IMG/VR virus record: IMGVR_UViG_3300022925_000057
Span: 1-39,504 of that record
Direction: 5' to 3' (one strand)
From: a virus
DNA length: 39,504 nt
Shown: piece after piece, positions 1-39,504 of the stretch
How the letters are laid out: each line of letters opens with the position of its first letter
Numbering within the stretch: the stretch's first letter is position 1
Notes under the pieces: model-generated
Databases searched by the model: none
Seen by the model: the letters and a program-made list of their open reading frames with translations, nothing else
Told to the model about the DNA's origin: nothing
Program-made: the position numbers and the translations under genes

Positions 1-11
1 AAATCAACAAA

Positions 12-17
12 CTCCTT
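12..17 (-). promoter_or_regulatory. Ribosome binding site of a gene leaving the window
   Basis: On the minus strand the sequence AAGGAG lies a few bases after the stop of the preceding 78-residue gene, and the window ends 11 bases later. It probably serves the next gene of the operon, whose start is at or just beyond the edge. Confidence 0.4.
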
Positions 18-21
18 ATTA

Positions 22-258
22 TCAGCAGTAGACGGGAGAGTAGTCATCACCAGTGTATTCGTTGAGGTTGAAGTCAGTTACGGTTGCACCATTGGCAATA
101 TACTGATTGATGTCATACATTGCATCAGACTTAACACGGGTGGTGAAAGATGTCATCTCAGTCACATCACCCTTGTGCCAGATGGTACGCTTCACAAAAC
201 GCTTGCCAGTACCAACAGGATAGAAGTCGATGGTGGTGGCAGAAGTCAGGAGTTGCAT
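22..258 (-). CDS. Small hypothetical protein, 78 aa
   Basis: Not recognised. The 78-residue product is mixed in charge, has no membrane segment and has a single cysteine as the last residue. The ATG lies 22 nt downstream of a TGCCCTATAAT element, which supports this start and suggests its own promoter. No clear Shine-Dalgarno is visible in the C-rich leader. It is the last complete gene at the left edge and lies in the same block of small accessory genes as the next entries. Confidence 0.7.
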   Translation of the reverse strand: MQLLTSATTIDFYPVGTGKRFVKRTIWHKGDVTEMTSFTTRVKSDAMYDINQYIANGATVTDFNLNEYTGDDYSPVYC

Positions 259-280
259 GGGGTGTTTCGCTTATGTGCTT

Positions 281-291
281 ATTATAGGGCA
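281..291 (-). promoter_or_regulatory. TGCCCTATAAT promoter element, copy 1
   Basis: Exact copy of an 11-mer found five times in the window, always on the minus strand and 21-26 nt before a small-gene start codon. The TATAAT part is a perfect -10 box at 281-286. No TTGACA-like -35 box is visible 16-18 nt upstream. It probably drives the 78-residue gene. Confidence 0.6.
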
Positions 292-299
292 GAAAGGAG

Positions 300-533
300 T
301 CAGCGGATGTCCCCGTGTACCACCACATCAGCTGGCACACGGGAGATGGTGTAGCGACGGATTTGCTGGGAGAATGGGCGCCAGGCATCAACAGTCTCAT
401 TCACCATACGATTGTGCTGACGATCGGCACCCTTGGCAGTCTTGCAGCGCTTTGCCTTACGGAAGTAGATGATGGGTTGCACTGCATCCTTGGTGTCGAT
501 CTCAACCTTGTAGAAAACGGTGCTGGTGCTCAT
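300..533 (-). CDS. Small basic hypothetical protein, 77 aa
   Basis: Not recognised. The product is 77 residues, basic, with an Arg/Lys-rich centre (FRKAKRCKTAKGADRQHNR) that could bind nucleic acid, but no named domain is visible. The ATG has an AGGGAG ribosome binding site about 8 nt upstream, and a TGCCCTATAAT element lies 25 nt upstream of the start, so it appears to be transcribed as a single gene. Confidence 0.75.
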   Translation of the reverse strand: MSTSTVFYKVEIDTKDAVQPIIYFRKAKRCKTAKGADRQHNRMVNETVDAWRPFSQQIRRYTISRVPADVVVHGDIR

Positions 534-558
534 AAGGTGTCTCCCTGTCGATGCTCTT

Positions 559-569
559 ATTATAGGGCA
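559..569 (-). promoter_or_regulatory. TGCCCTATAAT promoter element, copy 2
   Basis: Exact copy of the shared 11-mer with TATAAT at 559-564, 25 nt upstream of the start of the 77-residue gene. There is no recognisable -35 box. Confidence 0.6.
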
Positions 570-601
570 TCAGGAGCGCCGTGTGACGGAACCAGGACGG
601 T

Positions 602-1021
602 TCAATGACTGGCACAGTACAACTTATACAATTCTTTCTCTTTAGTATATGCTTCAATCTCATGCGGTTGGTTTTCATAATCCCAGTTTGATGCCAACTC
701 TTTGTGCCAACACATCTTACCGTGCTTCACTGTCAACGAACCCTCCACCCATTGTTTTACATGAATCAGTTCATGTATCAGTGTCTGTATATACTCTTCT
801 CTGGACAGGTTAGATTGAATCTCAATCAAAAACTTGCGCGGACGGTTCATGTTGTACCTAGAAATATCACACCATCCATTGACATTATCACGTACCATTC
901 CGCGATGATTGACATTAATGGTGATGTGATGTCTGGGAAAATGGGTATTCAGAAACCAAGAGGTAATATCCTCACAGAGCCTCTTAGAATAACCATATCC
1001 ATAAGTGAAGATGCTAGACAT
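602..1021 (-). CDS. SprT-like zinc metalloprotease-type protein
   Basis: The 139-residue product carries a HELIH sequence at residues 83-87, the HExxH signature in which two histidines bind zinc and the glutamate is catalytic. Histidines at about 100 and 106 could give the third ligand. Size and spacing resemble the SprT-like family, whose members cut DNA-bound proteins, and cyanophages often carry such genes. I choose the ATG at 1021 rather than a TTG three codons upstream because GGGGA lies just before it. The substrate is unknown; function is inferred from the motif alone. Confidence 0.7.
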   Translation of the reverse strand: MSSIFTYGYGYSKRLCEDITSWFLNTHFPRHHITINVNHRGMVRDNVNGWCDISRYNMNRPRKFLIEIQSNLSREEYIQTLIHELIHVKQWVEGSLTVKHGKMCWHKELASNWDYENQPHEIEAYTKEKELYKLYCASH

Positions 1022-1072
1022 GTTCCCCAATGTAGAAACCAGACGAATGAACTAATGAAAAGAAGTTTCTCT

Positions 1073-1282
1073 TTAGATGTCACCGAACCTCTCCATGTAT
1101 TCATCGAGAGTATAATACTGATCGGTTGATGTTTCTGCAATCAAGTCTTCATTACTGTAGCACTCAAGTTTGAGACGATATTCTTCTGGGGTGTCATCTT
1201 CCTCTGGGACAAAATCGTCATGGCAGAGATATTCCCACTCTGCCACAAGTGCTTCAATTAGTTGTTCTCTGGTGTAAATCAT
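1073..1282 (-). CDS. Acidic hypothetical protein, 69 aa
   Basis: Not recognised. A very acidic 69-residue protein rich in Glu, Asp and Tyr, with no cysteine cluster beyond two scattered cysteines and no membrane segment. Its ATG overlaps the stop codon of the preceding gene (TATGA), so it is probably translationally coupled to it. Small acidic phage proteins of this kind can be DNA mimics or host inhibitors, but nothing here proves that. Confidence 0.75.
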   Translation of the reverse strand: MIYTREQLIEALVAEWEYLCHDDFVPEEDDTPEEYRLKLECYSNEDLIAETSTDQYYTLDEYMERFGDI

Positions 1283-1530
1283 ACCAAATCGGGTGCATAG
1301 TTCCTGACTTCTTCAATCAGTTCATCATCATCCAGACAATCAAGTTCTGCATTTTGAGTATTAATGAAAAACTCTTTCAAGTCTTCCAATGACATTTGAT
1401 TGAGATCCCATTCAATAAACTTTTGTTGAAGTTCGTCGCGGTTCACTGCTTTTGCTTTGTTGGCGTTGGATTGCATTACTAATTCAATGAAAGGGTTTAA
1501 CTCAAATGGATTATCTCCTGCTGTTGGCAT
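1279..1530 (-). CDS. Hypothetical protein, 83 aa
   Basis: Not recognised. An acidic, probably helical 83-residue protein. I choose the ATG at 1530 because it overlaps the TAA of the preceding gene (TAATG), a coupling seen throughout this genome. The longer frame reaching 1560 would overlap that gene by 30 nt without a better ribosome binding site. Third-frame neighbours at 1073 and 1530 form a three-gene unit with it. Confidence 0.75.
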   Translation of the reverse strand: MPTAGDNPFELNPFIELVMQSNANKAKAVNRDELQQKFIEWDLNQMSLEDLKEFFINTQNAELDCLDDDELIEEVRNYAPDLV

Positions 1531-1919
1531 TAGCGGATGTAGAGATAACCACCAGCCCAATCAGCACGCTCAAACATTTCCTCACGGGATTGAATATTCA
1601 GAACATTGTAGCGTGCAATCTTAGCAGGTGCTTTGAATGATGCTGGTTTGAAAACTTCACCAGTTTTCTTATCAACGAAGGCATGGACGGATTTAGAACC
1701 ATTATCATACTCCATCACAATTTTGTGATACTTACGCCCACCTTCTTGAATATAAAACTTATACTCAGGAGCAGGACGACCACCAAGTTCACCATGATTA
1801 CGCTGTTTGAAGTTCATCTCCAGCGCATCACACAACATCAGAGCATACTTGCGGATGTTCAGTGCAATGGTGTTCCTGGCGTCTTGAGTGGCGCGGTAGT
1901 CAGCAAAAGAAGCAGTCAT
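1530..1919 (-). CDS. Hypothetical protein, 129 aa
   Basis: Not recognised by name. The 129-residue protein is basic, with a central segment on handling a lysine/tyrosine-rich strand pattern (YKFYIQEGGRKYHKIV) and a C-terminus ending in GGYLYIR. The ATG at 1919 lies 21 nt downstream of the TGCCCTATAAT element at 1941-1951. An upstream in-frame ATG would start inside that element and is rejected. It is the first gene of a coupled trio ending at 1073. Confidence 0.8.
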   Translation of the reverse strand: MTASFADYRATQDARNTIALNIRKYALMLCDALEMNFKQRNHGELGGRPAPEYKFYIQEGGRKYHKIVMEYDNGSKSVHAFVDKKTGEVFKPASFKAPAKIARYNVLNIQSREEMFERADWAGGYLYIR

Positions 1920-1940
1920 GTCGTTTTCTGAACTGTGTTT

Positions 1941-1951
1941 ATTATAGGGCA
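1941..1951 (-). promoter_or_regulatory. TGCCCTATAAT promoter element, copy 3
   Basis: Exact copy of the shared 11-mer with TATAAT at 1941-1946, 21 nt upstream of the 129-residue gene. A short CCTCTGAGAGG hairpin lies about 15 nt further upstream. Confidence 0.6.
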
Positions 1952-1964
1952 TTCTAGGTGCCTC

Positions 1965-2087
1965 TCAGAGGATGGTGGACAGTTCTTCAACTGCCTCATC
2001 GTCTTCCAAATAACCCATCCAATCGTGTGGGTTAGTCTCATGCAATTCATGCTCACGAAACTCTTCAATCAACTCAGACAAGTCCAT
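1965..2087 (-). CDS. Acidic micro-protein, 40 aa
   Basis: A 40-codon frame starting MDLSELIEEF and ending in a DDEAVEE-type acidic tail. It has a good GAGG ribosome binding site 7 nt before the ATG and a TATAAT box 24 nt upstream, so it is likely real despite its size. The function is unknown. The strongly acidic, helical composition resembles its neighbours. Confidence 0.65.
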   Translation of the reverse strand: MDLSELIEEFREHELHETNPHDWMGYLEDDEAVEELSTIL

Positions 2088-2111
2088 GGAAAACCTCAAC
2101 AACATGATGTA

Positions 2112-2130
2112 ATTATAGCAGAAATGTCAA
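2112..2130 (-). promoter_or_regulatory. Extended -10 promoter with close TTGACA
   Basis: The sequence reads TTGACATTTCTGCTATAAT. TGCTATAAT is a good extended -10 box. The TTGACA lies only 7 nt upstream and contains the TGA stop of the preceding gene. The same 7-nt layout recurs at 8357-8375. Confidence 0.6.
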
Positions 2131-2522
2131 GCAGGAATCTCAACAGGTTCTGGTGCTACACTATCTTCAAACTGGTGCATGTCATAGGCAAACCAGTTAC
2201 CATTACGGAAGATGTAGGAGTATTCTTCACCATCAGAGAAGAACTCTTCCATGTCATTGTCATAACGAGGAGGAGTATTCTCACCGCGCATAGAATAATA
2301 CTCGGGAGCATATTCACCTTCAGGAAGTTGCTTACCCCAGAGAGAATCACTCCAGCAGCATGACATATCGCCACCATCAATCAGTGCTGCTGCTTTCTCT
2401 TTGCTATTGTATTGCTCAACAAGAGTCTTACCCAACCACTGCGGATAACCATCCCAGTGGTGATAAGCGCTCAGGATGCTGCCATCTTTGAGTTCAATAC
2501 CGATGCGAGAGCGAGTTCCCAT
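2127..2522 (-). CDS. Conserved phage hypothetical protein, 131 aa
   Basis: Not assigned a function. The 131-residue protein begins MGTRSRIGIELKDGSI and is rich in Trp, Tyr and acidic residues, with no transmembrane segment. This N-terminal pattern recalls a widespread but uncharacterised phage protein family. The ATG lies 25 nt downstream of the TGCCCTATAAT element at 2548-2558. Its stop codon is embedded in the TTGACA of the next promoter. Confidence 0.8.
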   Translation of the reverse strand: MGTRSRIGIELKDGSILSAYHHWDGYPQWLGKTLVEQYNSKEKAAALIDGGDMSCCWSDSLWGKQLPEGEYAPEYYSMRGENTPPRYDNDMEEFFSDGEEYSYIFRNGNWFAYDMHQFEDSVAPEPVEIPA

Positions 2523-2547
2523 GGGGTGTTCCCTTGATTACCTTCAT

Positions 2548-2558
2548 ATTATAGGGCA
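2548..2558 (-). promoter_or_regulatory. TGCCCTATAAT promoter element, copy 4
   Basis: Exact copy of the shared 11-mer with TATAAT at 2548-2553. It begins one base after the T-run of a rho-independent terminator, so it restarts transcription immediately after termination. Confidence 0.65.
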
Positions 2559-2559
2559 C

Positions 2560-2581
2560 AAAAAAGGGGCGTCGCCGCCCC
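2560..2581 (-). terminator. Rho-independent terminator after the CP12 gene
   Basis: On the minus strand GGGGCG, loop GCGA and CGCCCC form a perfect 6-bp GC stem (2566-2581), followed directly by six T (2560-2565). It lies 22 nt after the CP12 stop codon. Confidence 0.85.
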
Positions 2582-2603
2582 GTGTGCCACCTATTAAACT
2601 GTC

Positions 2604-2816
2604 CTAATTATCATAGATTTTACATTCATCTGCGTCAGGATTTTCATCGCAGTACATTTCAAACGCGGTAGGATCGTGATGATCTTCAGGGTGTGCCTCG
2701 TGGTATTTTTCCAAATGCTCCAATTCGTCTTTAGTGTGACGACGCATTTGAGGAGAAAGTTCTGCATTTTGTAGCAAATCCTTGTCCTTTTCGATATGCT
2801 GCTCGATACTTTCCAT
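2604..2816 (-). CDS. cp12: CP12-like Calvin-cycle inhibitor
   Basis: The 70-residue product ends in YCDENPDADECKIYDN, which matches the CP12 C-terminal signature: a cysteine pair (C56 and C65) around a proline, then ECxxYD. CP12 bridges GAPDH and phosphoribulokinase and switches off carbon fixation. In cyanophages it is a common accessory gene thought to steer NADPH towards nucleotide synthesis. The N-terminal cysteine pair of host CP12 is absent; that part is a basic and histidine-rich helix instead. An AATAAATA late-type motif lies 21 nt upstream and a strong terminator follows. Confidence 0.85.
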   Translation of the reverse strand: MESIEQHIEKDKDLLQNAELSPQMRRHTKDELEHLEKYHEAHPEDHHDPTAFEMYCDENPDADECKIYDN

Positions 2817-2837
2817 CGTTTTGTTACGGGATAAACT

Positions 2838-2845
2838 TATTTATT
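2838..2845 (-). promoter_or_regulatory. AATAAATA late-type motif before cp12
   Basis: Resembles the T4 late promoter TATAAATA, 21 nt before the CP12 start and overlapping the stop of the preceding gene. An 8-mer this AT-rich could occur by chance; its position is what supports it. Confidence 0.4.
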
Positions 2846-3002
2846 TGGATTTAACGTTATTTTTTAACTTTTCAACCAGATGAGCACCAAATGCCTCCAT
2901 TCTTTCTGGGTGAATCGCACGAATATCTGCCTCTTTTAGAGCAATTTCCATACTTTTCTGCTCATTTTTGGTGAGTTTTTTACCGTTTCGGGGGAGAGTC
3001 AT
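2841..3002 (-). CDS. Basic small protein, 53 aa
   Basis: A 53-codon frame beginning MTLPRNGKKLTKNEQ and ending VEKLKNNVKSK, strongly lysine-rich and probably helical. It is the only reading frame filling this gap, which supports it, but the ribosome binding site is weak. Function unknown; the charge suggests nucleic-acid or ribosome contact, as inference only. Confidence 0.55.
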   Translation of the reverse strand: MTLPRNGKKLTKNEQKSMEIALKEADIRAIHPERMEAFGAHLVEKLKNNVKSK

Positions 3003-3080
3003 AGGTTGGTGCCGTTACTAAGGTATTTTAGCGTTTCCGCATAAAAGTAATTATAACCTTAATGTTTTCTTTAGGATTGT

Positions 3081-3308
3081 TCAGTCCTCGTCAGTCCAAG
3101 AACCGTAGTTACCGCTACTTCCTTCTTCACGATTCTCCAACATGTCAAGAATTCCATCAACTGAGTTGATTGCTTCAATGTCTTTAATCATCTTTGCTAT
3201 TGTAGTGCAAACTACTGGACGTTCGCATCTGGCAGCAAATGCAAGTGCATTGCGTAAAGAAGATTCAGCTTCTTTCAAAGAGTCTTCAACAGTTTTAGAT
3301 AGTGCCAT
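3081..3308 (-). CDS. Conserved cyanophage hypothetical protein, 75 aa
   Basis: A 75-residue protein beginning MALSKTVEDSLKEAE, helical in the first two thirds with an acidic Gly/Ser tail ending WTDED. I recall similar small proteins in cyanomyoviruses but know no function. The ATG at 3308 has GAGGC about 8 nt upstream. A longer frame to 3362 would overlap the previous gene further and lacks a better site. It overlaps the 65-residue gene upstream by 14 nt. Confidence 0.75.
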   Translation of the reverse strand: MALSKTVEDSLKEAESSLRNALAFAARCERPVVCTTIAKMIKDIEAINSVDGILDMLENREEGSSGNYGSWTDED

Positions 3309-3492
3309 CTTTTGCCTCATTTTTATTATATTGTGCATCAAGCATGGCACGCTTACGTTCATACTCTCGCTCTTTCAACTCAAACTCACGTTTTTGTTCC
3401 TTAGAATAATCCCATGTGCCAGATTTCTCAGGGGAGTACCAAAAGTCTTCCCAATCTTTGGGAGAATCAGTTACATCTTCAATCCTTGACAT
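3295..3492 (-). CDS. Charged hypothetical protein, 65 aa
   Basis: Unknown 65-residue protein beginning MSRIEDVTDS with a highly charged C-terminal helix (EQKREFELKEREYERKR), a likely coiled coil. The start at 3492 overlaps the end of the preceding 53-residue gene by 14 nt, so the two are probably coupled. A TTG start at 3519 is possible but less likely. Confidence 0.7.
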   Translation of the reverse strand: MSRIEDVTDSPKDWEDFWYSPEKSGTWDYSKEQKREFELKEREYERKRAMLDAQYNKNEAKDGTI

Positions 3493-3640
3493 CAAGACGT
3501 TCTTTGAGTGCTTTCTCAACTATACTCTGGATTTCCTTCTGTGTCAACCCATTCATCCAACTCCATCGTTTATCTTGCGGATCCCAATCCATTGTGAAAG
3601 AACCGTCTGCATTCTGGGTTATCTTAAGTGAATCATCCAT
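3479..3640 (-). CDS. Hypothetical protein, 53 aa
   Basis: A 53-codon frame from ATG at 3640. The product begins MDDSLKITQNADGSFTMDWD and continues with a Trp-rich stretch and a helical C-terminus. It fills the gap between two overlapping genes, with its ATG inside the end of the 61-residue gene. Conserved-looking but functionally unknown. Confidence 0.7.
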   Translation of the reverse strand: MDDSLKITQNADGSFTMDWDPQDKRWSWMNGLTQKEIQSIVEKALKERLDVKD

Positions 3641-3818
3641 TTTTACTCTTCTTTTGGAATTTCTTACGACATTTTTTAAGTGATTTAAGTTCTCCTTTGA
3701 TTATTTGATACGCACTCTCAGGTGTAATTCTGCGTGACATTTCCATGGCAACGGCAAAATCTACTCTTGTACCAAACTGTCTTAGTGCCTCTTCAAAATC
3801 ATTAAGATCGTCATACAT
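3633..3818 (-). CDS. Hypothetical protein, 61 aa
   Basis: A 61-residue protein with an acidic N-terminus and a very basic C-terminus (KSLKKCRKKFQKKSKNG), so it may bind nucleic acid. The ATG overlaps the TAA of the preceding gene (TAATG) and its end overlaps the next start by 8 nt. No domain recognised. Confidence 0.75.
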   Translation of the reverse strand: MYDDLNDFEEALRQFGTRVDFAVAMEMSRRITPESAYQIIKGELKSLKKCRKKFQKKSKNG

Positions 3819-4051
3819 TACAACTTACCACTAACTACACCACTATTTACAACTCTGCTAGTATCTCCCCATCCTTCCTGTCTACCTTTAAGATAGAATC
3901 GTGTCATACTAATGCACAACTCTTTATCCATTGCAGTGACAAGTTCTTCACCATCTTTTGCTACACTAATCCACATTTTAAATCTATTAGCATAGACACG
4001 GAAACAATCATCAAACCATTCATATTCTGCAATTTCAGGATGTTCAGGCAT
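3818..4051 (-). CDS. Hypothetical protein, 77 aa
   Basis: A 77-residue protein beginning MPEHPEIAEYEWFDDCF, with mixed strand and helix character. No domain recognised. The ATG has a purine-rich AAGAAAGAAG leader. It is coupled to the 61-residue gene through TAATG. Confidence 0.75.
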   Translation of the reverse strand: MPEHPEIAEYEWFDDCFRVYANRFKMWISVAKDGEELVTAMDKELCISMTRFYLKGRQEGWGDTSRVVNSGVVSGKL

Positions 4052-4063
4052 CTTCTTTCTTTT

Positions 4064-4273
4064 TTATTTTCCGTTAGTATCATAGTTAAGTTCATCATCC
4101 TTCTTCTTAATATCAGGATGTGGTGCATACAGAGGACCCTGATAATCATGAGGTCTTTTAATTCTGTTTTCAACAGATGTTCTATGGAGTTGTTTTAGTG
4201 CCTCTACAACTTCAGGAGTTTCTTCCCACTCCCATGTTTCTCCACCTTTACCCGTAAAAGTTCTTCTAGTCAT
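4064..4273 (-). CDS. Hypothetical protein, 69 aa
   Basis: A 69-residue, Trp/Glu-rich then basic protein (MTRRTFTGKGGETWEWEE at the N-terminus). The ATG overlaps the stop of the upstream membrane micro-protein as ATGA. Function unknown. Confidence 0.75.
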   Translation of the reverse strand: MTRRTFTGKGGETWEWEETPEVVEALKQLHRTSVENRIKRPHDYQGPLYAPHPDIKKKDDELNYDTNGK

Positions 4274-4398
4274 TGTCTTAGTGTCTCCAATACTTTGGCG
4301 AAATGTGCATCGCCGTGGATGTAACCTGCAACGATTATACCAAGAGTTGACACAAAAAGCAACCCCAGCATTAGTACAATCTTGACGTTATCCTGCAA
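4270..4398 (-). CDS. Single-pass membrane micro-protein, about 42 aa
   Basis: A short frame encoding one clear transmembrane helix (residues about 6-25, VKIVLMLGLLFVSTLGIIVA) followed by a small cytoplasmic or periplasmic tail. It ends in an ATGA overlap with the next gene. The start is uncertain: TTG at 4398, GTG at 4404 or ATG at 4371 are all possible, and none has a strong ribosome binding site. Translational coupling to the preceding gene, which it overlaps, would explain that. Function unknown. Confidence 0.6.
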   Translation of the reverse strand: MQDNVKIVLMLGLLFVSTLGIIVAGYIHGDAHFAKVLETLRQ

Positions 4399-4567
4399 TT
4401 TCACTTTTAACAGTGAGTAATGTTTTCATTGCTGCCTCTAAAGTATCCATAGGAATCCATGCTGGTTCTTCATCAGCAAACTGAACTTGCACTTCAGTGA
4501 TGTTTTTTTCTTTGAACCTATTGTAAGTAACTCTAGTGTTCTTGACAAATGCGATAGGGTTAGTCAT
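4388..4567 (-). CDS. Hypothetical protein, 59 aa
   Basis: A 59-residue protein (MTNPIAFVKNTRVTYNRF...). The ATG at 4567 overlaps the end of the preceding gene by 8 nt; the in-frame TTG at 4582 is less likely. Looks like a small mixed-strand domain; no function recognised. Confidence 0.7.
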   Translation of the reverse strand: MTNPIAFVKNTRVTYNRFKEKNITEVQVQFADEEPAWIPMDTLEAAMKTLLTVKSEIAG

Positions 4568-4742
4568 CAAACTTGTATCCAATAAAAGTAATGTCTTTCT
4601 TCTTCACATTATATCGTTTAATGTGAGTGTTTCTATGTGCCTCGGTTTGAAAGAAGCACTTTCTTACCACTTTATCATCTTTATAAATGAGTTTCCAAGG
4701 GAACTCATTGTACGGAAATTCTTCTTCTAAATCCATAGTCAT
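4560..4742 (-). CDS. Hypothetical protein, 60 aa
   Basis: A 60-residue basic protein with an acidic start (MTMDLEEEF) and several aromatic and lysine residues. The ATG overlaps the preceding stop as ATGA. Function unknown. Confidence 0.7.
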   Translation of the reverse strand: MTMDLEEEFPYNEFPWKLIYKDDKVVRKCFFQTEAHRNTHIKRYNVKKKDITFIGYKFDD

Positions 4743-4924
4743 TTATCAATTATCATTTGAGTCACTATCTCTTGATGTCTCATGTGGAGTTTGATGTAAC
4801 ATCTTAAAGCTCTCTTCAAAGTTTCTACACTGTTACACTCTTCTATCTCTCTAGAGAGTTTCTCATATTCAAACATTTTTGAGGTGCTTTGTAGTTCTAT
4901 GCCAGAGGGATCTAAATCATTCAT
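4739..4924 (-). CDS. Hypothetical helical protein, 61 aa
   Basis: Unknown 61-residue helical protein (MNDLDPSGIELQ...). I choose the ATG at 4924 because GGAGG lies 8 nt before it; the ATG at 4939 has its purine stretch too close. Coupled to the next gene by ATGA. Confidence 0.7.
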   Translation of the reverse strand: MNDLDPSGIELQSTSKMFEYEKLSREIEECNSVETLKRALRCYIKLHMRHQEIVTQMIIDK

Positions 4925-4958
4925 CCCTGTGTCCTCCATTCCTTACGTTGGTATGTAG

Positions 4959-5162
4959 TCAAGCACCTTCATCTGATAGGTAATGTTCTAATTGATTAAT
5001 TCTATTGAACTCTTGGTATGCTGCTTCTGAACGAGAGTGCAGAACATCCCGAATGTCGTCCATAATGACAGTAGGATCTACATAGTCGTCAAGGTACTTA
5101 TCCAGTGCTTCCTTCAGGTAGCGTCTTCTATGCCACTCTGGGGAATAGGGTTTGTAATCCAT
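4959..5162 (-). CDS. Hypothetical protein, 67 aa
   Basis: A 67-residue, Tyr- and Asp-rich helical protein (MDYKPYSPEWHRRRYL...). The longer frame reaches 5213 but would begin upstream of a perfect sigma70-type promoter (-35 at 5208-5213, -10 at 5185-5190), so the ATG at 5162 is the likely start, leaving a leader of about 15 nt. It is the first gene of the transcription unit running left. Function unknown. Confidence 0.75.
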   Translation of the reverse strand: MDYKPYSPEWHRRRYLKEALDKYLDDYVDPTVIMDDIRDVLHSRSEAAYQEFNRINQLEHYLSDEGA

Positions 5163-5178
5163 AACAATGCTGTATTTG

Positions 5179-5334
5179 CTATCTATTATAGCGGTTCTGA
5201 TTTTCATTGTCAAGCTCTTTCAAGTAATCAATCCACCACTGAGGATCTTTTTTCCTCTTCCAGTTTGGTACTGGCAATCCTAATTCAGAGTAATGTTCAA
5301 AGAGTGCATCATCTATAATCTGTGCGATCTCCAT
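5179..5334 (-). CDS. Conserved small protein, 51 aa
   Basis: A 51-residue protein starting MEIAQIIDDALFEHY and containing a Trp pair (DPQWWIDYL). The start at 5334 has a double GAGG purine stretch before it and overlaps the preceding gene by 26 nt. I recall similar proteins in cyanomyoviruses but know no function. Its 3' end contains the -10 and -35 boxes of the next promoter. Confidence 0.7.
   Translation of the reverse strand: MEIAQIIDDALFEHYSELGLPVPNWKRKKDPQWWIDYLKELDNENQNRYNR
5185..5213 (-). promoter_or_regulatory. Perfect sigma70-type early promoter
   Basis: TTGACA (5208-5213), a 17-nt spacer and TATAAT (5185-5190) match the bacterial housekeeping consensus exactly. The promoter lies inside the end of the 51-residue gene and would start transcription of the small-gene unit to its left. 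Confidence 0.9.
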
Positions 5335-5521
5335 ACTCCTCTTCCTCTTCATCAACATCTGCATATGCATCTGCCAAATAGGGTCCGTGTGGTTTGAGTG
5401 ATTCATCTTTGACATGTTTCCGCTCCTGATTAATAGCAGCAAACCACAGTGCCAATTTCATTACCAACCAAATAACTGCCAGTGGTAGGAAACATAATGA
5501 TACTACAAGTGCGTTTTTCAT
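5309..5521 (-). CDS. Small membrane protein, 70 aa
   Basis: The N-terminal 30 residues are one hydrophobic helix (NALVVSLCFLPLAVIWLVMK), a signal anchor, followed by a charged tail with a run of glutamates near the end. Probably inner-membrane with a cytoplasmic or periplasmic acidic tail. Function unknown. Confidence 0.75.
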   Translation of the reverse strand: MKNALVVSLCFLPLAVIWLVMKLALWFAAINQERKHVKDESLKPHGPYLADAYADVDEEEEEYGDRTDYR

Positions 5522-5536
5522 TACACTGAAAGGACA

Positions 5537-5746
5537 TCACTTTTTATCTATGACATCATTATACTCCGAAAAATTAAATTCGTTAGGAATAAGTTGATTC
5601 GCTAACTTATCTCTCAATTCATTGATTCTACTCTCATCATACTGACGAAAGCGTTCCACTTTCTCTACTTTCTTATAGTAGTGCAATGCATTTACTATAA
5701 TCGTATAATCTTCCATCGACAATTGGAAGTCAAAGTTTTCATTCAT
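5537..5746 (-). CDS. Hypothetical protein, 69 aa
   Basis: A 69-residue helical protein (MNENFDFQLSMEDYTIIVNALHY at the start, split here only for length) with many charged residues and no cysteine. The ATG overlaps the stop of the glutaredoxin-like gene. Function unknown. Confidence 0.75.
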   Translation of the reverse strand: MNENFDFQLSMEDYTIIVNALHYYKKVEKVERFRQYDESRINELRDKLANQLIPNEFNFSEYNDVIDKK

Positions 5747-5982
5747 AACATGTTATTCTCTGACAAGAAATGTAGTGTTTCTTTCATATCACCAATATGA
5801 ACATTATCAATAGAAACTTGTGGATAGGTTGCCTCTTCACCAAACTCTTTGGTGAATGCCTTTTGATCGAAGTGTTCACCTAGTTTATACTCATGAAATT
5901 CATCACCAAGTGCCTTGAGCAGCATACCCATCCGCTCACACTCTTGACTTCCGTTGCTATAAATTACCGCCGTATTAGTCAT
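5743..5982 (-). CDS. Glutaredoxin-like protein with an altered active site
   Basis: A 79-residue protein with the outline of a glutaredoxin: strand then YSNGSQEC near residues 8-15, and a YPQVSIDNVHIG segment near residue 53 that fits the cis-proline loop (YPQV) and following glycine region. Cyanophages commonly carry such proteins as donors for ribonucleotide reductase. The usual CPYC is SQEC here, so the attacking N-terminal cysteine is replaced by serine and only C15 remains. It may therefore be monothiol-like from the other position, or non-redox. Confidence 0.7.
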   Translation of the reverse strand: MTNTAVIYSNGSQECERMGMLLKALGDEFHEYKLGEHFDQKAFTKEFGEEATYPQVSIDNVHIGDMKETLHFLSENNML

Positions 5983-6128
5983 TTCTGTTCGTAATCGTAT
6001 TCAATGACAATTTTCTTGTGCTTGCTGGTTCTATCAGAACACTCATAATGTTTGAGTTCACCACCAATATCCTTTGCAATCTTCTCCAGTCTCCACCCTA
6101 TACTCCATGTTGGATGTTCACTTTGCAT
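5979..6128 (-). CDS. Hypothetical protein, 49 aa
   Basis: A 49-residue protein beginning MQSEHPTWSIGWRLEK. The start at 6128 lies in the end of the preceding gene (11-nt overlap) with AGAAAGAA before it; the frame up to 6164 is not needed. It overlaps the glutaredoxin-like start as ATGA. Function unknown. Confidence 0.65.
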   Translation of the reverse strand: MQSEHPTWSIGWRLEKIAKDIGGELKHYECSDRTSKHKKIVIEYDYEQK

Positions 6129-6345
6129 CGTTCTTTCTCCTATACTCTTCCCATATCTGAGCAACCATATCTACCTCTGGAGGGCGTGTATATGGTTCAG
6201 GTGTCTTACTCTTCCAGGCATCAATTTGCTCCTGTGTGGGAACTTTTATACTAAATGCTGTGCCCTCTTCAATGAACTCTTCGTTCATCTTCTTATATGT
6301 ATCAACTGTAATCTTATCAAATTCAGTCTCTTTGTCTCCAGTCAT
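6118..6345 (-). CDS. Hypothetical protein, 75 aa
   Basis: A 75-residue acidic, helical protein (MTGDKETEFDKITVD...). It overlaps both neighbours, which indicates translational coupling within the operon. Function unknown. Confidence 0.75.
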   Translation of the reverse strand: MTGDKETEFDKITVDTYKKMNEEFIEEGTAFSIKVPTQEQIDAWKSKTPEPYTRPPEVDMVAQIWEEYRRKNDAK

Positions 6346-6640
6346 CGCTTCTATCCTGCTTGAACCAATCTACAATTTCATCAGCACTACCGAACCCCGT
6401 TCTATGATTGGATGGGTCGGGGTCTCCTAATCCCATCCTATTCATAAAATCGTCAAGTCCACCCTCCTTCATATCAGGATTAGCAGCTTGTCTACGTGCT
6501 TTTCTTAACCATTCACGAGCAGTTGTATTTGCCTTTGATAACTTCTCTGCCCATATCATGTCCTCAAGTTTTACATCTTCTCCATTAGCAATACATTTAC
6601 AGATAAACTCCAAGCGGAGTCTGTATTGAGTAGATAACAT
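6323..6640 (-). CDS. Conserved cyanophage hypothetical protein, 105 aa
   Basis: A 105-residue protein with a basic helical first half (RLRLEFICKCIANGED, EWLRKARRQA) and an acidic second half ending DDWRQRD, including GDPDPSNHRTGF. I recall this as a conserved protein of cyanomyoviruses but know no activity. An AATAAATA late-type motif lies 21 nt upstream, and it heads a coupled run of genes to the left. Confidence 0.8.
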   Translation of the reverse strand: MLSTQYRLRLEFICKCIANGEDVKLEDMIWAEKLSKANTTAREWLRKARRQAANPDMKEGGLDDFMNRMGLGDPDPSNHRTGFGSADEIVDWFKQDRSDDWRQRD

Positions 6641-6660
6641 AACTTTATGTTTCTTTGTTT

Positions 6661-6900
6661 TTATTTATTTTTTTCGTCGAAGTATTTCTTCAGGTTCTTT
6701 GCCAGTTTCATATTTCGACGCCACATAAAATATTTTACCACAGGATTCTCTGGGTTCTGTGTCATCCACCACCAACGCTGTTTTATTTTAGCGTTTACTA
6801 ACTCAATGACATAATAAAAAGCGGCAGCAACGTTTTTGTCAGTGAAGACAAAGTACGCTACTACCACAAATAATCCGAACCAGACACCTTGAGCGTTCAA
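6661..6900 (-). CDS. Membrane protein, 79 aa
   Basis: A 79-residue protein with one or two N-terminal hydrophobic segments (residues 5-21 and about 24-36) followed by a Trp-rich, lysine-rich tail. Its TTG start overlaps the preceding TGA (TTGA), implying reinitiation from the upstream gene. Probably inner-membrane; function unknown. Confidence 0.7.
   Translation of the reverse strand: MNAQGVWFGLFVVVAYFVFTDKNVAAAFYYVIELVNAKIKQRWWWMTQNPENPVVKYFMWRRNMKLAKNLKKYFDEKNK
6662..6669 (-). promoter_or_regulatory. AATAAATA late-type motif
   Basis: Lies 21 nt upstream of the 105-residue gene and overlaps the preceding stop codon. It sits in an A-rich stretch, so chance occurrence is possible. Confidence 0.35.
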
Positions 6901-7076
6901 CTGAATTCCTCTTGGCGACGCAATTCAAGGTAATCAATTACCTCTTGCCTCCACTCCATAAGTTCATTAAAACACTCATTTTCATGAGCAAATGAACGGA
7001 GATTGGAATCTGGTTCTAGAACACTTTCAATGAATACATCCAGTGCATCACGTCTTTTCTCATGTTTGCTACTCAT
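6897..7076 (-). CDS. Hypothetical protein, 59 aa
   Basis: A 59-codon frame (MSSKHEKRRDALDVFIESV at the start) with charged helices. It fits exactly between its neighbours with ATGA at its start and TTGA at its end, which strongly supports it as a gene. Function unknown. Confidence 0.7.
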   Translation of the reverse strand: MSSKHEKRRDALDVFIESVLEPDSNLRSFAHENECFNELMEWRQEVIDYLELRRQEEFS

Positions 7077-7306
7077 CGTTTCCTTTTGTTGAGTGTTTTT
7101 AGTTGATTCTTAATAAAATCAACAGATTGTTTATAGGTATTAAAATCTTTGACATATTTACCATTATGTATAACGGCGAACCCTTTCTTACCCACAAAAG
7201 GAACCGCTGCCCACATACCATCGTTGGTACAATATCCTTGAGGATCTCCAGGTTTGGGATCTAAGATACCTGGGCAGTCTATAAACGGTTTCTGAAACTT
7301 ACTCAA
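7073..7306 (-). CDS. Hypothetical protein, 77 aa
   Basis: A 77-residue basic protein (start MSKFQKPFIDCPGILDPK) with two cysteines and a lysine-rich C-terminus ending LNKRKR. The start codon is TTG, overlapping the preceding TGA, and the stop overlaps the next ATG. Function unknown. Confidence 0.65.
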   Translation of the reverse strand: MSKFQKPFIDCPGILDPKPGDPQGYCTNDGMWAAVPFVGKKGFAVIHNGKYVKDFNTYKQSVDFIKNQLKTLNKRKR

Positions 7307-7443
7307 AACTTAGCATTAACACTCATAACAGTTGCTTTGGGATTGCGTGCTAGTGCAGTTTCTTTAGCATCCTGATAATCACGAGCATGAACAGTCTCAT
7401 AGAAGACTTTACCTGCAACATAGAGTTTGACTTCGCAAATCAT
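7303..7443 (-). CDS. Small protein, 46 aa
   Basis: A 46-codon frame beginning MICEVKLYVAGKVFYETV and ending VMSVNAKF. It has a plausible strand-helix-strand pattern and lies 25 nt after the TGCCCTATAAT element at 7469-7479. It heads a four-gene coupled chain ending at 6661. The family is not recognised. Confidence 0.7.
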   Translation of the reverse strand: MICEVKLYVAGKVFYETVHARDYQDAKETALARNPKATVMSVNAKF

Positions 7444-7468
7444 GGTGATTTCCTTTGAATACCTTAGT

Positions 7469-7479
7469 ATTATAGGGCA
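7469..7479 (-). promoter_or_regulatory. TGCCCTATAAT promoter element, copy 5
   Basis: Exact copy of the shared 11-mer with TATAAT at 7469-7474. Two further CTCTGCCC units lie directly upstream. Confidence 0.6.
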
Positions 7480-7505
7480 GAGTGGGGCAGAGTCAGGGGC
7501 AGAGT
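7475..7505 (-). repeat. Three direct copies of ACTCTGCCC
   Basis: The 9-mer ACTCTGCCC (minus strand) occurs at 7475-7483, 7485-7493 and 7497-7505, the first overlapping the TGCCCTATAAT element. It lies in the gap between the methyltransferase stop and the promoter. Confidence 0.8.
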
Positions 7506-7514
7506 GGACAGTTA

Positions 7515-8333
7515 TTAAATTGGCAACCGTGCCATCCGCTGCTCCACTCTCCGCATGGCAATATCGTAATACTTTTCATCAATCTCAAAACCGATGAAGT
7601 TTCTATCACTCTCCATTGCCATTGCAGCAGTGGTGCCTGCTCCCATGAAAGGATCGAGCACTAAATCACCCTCTTCACTCCATGTTTTGATGTGATCTGT
7701 GGCAAGTGCCTCAGGATACATTGCAGGATGCTCAAAAGCATAATTATCCCTTGTTGTAAATCCTTTGCCATTGTTGTAGCGCCAGATATTATTACGAGGA
7801 GAATATGCAGGAGTTGGCTTTTGCTTACGTTCGACAAGGTTGCCATCCTTGTCACGATAAGTTCCCTTACCCCAGTTAGTATGTCCTGCCCACTTGTTTG
7901 GTTTATCGGCAATCAGATTTGCAGTCTTTGGTTTCACCCTCTTACTGAAGACAAACATGTATTCAAAGATTTGAGAATACCGATTGCTGTCCTTTCTTGC
8001 GGGGAAAGAACTACCATTCTTCTCATAAATCATGGTGTCATGAAGAAGAAAACCCAACTCTCCAAAGTATAGTGCCTGACGGAATGATGACATACTTTCA
8101 CCACCCTTGATGACTGCATCACCAACAACCCATACAACTACACCACCAACTTTCATCACACGATACAACTCTTGTGCAACTTGTTTGAATACTTCAAAGT
8201 CCCACTTGGATGAATCGTTATAAGTTCTCAAGTCATCATAGGGAGGTGATGTGACACATAAGTCCACAGACTCTGCATCCATCCGTTGCATCCCAGTGAT
8301 ACAATTTTCCTTGTAAACTTGATTGATTTCCAT
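7515..8333 (-). CDS. DNA methyltransferase, beta-class N4-cytosine/N6-adenine type
   Basis: A 272-residue methyltransferase that transfers a methyl group from S-adenosylmethionine to an exocyclic amine of DNA. The catalytic motif SPPY is at residues 29-32, and the AdoMet-binding motif DPFMGAGTT is near 227-235. Catalysis-first order marks the beta class, and SPPY is more typical of N4-cytosine enzymes. There is no restriction endonuclease partner beside it, so it probably protects phage DNA or marks it for expression. The ATG is 23 nt downstream of a TATAAT box. Confidence 0.88.
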   Translation of the reverse strand: MEINQVYKENCITGMQRMDAESVDLCVTSPPYDDLRTYNDSSKWDFEVFKQVAQELYRVMKVGGVVVWVVGDAVIKGGESMSSFRQALYFGELGFLLHDTMIYEKNGSSFPARKDSNRYSQIFEYMFVFSKRVKPKTANLIADKPNKWAGHTNWGKGTYRDKDGNLVERKQKPTPAYSPRNNIWRYNNGKGFTTRDNYAFEHPAMYPEALATDHIKTWSEEGDLVLDPFMGAGTTAAMAMESDRNFIGFEIDEKYYDIAMRRVEQRMARLPI

Positions 8334-8356
8334 GAAAAGAGAGTTGGGTATCCTAC

Positions 8357-8375
8357 ATTATAGCACACATGTCAA
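8357..8375 (-). promoter_or_regulatory. Extended -10 promoter of the methyltransferase gene
   Basis: Reads TTGACATGTGTGCTATAAT, with an extended -10 box TGCTATAAT and TTGACA only 7 nt upstream. The TGA of the helicase stop is inside TTGACA. It has the same layout as 2112-2130. Confidence 0.6.
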
Positions 8376-9538
8376 CGGCGGACAACCGACACTGCTGCCT
8401 CACCCCGCTCAAACACAGTGTCTACGACTGCCTGAACGCTCCGTGCGGTGCTGATACCCACCTTGTCATAAACAGGCACGCAAACCAGTCCAAACGTCTT
8501 CTCAGCGCCTCCCAGACGGATGACACGCCCGATTGACTGACTGATACCGATATAATCCATGTTACGCATGAACAACACAGCTTCTAGTCCCTTAACATTG
8601 ATGCCTTCAGACAGAATAGAATGATGCAAAACAACAAACTTTTTGTGTGAAGTGCGTCCCCAACTGTTCAGAGTGGCAAAGAATACATCACGAGTAACTT
8701 TCTGTCCGTCAATCACAGCACCAGTCTTACTGGTAATATACATGACAGAATAACCACGATGTTTCATTTGCTGAGCAAAGTCAGACTGTGAAATCAATTG
8801 AGTAATCTGCTTTGTAGAGCGAGCACAGACAAGAATCTTACTAAGAGAGTTGTCATCAATAGTCTCAAGTAGATTCTGTGAATCACTAAGTTTGAAATCA
8901 CCCTGAGGCAATTCCTTGACAACAACCTTAGGAGGAAGAATATAACCTTCTTCTACCAACTTAGGAGCAGGAACATTACAAATGACATTGCCATAAACCT
9001 CTCCGTCATTCATGCCTGGTTTGAATACAGTCAGTGAGTGCTTAGGCGTAGCAGTAAAGAAGTAAGCACGACTAGAGTTAGCACTGAAGAACTCAGTAGC
9101 AGGAAAGAAATTGCGCTGACAGGAGTTATGTGCTTCATCAAAATAAATGGTATCTACGTTGATACCTGCCTCTTGAATACGATGCAGAGAGTGATAGGTA
9201 GTAAAGATTAGTTGGTGAGCACCAAGATCCTTAGAAATAGCATTGAGAAATTTGATATGATTAGATTTAGTGGTGCTACGATGCTTAGTCTCACCACTAT
9301 GAACGTGAAGAACGTTCACATCATCAATAAGTTCTAAGAACTCGGAACAGAGTTGATTCGCCAACAATATACGAGGAGCAACAACAACAATAGTCTTAGG
9401 ATTGTTACTCTGTAGTTCTTTCTTAGCATCTTCAATCATGCAAATTGTCTTACCACCCCCAGTGGGGATAATAATCTGCCCTTTATCATGCACCAGCATG
9501 GCATCCAGAGCAGTCTGCTGGTGTGGGCGGAGTTGCAT
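8372..9538 (-). CDS. SF2 DNA helicase (SSL2/UvsW-like)
   Basis: A 388-residue superfamily 2 helicase. Walker A is IPTGGGKT (about 24-31), the Walker B box is DEAH (134-137), motif III is TAT (162-164), and the C-terminal motif VI is QSIGRVIR. Cyanophages use such proteins in branched-DNA processing and recombination-dependent replication. At 388 residues it is shorter than T4 UvsW (587), lacking an N-terminal extension, so a gene symbol is withheld. I choose ATG at 9538 because GAGG lies 5 nt before it; the GTG one codon earlier is too close. Confidence 0.88.
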   Translation of the reverse strand: MQLRPHQQTALDAMLVHDKGQIIIPTGGGKTICMIEDAKKELQSNNPKTIVVVAPRILLANQLCSEFLELIDDVNVLHVHSGETKHRSTTKSNHIKFLNAISKDLGAHQLIFTTYHSLHRIQEAGINVDTIYFDEAHNSCQRNFFPATEFFSANSSRAYFFTATPKHSLTVFKPGMNDGEVYGNVICNVPAPKLVEEGYILPPKVVVKELPQGDFKLSDSQNLLETIDDNSLSKILVCARSTKQITQLISQSDFAQQMKHRGYSVMYITSKTGAVIDGQKVTRDVFFATLNSWGRTSHKKFVVLHHSILSEGINVKGLEAVLFMRNMDYIGISQSIGRVIRLGGAEKTFGLVCVPVYDKVGISTARSVQAVVDTVFERGEAAVSVVRR

Positions 9539-9561
9539 CACTTCCTCATTACGATAAACAT

Positions 9562-9567
9562 ATTATA
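9562..9567 (-). promoter_or_regulatory. TATAAT box before the helicase gene
   Basis: A perfect -10 hexamer 23 nt before the helicase ATG, directly following a 7-bp inverted repeat. No matching -35 box. Confidence 0.4.
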
Positions 9568-9568
9568 A

Positions 9569-9599
9569 CACAGAGCTGCCTCTACCGGCGAACTCTGTG
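9569..9599 (-). repeat. Inverted repeat between the fibre and helicase genes
   Basis: CACAGAG and CTCTGTG, separated by 17 nt that include a nested GCC/GGC pair, form a perfect 7-bp stem. It lies about 63 nt after the fibre stop and abuts TATAAT. It may be a terminator or an operator. There is no strong T-run. Confidence 0.5.
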
Positions 9600-9661
9600 A
9601 CAGTTATTTAAGTGACCTAGACTCTCATCTCCAACCGGGACAAAGGTAGTCTACAGGGTTT

Positions 9662-11068
9662 TTATACCAGTGTCAAGCTAGTGCTAGCACCACCAACAGT
9701 AAAGGTTAATGTAGAACCAGAAACACTAATTACAACAGGATCTCCTGTACCACTGGTAAATCCACCAGCAGCAGTAACTACACCAACAAAGTCTTGTGTG
9801 CTACTAACAGTATTATCTTGTACTGTTATATTAGTTCCAGCAACAATAGAGGTGACTACTCCTGTTAAACTAGAACCATCACCAGTTGTTGTAAGATAAG
9901 TGTTACTATCAACAGAACCATCTGCTTTCAAGAACTGACTAGATGTTCCATCAACTTTTTCAATGGTGGTTGCTGATATGATACCCGAAACAGAAACATT
10001 ACCAATGACATCAAGTTTTTCTGTTGGTGTAGTTGAATCAATACCAAGATTTCCTGCTTGTGTCAGAACCATTGCACGGTTCGAGCCATTTGTCATGAAG
10101 TTAAATGCAGTACCTAAACCACTTGGATTCAGATAGAAGTTAACATTGCCAGTGGCATAGTTAATAAAGTCTAGAGATGCATCTGTACTCTGTGGGAATG
10201 AACCGCCACTGTTACCATGTCCATAGCGAATTTGTCCACCATCTGTAGTCGGACTAATATTTCTTCCAACATTAATGATTGCTTCATTATCACCGTCACT
10301 GGTAACTGATATAGATGAAATACCAGTCTTTCTTACATGAAGTTGAGAGAATGCTGTATCAGTACCAATACCAAGTGAGTCTATACGGGCACGGGTTGTT
10401 GCCGTTAAAACACCAACACTTGCTTGACTAACAGTAATACTCGCTGACTCTGTGATACTAGATGCAGTGGTTGCAGTTCCAGATAAGGCAGCAGTGATTG
10501 TTCCTGCACTGAAGTTTCCACCAGCATCTCTAGCAACAATTGTGCTTGCAGTATTTCCTGAGTCTGCAGTTGTTGCACTATTAGGAATGCTAGTTAAGTT
10601 AGCACCAGAACCAGTAAAGGTAGTGGCAGTTAGAACGCCAGTGACACTAACATTACCTGCTACGGTAAATTCGACATCAGAACCACCAGGACTGGAGGTT
10701 GTATTAATACCAACTTTTGATGATGTATGAAGTCCTACTCCACCATTATCAGTGATGAATGTTGTTCTAGCAAATCCAATTATATTATCAACGATTTCAC
10801 CACCACCCAACTGCAACTGAGCAGCAGTGACAATACCAACTACATTTGCATTAGATGCAGTAAATTGTGCAAAAGTTCCTATACCAGTAACCTGCAACAG
10901 ATTAGTTGTTACAAGTCCTGTGACTCTAGTGTCTCCATAAACATTTAACAAATACCCTGAAGGAATCGATGTGCCGATTCCAACAAGACCGTTTGAGTTT
11001 ACAACAAAGTTGTCATTATCAACCTGAAGTCCAGTTCTAAAATTGAATGACTTACGGATATTTGCCAT
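9662..11068 (-). CDS. Tail fibre-like structural protein, 468 aa
   Basis: A 468-residue repetitive protein rich in Gly, Thr, Ser and Val. It has periodic units such as VTGVLTATTF, GIGT and VSGIISATT, typical of trimeric beta-structured fibres, and starts MANIRKSFNFRTGLQVDNDN. It is probably a virion fibre or whisker component. The ATG is 13 nt after a GATAAATA late motif that overlaps the previous stop. Receptor binding is inferred only from its composition and neighbour. Confidence 0.75.
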   Translation of the reverse strand: MANIRKSFNFRTGLQVDNDNFVVNSNGLVGIGTSIPSGYLLNVYGDTRVTGLVTTNLLQVTGIGTFAQFTASNANVVGIVTAAQLQLGGGEIVDNIIGFARTTFITDNGGVGLHTSSKVGINTTSSPGGSDVEFTVAGNVSVTGVLTATTFTGSGANLTSIPNSATTADSGNTASTIVARDAGGNFSAGTITAALSGTATTASSITESASITVSQASVGVLTATTRARIDSLGIGTDTAFSQLHVRKTGISSISVTSDGDNEAIINVGRNISPTTDGGQIRYGHGNSGGSFPQSTDASLDFINYATGNVNFYLNPSGLGTAFNFMTNGSNRAMVLTQAGNLGIDSTTPTEKLDVIGNVSVSGIISATTIEKVDGTSSQFLKADGSVDSNTYLTTTGDGSSLTGVVTSIVAGTNITVQDNTVSSTQDFVGVVTAAGGFTSGTGDPVVISVSGSTLTFTVGGASTSLTLV

Positions 11069-11081
11069 TATAGTTTTTAGT

Positions 11082-11089
11082 TATTTATC
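11082..11089 (-). promoter_or_regulatory. GATAAATA late-type promoter motif
   Basis: T4-like late motif 13 nt before the 468-residue fibre gene, overlapping the TAA of the long fibre gene. Confidence 0.5.
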
Positions 11090-14000
11090 GGATTCTTATA
11101 ATGTAATATAATCCCATATATGGTGGAAGGTTTGCATCAGTTCCAGAAGAACCTTGACTATTAACAGTCACACTGTGCTGGTGCCCAGCGTGGGTGGAAG
11201 TGTTACCACCATTGGCAGCATAACCAGAACCAAACTGAACATTGTTGCCACCAAATCCAACGTTACCACCAATAGAGTGACTGTGTGAACCAGCAGTGGC
11301 AGTGCTTGCTGTATGAGTGTGTGACACCACTATAGCGTCTTTGCTACCACCAGTTCCACCCTGACTATAATCATCACCAGCACCAACAGGGAATCTATTT
11401 TGTAAGTTTGGTAGGTTGAAGGTGGTTGAACCATCACCAGATCCATATGTGGTTCCCAAAATCGTGAACAAGTTAGCGTATGTTGTTCTTGAAAGTGCCG
11501 CACCATTGCACTGTCTCCATGTTGCTGTGGGCCAGCTATCTGTTCCACCAGGCCACAACATGATGCTTCCAATTGGTGATATGTTTGGAACATCCAATTC
11601 ATCGGCAGTAATCTTTCCAGTTGCCTCAAAGTCACCATCAACTTCTGTATGTGTTCCGATGGCAACTTTATTGCCAACAGGAGCATCAATCTTCAAATCA
11701 CCACTGGTAGAATTAATTGTACTTGTGCTTCCATTAATGGTAACATCACCCGCAGTTATGTTTGCTGCTGTTATTGTCTTACCAACACCAACTCCACCAG
11801 TAACTATGAGTGCTCCAGTTTTAGTGCTGGATGAATCAGTCTCATCAGTAATTCTAACCTGATCGTTGAATCTTGTATTGTTATTGAATGTGACGGGTCC
11901 ATCAAACTGTGATAAGAGTTGATTAGAAGCTCCACCCTCAACTACAAGATTATTCTTAATAATAACTTCATCAAAGACTACACTGAGTGTAGCAGGATCT
12001 TGTCCAGTGACTGTTGGGATTGGCGTATCAAATGTGATTTCTTCACCAGTTGCAGAAGACTTCTTCTGGTTACCAACAAAGAAATCACCTTTGTTGTTCA
12101 TACCAGTGTATACTACAGTACCACCAGCTCTTTCTTGTGCCTGTGTTAAAAACTCTTCTGTTTCAGTTGGTGCTCTATCCTGAAGTTGAGGAAGTCCAGT
12201 AGAGTAGTTACCAGGACCGAAACCAAGATATTCAAATGTATGTCCAGAAGCACGAACGATTGAAGGTCTACGGAATTCAATTGAAGGAACTTTTATCTTC
12301 TTGATTAAAGAACCATTGACGTGTGCTGTCTGTCTAGAACCAAGTGCTCCACGAATAACGGTGAGTTCATCACTATTCAAACCACTAAGAGTGCTGCTAG
12401 CAACTCTCATGATTTCATTATCAATTTGAATGTAAGAACCAAGTGGGAATCTGGTTGCAGTTCCTAACCCAACATGACTTACAGAGAATGCTGTATCTGT
12501 TGTTGTTACTGCTTCAGATAGGGTTAAAATATCCCCATCAAAGATGGTAATCGCTCTTGCCTCAAGATTTTCATTTCCAACATTAGAATCGCCAGAATTA
12601 GAGGATAAACCGTGCTTCAGAATGAATCCAGAAGTGGTACTAATTCCAGAACTAATTGTGAATGTAGAGATACCAACTTTTGTCGCAACAATAAAATCAC
12701 CAAGATTATTGTTCTCGGTATCAAGAACTCTAAACTTATTACCAACAGTCAATCCATGAGGTTCACCTGATGTGAATGTGCTGATACCACCAGAAGACGT
12801 TGCAGTAAATGCTTGTGATGGAGAGACAACCAGTGCATACTGATCTGCAGTGATGAGTGTATCACCTGCAGTCTTAGCGATGGAAATCTGATTAGCGGCA
12901 GGAACTGAATTGATACGATAGTAGGTATCTGATGTTGTTCCAGCACCAGTGAACTGAACTACTTGTCCTATAGAAGTTGTAATACCACCAGTGGAGACTG
13001 TAACTTCAGCACCAGAGAATCCATCAATGTCTAATACTTCACCAGCAGCATATCCAGAACCTGGAGATACAATAGTTGCAACACCAACAGCACCACCCGA
13101 AACATTAATGTTTGCTGTGGCACCATCCCATGTAGATGTTCCATTGTTTAGCAGTTTTACGTTAAAGTGATTGCCGTTTGCAAATCCACTTCCTGCATTT
13201 GTAACACTTACATCAACAATACCATCCAATCCATGTCTTCTATCGAAGGTAATTGTGGTAATACCAGGAGTGGCATTGTTGACTGAGGAAATATCAAGTC
13301 CAACTCCAAATTTTGTTAGAAGTGTATCAGACGCTTCTCTAGTAACACTCTTCTTAAGATCGTTAGTTGTGACATCTCCAAGTGGAGATCTTAGAGCGAA
13401 TGACTTAGCAGAATTTGGATTATCATTAATGTTATCTCTATCCAATTGTGGATACAAGTCCACGACATTCTGACTATATTTTAAGTCAGTAAATTCTACA
13501 GGAACTGCACTATCAGCTTTCAGAACATAGAGATGATAGATGCCATTTTGTTCTCCATCATCATACTCAGAAACCACTTCATTTCTGTAAATATTAAGGT
13601 TGGCTTTTAAGTCAATTCTATCAAATCTTGGAAGAGATGTGGTTCTCTGTGTGGTGTCATTTGTAAATGTACCAGGGGTTCTAGTGCTCAAAGCATACTT
13701 AAAGGTTAAGTCATCAGTAATCTCAGTGACTGTAAACTTACCATTATATCCCTTATTAAAGTCTCCAGTGCTGCTCAGTGTGCTATCAGTGACATTTCTG
13801 ATATTGACATCATCACCTAAAGTAAGGTTGTGAGGTTGTTCAGTAATAACCGTTACAACATCAGATGAGAATGAACATGTGCTAATGAATCTTGGATTTC
13901 TTGAGAAATCGTAATCTGTAGAATCAATAGAAGTTTTAGTAAAATCAGCGTCTGTTCCGAATCCAGTTGTGCTAGATTCTTGGATGATAAATGCTGACTC

Positions 14001-16367
14001 TGGTGTTTTTGAGTTTGAAAGTTGTTTTGGAATAACAACTCTATACTTGTAAATCTTCTCGTCTAAACTTCTGGTATCAGCAATTCTCTTGACGAAGGTT
14101 GCCTCCGAAGCACCAGTCCCTGAGAGATTACTAAAGATATCACTTCCAGTGTTGGTGTTAATATACCAATGATTATTTGTGGAGTCCCACTGCACTGGAC
14201 TGCCAACATCTCCCGATTCTTTATCAGAAACTCTAGTTGTAATTGTGAGATTAGTTCCACCATAAACGGTAATGGCATCATCATTGTTTGCATCAGATTC
14301 AGATGATGCTAACTTAAGTTCTGTGGAAGACTCGCGAATTGCATAGTAAACCTTATTTACTTTAATATTCTCTGGCATATCGCCATCGTCACTAAGGACG
14401 ATAACCTTTTCAGCAGTTTGAATATCATGTGTTCCAGATGAAATTGTAAATACGTTAGAAGATGGAGCATCTACAGAATATGTCTTAAATGAGGATGAAC
14501 CATCCTCCATTAGGATATCCGCAGAGTAAGTTGTTGAACCAATGGATAGGTAAAGTTTATCTTCTTTACGAGCACCAATTCGATATCCCTGTGTTAAGAC
14601 AACAGGCTTAACCTCTTCATCTTCAAATCCAAATAGATACAGGTGACTGGTGATACCAACGGTTGTTGTCTTACCTCGATCTATAGTCACCCAATCAACA
14701 TTCTCTTCTGAAGCAGTGATTGCTTTTGGTGGAATAACGTGTGTGAGGAATGCCTTATTATCCTTGGCAAATGCTTCTGCCTTAAATCCATCAGCAATAA
14801 GTGCTAATTGTCCAAAGTTAGAGTTAGAGTTGGTGATAGATGCGTCACCACCGGATTGTATGTCAAAGTGCTTATTGTAACCAATAGCAAATACTGATAC
14901 AATTTGCAGAATTGCATCATTTGAAATCTTAATGTGAGAACTCTCCCATCCAGATCTATAAATGGAGTCTGATTCTAAGTGATAGACTCTTCCACTAGAT
15001 GAAGAACCTGCCGATAAATCAGCACCAGTTACTTTTGATGTGCTGAGTGTACTTGAATATGTACGAGTTGATGGAATATATTGTACGAACGCTCTATCAT
15101 CCTTTTGTAGGGATACACCGGTGAACTGAGCCACAACCATTGAACGGAATCCAGTTGCCTTACTTCCGTCAGCGTGCATACCCTGCATACCCCATACAGA
15201 ACGCATGGAGATATTAAAGATATATGGTGATGCTCCAGTTACAGTATCAGTCTCTACGGTGACTAATTCGTCGCCAGAAATAGTTCCTGGTGTCTGTAGA
15301 GTGACAGGAAAAGATTCTAAGTTATAATAGAATACTTTAGTATTTGTTGCATCAACTTCTGCAACCTTTGTTGAAATATTATAGTTGGTTGGAGATACAC
15401 CACTGATACGAATTGGTGTGCCTGTAGTAAGGTTATGATCTAATGCAGTGGTAACAGTAACTCTATTGGTTGGTGTTCCACCTGAACCTGCTTCGATAGA
15501 AGTAATCTTAAGAGGATCTGATGCAAATGCACCAACAATCTCATATTCTGGGCGTTGTGGTTCAAACCCTTTTGGTTTAGCAGGAAACTTATCATCAATA
15601 TCTCTATCAGTTCCTGTACCATATGCGATGGATAACTTCGCATAATACATTTCAAGATCAGTCAGTTCTGTTGAACCAACTTTATTAACACCATCAGCAT
15701 ATTCAAATACTGTTAGTTTGTGGTGAGAGAAGTTAGGTACAGACTGAATAGTAAAGTCATCAGACTGTGTATAAACAAGTCCAAACTCATCACCATCAAA
15801 GACACAGAACTGCCAGAAGTAGCATGTACCTGTGATTCTAAAGATGGCAGAGTAATCTACATCATCATCAGTTGGGTTTGGAACATATTTTGGTTTAATC
15901 TTTGTCTTTCTTAAGTCAAGTCCAACGATAGATGTACCGCGAGGTACAATAACCCCACCGTAAATACTGTTGAACTTAATTAAGTCATTACCTTCTTGTG
16001 TTATATCAAAATTAGAATCAAGTGTTAGTGGTAAATGATCTGCTGCTGCCGCATTGCTGACGCTACCATCCGCCGCAGTTACTTTTGCACCACTATCATT
16101 GAAAATCTGATATCCTGGGCGGTTATCAATCTCATGAACACCAGGCATCAAGAGAATCGTGGTTTTCTCTATCGCATCATTGGCATTCCCCTTAACATAT
16201 GAGAATCTTGCTGCCTCAATCAGTGCTCTCTGAATGGTTTTAAAAGGACGAGCAAGAGAGTTTCCAGTGTTTAAAATACTGTCAGTTGAATCTAAATCCG
16301 CTGGACTTACATATAGAATTCTACCTTCAGTGTTCTTAATAAAGTTGTCTAACTTATTCAGAGGCAT
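11085..16367 (-). CDS. Long tail fibre/baseplate adhesin with C-terminal collar domain, 1760 aa
   Basis: The largest gene in the window. The N-terminus (ARPFKTIQRALIEAARFSY) resembles the start of pectate-lyase-like beta-helix folds. The middle is beta-rich with GSGYAAGEVLDIDG-type repeats. The last 165 residues are a phage tail collar domain (SPIGSIMLWPG, QCNGAALSRTTYANLF, FNLPNL). HxH motifs (SHTHT, SHSHS, GHQHS) recall the metal-binding fibre tips of T4 gp12 and gp37. It probably makes a receptor-binding fibre or a short tail fibre. Late motif CATAAATA lies 32 nt upstream. Confidence 0.85.
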   Translation of the reverse strand: MPLNKLDNFIKNTEGRILYVSPADLDSTDSILNTGNSLARPFKTIQRALIEAARFSYVKGNANDAIEKTTILLMPGVHEIDNRPGYQIFNDSGAKVTAADGSVSNAAAADHLPLTLDSNFDITQEGNDLIKFNSIYGGVIVPRGTSIVGLDLRKTKIKPKYVPNPTDDDVDYSAIFRITGTCYFWQFCVFDGDEFGLVYTQSDDFTIQSVPNFSHHKLTVFEYADGVNKVGSTELTDLEMYYAKLSIAYGTGTDRDIDDKFPAKPKGFEPQRPEYEIVGAFASDPLKITSIEAGSGGTPTNRVTVTTALDHNLTTGTPIRISGVSPTNYNISTKVAEVDATNTKVFYYNLESFPVTLQTPGTISGDELVTVETDTVTGASPYIFNISMRSVWGMQGMHADGSKATGFRSMVVAQFTGVSLQKDDRAFVQYIPSTRTYSSTLSTSKVTGADLSAGSSSSGRVYHLESDSIYRSGWESSHIKISNDAILQIVSVFAIGYNKHFDIQSGGDASITNSNSNFGQLALIADGFKAEAFAKDNKAFLTHVIPPKAITASEENVDWVTIDRGKTTTVGITSHLYLFGFEDEEVKPVVLTQGYRIGARKEDKLYLSIGSTTYSADILMEDGSSSFKTYSVDAPSSNVFTISSGTHDIQTAEKVIVLSDDGDMPENIKVNKVYYAIRESSTELKLASSESDANNDDAITVYGGTNLTITTRVSDKESGDVGSPVQWDSTNNHWYINTNTGSDIFSNLSGTGASEATFVKRIADTRSLDEKIYKYRVVIPKQLSNSKTPESAFIIQESSTTGFGTDADFTKTSIDSTDYDFSRNPRFISTCSFSSDVVTVITEQPHNLTLGDDVNIRNVTDSTLSSTGDFNKGYNGKFTVTEITDDLTFKYALSTRTPGTFTNDTTQRTTSLPRFDRIDLKANLNIYRNEVVSEYDDGEQNGIYHLYVLKADSAVPVEFTDLKYSQNVVDLYPQLDRDNINDNPNSAKSFALRSPLGDVTTNDLKKSVTREASDTLLTKFGVGLDISSVNNATPGITTITFDRRHGLDGIVDVSVTNAGSGFANGNHFNVKLLNNGTSTWDGATANINVSGGAVGVATIVSPGSGYAAGEVLDIDGFSGAEVTVSTGGITTSIGQVVQFTGAGTTSDTYYRINSVPAANQISIAKTAGDTLITADQYALVVSPSQAFTATSSGGISTFTSGEPHGLTVGNKFRVLDTENNNLGDFIVATKVGISTFTISSGISTTSGFILKHGLSSNSGDSNVGNENLEARAITIFDGDILTLSEAVTTTDTAFSVSHVGLGTATRFPLGSYIQIDNEIMRVASSTLSGLNSDELTVIRGALGSRQTAHVNGSLIKKIKVPSIEFRRPSIVRASGHTFEYLGFGPGNYSTGLPQLQDRAPTETEEFLTQAQERAGGTVVYTGMNNKGDFFVGNQKKSSATGEEITFDTPIPTVTGQDPATLSVVFDEVIIKNNLVVEGGASNQLLSQFDGPVTFNNNTRFNDQVRITDETDSSSTKTGALIVTGGVGVGKTITAANITAGDVTINGSTSTINSTSGDLKIDAPVGNKVAIGTHTEVDGDFEATGKITADELDVPNISPIGSIMLWPGGTDSWPTATWRQCNGAALSRTTYANLFTILGTTYGSGDGSTTFNLPNLQNRFPVGAGDDYSQGGTGGSKDAIVVSHTHTASTATAGSHSHSIGGNVGFGGNNVQFGSGYAANGGNTSTHAGHQHSVTVNSQGSSGTDANLPPYMGLYYIIRIR

Positions 16368-16399
16368 TGTATTACTGCTTCTATACTATTTGCTAGTTT

Positions 16400-16407
16400 T
16401 ATTTATG
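16400..16407 (-). promoter_or_regulatory. CATAAATA late-type promoter motif
   Basis: T4-like late motif 32 nt upstream of the 1760-residue fibre start and overlapping the start of the gap after the oxygenase gene. Confidence 0.5.
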
Positions 16408-16409
16408 TC

Positions 16410-17051
16410 TTACGAAATAACGTAGTTTCCAGAAACAGAAATTCTATATTCATCAGAAGTATAGAATGGATAAACACAATGATTGACGGTTGCAGGAAAA
16501 ATAAAAGCACAACCTTCCATTTTCCTATCAGTTGGAATTACTCTTTGCACAATATCACCTAGAGTATTTGTGCAAAAATATGCAAAATGTCCCGCACACT
16601 GATAATTAGATTTTCTTGAATGTGGTTGTACCATTTCATCCTCAGTATCATAAGGATTTTTTAACCATATCACAAAACTAAAAATACCATTATGAGAATG
16701 AACTGGATTAAATTCTGTTTTCTTTTGAAAGACTGCCCATGTTTGAACTAAGTTTAGGAGATATTTTTCACCTTCAAACTGCCTTCCAATTCTAGTTGCA
16801 TAATCAAATGTCTTTGTGTGACTCTCAACTATAGGTGTCAATAGTTTATCAATTGATTCTCTAATTTCCTCTGGCAAAACAATTTGCCTTTCAATGTTTC
16901 CTGCTAGTCTGATATTATTAGACTCGTAATTATCGAAATCCTGTTGAATCTTATCTACGGCATCATATAGAAATTTCAAATCATCCTTCTCAAAACGAAC
17001 TAAAATTCCACCATCAATTTCAGGTTGTAATATTTGTGCTTCAACTTTCAT
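16410..17051 (-). CDS. 2OG-Fe(II) oxygenase-like protein
   Basis: A 213-residue protein of the putative 2-oxoglutarate/iron-dependent oxygenase type often found in cyanophages. The core shows VHSHNG near residue 117-122, FPATVNHCVYPF with H191, and YRISVSGN with R203, fitting the first ligand region, distal histidine and 2-oxoglutarate-binding arginine. The exact iron triad is not certain. Possible targets are virion proteins or nucleic acids; the neighbours are fibre genes. It follows the 101-residue gene directly (TAAATG). Confidence 0.75.
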   Translation of the reverse strand: MKVEAQILQPEIDGGILVRFEKDDLKFLYDAVDKIQQDFDNYESNNIRLAGNIERQIVLPEEIRESIDKLLTPIVESHTKTFDYATRIGRQFEGEKYLLNLVQTWAVFQKKTEFNPVHSHNGIFSFVIWLKNPYDTEDEMVQPHSRKSNYQCAGHFAYFCTNTLGDIVQRVIPTDRKMEGCAFIFPATVNHCVYPFYTSDEYRISVSGNYVIS

Positions 17052-17357
17052 TTAACCCATCAAATCCTCTTCATTATAATCGTACTCTTCCTCCTCTGGC
17101 ATGTCTTCTGGATTCTCAATATCCATCATGAACAGACAAGGGTGTGCTTCTTCATCTATTAGATAAAAAGAAGACTTATACAAATCATTTGGTTCATAAG
17201 ACAAATTCTTGTTTGCAAACTCTATCAAATCTCTGTCATATAAGTGTCCAATGGGTAGCTCATCAAAAGTAAATGGTACTCCCTGAATAAAATACATCTT
17301 GACTATCCTACTGTCGTTTTCATACCAGCAGAATGCAGTCTCTATCTTATATGACAT
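17052..17357 (-). CDS. Acidic hypothetical protein, 101 aa
   Basis: A 101-residue protein with an acidic tail (EEEEYDYNEEDLMG). Function unknown. It is probably co-transcribed with the oxygenase because the two genes are adjacent without a gap. An AATAAATA motif lies 18 nt upstream of the ATG and overlaps the stop of the amidohydrolase. Confidence 0.7.
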   Translation of the reverse strand: MSYKIETAFCWYENDSRIVKMYFIQGVPFTFDELPIGHLYDRDLIEFANKNLSYEPNDLYKSSFYLIDEEAHPCLFMMDIENPEDMPEEEEYDYNEEDLMG

Positions 17358-17375
17358 AGGATGCGGGTTTTGTCT

Positions 17376-17383
17376 TATTTATT
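17376..17383 (-). promoter_or_regulatory. AATAAATA late-type promoter motif
   Basis: Lies 18 nt before the 101-residue gene, right after the amidohydrolase stop. Confidence 0.45.
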
Positions 17384-18409
17384 TTAAGTCCTGTCAATCA
17401 TTTGTATAGTCCTAACCAATACTTCTAAACCGTTGATACACATCTCATCAGTGGTTTTTTCTTTGGGAGAATGACTGATACCACCGATAGATGGAACAAA
17501 TATCATACCCATAGGACAGAAGTTAAAGTTTTGTGCGTCATGTGATGCTCTTGATGGCATACGAATTGCTTTCAAGTTCAAATCACGACTTGCGGCATCA
17601 GCAATGAACTGCTTGATTTTACCATTGCACAGTGCAGGTTCAGACTGGTGGATGAGCTCATATTGTAAATTAAACTTATCAGTAACGTCTTTAACAAACG
17701 CATCCATAACAGATGCATCCAAATCTCTTACCTGCAATGTAAAGTCTACCCTGCCAGGTACAACACTAAAAGCGTTGGGACTGACATTAAGCACCCCCAC
17801 AGTAGCCACCAAACCGTCATGTTCTAATGCCCTCTTGTTAATGTAAGTGATAATCTCTGCTGTCTTTACCAGTGCATCATCTCTCATATCCATGGGAGTT
17901 GTGCCTGCATGGTTCTCTTGACCATATACAGTAATAGCACAGCGTCTTTGTCCTACAATACCCTGAACGACACCAATATCAAGTTTTTGAGAATCTAATA
18001 TTGGTCCTTGTTCTACGTGCAATTCTAAGAATGCTTTGATATCAGGTTTGCTAGAAGTATAACCCTTAGAACCTTTCATTGTATTCTCTTCGTCACGGAA
18101 GATAACAACTTCTAGTGGGTGCTTCAACTTACCTTTCAGCATCCTTGCTGCCTCTACACCTGCAAGAACACCCAGAGCACCATCATACTTGCCAGCAGTT
18201 GCTACTGTATCTGTATGAGAACCTACTACAATAGGTGCGCCCTCACCATCAATCCTACCAATAATATTACCGTATTCATCCTGCCTTACTTGTAATCCGT
18301 CTTCCAACATCCACTGGATTACATATGCATTACCAGTCTCATCAGAAACACTATATGCTGGTCTGGGTAAAGTCTCTGCTAACTCTTCAATCCTATCAAT
18401 GAGGTTCAT
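17384..18409 (-). CDS. M20-family N-carbamoyl-amino acid hydrolase/allantoate amidohydrolase-like enzyme
   Basis: A 341-residue zinc amidohydrolase of the hydantoinase/carbamoylase branch. Visible metal-site motifs are GSHTDTV (H65), KYDGALG (D76), RDEEN (E107/E108), ELHVEQGP (H131) and ISHSPKE (H313). A dimer-domain region includes ENHAGTTP. Such enzymes cleave N-carbamoyl groups from amino acids or release ammonia from allantoate. Bacterial relatives usually run about 400 residues, so this one is compact. It is coupled by ATGA to the HNH gene. A nitrogen-scavenging role in the host is inferred, not shown. Confidence 0.85.
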   Translation of the reverse strand: MNLIDRIEELAETLPRPAYSVSDETGNAYVIQWMLEDGLQVRQDEYGNIIGRIDGEGAPIVVGSHTDTVATAGKYDGALGVLAGVEAARMLKGKLKHPLEVVIFRDEENTMKGSKGYTSSKPDIKAFLELHVEQGPILDSQKLDIGVVQGIVGQRRCAITVYGQENHAGTTPMDMRDDALVKTAEIITYINKRALEHDGLVATVGVLNVSPNAFSVVPGRVDFTLQVRDLDASVMDAFVKDVTDKFNLQYELIHQSEPALCNGKIKQFIADAASRDLNLKAIRMPSRASHDAQNFNFCPMGMIFVPSIGGISHSPKEKTTDEMCINGLEVLVRTIQMIDRT

Positions 18410-18747
18410 CTCAGCACCAATAAATCCTTATGTATTTTAGTGTGGCAGTTAGGGCATATTACCACACATTTATCTATTTCCTCTTGCAATCGTTTTAAAG
18501 AGTTACCATATAAGTGCCCTACTCTTGCCTCTGGAGACCCATCAGTGTGGTGAAACTCCATTATTTCTTGTGGGTGTATTTCTCCACAGCAAGTGCAAGG
18601 TTCTGAGCGTTTATTGGCAATATACTGCCTGTTCCTCTCTGCTCTTGCCTGTTTTAATTCCTTCTGCCTCTGCTTATATTCGGGGGATTGTTTCTTATAC
18701 CACTCGTTCTGATATTTCTGTTGGTATTCGTTACTATTTCGGGGCAT
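18406..18747 (-). CDS. HNH endonuclease
   Basis: A 113-residue protein with a basic, coiled N-terminal half and an HNH domain: CTCC, then EFHH, then CPNCHTKIH. The two CxxC pairs hold a zinc and the histidines form the catalytic site, so it should nick or cut DNA. The start at 18747 is supported by a TATAAATA late promoter 14 nt upstream. The longer frame to 18828 would run back across the tRNA-Leu. It may be a free-standing homing endonuclease, and its stop overlaps the start of the amidohydrolase. Confidence 0.85.
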   Translation of the reverse strand: MPRNSNEYQQKYQNEWYKKQSPEYKQRQKELKQARAERNRQYIANKRSEPCTCCGEIHPQEIMEFHHTDGSPEARVGHLYGNSLKRLQEEIDKCVVICPNCHTKIHKDLLVLR

Positions 18748-18761
18748 ATACTTAAAAGAAT

Positions 18762-18769
18762 TATTTATA
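18762..18769 (-). promoter_or_regulatory. TATAAATA late promoter
   Basis: Exact match to the T4 late promoter core, 14 nt before the HNH start and 17 nt after the tRNA-Leu 3' end. Confidence 0.65.
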
Positions 18770-18786
18770 AATTTTAAGTATTTAAG

Positions 18787-18871
18787 TGCGAGTAGGGAGA
18801 CTTGAACTCCCACGGGCACAATGCCCAACAGATTTTAAGTCTGGTGTGTCTACCGATTCCACCATACTCGC
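18787..18871 (-). tRNA. tRNA-Leu (anticodon TAA)
   Basis: An 85-nt tRNA with 7-bp acceptor (GCGAGTA/TACTCGC), anticodon loop CTTAAAA reading TAA, the long variable arm of class II tRNAs, and a TTCAAGT T-loop. Discriminator A; CCA is not encoded. Reads UUA/UUG, codons frequent in an AT-rich phage. Confidence 0.92.
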
Positions 18872-18875
18872 AAGG

Positions 18876-18948
18876 TGCTCCATGCGTGGATCGAACACGC
18901 CTCAGGCGAATTATGAGTTCGCTGCATTCACCAGATTGCTAATGGAGC
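18876..18948 (-). tRNA. tRNA-Met (anticodon CAT)
   Basis: A 73-nt cloverleaf. Acceptor GCTCCAT/ATGGAGC, anticodon stem GCGAA/TTCGC around CTCATAA, T-arm GCGTG/CACGC with loop TTCGATC, discriminator A, CC then T afterwards. The G1-C72 pair argues against initiator tRNA. It could be a lysidine-modified tRNA-Ile reading AUA, but tRNA-Ile(TAT) is adjacent. Confidence 0.85.
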
Positions 18949-18954
18949 ATTCGT

Positions 18955-18973
18955 TATTCGCAAATAGCGAATA
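18955..18973 (-). repeat. Perfect 7-bp hairpin after tRNA-Ile
   Basis: TATTCGC, a 5-nt loop and GCGAATA form a perfect stem between tRNA-Ile and tRNA-Met, overlapping the last two bases of tRNA-Ile. It may guide 3' trimming of the polycistronic tRNA precursor. Confidence 0.6.
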
Positions 18974-19043
18974 GGAGTACTGGGAGTTGAACCCAGACTA
19001 CCCCGTTATAAGCAGGGCGCTCTAACCATTAAGCTATACTCCC
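18972..19043 (-). tRNA. tRNA-Ile (anticodon TAT)
   Basis: A 72-nt cloverleaf with anticodon loop CTTATAA (TAT), D-loop AATGGTTA and T-arm CTGGG/CCCAG. The first acceptor pair is G-U, a little unusual; discriminator A. It reads AUA, a rare codon in many hosts but favoured by AT-rich phages. Confidence 0.9.
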
Positions 19044-19052
19044 GCAGATGAA

Positions 19053-19226
19053 CTACGATGCTTCGTTGTTGTTTTCCGTGTATATTCGGTAGAGTTCATC
19101 ATCTGCAGGCATCATAACGGCAGCAGTTCCATCTTCTTTGACGATGCCTATGGTTTCTCCTCCCTCTACTCTTTTGTAGAGTTCATCGAAGTTTTTTTCC
19201 CATTCTTCAATTGTAAATACTTCCAT
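19053..19226 (-). CDS. Phd/YefM-like antitoxin-type protein, 57 aa
   Basis: A 57-codon frame beginning MEVFTIEEWEKNFDELYKRV, followed by EGGETIGIVKEDGTAAVMMP. This matches the Phd/YefM outline: strand, helix with EL..RVEGGE, then strand T.G.VKEDG.AAVM.P. In TA systems such proteins bind DNA and neutralise a toxin; no Doc, YoeB or RelE-like toxin is adjacent. It lies between a 67-residue gene (TGATG overlap) and tRNA-Ile, in one transcript from a sigma70-type promoter. Resemblance is by eye. Confidence 0.6.
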   Translation of the reverse strand: MEVFTIEEWEKNFDELYKRVEGGETIGIVKEDGTAAVMMPADDELYRIYTENNNEAS

Positions 19227-19429
19227 CAATATTTTTCTCCTACGATTGCCAAATCTGCGTACTCAATCTGCTCATCAGTTAGATTGGCAGTGCAAACTTC
19301 CAACACATTCATGAACTGTTCTGTGGTATCACACTCAACAATTTTTTCATTTCCCTCATCGCTCAGAAGCAGGAAGGAGCGAGTGCAAACATCAATAACG
19401 ATGCCTTGGACGCATTCGGTGTTGCTCAT
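19226..19429 (-). CDS. Hypothetical protein, 67 aa
   Basis: A 67-residue acidic protein (MSNTECVQGIVIDVCTRSF at the start), probably a small beta-then-helix fold with three cysteines. It is the first gene after a perfect sigma70-type promoter, whose -10 is 23 nt before the ATG, and it is coupled to the Phd-like gene. Function unknown. Confidence 0.75.
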   Translation of the reverse strand: MSNTECVQGIVIDVCTRSFLLLSDEGNEKIVECDTTEQFMNVLEVCTANLTDEQIEYADLAIVGEKY

Positions 19430-19452
19430 GGTGTTCTGTTGATTACCCCCAT

Positions 19453-19481
19453 ATTATACGGTATCTAGGTGGAGGTGTCAA
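19453..19481 (-). promoter_or_regulatory. Perfect sigma70-type early promoter of the Phd-tRNA unit
   Basis: TTGACA (19476-19481), 17-nt spacer, TATAAT (19453-19458). It should transcribe the 67-residue gene, the Phd-like gene and probably the three tRNAs. Confidence 0.9.
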
Positions 19482-19485
19482 GCGT

Positions 19486-19797
19486 TTAACCGAAGACCGC
19501 TTCCCAAACTGGTTGAACCACATCGGCAATCACAGTCTTTGCTGGGGAGGTATATCCCTCGGGAGGTTCCCAACCAGAATTAATTTGCCTTTGCACATTA
19601 TTCATTCTTTGTTCATCCACCCAGTCAATGAGTTCATCCACATTTGTAAACTCAGAGATACCAAAAGTAGAGTCCTCAGTTACACCAACTTTGATGTACT
19701 TCTGTTCATCTGTTTTGAATTTGAAGAACTCATTTCCATTAATTTCAGATGGATTTTCTTCATCATATCCTGTTATGAAAGTAACTAATCTTGTCAT
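19486..19797 (-). CDS. Hypothetical protein, 103 aa, next to fibre genes
   Basis: A 103-residue protein with an acidic centre and a Trp-containing C-terminus (PVWEAVFG). It is coupled by ATGA to the 145-residue collar protein upstream, so it could be a fibre chaperone or minor fibre component, but no family is recognised. Confidence 0.7.
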   Translation of the reverse strand: MTRLVTFITGYDEENPSEINGNEFFKFKTDEQKYIKVGVTEDSTFGISEFTNVDELIDWVDEQRMNNVQRQINSGWEPPEGYTSPAKTVIADVVQPVWEAVFG

Positions 19798-20231
19798 GTT
19801 GCTATAATAGGTAAGAGTCCAACATTAATAGGTCTTGCTTCTCCTGAACCACCTGAGTTTTCACCGCTACTAAATCCAGGAAAAAACTGAACAAAGTGTG
19901 AACCAGCACCACCGCCAGGTTGGTTACTAATACCAGGTCCTCCTGGTTGTGCTGATGGGTTGATATTGTGAGAGTGATCGACAATAGCACTAAGTGCCGT
20001 CGAACCAACACCAACCGAACCTCCAGCACCACGGATAAATTTATTATCAGTAATCAAATCTGGTAATTTTGGATTTCCATTTGCAGTTCCAAAAGGATTG
20101 CCAGCATTAGTTAAATGTGTATGTAATCCTGGATGTGCGGATTCAGTGACTTCTGCACCATCACAGAGTAAATATCCGTCAGGTGGAGTTAGTGTCATCG
20201 ACCACACAATAGAACCAGTCGGTACAGCCAT
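19794..20231 (-). CDS. Phage tail collar domain protein, 145 aa
   Basis: One collar module: MAVPTGSIVWSMTLTPPDGYLLCDGAEV at the N-terminus, then LPDLITDNKFIRGAGGS and a Gly/Ser-rich end RPINVGLLPI. It is closely similar to the second module of the upstream gene, suggesting duplication. It probably forms part of a fibre or distal adhesin. Coupled to its neighbours by TAATG and ATGA. Confidence 0.8.
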   Translation of the reverse strand: MAVPTGSIVWSMTLTPPDGYLLCDGAEVTESAHPGLHTHLTNAGNPFGTANGNPKLPDLITDNKFIRGAGGSVGVGSTALSAIVDHSHNINPSAQPGGPGISNQPGGGAGSHFVQFFPGFSSGENSGGSGEARPINVGLLPIIAT

Positions 20232-21316
20232 TAGTATTTCAGAATCGGTAAGAGAGCAATGTAATTCGGTCTAGTTTCGTCTGCAGTATCAGCTCCCTGA
20301 ACAGGACCTGATATGATTTGAGTAAATCTTGCGGCAGTTTTAGAACCACTGTCACCAATGTTAGATTGTCGGTTTACGGTAAATTCGTGAGTATGATTTC
20401 CAAGATTATGTGATTGTGTTGTGCCATGATTCAGTGAACCTCCTGCACCACGAATGAATCTATTATCAGTTACAAGGTTTGGTAATCTTGGATCTGAACC
20501 ATCCGTTCCAAACGGATTTCCAGCATCAATTAAAATCTGTCTTAAAGCATTATGAGTTGTTGTTACGGCAGAACCATCACAAAGTAAATATCCAGTTGGT
20601 ACAGTATCAGAAGTATACCACACAAATGAAGCGATGGGAATAGTTGAGATTGTTTCTGTTCCCACGACAGGAGTAAATGCAATATTATTAGGTCTAGTCT
20701 CTGAACCAGCAGAACTTAGTGCTGTTCCAGCACCAATCTCACCATTAACATTCGTTGATGGTTCTCTAAGATTTCCTACTTGTTCCTCGCCGAAACTAAC
20801 AAATGTTGCTGGAGGTCCAGGAATCAGAATACTACCATCACCATCATCAATTTTATTATATTTGTGAGTGTGAGTTGGTTCGGCATCATCTTGATACACA
20901 CCAACACCAGTTGTTGTTGAGTTACCACTCCTAGCACGAATGAATCTATTACTACCTTCAATGTCTGGTAACAGTGGTGCCTCTAAAGTACCACCGAATA
21001 AAGGATCTCCATCAGCATTCAAGTTACCAGCATCCGTTAATAAATCAAACAATGCTCCAGAACTAACTGAGGCACCATCGGCAGCAACAGTTCCTGTTGG
21101 TGCATTTGTATCTGCAGTCCAAAGAACAATGCCAGGTTCTACCTCAACAGCTGAATAGAAGTCTTTCCATTCGGAATCACCTCCACACACAGCAGTCTTT
21201 ACTTGTGCTTCGGTAACTTCAACCCACTCACCGTCCTGCTTAATATAGTAAGATTGAACTTCCTCCCATGTGGAATCACCACCATTAACAGATGTCTTAA
21301 TGTAAAATGGACTCAT
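20231..21316 (-). CDS. Tail fibre protein with two tandem collar modules, 361 aa
   Basis: The N-terminal 60 residues hold two short repeats (SVNGGDSTWEEV and AVCGGDSEWKDF). Two collar-type modules follow (about 60-225 and 225-361), each with a DGSAV or DGASV, LLTDAGN/ILIDAGN, LPDIEGSNRFIRA/LPNLVTDNRFIRG and SETRPNNIAF/DETRPNYIAL pattern. Probably a distal fibre or collar-domain adhesin. It lies in the tail gene operon just downstream of the 260-residue protein. Confidence 0.8.
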   Translation of the reverse strand: MSPFYIKTSVNGGDSTWEEVQSYYIKQDGEWVEVTEAQVKTAVCGGDSEWKDFYSAVEVEPGIVLWTADTNAPTGTVAADGASVSSGALFDLLTDAGNLNADGDPLFGGTLEAPLLPDIEGSNRFIRARSGNSTTTGVGVYQDDAEPTHTHKYNKIDDGDGSILIPGPPATFVSFGEEQVGNLREPSTNVNGEIGAGTALSSAGSETRPNNIAFTPVVGTETISTIPIASFVWYTSDTVPTGYLLCDGSAVTTTHNALRQILIDAGNPFGTDGSDPRLPNLVTDNRFIRGAGGSLNHGTTQSHNLGNHTHEFTVNRQSNIGDSGSKTAARFTQIISGPVQGADTADETRPNYIALLPILKY

Positions 21317-21319
21317 GAC

Positions 21320-22102
21320 TTAACATTCAACTATCAAATATGTGTCGCCATCGTTTCCAATAGAATCGTCTGGTGGTGTCGAATCATTGCTTATGAATCT
21401 CTTTGTAAGAGAACCATCTGCCATCAAGAATTCATTCTCATCCCCATCTAATTTTTTGAGGATTTCTTTGAAAGTTATATTATTAACAGTGAGGTTTTCT
21501 ATAGTTTGATCGCCACCACCAGTTCCACCACCACTTCCACCCTGTCCAAGTCCAGAACTGCCTGCAGCACCACCAGCAGCACCTGCAATACCTGCCGCAG
21601 CGGATGCCAGTCCACCAAGAATACCACCAGCAAATATTCCCATAAAGTTACTGGTGCCTAATGTATCACCAACATTTCCACCCTTTGCATCAGCATTTAC
21701 ATTTTTTGCAGCGATGAGAATATCTTTTGTTCCGTTCGCATCCTGATTACCGATTCTAATCGAAGGAGCATCTATAACAATTTCTACATCTGCCTGTAAA
21801 ACTATCTGCTCTGCACTAACTCTATATGTTCCTGCATCAGCAGAGAATGACATTCCTCCACTGTTTGATATGAAAACGATATCATCAACACACTTTCCCT
21901 TTTCACCAGCTTCTATCGACAGGCAACCCTCTGTCATTATCTTAGTGTTACCACTCTCAGTGTGTGCCTGAACAAAACGTATGCCTTCATTAGTGGTAGA
22001 TTGCATACAGAAGGATGTCTTTCCAGACATTCCCATCAACTGATTACCAGTTTCAAGAATTAACTTAGGTCCAAATATTTTTCTTTGTGTTTCGCCTGCC
22101 AT
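21320..22102 (-). CDS. Virion structural protein, possible spike, 260 aa
   Basis: The first 130 residues are beta-rich with regular alternation (MSFSADAGTYRVSAEQIVLQ), followed by a Gly/Ala-rich hydrophobic stretch (FAGGILGGLASAAAGIAGAA) and a tail ending NDGDTYLIVEC. Its position downstream of gp5 and gp27 makes a central-spike or hub role plausible. No named family is certain. Confidence 0.65.
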   Translation of the reverse strand: MAGETQRKIFGPKLILETGNQLMGMSGKTSFCMQSTTNEGIRFVQAHTESGNTKIMTEGCLSIEAGEKGKCVDDIVFISNSGGMSFSADAGTYRVSAEQIVLQADVEIVIDAPSIRIGNQDANGTKDILIAAKNVNADAKGGNVGDTLGTSNFMGIFAGGILGGLASAAAGIAGAAGGAAGSSGLGQGGSGGGTGGGDQTIENLTVNNITFKEILKKLDGDENEFLMADGSLTKRFISNDSTPPDDSIGNDGDTYLIVEC

Positions 22103-22110
22103 GGTAATAC

Positions 22111-23574
22111 CTAACTAATACAATCAATGACTTGGATAACTTCTGTCTGTGGAGTAACCACACTCATAACTGGTTTCAATACAGCACCAAAACCAGTGTC
22201 CGTAATAATATTTAGATCTGGTAGTCCATTGTATGCAAATCCTTTTTGTGGTGTAATAGCAGTAACTCTTCCATCTTTGATAGTTAAATCAAATCCTTCA
22301 ATAGTATCGCCATCCAGATAATCTTCTCCAGGTTCTTCAATTACAACATCGGTGACATATAAGGGATCTTCATCAATATCTGCTGGATAATTTATACCGT
22401 CACTAGCAATTACAACTGATGTAACCTGTCCATATGTTGGAGAACTTGGGTTTTCATCTATCACCGCACGCCCATAAGCACCATATCCCATATTACAACC
22501 ATCTCCAAACGTCACAAATGGTGTATCGGAATATCCTTCTCCAGGATCAGTTATCTCAACACCAACAATACTCGCAGTCTTTTGAACAGAACCGACTATA
22601 TCTTCAGTATCGAGTTTATCGACAAACTTTCCAAGAATAACTTTACCTGCTGCACCGAACCCATCACCACCAAAGAAGTTGACAGTTGGTGCTCCACACG
22701 TAGTTACGTTTCCAAAATCACAAGGTGATGTACTAGATGTCTGACTAAGTGGTGTTCCAAAGATTTCCCAGTTTCCATATTGGTTTTGGAAATCGTTTGC
22801 AAGATTTCCTGCACCCACTGAAAGTGCTGCTCCACTGAACATATTATCAAACCTAATATCGGCATCTTCCTTGTCTTTCTGAGCACCAACATCAATCTTA
22901 TACTTTGATGTTGCTGGACAGATTTTCTCCTCATCACACTTGAAGAAGTTCTGAATTTTTCTCAACATATTGATGCCACCCAGAACGAAGTCTTTAATCT
23001 TTAAGAGAGGACCTATAAGTGCCTCAACGGGACCTAGTAGTGGTGTTATTGCAGAGTCAATTAATCCAGAAAGTTTATTTGTGAATGCACCCATCACCTG
23101 ATCTACAACACAAGCACCAGCGTTCAATACATTTTTTACGGCACCCGTGAGTAAATCTTTGAATATATCTTTCGCAGCTTTAATAATTTTTGTCGCAAGA
23201 CAATCAATAGCATCTAATAGAGTCTTTGTTAATCCAACCAGAGGTGATTGAATATCAAATATTTTGGTTAATCCAAATCCCTCTGCTAGTAATGATGTTG
23301 TCCATGCCTCTAAACCTTCAGATATTGCTTCCGTTATTGCATCACTTACTCCGCCAATTATTTTACTGATAAACTTTACAGATGTATTACTCAGGAGTTC
23401 TACAGTTTTATTAATATCATTTGATAAGTTTGTGACGGCACTACCAACTTTAGTTACTTTATCAAAGAAGTTGGCAAGGTGAGCCTCCATCTTTGCAAAT
23501 GTATTATCTTTACAAGGATCTGCAAAGATAAGAATTTTACCAGATGTTAGTGATTCGGCTCTGTCGCAACTCAT
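22111..23574 (-). CDS. Virion structural protein, 487 aa
   Basis: Residues 25-230 are amphipathic and helix-rich (repeated Leu/Ile/Val with glycine), while the C-terminal 250 residues hold beta repeats with EPGEDYLDGDTI and DPGEGYSDTPF patterns as seen in other cyanophage structural proteins. Likely a baseplate or tail component. A GGAGG ribosome binding site and an AATAAATA late motif precede it. Confidence 0.75.
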   Translation of the reverse strand: MSCDRAESLTSGKILIFADPCKDNTFAKMEAHLANFFDKVTKVGSAVTNLSNDINKTVELLSNTSVKFISKIIGGVSDAITEAISEGLEAWTTSLLAEGFGLTKIFDIQSPLVGLTKTLLDAIDCLATKIIKAAKDIFKDLLTGAVKNVLNAGACVVDQVMGAFTNKLSGLIDSAITPLLGPVEALIGPLLKIKDFVLGGINMLRKIQNFFKCDEEKICPATSKYKIDVGAQKDKEDADIRFDNMFSGAALSVGAGNLANDFQNQYGNWEIFGTPLSQTSSTSPCDFGNVTTCGAPTVNFFGGDGFGAAGKVILGKFVDKLDTEDIVGSVQKTASIVGVEITDPGEGYSDTPFVTFGDGCNMGYGAYGRAVIDENPSSPTYGQVTSVVIASDGINYPADIDEDPLYVTDVVIEEPGEDYLDGDTIEGFDLTIKDGRVTAITPQKGFAYNGLPDLNIITDTGFGAVLKPVMSVVTPQTEVIQVIDCIS

Positions 23575-23596
23575 GTGATATTATCCTCCGTGTTGA

Positions 23597-23604
23597 TATT
23601 TATT
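23597..23604 (-). promoter_or_regulatory. AATAAATA late-type promoter motif
   Basis: Lies 22 nt before the 487-residue structural gene, just after the gp5 gene end. Confidence 0.45.
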
Positions 23605-23608
23605 ATGT

Positions 23609-24175
23609 CTAAGTCGCTTGATTGGTTGTTGTATCAACACCTGCTGCTTTTAGTGCTGCACTTGGAGTTTCTCTTCTTTTAGTTTTATCAGTCGAACCTG
23701 GGAGTGCTCTTGGAACACATGGAGGACTGCTGGTTTCGTTAGTAGTATCTCTACCTAAAAGATTTCCTGGTTGAAGATTTTCACCAAATCCATCCTTTGC
23801 CTCAAATCTACCCTTTCCAAATCTAGTTCCAGAAGTTTTGCCATAAACACCAATAATCTCTGGCATCTGTCTCGCAGAACCATCTAAAAATTTACCTCTA
23901 ACAACTGTTCCTTGTCGTATTGCAGAGGATGTCTGCATGTTTCCGCCACCATCACCATCAGTTACACCAAATACAACGGTTGCATACTGAATATCTTCAT
24001 CTTTTACTTCTGCCTGATCCGTGGGATGGTGTCCCATGATGGCAACTTTATACCTTACACCCCAACCACCAGTTCCTTCTATCTGGGATTTCTGTGCCTC
24101 ATCACTTAATACGACACCAATCCACTCGTGCGTATCTGCTCCAAAAAACTTAATTGATTCTGACGGTGCTTCCAT
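23609..24175 (-). CDS. 5: Baseplate hub protein gp5, OB-fold only
   Basis: A 188-residue protein whose N-terminal 115 residues match the T4 gp5 OB domain (FFGADTHEWIGVVL, WGVRYKVAIMGHHP, QTSSAIRQGTVVRGKFLDGSARQMPEIIGVYG). T4 gp5 runs 575 residues, with a lysozyme domain and a spike beta-helix; neither is present here, and the C-terminus is a Gly/Ser/Pro-rich tail. A muralytic activity may therefore reside in a neighbour. It is coupled by TAATG to the gp27-like gene. Confidence 0.8.
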   Translation of the reverse strand: MEAPSESIKFFGADTHEWIGVVLSDEAQKSQIEGTGGWGVRYKVAIMGHHPTDQAEVKDEDIQYATVVFGVTDGDGGGNMQTSSAIRQGTVVRGKFLDGSARQMPEIIGVYGKTSGTRFGKGRFEAKDGFGENLQPGNLLGRDTTNETSSPPCVPRALPGSTDKTKRRETPSAALKAAGVDTTTNQAT

Positions 24176-25509
24176 TATTGTCCTTTAGTGAAGTTCATTC
24201 CATAAGAATCACGAATCAAATTCATTGATGTTGTCGATTTATTTGGTTCGAAATGATGATGTAGTGCTTGAATTATATAGCTGCCACTCTGCACCTCATC
24301 AGGTCCTTGTTCCTTATCTTTTGAGTTAGATTCAATTTCTAACTTAATTAGAGTTCCTGCCTCAAGATCTGTGTTGCAAGGTATGGTTGCGGCATGAACC
24401 TGAGAGAACAAAATATTATATCTGGTGCTACCAGCAGCATAATATAATTCAGGACTATTGTTTATCTCTGTCGTAGCTGCCTCTGCACCAACATCAAAGA
24501 CTGCTGATTGAATCCTGTGATATTTTTTACCACCCTTTCCACCAAATAGAAATGGTGGTGGTGACTCTTTTTTACCCAGAGATGAAAACTTAGGATCTTG
24601 AGTAAGTTTCTTATCTTCCACAGTAATATCAATCTCAGTGAATCCTAGTGTTGATGGATTGAAAAAAACGTTTTTAGAAGAATAAACACCAGAGCGAATT
24701 TGTGCTAAGAGACTTTGATCTTTCAAAGTATCAAATGCTGCTACCTTGAAATCATTCTCATCATTTTTCTGTTGTTCAGATGCAATAACTTGTCCTGTAT
24801 ATCGATACGTTTTCTGAAAAGGTTCTTGATTAATCAAAGTATCTGCTGAGATATAATTAAATCCACTTCTCGTCTCAAAGAAAAAATATCCTGGATTTGA
24901 AATATTAGAAGGGACACTTCTAATACAAAGCATGGCAATTAAATCCAACGGTCTCTTGTTCATTCCTATAAAGGAATAAGAGTTACTAGACGGATCTATT
25001 TTTATCTTACTATCTTCAAATGACAATTCATCTTTTAATATCTTTTTGACAGAATCACTTATCTTACCAGTGTATCTTTTTGTTATCTTATTAGTTTCAT
25101 TCAACCATGCGGTTCTTGATGAGAATCTAATTTTCAGATTTTCAGATGTAGAAGATTTACTCAATACTTGTACATCTGTTACATAGAGTTTTTTATATTC
25201 ATCACTTTCTACCGAAAAATCTAGTCCTGCACCAAGTTCATTTTTTACTTTCACGAGCATTTGACAACCAGCACGTAATGGCAACGAACTGTGCAGTGAA
25301 CCGTCTCTTTCTTGCTTATCATCTTTTGATTTCGCAGCACCTGAGGTGCTACTAATGATTACCGTTCCAGTAATAAAGGGTGATAGAATATTTTCATAAT
25401 AATCAAAATTTGTCACTCTGAATTGTCCTTGAGCAATATCAGCTCGATTCTGTCCATCAGGAGATAAGATTATAAATTTTTCGTATATTACGCCTTGAGC
25501 TGCTGACAT
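24175..25509 (-). CDS. 27: Baseplate hub protein gp27-like
   Basis: A 444-residue protein of the gp27 hub type: N-terminus YEKFIILSPDGQNRADIA, then QFRVTNFDYYENILSPFI, with a HHHFEPN element near the C-terminus. gp27 trimers attach the gp5 spike and form the base of the tail tube. The gene directly precedes gp5 with a TAATG overlap, the same neighbour relation as in many T4-like phages. Confidence 0.75.
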   Translation of the reverse strand: MSAAQGVIYEKFIILSPDGQNRADIAQGQFRVTNFDYYENILSPFITGTVIISSTSGAAKSKDDKQERDGSLHSSLPLRAGCQMLVKVKNELGAGLDFSVESDEYKKLYVTDVQVLSKSSTSENLKIRFSSRTAWLNETNKITKRYTGKISDSVKKILKDELSFEDSKIKIDPSSNSYSFIGMNKRPLDLIAMLCIRSVPSNISNPGYFFFETRSGFNYISADTLINQEPFQKTYRYTGQVIASEQQKNDENDFKVAAFDTLKDQSLLAQIRSGVYSSKNVFFNPSTLGFTEIDITVEDKKLTQDPKFSSLGKKESPPPFLFGGKGGKKYHRIQSAVFDVGAEAATTEINNSPELYYAAGSTRYNILFSQVHAATIPCNTDLEAGTLIKLEIESNSKDKEQGPDEVQSGSYIIQALHHHFEPNKSTTSMNLIRDSYGMNFTKGQ

Positions 25510-27101
25510 TATGGTATGTTATGAAGAGGACTTAATTTGTTCCCACTCTTATTTACCCCGGCACCACTAGAAACGGGAACCTGAACAGTGACTGGGACAA
25601 CTCTTTCAACCTCAATCGGCATGACAATAACATCACTTGTTCCTTCAGTATCCTTTGGAACTGGTATATTGTCACCAGAAATTTTTGGTTTTGAAGAAGA
25701 TATGTTGCTATTTCTACTTGCACCTCTTCCAATTGCAACATTGATTGAAGTTGGCATGACTGCTTCATATGCCGCCGCAAATTGATTATCAGCATTTGTT
25801 CCAGATCTTCCACCCAGAGTAACACCAACACAACCAGCAGTTCCATTATCACCAATGTCATTGTGAACTAAAAGTTGACTTCTGTTTCCAATAGAACCAG
25901 ACATATTATTAATATAAGCACTCCAAACACCAATCCCCGCCATGTATCCATGTTTTTGGAATCCCGTCAGAGGATAGCGTCCGTCTGGTAGTGGATATAA
26001 AGCACCAGAAACACTTGCTCTTTGTTCTTGTGTTGTTCCAGCAGTTCCATATGTTCCGCTGATTGCACTCCAACTACCGATTTTCTTTCCACTAGCATCT
26101 TTTAAAGTTAATGTTCCAGAGGCACCATCACCACTACCGATAAAGTCAAGACTTCCTCCAGGCTGAATAGGACCTGATGCGATTGGTACATTATCTCCAC
26201 TGGATGTTGGTTTTTGTCCCGTTGGCGTTGGACTACCACCTGTTTTTTTACTGCCAGGTTGTAGTGTTTTTACCAGTTTTTTGAAGGAGTCAACATTTTC
26301 TTTATAAAGTCCTGCTATTTCAGTATTTTGTGTAGAAACAGCAGAGAACCTCTTAAGTGCATTGTTTGTATTGGTGCTAGATGTACTCCTTCTCGGTTGT
26401 CTATTTGGTTGAGTTGTTCTAAGAACCGTGCCACCACTATTTCTCCTTTGCATTGGAGGTGTAGACATAGGAGTTGGTGTTGGCATATCCGAACCAACGG
26501 TATCACCAATTCTGATGACACTCCCATCAGGCATTATGTTAGGGTCGTTAGCACTTCTTTCAGTTTGTTCATACCCCTCTAGTGTGGACACTTCAACATC
26601 CAATTCTCTTTCTAGGGATTGAAGTTCTTTTTGATTTGCATCAAGTTCTTGTTGCGCTTGTCCAGGATTAAAAAGGTTTGTAATTCCTTCAAAGGCAAAC
26701 TTAATTCCATTGAAAACAAATCCTAGTGTTTTGAATGCTCCATCCCAAATAGGTTTAATCGTTCTGTATACTTCCGTTGCTTTCTCCACAATCTCTGGAA
26801 GTTTAGTAACTAAGTAACCCGTTATTAAATATCCACCAGAATTTAAAACCTTATCAAAGAAACTTCCAGCAACTCCTTTGATACCACCAAGAACTCTTCC
26901 TATAGGTCCTGGTACTCCAGGAACTTTTTCTATTTTCTTTTCTGCCTTTAATCTTTTTTCTTGTTGTGTTTCTTTTCTTACTAACGCACTCTTTTGTGAT
27001 TCAAACTTCCTCAGTTTCTTGTTCTGAGAAAGAAGAACACTCTTTATATTAGTGACATTTAGTTTTAGTTGTTCTACCTGTTCTACTTGTTTAGTTTCCA
27101 T
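25509..27101 (-). CDS. Tail protein with Tlde1/L,D-transpeptidase-like domain, 530 aa
   Basis: Residues 1-60 are a charged coiled coil and about 70-145 a hydrophobic membrane-like segment, similar in layout to the next gene. Residues about 318-460 resemble a DUF2778/L,D-transpeptidase-type fold: SGTLTLKDASGKKIGSWSA, LPDGRYPL, then LLVHNDIGDNGTAGCVGV, giving H413 and C424 as the likely catalytic pair. Such domains cut or exchange peptidoglycan crosslinks. Located between tape-measure-like and hub genes, it could help the tail breach the cell wall. Linkers (residues 200-320) are Pro/Ser/Thr-rich. Confidence 0.7.
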   Translation of the reverse strand: METKQVEQVEQLKLNVTNIKSVLLSQNKKLRKFESQKSALVRKETQQEKRLKAEKKIEKVPGVPGPIGRVLGGIKGVAGSFFDKVLNSGGYLITGYLVTKLPEIVEKATEVYRTIKPIWDGAFKTLGFVFNGIKFAFEGITNLFNPGQAQQELDANQKELQSLERELDVEVSTLEGYEQTERSANDPNIMPDGSVIRIGDTVGSDMPTPTPMSTPPMQRRNSGGTVLRTTQPNRQPRRSTSSTNTNNALKRFSAVSTQNTEIAGLYKENVDSFKKLVKTLQPGSKKTGGSPTPTGQKPTSSGDNVPIASGPIQPGGSLDFIGSGDGASGTLTLKDASGKKIGSWSAISGTYGTAGTTQEQRASVSGALYPLPDGRYPLTGFQKHGYMAGIGVWSAYINNMSGSIGNRSQLLVHNDIGDNGTAGCVGVTLGGRSGTNADNQFAAAYEAVMPTSINVAIGRGASRNSNISSSKPKISGDNIPVPKDTEGTSDVIVMPIEVERVVPVTVQVPVSSGAGVNKSGNKLSPLHNIP

Positions 27102-27104
27102 TTA

Positions 27105-28892
27105 TCACACCCCGAATATTCCAAACTGTCTCTTGATGAACTCCACATAGAAGTTATCAGGATCTTCAGCATCATATGTTTGAATTGAATCTCCTCCTGC
27201 TGGTTTAGCAGTCTGAGCGGAAGATGGTGTCTGACTCCTTGATGTAGGAATCATTGGCAGTGTTGTAATTTTGCCTTCCTTCTTGTCCAGTTTTGTGTTT
27301 ACTTTTGCTGCCGAACTTGATGGAGTAGGAGTAATGTTTGATTTCTGTGGTGATGGTGGAGTTGGCGTTGGCGTAGATTTTAATAGTGGGTTTTTATCAG
27401 CAAACTGTCTTGCTGTCAGCATACTCAGTGCTAACTTGAATTCTTTATTAGTTTCTATAAGTTTCTTATTAGTATCTTCTTGTTCTTCTAGAGACTTCGC
27501 CATTCCCTTATAGAGTCTCGCACCATCGTAGATAATATCATCCAAGAAAGGACCGAACATTCTACTAGATTTTCTTGATACAACCTTTTCGCCAGGAGTG
27601 AGCATTACAGACACGCTATCTCTATCAGGTCCACCTCCAGGCACGGTTCCACCTCTATTCATACCCTCTTCAGCGGCAGGATCTTTACTCTTGTTTCCGA
27701 AGAATAAATCATACAGTTTCCTACCAGCAAAGTCTCCAGCGAAACCACCAATAAAGGTTCCAAGAGGTCCACCCAAGAACGTACCAACAGCACCAAGTAA
27801 ACCAGCACCAATGGCACCGAACGCTGCTCTACCAGGATCTTCACCAAGAGCAACAGACAGGGCAAAGTCTAACAATGCACCAACGAATGGTATCCTCTTT
27901 AGGATAGGTCTTGCTAACTTAAGTAATGATTTCTGCAATGTTTTCTGTCCTGGACCCATGCCAAGACTCTTTATAATATTTCTTGAGAACTTCTTGGCAC
28001 TAACCTCAACACCTTGAAGTGCTTTGTTTAGTATACCCTTTTCTCTTTTTATTACATCAACTGTCTGATCATACTTGGTAAATCCACCCAGTCTACTTCT
28101 TCTCGAAAGAGTTCTAGTTTCAGTTGTTCTTGTAACATTAACTCTGCCTCTTCTCTGTCCTGCGGCATTTCGGAATAATCCACCTCTTCCACCTGACGCA
28201 GCTGCAGCGGTTCGTCCACCACGTCCAGTTAAAAATCTAGCAACTCCACGAAGTGCTCTGAATAGTTTTACAATTTTATATACAACACGTCCAATTAATA
28301 CACCACCAATTATTCCAAGAATTAATTTGTAATTCTTTCCTATAAAATCAAAAACACTTTTTACCGTAGATTCATTATCCCTTAACCACTCTAATCCTTT
28401 ATTAACTATAAATCCAGTTAATACAGAACCTAAGAAACCTAATATCTTATCAAAGATACTTTTTGTTGGCGCTAAAACCTTATCGGCAATACGTCCAAGC
28501 GCACTTCCAACTTTCTTTGTACCCTCTGCACCTGATTCTGCTTTGGCTCTATCTGCCTTGTCTGCCGCCTGTCTAATTCTAGCAGTCTGTTCTTGCTCTT
28601 TTGCAATTCTATATGCAAAGTCTAGAGATAATTGTTTCTGTATCTCTACAAGAATATTATTAGTTTCTACTAATGTTTGCTCTATCGGAGTTTTAGGTTT
28701 CTCAAGATATTTCGGATCTACACTAGGACCTCTATGAATACTTCCGTATCCCATACCTCTGGGAACTTTCGTAGCTCCAGAACCAGCAACCTTTGCGGTG
28801 CCACGAAAAACTGACGAGGAAACAGTAGTCTTCCCCAGTTTGGGTTTTGCTGTTAACGATGGTGCCTTAAATGCCTGACTACTGAATACCAT
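27105..28892 (-). CDS. Tape-measure-like tail protein, 595 aa
   Basis: A 595-residue structural protein. Residues about 70-120 form a helical, Gln/Arg-rich coil (EIQKQLSLDFAYRIAKEQEQ), a hydrophobic segment follows (GFLGSVLTGFIVNKGLEWL and LILGIIGGVLIGRVVYK), and a Pro-rich tail ends it. Length is close to T4 gp29 (590), the tape measure, and it directly follows the gp26/-1 frame gene pair, as tape-measure genes do. The assignment is by size and position and not by sequence match. Confidence 0.65.
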   Translation of the reverse strand: MVFSSQAFKAPSLTAKPKLGKTTVSSSVFRGTAKVAGSGATKVPRGMGYGSIHRGPSVDPKYLEKPKTPIEQTLVETNNILVEIQKQLSLDFAYRIAKEQEQTARIRQAADKADRAKAESGAEGTKKVGSALGRIADKVLAPTKSIFDKILGFLGSVLTGFIVNKGLEWLRDNESTVKSVFDFIGKNYKLILGIIGGVLIGRVVYKIVKLFRALRGVARFLTGRGGRTAAAASGGRGGLFRNAAGQRRGRVNVTRTTETRTLSRRSRLGGFTKYDQTVDVIKREKGILNKALQGVEVSAKKFSRNIIKSLGMGPGQKTLQKSLLKLARPILKRIPFVGALLDFALSVALGEDPGRAAFGAIGAGLLGAVGTFLGGPLGTFIGGFAGDFAGRKLYDLFFGNKSKDPAAEEGMNRGGTVPGGGPDRDSVSVMLTPGEKVVSRKSSRMFGPFLDDIIYDGARLYKGMAKSLEEQEDTNKKLIETNKEFKLALSMLTARQFADKNPLLKSTPTPTPPSPQKSNITPTPSSSAAKVNTKLDKKEGKITTLPMIPTSRSQTPSSAQTAKPAGGDSIQTYDAEDPDNFYVEFIKRQFGIFGV

Positions 28893-29061
28893 TCTGTTGT
28901 TGATGCTTCAGGTTTTCCTCTTCAATATACTGTTGGAGTAAGGATACATAGATATCTCTTTCCCACGGTATCATGTTTTCTAACTCTGTTAAAGAGTATT
29001 TATGATGCTGAATCAAGGCAAAATTAGTCTTGTAGTAGTTCTCAAGACTTTCGTGCGCCAT
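28879..29061 (-). CDS. 60-codon ORF in the -1 frame after gp26, tail chaperone GT-like
   Basis: A 60-residue helical product (MAHESLENYYKTNFALIQHH...), whose ATG is preceded by no Shine-Dalgarno. It lies in the -1 frame relative to gp26. A slippery T TTT TTC three codons before the gp26 stop would let ribosomes enter this frame and make a gp26-fusion of 302 residues (239 from gp26, the linker QLA, then this protein). Position between gp26 and a tape-measure-like gene matches the T part of lambda gpG-T. Confidence 0.75.
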   Translation of the reverse strand: MAHESLENYYKTNFALIQHHKYSLTELENMIPWERDIYVSLLQQYIEEENLKHQQQNGIQ

Positions 29062-29090
29062 CGCTAGCTGAAAAAAGACGCCAGTCCCTC
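29026..29090 (-). other. Putative programmed -1 frameshift site of gp26
   Basis: Slippery T TTT TTC at 29070-29076 in the zero-frame phase X XXY YYZ. GAGGGA at 29085-29090 acts as an internal Shine-Dalgarno about 8 nt upstream. A perfect AGTCTTG/CAAGACT stem (29026-29032, 29043-29049) with a 10-nt loop lies 20 nt downstream. Confidence 0.7.
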
Positions 29091-29786
29091 AATTACTACC
29101 TCAGATTCTACACCAGTGTTTGGATTCTTAACCTTTACCGTATGAGATAATCTGGGCATTGTCTCAAAAAAGGTTTCAATATCCTTGAATTGTTTTGTAT
29201 TCATCTGTTCTATGAATCCTTGCAATTCTTTTTTCGTAGAATCTTCTGCACTCCACGATTCCTCTTCATTGTAAATCATATCAATACAAGAGACAATCAC
29301 ATCAAGTGATTTGTCAACGTCACTACTATCATTTGCAGTTTCAAAATTACTTTCTACAAACTGACTGAGTGAAGGATACTTCATCTTGATAGAAAGTTCA
29401 TCGTCCAATTTAATAATGCTCTTGTGTTCAGGATTTTTTTGAACCTCAATTTCATCAATGTCAATTTCTACTTGAACTTGTGTCTCACCATCATCGGGAC
29501 AGGTAAGATTCACTTCGACAGTCTCACCAACAGACTTTGCTCTCACATTGAGGAACAGATACTCAATATCAAAAGTAGAAAGTTCTGGGATTTTAACTCC
29601 TCTTGTCATGACACAATCGGAGAGAACAGTTTTAATCGCACTAGAAATCTGTTTCATATCCTCAGATTCTAGTGCCATGATAAGAATTTTTTCTTCTCTT
29701 ACAAGAAAGGGACGATACTTAATTTTCTTTCCATTTGAAGGCAATACCAACTCATATGTTGGAGTATTAATTTGTGGTAATGGCAT
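29064..29786 (-). CDS. 26: Baseplate hub subunit gp26-like (tape-measure chaperone)
   Basis: A 240-residue protein that matches the T4 gp26-type baseplate protein family in its first 100 residues: PTYELVLPSNGKKIKYRPFL, then REEKILIMALESED, then FDIEYLFLNVRAKSVGE. In T4, gp26 assists baseplate hub assembly. The final codons GCG TCT TTT TTC AGC TAG contain a slippery heptamer in the right phase for -1 frameshifting. A late motif AATAAATA lies 28 nt before the ATG. Confidence 0.8.
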   Translation of the reverse strand: MPLPQINTPTYELVLPSNGKKIKYRPFLVREEKILIMALESEDMKQISSAIKTVLSDCVMTRGVKIPELSTFDIEYLFLNVRAKSVGETVEVNLTCPDDGETQVQVEIDIDEIEVQKNPEHKSIIKLDDELSIKMKYPSLSQFVESNFETANDSSDVDKSLDVIVSCIDMIYNEEESWSAEDSTKKELQGFIEQMNTKQFKDIETFFETMPRLSHTVKVKNPNTGVESEVVIEGLASFFS

Positions 29787-29814
29787 AACAACCCATTATA
29801 ACTTCAGATGTGAT

Positions 29815-29822
29815 TATTTATT
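29815..29822 (-). promoter_or_regulatory. AATAAATA late-type promoter motif
   Basis: Lies 28 nt before the gp26 start, overlapping the stop region of the tube-like gene. Confidence 0.45.
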
Positions 29823-30618
29823 GCAGTCCTGGAGAGATTTGTTCGCTCACAGGTCTACCTAAACCTGACTTAAAATTACCCTGAGGTATTTTAGTTCCTC
29901 CTCTAGTTATGATTGTTCCGTCAGTATTTCTTGCTTGTGGTGCAGTTTTTGGTTTAGGTTCTGGAGTTAGTTCTTCAACTCCAGCGTCAGGATTCGACTT
30001 TTGTCTGACATTCATAAAATATCTATCATATGCAAAAGAAACAGTGCATTTAACCAAATCCGCTGAACCATAAGAGACAGGCATGGCAAGCATCTGTTTG
30101 GGGAATGCATTTATAAAGTCATACTGAAGATAACTATTACTTACTTTATAATCTTTTTCAAATTTTGTTATTGTTAAGTTATCAGTTTTGTAGTCCTCTG
30201 GATAATTAAATCTACGATAAAATCCTCTGGCGGTTACCTCTGTATTTCTATCTTGTCCAGAAATATAATCCATCCATCCTTCAAAGAATTTTATCATATT
30301 ATAATTGTAGTCAACATAGAAAGTAAAGTCTGTATCGACATACAATCTAGTATGAGCAAACTGTTGATTAATACCCTGAAAATTATCCTTTACCTCTGCA
30401 GTAGCAAAACTACTTGTTGGTAGTGTTGCCTCTGCACATAGCAATCCAACATTTCTATTAATCCACTCGCTTCCAACTTCATAATTTTCAAGAAAGGTAA
30501 GAACATTCTGGGGAACTCCAGAGATGTAAACCTGATATTGATTTGATAAAGAGGGTTTTACAAGATCGGTTCCATTTAGGATACCCATCTTATAATTTTG
30601 AATTAGCGATTCTGCCAC
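29818..30618 (-). CDS. Tail tube/tube-initiator protein (gp54/gp19-like)
   Basis: A 266-residue protein with the gp19/gp54-type core: LSNQYQVYISGVP, LLCAEATLPTSSFATAEVKD, RLYVDTDFTFYVDYNYN and FFEGWMDYISG. It probably forms or initiates the tail tube. The start codon is GTG at 30618, 29 nt downstream of a TCTAAATA late motif that overlaps the opposite gp4 start. I cannot decide between gp54 and gp19. Confidence 0.7.
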   Translation of the reverse strand: MAESLIQNYKMGILNGTDLVKPSLSNQYQVYISGVPQNVLTFLENYEVGSEWINRNVGLLCAEATLPTSSFATAEVKDNFQGINQQFAHTRLYVDTDFTFYVDYNYNMIKFFEGWMDYISGQDRNTEVTARGFYRRFNYPEDYKTDNLTITKFEKDYKVSNSYLQYDFINAFPKQMLAMPVSYGSADLVKCTVSFAYDRYFMNVRQKSNPDAGVEELTPEPKPKTAPQARNTDGTIITRGGTKIPQGNFKSGLGRPVSEQISPGLQ

Positions 30619-30626
30619 TCTAAATA
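30619..30626 (+). promoter_or_regulatory. TCTAAATA late motif, plus-strand arm of a divergent pair
   Basis: Lies 28 nt before the gp4 start and directly next to the GTG of the divergent tube-like gene. It is the inverted copy of the motif at 30648-30655. Confidence 0.55.
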
Positions 30627-30647
30627 TCTTATAAGTGATTGTTTAGT

Positions 30648-30655
30648 TATTTAGA
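30648..30655 (-). promoter_or_regulatory. TCTAAATA late motif, minus-strand arm of a divergent pair
   Basis: Lies 29 nt before the tube-like gene start and touches the first base of the gp4 ATG. Confidence 0.55.
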
Positions 30656-31092
30656 TGTCATATAAGGGAAAATTTTATCCTTCTTATCCAAAAAAGTATA
30701 AGGGCGACTCTACCAATATCATATATCGTTCTCTCTGGGAGCGGCGCTTCATGGTTTACTGTGATAAAAATGAGAATATTCTTGAATGGGGAAGTGAAGA
30801 AATAGTAGTTCCTTATCGTTCTCCTGTTGATAATCGCTATCACAGATATTTTCCAGACTTCTATATTAAATACAAAGAAAAGAGTGGAAAAATTAAAAAA
30901 TCACTAATTGAAATCAAACCATATAAACAGTGTATTGAACCCAAAGTTCAAAAGAGAAAGACAAAGGGTTATATCTATGAAGTTGTTGAATATGCCAAAA
31001 ATCAGGCAAAATGGGAAGCTGCTAGAGAATGGTGTTTAGATCGTGGTTATGAGTTTAAAGTTCTAACAGAAAATGAGTTAGGTATCAAATGA
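30655..31092 (+). CDS. 4: Head completion protein gp4 (TnsA-like nuclease fold)
   Basis: A 145-residue plus-strand protein of the gp4/gp50 head-completion type. The nuclease outline is visible: E29 in YRSLWERRF, D68 in YFPDFY, and EIK (86-88) in LIEIKP, the PD-(D/E)XK arrangement. In T4-like phages it is thought to be needed for tail joining or DNA-end processing after packaging. It heads the only plus-strand run, with an ATGA overlap to the next gene. Confidence 0.8.
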   Translation: MSYKGKFYPSYPKKYKGDSTNIIYRSLWERRFMVYCDKNENILEWGSEEIVVPYRSPVDNRYHRYFPDFYIKYKEKSGKIKKSLIEIKPYKQCIEPKVQKRKTKGYIYEVVEYAKNQAKWEAAREWCLDRGYEFKVLTENELGIK

Positions 31093-31463
31093 CATTCTCA
31101 TATCCAACAGACGATGAAGAAAATCGTGTGCGTGGAGTTGTTGATAGACTTGTGGGAACTGAAACTCCCGATGATATAATGTCAGACTTATTAGAAGTAT
31201 TGACTGAAGGTGGTAAGATACCACAACCTGGAAAGTTCTATACCTTCTTATACTTTCCAAAAACACCTAACATCACATATGATGAACATCCACTTGTTTT
31301 TGTGACTGATGTTTTCGCATGGGGATTCAAAGCAGAGAGTCTACACTGGGGTGAACCAAGACAATACACCTACCCAGAAATAGTTGGAGGACTCTACGAA
31401 ATCTACGAGGAAGAAGTGTCTGACGTAGTGGAACTTAATTATACCAAAATTCGTTCTAAATAG
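31089..31463 (+). CDS. Hypothetical protein, 124 aa, between gp4 and gp48
   Basis: A 124-residue protein with a beta-rich middle (GKFYTFLYFPKTPNITYDE, HPLVFVTDVFAWGF). Coupled to gp4 by ATGA. The fixed position suggests a head or tail role, but I recognise no family. Its end carries the TCTAAATA late motif of gp48. Confidence 0.7.
   Translation: MTFSYPTDDEENRVRGVVDRLVGTETPDDIMSDLLEVLTEGGKIPQPGKFYTFLYFPKTPNITYDEHPLVFVTDVFAWGFKAESLHWGEPRQYTYPEIVGGLYEIYEEEVSDVVELNYTKIRSK
31455..31462 (+). promoter_or_regulatory. TCTAAATA late motif before gp48
   Basis: Lies 14 nt upstream of the gp48 ATG, within the end of the preceding gene. Confidence 0.5.
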
Positions 31464-31476
31464 TTAAAAAAAATAA

Positions 31477-32640
31477 ATGTCAAGGGAATCACACTCCAGA
31501 GCTCTGGCTGCACAGAGAAAGAAACGAGAAGCAGAAGCTGCAGAAGCCCAAAGACAGGCTGATTTGGCGAGAACTGGGGAGCTTAGAACTAGAACTAAGG
31601 GAAGAAACGCACAGAGGAGAACAATATATCAAAGATGGAACGGTACAGAATGGGAAAGGATTGATAAAGCACAATATGATAAAGAAAAGAAAGAGAAGAC
31701 TGCTCTAGTAAGAGAACCTTCAACCGATGCAGAAATAAAACCAGAACCTGCTCCACCAGCGATTCCCGTACCCTTACCCACCCAGAGGGCACCTGAAGGA
31801 TTTCAACAACTCAGATATCCAAGAGAGTCAATACAAAAAGGACAGGATTTCATTAAATTTGATATTCGTGAATATAGGAGAGATAGAAATCTCGTTACTC
31901 GTTCTGATGATAATATAGCAGATTTGAATGCAAAACCAATAGGAACCATACTTCTTCCAATTCCTTCACAGATAAGTGATAGTAACATAGCAAACTATGG
32001 ACCTTCGGGTTTGAATTTCTTGCAGGAAGGTGGTTTAGGGACTGCACAATCTCTCATTGGAGGAAAGGTTGGAGAAGGACTGAATAGAGCACAAGAAACC
32101 ATCATGGGTGTTGCTGGTAATTCAGAATTGGTGAAAAATTTCTTTGCCATACAGGCAGTTAATGCTTTTGGAGGAAACCTCACTCTCGATCAAATATTGG
32201 CAAGAAGTCAAGGACAGATAATTAATCCAAACCAAGAACTGTTGTTCTCTGGACCTGGACTAAGACAATTCAAATTCTCTTTCAAGTTTACACCAAGAGG
32301 AAGAACTGAGAGTGGTGATGTTAAAAAGATTATCAAAGCTTTCAAACGAAACATGGCACCAAAGGGTTCGGGTGGTGCATTCTTAGGAACACCAAATGTT
32401 TTCCAGATTACATACATGGAGGGCAATCAGGAACACTCATTCTTACATAAATTTAAATTATGTGTTCTTACAAATATGAGTGTTAACTATACCGCTGATG
32501 GTGTTCATGCAACATACTATGACGGAACACCAGTCTCGATGCAAATGGATTTATCATTCAATGAACTAACTCCAATTTACAACGAAGATTACAATGAAAT
32601 TGAAAGTTTCGGTGCAGGAAACAGAGGAGTAGGATTCTAA
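31477..32640 (+). CDS. 48: Baseplate tail-tube cap protein gp48
   Basis: A 387-residue protein with a charged N-terminal arm (residues 1-95, Arg/Lys/Glu-rich, coil) and a gp48-type body: LRYPRESIQKGQDFIKFDI, PNQELLFSGPGLRQF, FKFTPRGRTE and DVKKIIKAFKRNM. gp48 caps the baseplate and starts tail-tube assembly. It directly precedes gp53. Confidence 0.8.
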   Translation: MSRESHSRALAAQRKKREAEAAEAQRQADLARTGELRTRTKGRNAQRRTIYQRWNGTEWERIDKAQYDKEKKEKTALVREPSTDAEIKPEPAPPAIPVPLPTQRAPEGFQQLRYPRESIQKGQDFIKFDIREYRRDRNLVTRSDDNIADLNAKPIGTILLPIPSQISDSNIANYGPSGLNFLQEGGLGTAQSLIGGKVGEGLNRAQETIMGVAGNSELVKNFFAIQAVNAFGGNLTLDQILARSQGQIINPNQELLFSGPGLRQFKFSFKFTPRGRTESGDVKKIIKAFKRNMAPKGSGGAFLGTPNVFQITYMEGNQEHSFLHKFKLCVLTNMSVNYTADGVHATYYDGTPVSMQMDLSFNELTPIYNEDYNEIESFGAGNRGVGF

Positions 32641-32641
32641 C

Positions 32642-33301
32642 ATGGGATACTTCAGAGAACTACCAAACGTTGAGTATCAATCGTTTCTTGGAGATAGTCT
32701 TTCGACTCAAGATTATCTCGTGGTTAAAAATTTATTCAGAAGAAACAAACTGCGTGATGACTTACAGAATGTCTTCACTATCTTCAATAAGTATGAAATT
32801 GTAGAGGGTGCAAGACCCGATACTGTTGCAGAAGAAATTTATGGTGATGCCACACTCGATTGGGTTGTGCTCATGACTGCTGGTATCCTAAACGTAAGAG
32901 ATGAGTGGCCTCTATCAAACTATCATCTCTATAACTATGCTGTTGATAAGTATGGAGTAGAGAAACTATCTGACACTCATCACTTTGAAACCAAAGAAAT
33001 CAAAGACTCGAACGGAAGACTCATTCTCCCTGCAGGAAAGCAAGTCGATGAAGATTTCACTCTCAGATACTATGATGATGGGAATCAATCTAAGAGTGGT
33101 AGTGATGTAAGACGAGCAGTTACTAACTATGAATATGAAACAACAAAAAATACTAAAAAGTCATCCATTTTCTTGTTGAAGAAAATATATCTACAACAAT
33201 TCCTGAATGACATGAGAGAAATTATGACTTATCAGCGCTCTTCGGAATATATCTCAGAAACCTTGATTCGCACTGATAATACCAGAGTTACTTCACCATA
33301 A
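32642..33301 (+). CDS. 53: Baseplate wedge protein gp53
   Basis: A 219-residue protein matching the gp53 wedge family: MGYFRELPNVEYQSFL, then STQDYLVVKNLFRRNKLRDD and ARPDTVAEEIYGDATLDWVV. gp53 joins the six wedges to the hub. One base separates it from gp48. Its stop overlaps the convergent Mom-like gene by 9 bp. Confidence 0.85.
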   Translation: MGYFRELPNVEYQSFLGDSLSTQDYLVVKNLFRRNKLRDDLQNVFTIFNKYEIVEGARPDTVAEEIYGDATLDWVVLMTAGILNVRDEWPLSNYHLYNYAVDKYGVEKLSDTHHFETKEIKDSNGRLILPAGKQVDEDFTLRYYDDGNQSKSGSDVRRAVTNYEYETTKNTKKSSIFLLKKIYLQQFLNDMREIMTYQRSSEYISETLIRTDNTRVTSP

Positions 33302-33880
33302 TAAATCTAGAGACTTATCAAATACCATTACATATCGATGCTTCCTAGAGCGATCTCTCCATTCGCCTTCTGCATCTCTAATTTTTCCTCTTGAATGCTT
33401 TGTTCCATCGGAAAAATAAAAGTCTTTTTTTGCATCCGATAAACCGCAGTACCTAAAATTACAAGCCCGATAGATTGTACCGCTATGACGATCGCTATCA
33501 GCATAGGATATAATTGCTTTGACTTCTGTTTCTTTTCTAAGTCTCTTAATCGTCTTTGATACGAACCAAGAAGTGATATTATACTCGCTGGACTGAGTAT
33601 CGGGGTGGATACAGAGTCTTGAGAGTTCGAAGAGTCCTTGTTGCTCATTTCTTTCTAGTCCGAATGCTCCTTTTGCTATTTCAGGAACAGGAAGTCCAGT
33701 AAAGATACAAACTCCCTGTATGCCTCCAATATTTAGAGGAGAAAAGTCGTTATCTTTATACAACCCGTAGTTATAACCAGATTTAAAACCTTTTGATATA
33801 TCTTTTAAATAATGAAACCGCAGAAGTAACTCTGCGGCTTCGGATTTGCTTACACGGTCTATTGTGTAATCACTTTTCAT
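33293..33880 (-). CDS. Mom/GNAT-like acyltransferase-type protein
   Basis: A 195-residue protein. The segment FELSRLCIHPDTQSSEYNITSWFVSKTIKRL is like the ELRRLW...(N)xxSxFL region of the phage Mu Mom/GNAT-related proteins, and ends are basic (RDRSRKHRYV). Mom-like proteins modify adenine to evade restriction. It lies downstream of gp32 in the same operon with a 9-nt gap. The catalytic acyl-CoA motif is not clear, so DNA modification is only a suggestion. Confidence 0.6.
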   Translation of the reverse strand: MKSDYTIDRVSKSEAAELLLRFHYLKDISKGFKSGYNYGLYKDNDFSPLNIGGIQGVCIFTGLPVPEIAKGAFGLERNEQQGLFELSRLCIHPDTQSSEYNITSWFVSKTIKRLRKETEVKAIISYADSDRHSGTIYRACNFRYCGLSDAKKDFYFSDGTKHSRGKIRDAEGEWRDRSRKHRYVMVFDKSLDLLW

Positions 33881-33889
33881 CTTCTAGTA

Positions 33890-34804
33890 TCAGTCTTCTG
33901 CCAGTTTGGCGAAGTAGGAAAGAGTGTCATCGTCATCATCAACCTTTGTAGGAGAAAGACTGTCAAGCTCCTCTTTCATTGATTGAGGAACGGGAGCAGA
34001 ACTCTGTTGACGGAATTCTTCTTCTTCCTCAATAGTCTCTTGATCTTGGAACTTAGGAGTTCCTTTGACACCAAGAACATAGTCAAGACGCTTCTTCAAT
34101 TCATCATAAGTCTTGAACTGATCGGAAGCAACGAGTTCTGCAAGAGAAAACTCTTTCTTCCAGATTGCTTCCATCGCATCATCATCGTCCAGGAGTGGAG
34201 ACTGTGATGCAAACTCAGAAGAATCATAGTTACGATAACCAGCAACGTTCTTTGCCTTCAGTTTGAAGTTAGCACCTTGCCAGAAGTCAAACGGATCGAT
34301 TGCTTCCTCGTCCTCGAACTCAGGTTGCATAGCGGCAGTCAGTTTATCGAAGATTTTCTTGCCAAACTTATACAGCATCACTTTACCCTCATTCTGAGGA
34401 TTAGCAGGATCTTTGACAACATAGACATTTGCCATGTAAGTCAGTTTACGCTTCTGCTTACGTGCTGCTTCTTTACCAGCATCGGTGCCGTTGTTCCACA
34501 GCATCGTGTTGTATTCGGAGACAGGATCTTTCTGTCCCAGAGTCGTCAGAGAATTTTCAATATACCAACCACCAGGACCTTGGAATGCATGACTGTAGAG
34601 TTTCACGAATGGAAGGTCTTCACCATCGGGTGCAGGCAGGAAACGAATAACGGCATAACCATTACCGCTCTTATCACATTCTAGTTTCCATACACGGTCG
34701 TCGCCACTGGCACCACCATTATTATTCATTTTTTCGACTTCCTTAACCAGTTTTGCGGTTAAGTTGCCAAGCTTAGATTGCTTTTTAAGGTCTGCGAAAG
34801 ACAT
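33890..34804 (-). CDS. 32: Single-stranded DNA-binding protein gp32
   Basis: A 304-residue T4 gp32-type protein that coats single-stranded DNA in replication and recombination. The N-terminal basic arm, the core with WYIENSLTTLGQKDPV and an acidic tail (DDDDDTLSYFAKLAED) are present. It has a single cysteine, so the zinc-binding H-C-C-C site of T4 gp32 is missing. It is the main gene after a sigma70-type promoter, with GAGG 8 nt before the ATG and an AATCC-repeat leader. Confidence 0.88.
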   Translation of the reverse strand: MSFADLKKQSKLGNLTAKLVKEVEKMNNNGGASGDDRVWKLECDKSGNGYAVIRFLPAPDGEDLPFVKLYSHAFQGPGGWYIENSLTTLGQKDPVSEYNTMLWNNGTDAGKEAARKQKRKLTYMANVYVVKDPANPQNEGKVMLYKFGKKIFDKLTAAMQPEFEDEEAIDPFDFWQGANFKLKAKNVAGYRNYDSSEFASQSPLLDDDDAMEAIWKKEFSLAELVASDQFKTYDELKKRLDYVLGVKGTPKFQDQETIEEEEEFRQQSSAPVPQSMKEELDSLSPTKVDDDDDTLSYFAKLAED

Positions 34805-34806
34805 TT

Positions 34807-34839
34807 GGATTACCTCGGATTAATTGGATTCGGGGGATT
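34807..34839 (-). promoter_or_regulatory. gp32 leader: four phased AATCC repeats
   Basis: On the minus strand AATCC occurs at 34807-34811, 34817-34821, 34826-34830 and 34835-34839, steps of 10, 9 and 9 nt, between promoter and start codon. A weaker TATCC lies at 34845-34849. May be an autogenous gp32 operator. Confidence 0.5.
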
Positions 34840-34848
34840 TACTCGGAT

Positions 34849-34877
34849 AGTATAACGAAGTTTTGCTCAGGTGTCAA
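34849..34877 (-). promoter_or_regulatory. Sigma70-type promoter of gp32
   Basis: TTGACA (34872-34877), 17-nt spacer, TATACT (34849-34854), overlapping the end of the upstream gene. Confidence 0.88.
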
Positions 34878-35199
34878 GAAAGTCTTTGAGCGAATCAATT
34901 GTTCTCTTCATACTGTCGAATAACACTTGCATATCAGTCTCTGCTGGAAAACCCATCATTACAACTGATTTGCGAAGATTCTCTTTCATTTCAATCGCTT
35001 GTGGATCGTCTGAAAGAGATAATCTAGTATACATGATTCTTTGCTTCTCCAGCAAAGTCTGTAGCATTTCAATATGTTCCAGTTTTGTTTGACGATCCAT
35101 GCCACCAAAAGTCATTAGACTTCCATAACACTCCTCTTGGAGTGTATTAATCTCCTTCAACTCTTCTTGTATAATTTCGGAATCGAAAAAATCACTCAT
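34867..35199 (-). CDS. DUF1825-like protein, 110 aa
   Basis: A 110-residue helical protein starting MSDFFDSEIIQEELKEI, with FGGMDRQTKLEHIEM, LEKQRIMYTRLSLSDD and MQVLFDSMKRTID. This resembles DUF1825, a small protein of unknown function in cyanobacteria that begins FFDSEIVQEE. Its gene overlaps gp59 by 8 nt. In T4-like cyanophages it lies between gp59 and gp32, so it may act in replication or late transcription. Confidence 0.65.
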   Translation of the reverse strand: MSDFFDSEIIQEELKEINTLQEECYGSLMTFGGMDRQTKLEHIEMLQTLLEKQRIMYTRLSLSDDPQAIEMKENLRKSVVMMGFPAETDMQVLFDSMKRTIDSLKDFLDT

Positions 35200-35788
35200 T
35201 TACAATATCTCGTAAAAGTTTTTTATATTGGAACACATCAATATTTATGAACGGACAATACTTTTTCAATTTTAAACTGACGGTTTCCCACACTGGATCG
35301 TCTAACTTTTTATCAAAGTCTTTTGAGAAATGGAATATTTTTTCTAAGATTGTTAAGGTTTCTAGAGATAAACTCCCGCTTAGATACTTTTTGAGAATTT
35401 TTGGATGTCCTTTCGAGCAGTCGAATAGACTCTCTAATTCGTTCTCCGAGAGCAATTCGTTGCTTTGCTCTTTGAACAAGTAAGTCAAACTCTGCTGTCT
35501 TTTCATCCACTCGGCGTAGTTTCTTTCGCCAGAATTGATAATTTCTCCAATCCATAAGTTTTGCGGGTTATCGGCGGAAGAAAAGTTAGATACTAGAAAA
35601 TCAACGACTTCTTTGTCGGAATACTTACGGGAAGTTTTCTCAAACCAATACTTATCTTTCCTTTTATTGAAAGATGTCAATGAAGCACGGGTTTTTGCCC
35701 CATACTTAAAGAAGTCGTATTTTGGATTTGTAAAGTGATTTTTGAGTGACAAATAATGTTGATAAGTTTCAAAGGGGCTCACACTCAT
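35192..35788 (-). CDS. 59: Helicase loader gp59
   Basis: A 198-residue protein of the gp59 type, starting MSVSPFETYQHYLSLKNHF, with helical, basic and aromatic segments. In T4, gp59 loads the gp41 helicase onto gp32-covered forks. Position between the gp33-type coactivator and gp32 fits. ATGA overlap with the preceding gene. The identification rests mostly on the N-terminus and neighbourhood. Confidence 0.75.
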   Translation of the reverse strand: MSVSPFETYQHYLSLKNHFTNPKYDFFKYGAKTRASLTSFNKRKDKYWFEKTSRKYSDKEVVDFLVSNFSSADNPQNLWIGEIINSGERNYAEWMKRQQSLTYLFKEQSNELLSENELESLFDCSKGHPKILKKYLSGSLSLETLTILEKIFHFSKDFDKKLDDPVWETVSLKLKKYCPFINIDVFQYKKLLRDIVNE

Positions 35789-36045
35789 AAAGGCAATTTT
35801 GCTCTCGAAGTTTTTTTCATAAAATTCAGATTGATAGCATCATTCTTAAGTCTCTCCTTGAGAGGTTTAGAAACTAGCTTCGTCACTGATTCTACATCAA
35901 GTTCATTGATTTCACAATAGTGAACAATGGCATCAATGTAATTCAGTTTTTCTTCAGCAACAATTTTTTCAATTTCCAGTGCAAATTTTGATGGTGTCAA
36001 AAATTTACTGGCAATTGCTTGCTCTAGTTCTTTATTCGGTTCCAT
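35785..36045 (-). CDS. 33: Late-transcription coactivator, gp33-type
   Basis: An 86-residue protein: IASKFLTPSKFALEIEKIV, then LNYIDAIVHYCEINELD, then VSKPLKERLKNDAINLNF, the outline of the phage late-transcription coactivator family. In T4, gp33 links the sliding clamp to RNA polymerase with sigma factor gp55 at late promoters. The start at 36045 overlaps the nuclease end by 14 nt. The LNF near the C-terminus could be the clamp contact. Confidence 0.75.
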   Translation of the reverse strand: MEPNKELEQAIASKFLTPSKFALEIEKIVAEEKLNYIDAIVHYCEINELDVESVTKLVSKPLKERLKNDAINLNFMKKTSRAKLPL

Positions 36046-36712
36046 AGAGTTCCAGTTTATCTCTAACAAACTTTCTAATGTATTCTGTAAGAAGTTTGAT
36101 GTATTTTGATTTGTCTCTTTCTTCATAGACGACGCATTCTCCATTTTCACAAGCCATAATGATTACAAGTTTTTTGACTGATATGCCAGTCAATTCGTAC
36201 AGCATACAACCATATGCCATGCACTGTACAAAATAGTGTTCGATCCACTCTCGTGGTTTCGGTTTTTTGGACGTTTTAAAGTCAATTATCGCCAGTTCGC
36301 CATTGTATTCTGCAATACAATCGACAGTTCCCGCAATCCCTAACTGTTTACTATATAGGGAACCTTCAAGTGCGTATATATTATTTATATTTTTGAGATT
36401 GTTTTTAGAGATTTTGAATAAGAAATCTGAAATAGGTTGAACTTTAGGAAGTTCTTCATTTTTCAGGAAGTGTTCGGTAAGAGTGTGCATATCCGTGCCA
36501 CGACTTGTAGCTTTCTTTGTGATACGATCTGCCTCTTCATTACCAACTTTCTTACGCCAGTTGACAAAAATCTCCTTATTAAAATGACTGGTTACCGAAG
36601 TGATGGAAACCAGTCTAAGGAGTTCTTCATCATCAGGAACAGAATAATATCTTACTCCATCAATAGTCTCCCTCTCAAGTTGAGGAAGATTAATATCAAC
36701 ATGATTAAACAT
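36032..36712 (-). CDS. PD-(D/E)XK exonuclease-like protein
   Basis: A 226-residue nuclease of the RecB/Cas4-like class. Visible site residues are E116, D131 in GTVDCIAEY, and D144-F-K146 in IIDFKTSKK, plus H76 in RGTDMH. In cyanophages this gene lies next to phoH and is annotated as an exonuclease. Coupled by TAATG to phoH. Confidence 0.8.
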   Translation of the reverse strand: MFNHVDINLPQLERETIDGVRYYSVPDDEELLRLVSITSVTSHFNKEIFVNWRKKVGNEEADRITKKATSRGTDMHTLTEHFLKNEELPKVQPISDFLFKISKNNLKNINNIYALEGSLYSKQLGIAGTVDCIAEYNGELAIIDFKTSKKPKPREWIEHYFVQCMAYGCMLYELTGISVKKLVIIMACENGECVVYEERDKSKYIKLLTEYIRKFVRDKLELYGTE

Positions 36713-37467
36713 TAAAAACCTGCTTCCATTTTAGCGATAATATATTCTTTGACAAGTCCAGAACGAACAATATCGTCTACTCCAAACTCAATCATACCAA
36801 AAGATGGCATTTTACGCAAGATACTAAGAAAGTCATGTATACCATTGCGTTCATTTGCTTTTTGCAAATCAGTCTGTACGGCGTCACCACAGAAGCAAAT
36901 TTTAGTGTTTTCACCAACACGAGTGATGATAGAATCTAGTTCGTGAAAATTCAAATTTTGAAACTCATCAACAAGGACAATGGCATTATCCAATGTAGTT
37001 CCGCGAAGGAATGATGTACTCCAAAACTTAATTGTTTCCTGAGACTTGAGATTACCATAAAGCATCTCAAAGTCTGCATCAGAAGGCATCTGGAACATAT
37101 ACTTCACCATATTCTTATATGGGATTTGATAGATGTCTGCCTTGTCTTCATGATCTCCAGGAAGAAAACCAATCTCTCTAGTTGCCACAAGAGATCTTAC
37201 AATAAAGATTCTTTCATAAGGTGTGTTCTCATTTAACACATCCTTCAAAGCATTATAAAGTGTGATGAAGGTTTTACCCGTTCCAGCACAACCATATGCA
37301 ACAAGATGGTTTCCCTCAGCATATGAGTCAAACAGTATTTTTTGGTTTTCTGTGAGAGGTTCAATATCAACCAAATAATCAGAATTGAGAGGTTTTTTCC
37401 TCTTCATCTGCTTTGCAGTAAGTCCAACCCCTACAGGTTGAGCAGATGCTCTTTTTCTTCTTGCCAT
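36712..37467 (-). CDS. phoH: PhoH-like ATPase
   Basis: A 251-residue PhoH-type P-loop ATPase. Walker A is GCAGTGKT (59-66), Walker B is LVDEFQN (165-171), and GDAVQTDL is the sensor region. phoH is a widely conserved cyanophage gene of unclear role, possibly in RNA metabolism or phosphate stress. Coupled by TAATG to both neighbours. Confidence 0.9.
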   Translation of the reverse strand: MARRKRASAQPVGVGLTAKQMKRKKPLNSDYLVDIEPLTENQKILFDSYAEGNHLVAYGCAGTGKTFITLYNALKDVLNENTPYERIFIVRSLVATREIGFLPGDHEDKADIYQIPYKNMVKYMFQMPSDADFEMLYGNLKSQETIKFWSTSFLRGTTLDNAIVLVDEFQNLNFHELDSIITRVGENTKICFCGDAVQTDLQKANERNGIHDFLSILRKMPSFGMIEFGVDDIVRSGLVKEYIIAKMEAGF

Positions 37468-37715
37468 TAGAGTCTCTTTACGTTTGCTTTTGGCGCTTTG
37501 CCAACTTTATCAAGCACTTCATTCCATCCTGGGTGCTTGTTTGAAAGTTTGTCTCTCCATTCACCAACATCAGTCGCCATTGGTGCGGTGGAAGGATCGG
37601 ACCAGTCGCGCTGCCAGTCTGAATTATCTTCTAACCACTGATTCCAGTCATGAATACTCATCACGACTTCTTTTTGCTCACCAGTTTCTTTATGAATAAC
37701 AGGGTATGTTGCCAT
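37467..37715 (-). CDS. Conserved cyanophage protein, 82 aa
   Basis: An 82-residue protein (MATYPVIHKETGEQKEVVM at the N-terminus) with a WSDPSTAPMATDVGEWRDKL segment and PGWNEVLDKVGKA near the end. The layout resembles FmdB-type phage proteins, but their zinc-binding cysteines are missing. Start at 37715 rather than TTG at 37727. A TCTAAATA late motif is 19 nt upstream. Confidence 0.65.
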   Translation of the reverse strand: MATYPVIHKETGEQKEVVMSIHDWNQWLEDNSDWQRDWSDPSTAPMATDVGEWRDKLSNKHPGWNEVLDKVGKAPKANVKRL

Positions 37716-37734
37716 AGTCAATCTCAATGTATTT

Positions 37735-37742
37735 TATTTAGA
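37735..37742 (-). promoter_or_regulatory. TCTAAATA late motif after thyX
   Basis: Lies 19 nt before the 82-residue gene and overlaps the thyX stop codon. Confidence 0.45.
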
Positions 37743-38373
37743 CCCATTCAAGGGCTTCTGCACAGGTGGGGAACTGCTCGACAAAGATTTTCTTACATGC
37801 TTCTGCAATGTCCATGTGCTCCTTTTGAGTACCGTTTGCAGAACGCAGAGTGATGTAATGAATCCAAGAACGGCAGGAACCCGACATATAGAGTCTGGTG
37901 GGCGTGGCAAGGGGAAGCACAAAACGAGCACACTCTTTTGCAATTCCTGCTTCCAACATTTCTTTGTACAAATCCATGGATTGAGTGAAGAGTCTAGTCA
38001 TCTTCATGTCGAACTTCGTCTGAGTCCAATCATCAATATCGTCAATAGAATTTTGACGATTCTTGGTGTCTTGTCTACGGAGCTCTGGTACGGGAATCGT
38101 CTCTGAGAGTAGGGAGGAATCAGCATAACGTTGTGAGAATTCCTGATATGTGAACGAACGGTGCCGGAGAATTTGAGCTGCCAAACCACGGGTAGTCTCA
38201 ATCTCCAGAGTCATGAAACTCTGCTCAAAGACAGACCAATGATTATGTTTAATACAATATCCCAACAATTTGGCATAGTTTGGGTTTTCTTGGTTATTGG
38301 GGTTTGACACACGGGCAACATATGCCATTGTCTGCTCCGCATCGGGAGTCACACTTATCAGTTTTACACTCAT
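37738..38373 (-). CDS. thyX: Flavin-dependent thymidylate synthase ThyX
   Basis: A 211-residue ThyX that makes dTMP from dUMP using FAD and methylenetetrahydrofolate. The signature [13 protein letters not shown] spans 70-82, and SCRSWIHYI near the C-terminus matches the family. Many cyanophages use it to supply thymidine. ATGA overlap with the 54-residue coiled-coil gene. Confidence 0.92.
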
Positions 38374-38534
38374 TTACCAAATCCTTTAGATTTCTGTTTT
38401 TCAATATCTGCGAGTTGCTCTTTCAACTCACGAAGTTGTGATTTCATCTCACGAATCTTTTCGTTTGTATAGAGATAATCTTGCTTGATTAGACGCTCAA
38501 GCAACTTTATAAGTTTTTTAGATCTACTAACCAT
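38370..38534 (-). CDS. Coiled-coil micro-protein, 54 aa
   Basis: A 54-codon frame ([20 protein letters not shown] at the start) with a heptad-like helix ([20 protein letters not shown]). Start and stop overlap their neighbours (TAATG, ATGA), which supports it. Function unknown. Confidence 0.7.
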
Positions 38535-38704
38535 TAGTCTGGGTATCCGTCATCGTCCTCAAAAATTTCATCATAGTCTTGAATATGAGGAACAATTTCT
38601 TCATAGTTGAGATAACTCTGAGTATCCGAGTACACTTCAGCTTTTAAAGAATCAACCAAAAGTTCAAGATTACGGACGATTAGTTTAAGTTTTTCCTTGT
38701 CCAT
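38534..38704 (-). CDS. Acidic small protein, 56 aa
   Basis: A 56-residue protein (MDKEKLKLIVRNLELLVDSL at the start) with an acidic tail DEIFEDDDGYPD. The ATG at 38704 has AGAGGA 9 nt upstream and lies downstream of a sigma70-type promoter. The longer frame to 38734 would begin upstream of the -10 box and is rejected. Confidence 0.75.
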   Translation of the reverse strand: MDKEKLKLIVRNLELLVDSLKAEVYSDTQSYLNYEEIVPHIQDYDEIFEDDDGYPD

Positions 38705-38725
38705 AAAATAAAGTCCTCTCAAATA

Positions 38726-38754
38726 ATTATACACAAAAAAAGAGGGTTCGTCAA
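38726..38754 (-). promoter_or_regulatory. Sigma70-type promoter fused to a terminator
   Basis: TTGACG (38749-38754), 17-nt spacer, TATAAT (38726-38731). The -35 covers the terminator loop and one stem base; the spacer covers the rest of its 3' arm and T-run. Confidence 0.88.
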
Positions 38755-38762
38755 GAACCCTC
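38735..38762 (-). terminator. Rho-independent terminator after the DUF4278-like gene
   Basis: GAGGGTTC, loop TTGAC, GAACCCTC is a perfect 8-bp stem (38742-38762) followed by seven T (38735-38741). Confidence 0.88.
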
Positions 38763-38791
38763 CGAATTAAACAACTTGCATGGCTTGAAAT

Positions 38792-38938
38792 TTACTTCAC
38801 AAATGTACGCTTGACTTTGACGCCACGGTACATTAAATCGAAGTTTTCTTGTTCGCGCAGACGCTTGAGTTCTGCCAACACCTCTGCCTTGTGGGTTTCG
38901 GTGTCGTACTGATTGCCACGGTAAACGACTTGAGACAT
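38792..38938 (-). CDS. DUF4278-like small protein, 48 aa
   Basis: A 48-codon frame with AGGAG 8 nt upstream. The product begins MSQVVYRGNQYD and ends FDLMYRGVKVKRTFVK, with YRG repeated at both ends, the pattern of the cyanobacterial DUF4278 family. It lies downstream of a riboswitch-like fragment and is followed by a terminator. Function unknown. Confidence 0.7.
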   Translation of the reverse strand: MSQVVYRGNQYDTETHKAEVLAELKRLREQENFDLMYRGVKVKRTFVK

Positions 38939-38970
38939 GATTGTACTCCTAAAGAAATGAGATTGTTAAT

Positions 38971-38998
38971 CCCGTTCCTTCAGTCGGCTTTTGCGTCC
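38971..38998 (-). ncRNA. Partial second copy of the riboswitch-like sequence
   Basis: The minus strand reads GACGCAAAAGCCGACTG followed by AAGGAACGGG, close to the 3' half of the element at 39152-39203. It begins within the end of the 54-residue peptide gene and precedes the DUF4278-like gene. A TCCC/GGGA stem may replace P2, but no clear P1 5' strand is seen. Confidence 0.4.
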
Positions 38999-39144
38999 CA
39001 ATAACACTCGGGAGATGCTTCCATCACAGTTTCAACCAATTCGATTTTAACCAGTGGAGGCATATCCTCATTTGTCGAGATTCTCTGCATGAGAACATGA
39101 GCCTCTTGACAAGTAAGTGTAGCGTAGAGTAGTAATTCTACCAT
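38980..39144 (-). CDS. Downstream peptide of the riboswitch-like RNA, 54 aa
   Basis: A 54-codon frame (MVELLLYATLTCQEAHVLMQ at the start), helical, with two cysteines and an acidic tail ending WDAKAD. It starts 7 nt after the riboswitch-like element, so ribosome access could depend on the RNA fold. I recall similar peptides next to glutamine riboswitches in cyanobacteria and cyanophages. Function unknown; interaction with host nitrogen regulation is a guess. Confidence 0.7.
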   Translation of the reverse strand: MVELLLYATLTCQEAHVLMQRISTNEDMPPLVKIELVETVMEASPECYWDAKAD

Positions 39145-39151
39145 GGGATGA

Positions 39152-39203
39152 ACGTTCCGTTCCGAGTCGGCTTACTTGCGTCAGAGTTTCCTCTGATGAA
39201 CGT
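39152..39203 (-). ncRNA. Glutamine-riboswitch-like RNA (glnA/Downstream-peptide type)
   Basis: The predicted transcript starts with the P1 strand ACGTTC (39198-39203), which pairs with GAACGT (39152-39157). A second hairpin TCAGAG, loop GAAA, CTCTGA (39181-39196) is perfect. Between them is CGCAAGTAAGCCGACTCGGA, resembling the conserved core of glutamine aptamers. A GGAA that may act as Shine-Dalgarno lies in P1. Confidence 0.7.
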
Positions 39204-39209
39204 AAAGGT

Positions 39210-39238
39210 ATTATATACCCTATATTCTATATAGTCAA
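39210..39238 (-). promoter_or_regulatory. Sigma70-type promoter of the riboswitch unit
   Basis: TTGACT (39233-39238), 17-nt spacer, TATAAT (39210-39215). The expected start at about 39203 matches the first base of P1. Confidence 0.88.
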
Positions 39239-39266
39239 GCAGTTTTGTAACTTGTGTTACCATTTA

Positions 39267-39504
39267 TTAAATATAATTGAGCCAACCAGTAATTATGTAC
39301 TTTTCTTGAGTTTCACTAACGATACCTCTGTGTGTATGTGTCCAGTCAGTCGGCCATATCAATGTTAATCCCTTTTTAGCAGGTGTTATCAACTTTTGAT
39401 ACTTAAATTCTGTACCGCCATTATCTTCCACATCATTCAGATATGTCATGAAAACTAGGTGTCTTGTACATACCCCAAGATTAGTTCTTTCACAATGCCA
39501 GGTT
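39267..39504 (-). CDS. 2OG-Fe(II) oxygenase, prolyl 4-hydroxylase-like, partial
   Basis: The frame stays open to the window edge, so the N-terminus is missing. The visible 78 residues include WHCE (H and acidic ligand), RHLVFMTYLNDVEDNGGTEF, KKGLTLIWP, WTHTHRG (distal histidine) and KYIITGW (2-oxoglutarate-binding lysine region), typical of prolyl 4-hydroxylase-like oxygenases in cyanophages. Target unknown. Confidence 0.85.
   Translation of the reverse strand, partial: TWHCERTNLGVCTRHLVFMTYLNDVEDNGGTEFKYQKLITPAKKGLTLIWPTDWTHTHRGIVSETQEKYIITGWLNYI

Follow-up and report, generated by a model that had tools for sequence, protein, structure and literature searches.

Our results suggest, with a probability of about 0.92, that the virus represented by the window (the whole stretch of DNA analysed here, a 39.5-kb fragment of 39,504 nt from a marine cyanophage) makes a short and a long tail chaperone from gene 26 by −1 frameshifting. 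A mechanism of the lambda G/GT type is the best explanation for the arrangement of the sequence. Most ribosomes would halt at the TAG stop codon and release the 240-aa short form, and a minority would pause at U UUU UUC, aided by an internal Shine-Dalgarno (SD)-like GAGGG, to which most relatives add a hairpin close by. With the tRNA-Phe in both the P and the A site slipping back by one base, translation would run on into a 60-codon ORF and yield a long form of 302 aa. If the roles are those of lambda gpG and gpGT, the short chaperone would coat the tape measure protein, and the additional domain of the long one would bring in subunits of the tube or hub. The slippage itself, its efficiency and the chaperone role are what we infer here.

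The features of the locus are collected in Table 1. On the minus strand, the 3′ end of gene 26 reads GAG GGA CTG GCG TCT TTT TTC AGC TAG, and the predicted −1 slip at the heptamer gives F F Q L A M A H E..., with an expected junction peptide ...SFFQLAMAHESLENYYK and a total length of 239 + 3 + 60 = 302 aa. The initial annotation had described the end of gp26, the T TTT TTC in X XXY YYZ phase and a 302-residue fusion reached through QLA; all its coordinates were exact to the base, and both the frame and the length of the fusion checked. Its distance of 23 nt between GAGGGA and the ATG of the ORF, which lies at position 29061, was also confirmed.

Table 1. Features of the gene 26/−1 ORF locus and of the neighbouring tail genes in the window
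Feature	Position in the window	Strand	Basis
Tail-tube-like gene directly upstream, 266 aa	29818..30618	−	PF23849 Phage_TTP_2, E = 3.6e-19; PHROG 45 tail tube, E = 6e-31
Gene 26 (TAC-N/gpG-like), 240 aa	29064..29786	−	PF12322, PHROG 150; weak Foldseek likeness to HK97 tail assembly chaperone
SD-like GAGGGA, 8 nt 5′ of the heptamer	29085..29090	−	Sequence; GAG codon preference in relatives
Slippery heptamer T TTT TTC	29070..29076	−	Codons frozen in 99 dereplicated relatives; T TTT TT[C/T/G] at the same site in distant lineages
TAG that ends gene 26 in the 0 frame, one codon past the heptamer	29064..29066	−	Stop spacing conserved in relatives
7-bp stem-loop AGTCTTG/CAAGACT, 20 nt past the heptamer	29026..29049	−	More stable than synonymous-codon null, z about −5.1
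−1 frame C-terminal domain ("gp51"; TAC-C/T-like), 60 codons from ATG	28879..29061	−	PHROG 634, PHROG 150; aligns with T4 gp51 C-terminus
Predicted frameshift product (TAC-NC/gpGT-like), 302 aa	complement(join 29786..29070, 29070..28879); span 28879..29786	−	Frame and conservation
Tape-measure-like gene, 595 aa, overlapping the −1 ORF end	27105..28892	−	Partial matches to PHROG 167 (tail length tape measure; E = 3e-7) and PHROG 1047 (tail associated lysin; E = 3.9e-7)

The tail-tube-like gene is possibly a gp54-type tube initiator. At the other end of the locus, the −1 ORF and the tape-measure-like gene share 14 nt (window 28879-28892, minus strand), an overlap that suggests further translational coupling. 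Note that the tail region also encodes, at 25509-27101 on the minus strand, a 530-aa protein with a motif, VHNDIGDNGTAGCVGV, that recalls the active sites of L,D-transpeptidases (YkuD). This protein had no convincing Pfam or PHROG match, and could be a cell-wall enzyme in the hub.

In-phase T TTT TTC occurs three times in the 29 window genes of at least 120 aa, and this occurrence is the one located near a gene end. When the codons of the 29 genes were shuffled, T TTT TTN was expected among the last six codons of 0.10 genes, and any X XXY YYZ in 0.74 genes, so that the window sequence, taken by itself, is only suggestive.

Decisive support for the predicted frameshift came from conservation across relatives. 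The initial annotation had proposed beforehand, as a test, that the heptamer and the −1 frame should be conserved in them, and this is what was observed. Two IMG/VR scans yielded 160 gp26-like viral loci, some of which are one contig fetched twice; the ORF lies in the −1 frame, at equal distance from the stop, in 160/160. T TTT TTC precedes the stop in every distinct junction except that of locus L102, where the gp26 C-terminal stretch, heptamer included, is missing, either through an assembly artefact or through a true deletion. Codons were counted in 99 dereplicated heptamer-bearing sequences (<90% identity); since these sequences are related, neither the codon counts nor the hairpin counts given below represent independent events. 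The first Phe codon of the heptamer (F238) is TTT in 99/99 and the second (F239) is TTC in 95/97, while TTT makes up about 73% of the Phe codons elsewhere. The codon that precedes this pair is NNT in all 99 sequences, against 60.7 expected. The stop is found 3 nt past the heptamer in 97 of the 99, although which stop codon is used varies. Moreover, in all 91 cyanophage-type loci the −1 frame is free of stops over its first 60 nt.

A different reading of the locus treats the 60-codon ORF as a gene in its own right, gp51, whose ATG would be used through translational coupling or re-initiation at the stop of gene 26. Deposited annotations indeed give the ORF as a 'baseplate hub assembly catalyst' of its own, TAATG overlaps without a heptamer occur in some distant Ackermannviridae, and an ATG directly follows the gene 26 stop in 76 of the 91 cyanophage-type relatives, making some independent initiation possible. 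However, the other 15 have CTG, CTA or CTC at this position or no start codon nearby (no ATG, GTG or TTG in the first four −1 codons), the annotated gp51 starts in P-HM2, Syn19 and Aeromonas phage 65 fall inside the conserved domain, and T4 carries this domain fused in frame. Re-initiation also leaves unexplained the frozen T TTT TTC codons and the invariably open −1 frame upstream of the ATG. With the start codons lost in part of the family and the heptamer retained, the independent gp51 gene was rejected, and we regard this explanation as very unlikely.

The frameshift reading is further supported by the sequences that flank the heptamer. The GAGGGA about 8 nt upstream had been proposed as an SD-like stimulator, and this proposal stood: of 92 relatives, 78 use GAG for the Glu in GAGGG, against a GAG share of about 31% in the rest of these genes, an excess that indicates selection of the SD-like element beyond the amino acids that it encodes. 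In the relatives, the 40 nt past the heptamer were much more structured than either dinucleotide shuffles (mean z −3.3) or synonymous recodings (mean z −4.3). In 65 of the 91 cyanophage-type loci an 11-bp hairpin spans positions +6 to +36 (z about −5 against the synonymous-codon null), leaving a spacing from the heptamer of about 5 nt, which is the usual distance. One pair of this hairpin shows compensatory changes, occurring as T-A, A-T or G-C, with the amino acid encoded on the 3′ side shifting accordingly (Glu, Val or Ala), and the Ser in the 3′ arm is encoded by TCA without exception.

The window's own subclade does not have the +6 hairpin and carries instead a weaker, farther stem at +20. 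This stem-loop, noted in the initial annotation, is present where it was described, but it is a local variant: it is common to the close relatives L011, L025 and L042 and absent from L019, and as a universal element it was rejected, as it was not found across the relatives, most of which carry the different, stronger hairpin at +6. Cyanophages with or without the +6 hairpin, and with or without the ATG, represent a natural experiment on frameshift stimulators.

Two other explanations concern the run of T itself. Transcriptional slippage on the U6 run could produce fused-frame mRNAs, and the slip site is a homopolymer of 6-7 T; however, six T are short for polymerase slippage, and both the SD-like element and the conserved hairpin at ribosomal spacing fit slippage by the ribosome, so that we find this possibility hardly credible. 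That the poly-T is merely a by-product of the Phe-Phe conserved at the gp26 C-terminus has a negligible probability, because the Phe codons of the heptamer are fixed and preceded always by NNT, whereas most other conserved Phe positions in gene 26 switch freely between TTT and TTC.

Profile searches related gene 26 and the 60-codon ORF to T4 hub proteins. The gene 26 product matches PF12322 (T4_baseplate; E = 3.6e-75, 252.8 bits against a cut-off of 24.5) and PHROG 150 (baseplate hub; E = 1.5e-81). The 60-aa ORF matches positions 60-116 of the 121 in PHROG 634, 'baseplate hub assembly catalyst' (gp51), with E = 9.6e-29, and also positions 239-278, the last 40, of PHROG 150 (E = 1.2e-6), implying that some members of PHROG 150 already hold both parts. 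An AlphaFold model of gp26 (pLDDT 84.7) was compared with the PDB using Foldseek: the HK97 tail assembly chaperone 2OB9 was the most probable match (probability 0.72), with a non-significant E of 0.64, and 3FGX, which has the same fold, was also listed, again without significance (E = 5.0). A sequence search of the PDB gave no match. We take the possible HK97 gp13-like chaperone fold of gp26 as a lead only.

The comparison with T4 clarified what the short ORF may represent. T4 gp26 (208 aa) and gp51 (249 aa) are both full PF12322 proteins, related to each other with a BLASTP E of 2e-6, and full-length gp51 is found in >1,300 records, mostly from enteric phages. T4 gp26 terminates at the point that corresponds to the stop of the frameshift gene, and its end lacks the poly-T heptamer. 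T4 gp51 is a gp26 paralogue with a C-terminal domain fused in frame; it is to this C-terminus that the window's ORF is homologous, and in alignments the T4 sequence matches the virtual −1 fusion product of other phages through the junction (FFQLAMAHESLENYYK... versus VFKLLVNPDEIFTFYQ...). With gp26 being PF12322 alone and gp51 being PF12322 plus the domain, T4 encodes separately the two forms that a single gene would supply in the cyanophage. The window does not contain a stand-alone, full-length gp51 of the T4 kind, which includes a gp26-like N-terminal domain: the window's gp51-like ORF has 60 codons, and the predicted frame change would join it to the N-terminal domain encoded by gene 26.

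With T TTT TTC, T TTT TTT or T TTT TTG as the heptamer, the window's arrangement recurs in Schizotequatrovirus R11Z, in Aeromonas phage 65, in Vibrio vB_VmeM-32, in a Nitratidesulfovibrio phage, in Rhizobium and Sinorhizobium phages (Pootjesviridae, Emdodecavirus), in Menderavirus and in many environmental contigs. In the Ackermannviridae (VP-1, D506, kutterviruses) the gp51-like domain lies in the −1 frame with no canonical heptamer, and the frameshift claim is not extended to them. Note that some of their loci (L168, L169, L177, L242-L258) have a TAATG overlap, and others TAATT without an ATG. Stenotrophomonas phage IME-SM1 (L176:3208-3240) has five T at the shift site, resulting in an in-frame fusion of 280 aa; L240 has six T and the standard arrangement. 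We considered IME-SM1 as a +1 variant and rejected this, as it carries a one-base deletion in the T run relative to close relatives, the other Menderavirus records being one base longer over this stretch. The 280-aa reading is probably false and caused by a sequencing error.

These results tie a predicted frameshift product to T4 genes 26 and 51, and would correct a widespread mis-annotation: the short cyanophage 'gp51, baseplate hub assembly catalyst' would be the tail end of the frameshift product and not a gene. Cyanophage and marine vibriophage gp51 proteins had been described as lacking the first ~200 residues, the cyanophage ones having 20% of the full length (PMC3037559), a length for which the predicted product accounts. 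In L164, L178, L179, L166 and similar deposited genomes the short 'gp51' is annotated as independent, in some cases with a start inside the conserved domain. Such entries probably belong as joined CDS features.

As a tentative scenario, to which we give somewhat less than even odds, the ancestor of the T4 superfamily would have had one chaperone gene with a U-run −1 frameshift and an SD-like element, accompanied in cyanophages by a covarying hairpin over the position of the ORF start codon; T4 genes 26 and 51 would be the result of a duplication followed by loss of the frameshift, with gp51 fixing the long form. If true, this would explain both why T4 stands apart from G/GT frameshifting and why the gp51 of the cyanophages looks 'truncated'. 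Pieces of this scenario are probably already in Vladimirov et al. 2022.

Finally, the system can be compared with those already known. In the contractile-tailed phage P2, E/E+E′ has an annotated −1 frameshift with an in-phase T TTT TTG, immediately ahead of gene T for the tape measure, as a counterpart of what we predict here; homology between the window's 60-aa ORF and P2 E′ (PF06528) was not detected. The slip site of lambda is G GGA AAG, compared to T TTT TTC in the window. Comparable to the pair predicted here, which has a tail-tube-like and a tape-measure-like neighbour, lambda gpG/gpGT combines a short chaperone with a low-yield −1 extension beside the tube and tape-measure genes (PMC5009743), and such G-T frameshifting has been considered widely conserved in long-tailed phages 'except T4' (PMC5009743), where the roles of genes 26 and 51 in hub assembly have long been called unclear (PMC3004832). 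The initial annotation had offered its G/GT-type reading as not described for T4-like phages. The −1 signal, the SD-like element and the dependence of the ORF on gene 26 held up. The +20 stem turned out to be a local variant, and the supposed novelty was wrong: Vladimirov, Gautam and Davidson (2022, Virology 566:9-15) are reported to have identified the tail assembly chaperone genes of T4-like phages. PMC12846349 attributes to them −1 frameshift signals of the poly-T type in the TAC-N genes of such phages, and PMC10885494 states that some T4-like phages have separate short and long (fused) genes instead. On these accounts, the predicted frameshift chaperone of the window belongs to a kind already known; possibly new are the evidence at codon level, the two stimulators, SD-like and hairpin, and the breadth across taxa. 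The chaperones of Vladimirov et al. 2022 are, going by the papers that cite them, apparently the same system as that of the window, in which one gene with a predicted frameshift would provide the short and long forms that T4 obtains, without a frameshift, from the two divergently oriented genes 26 and 51.
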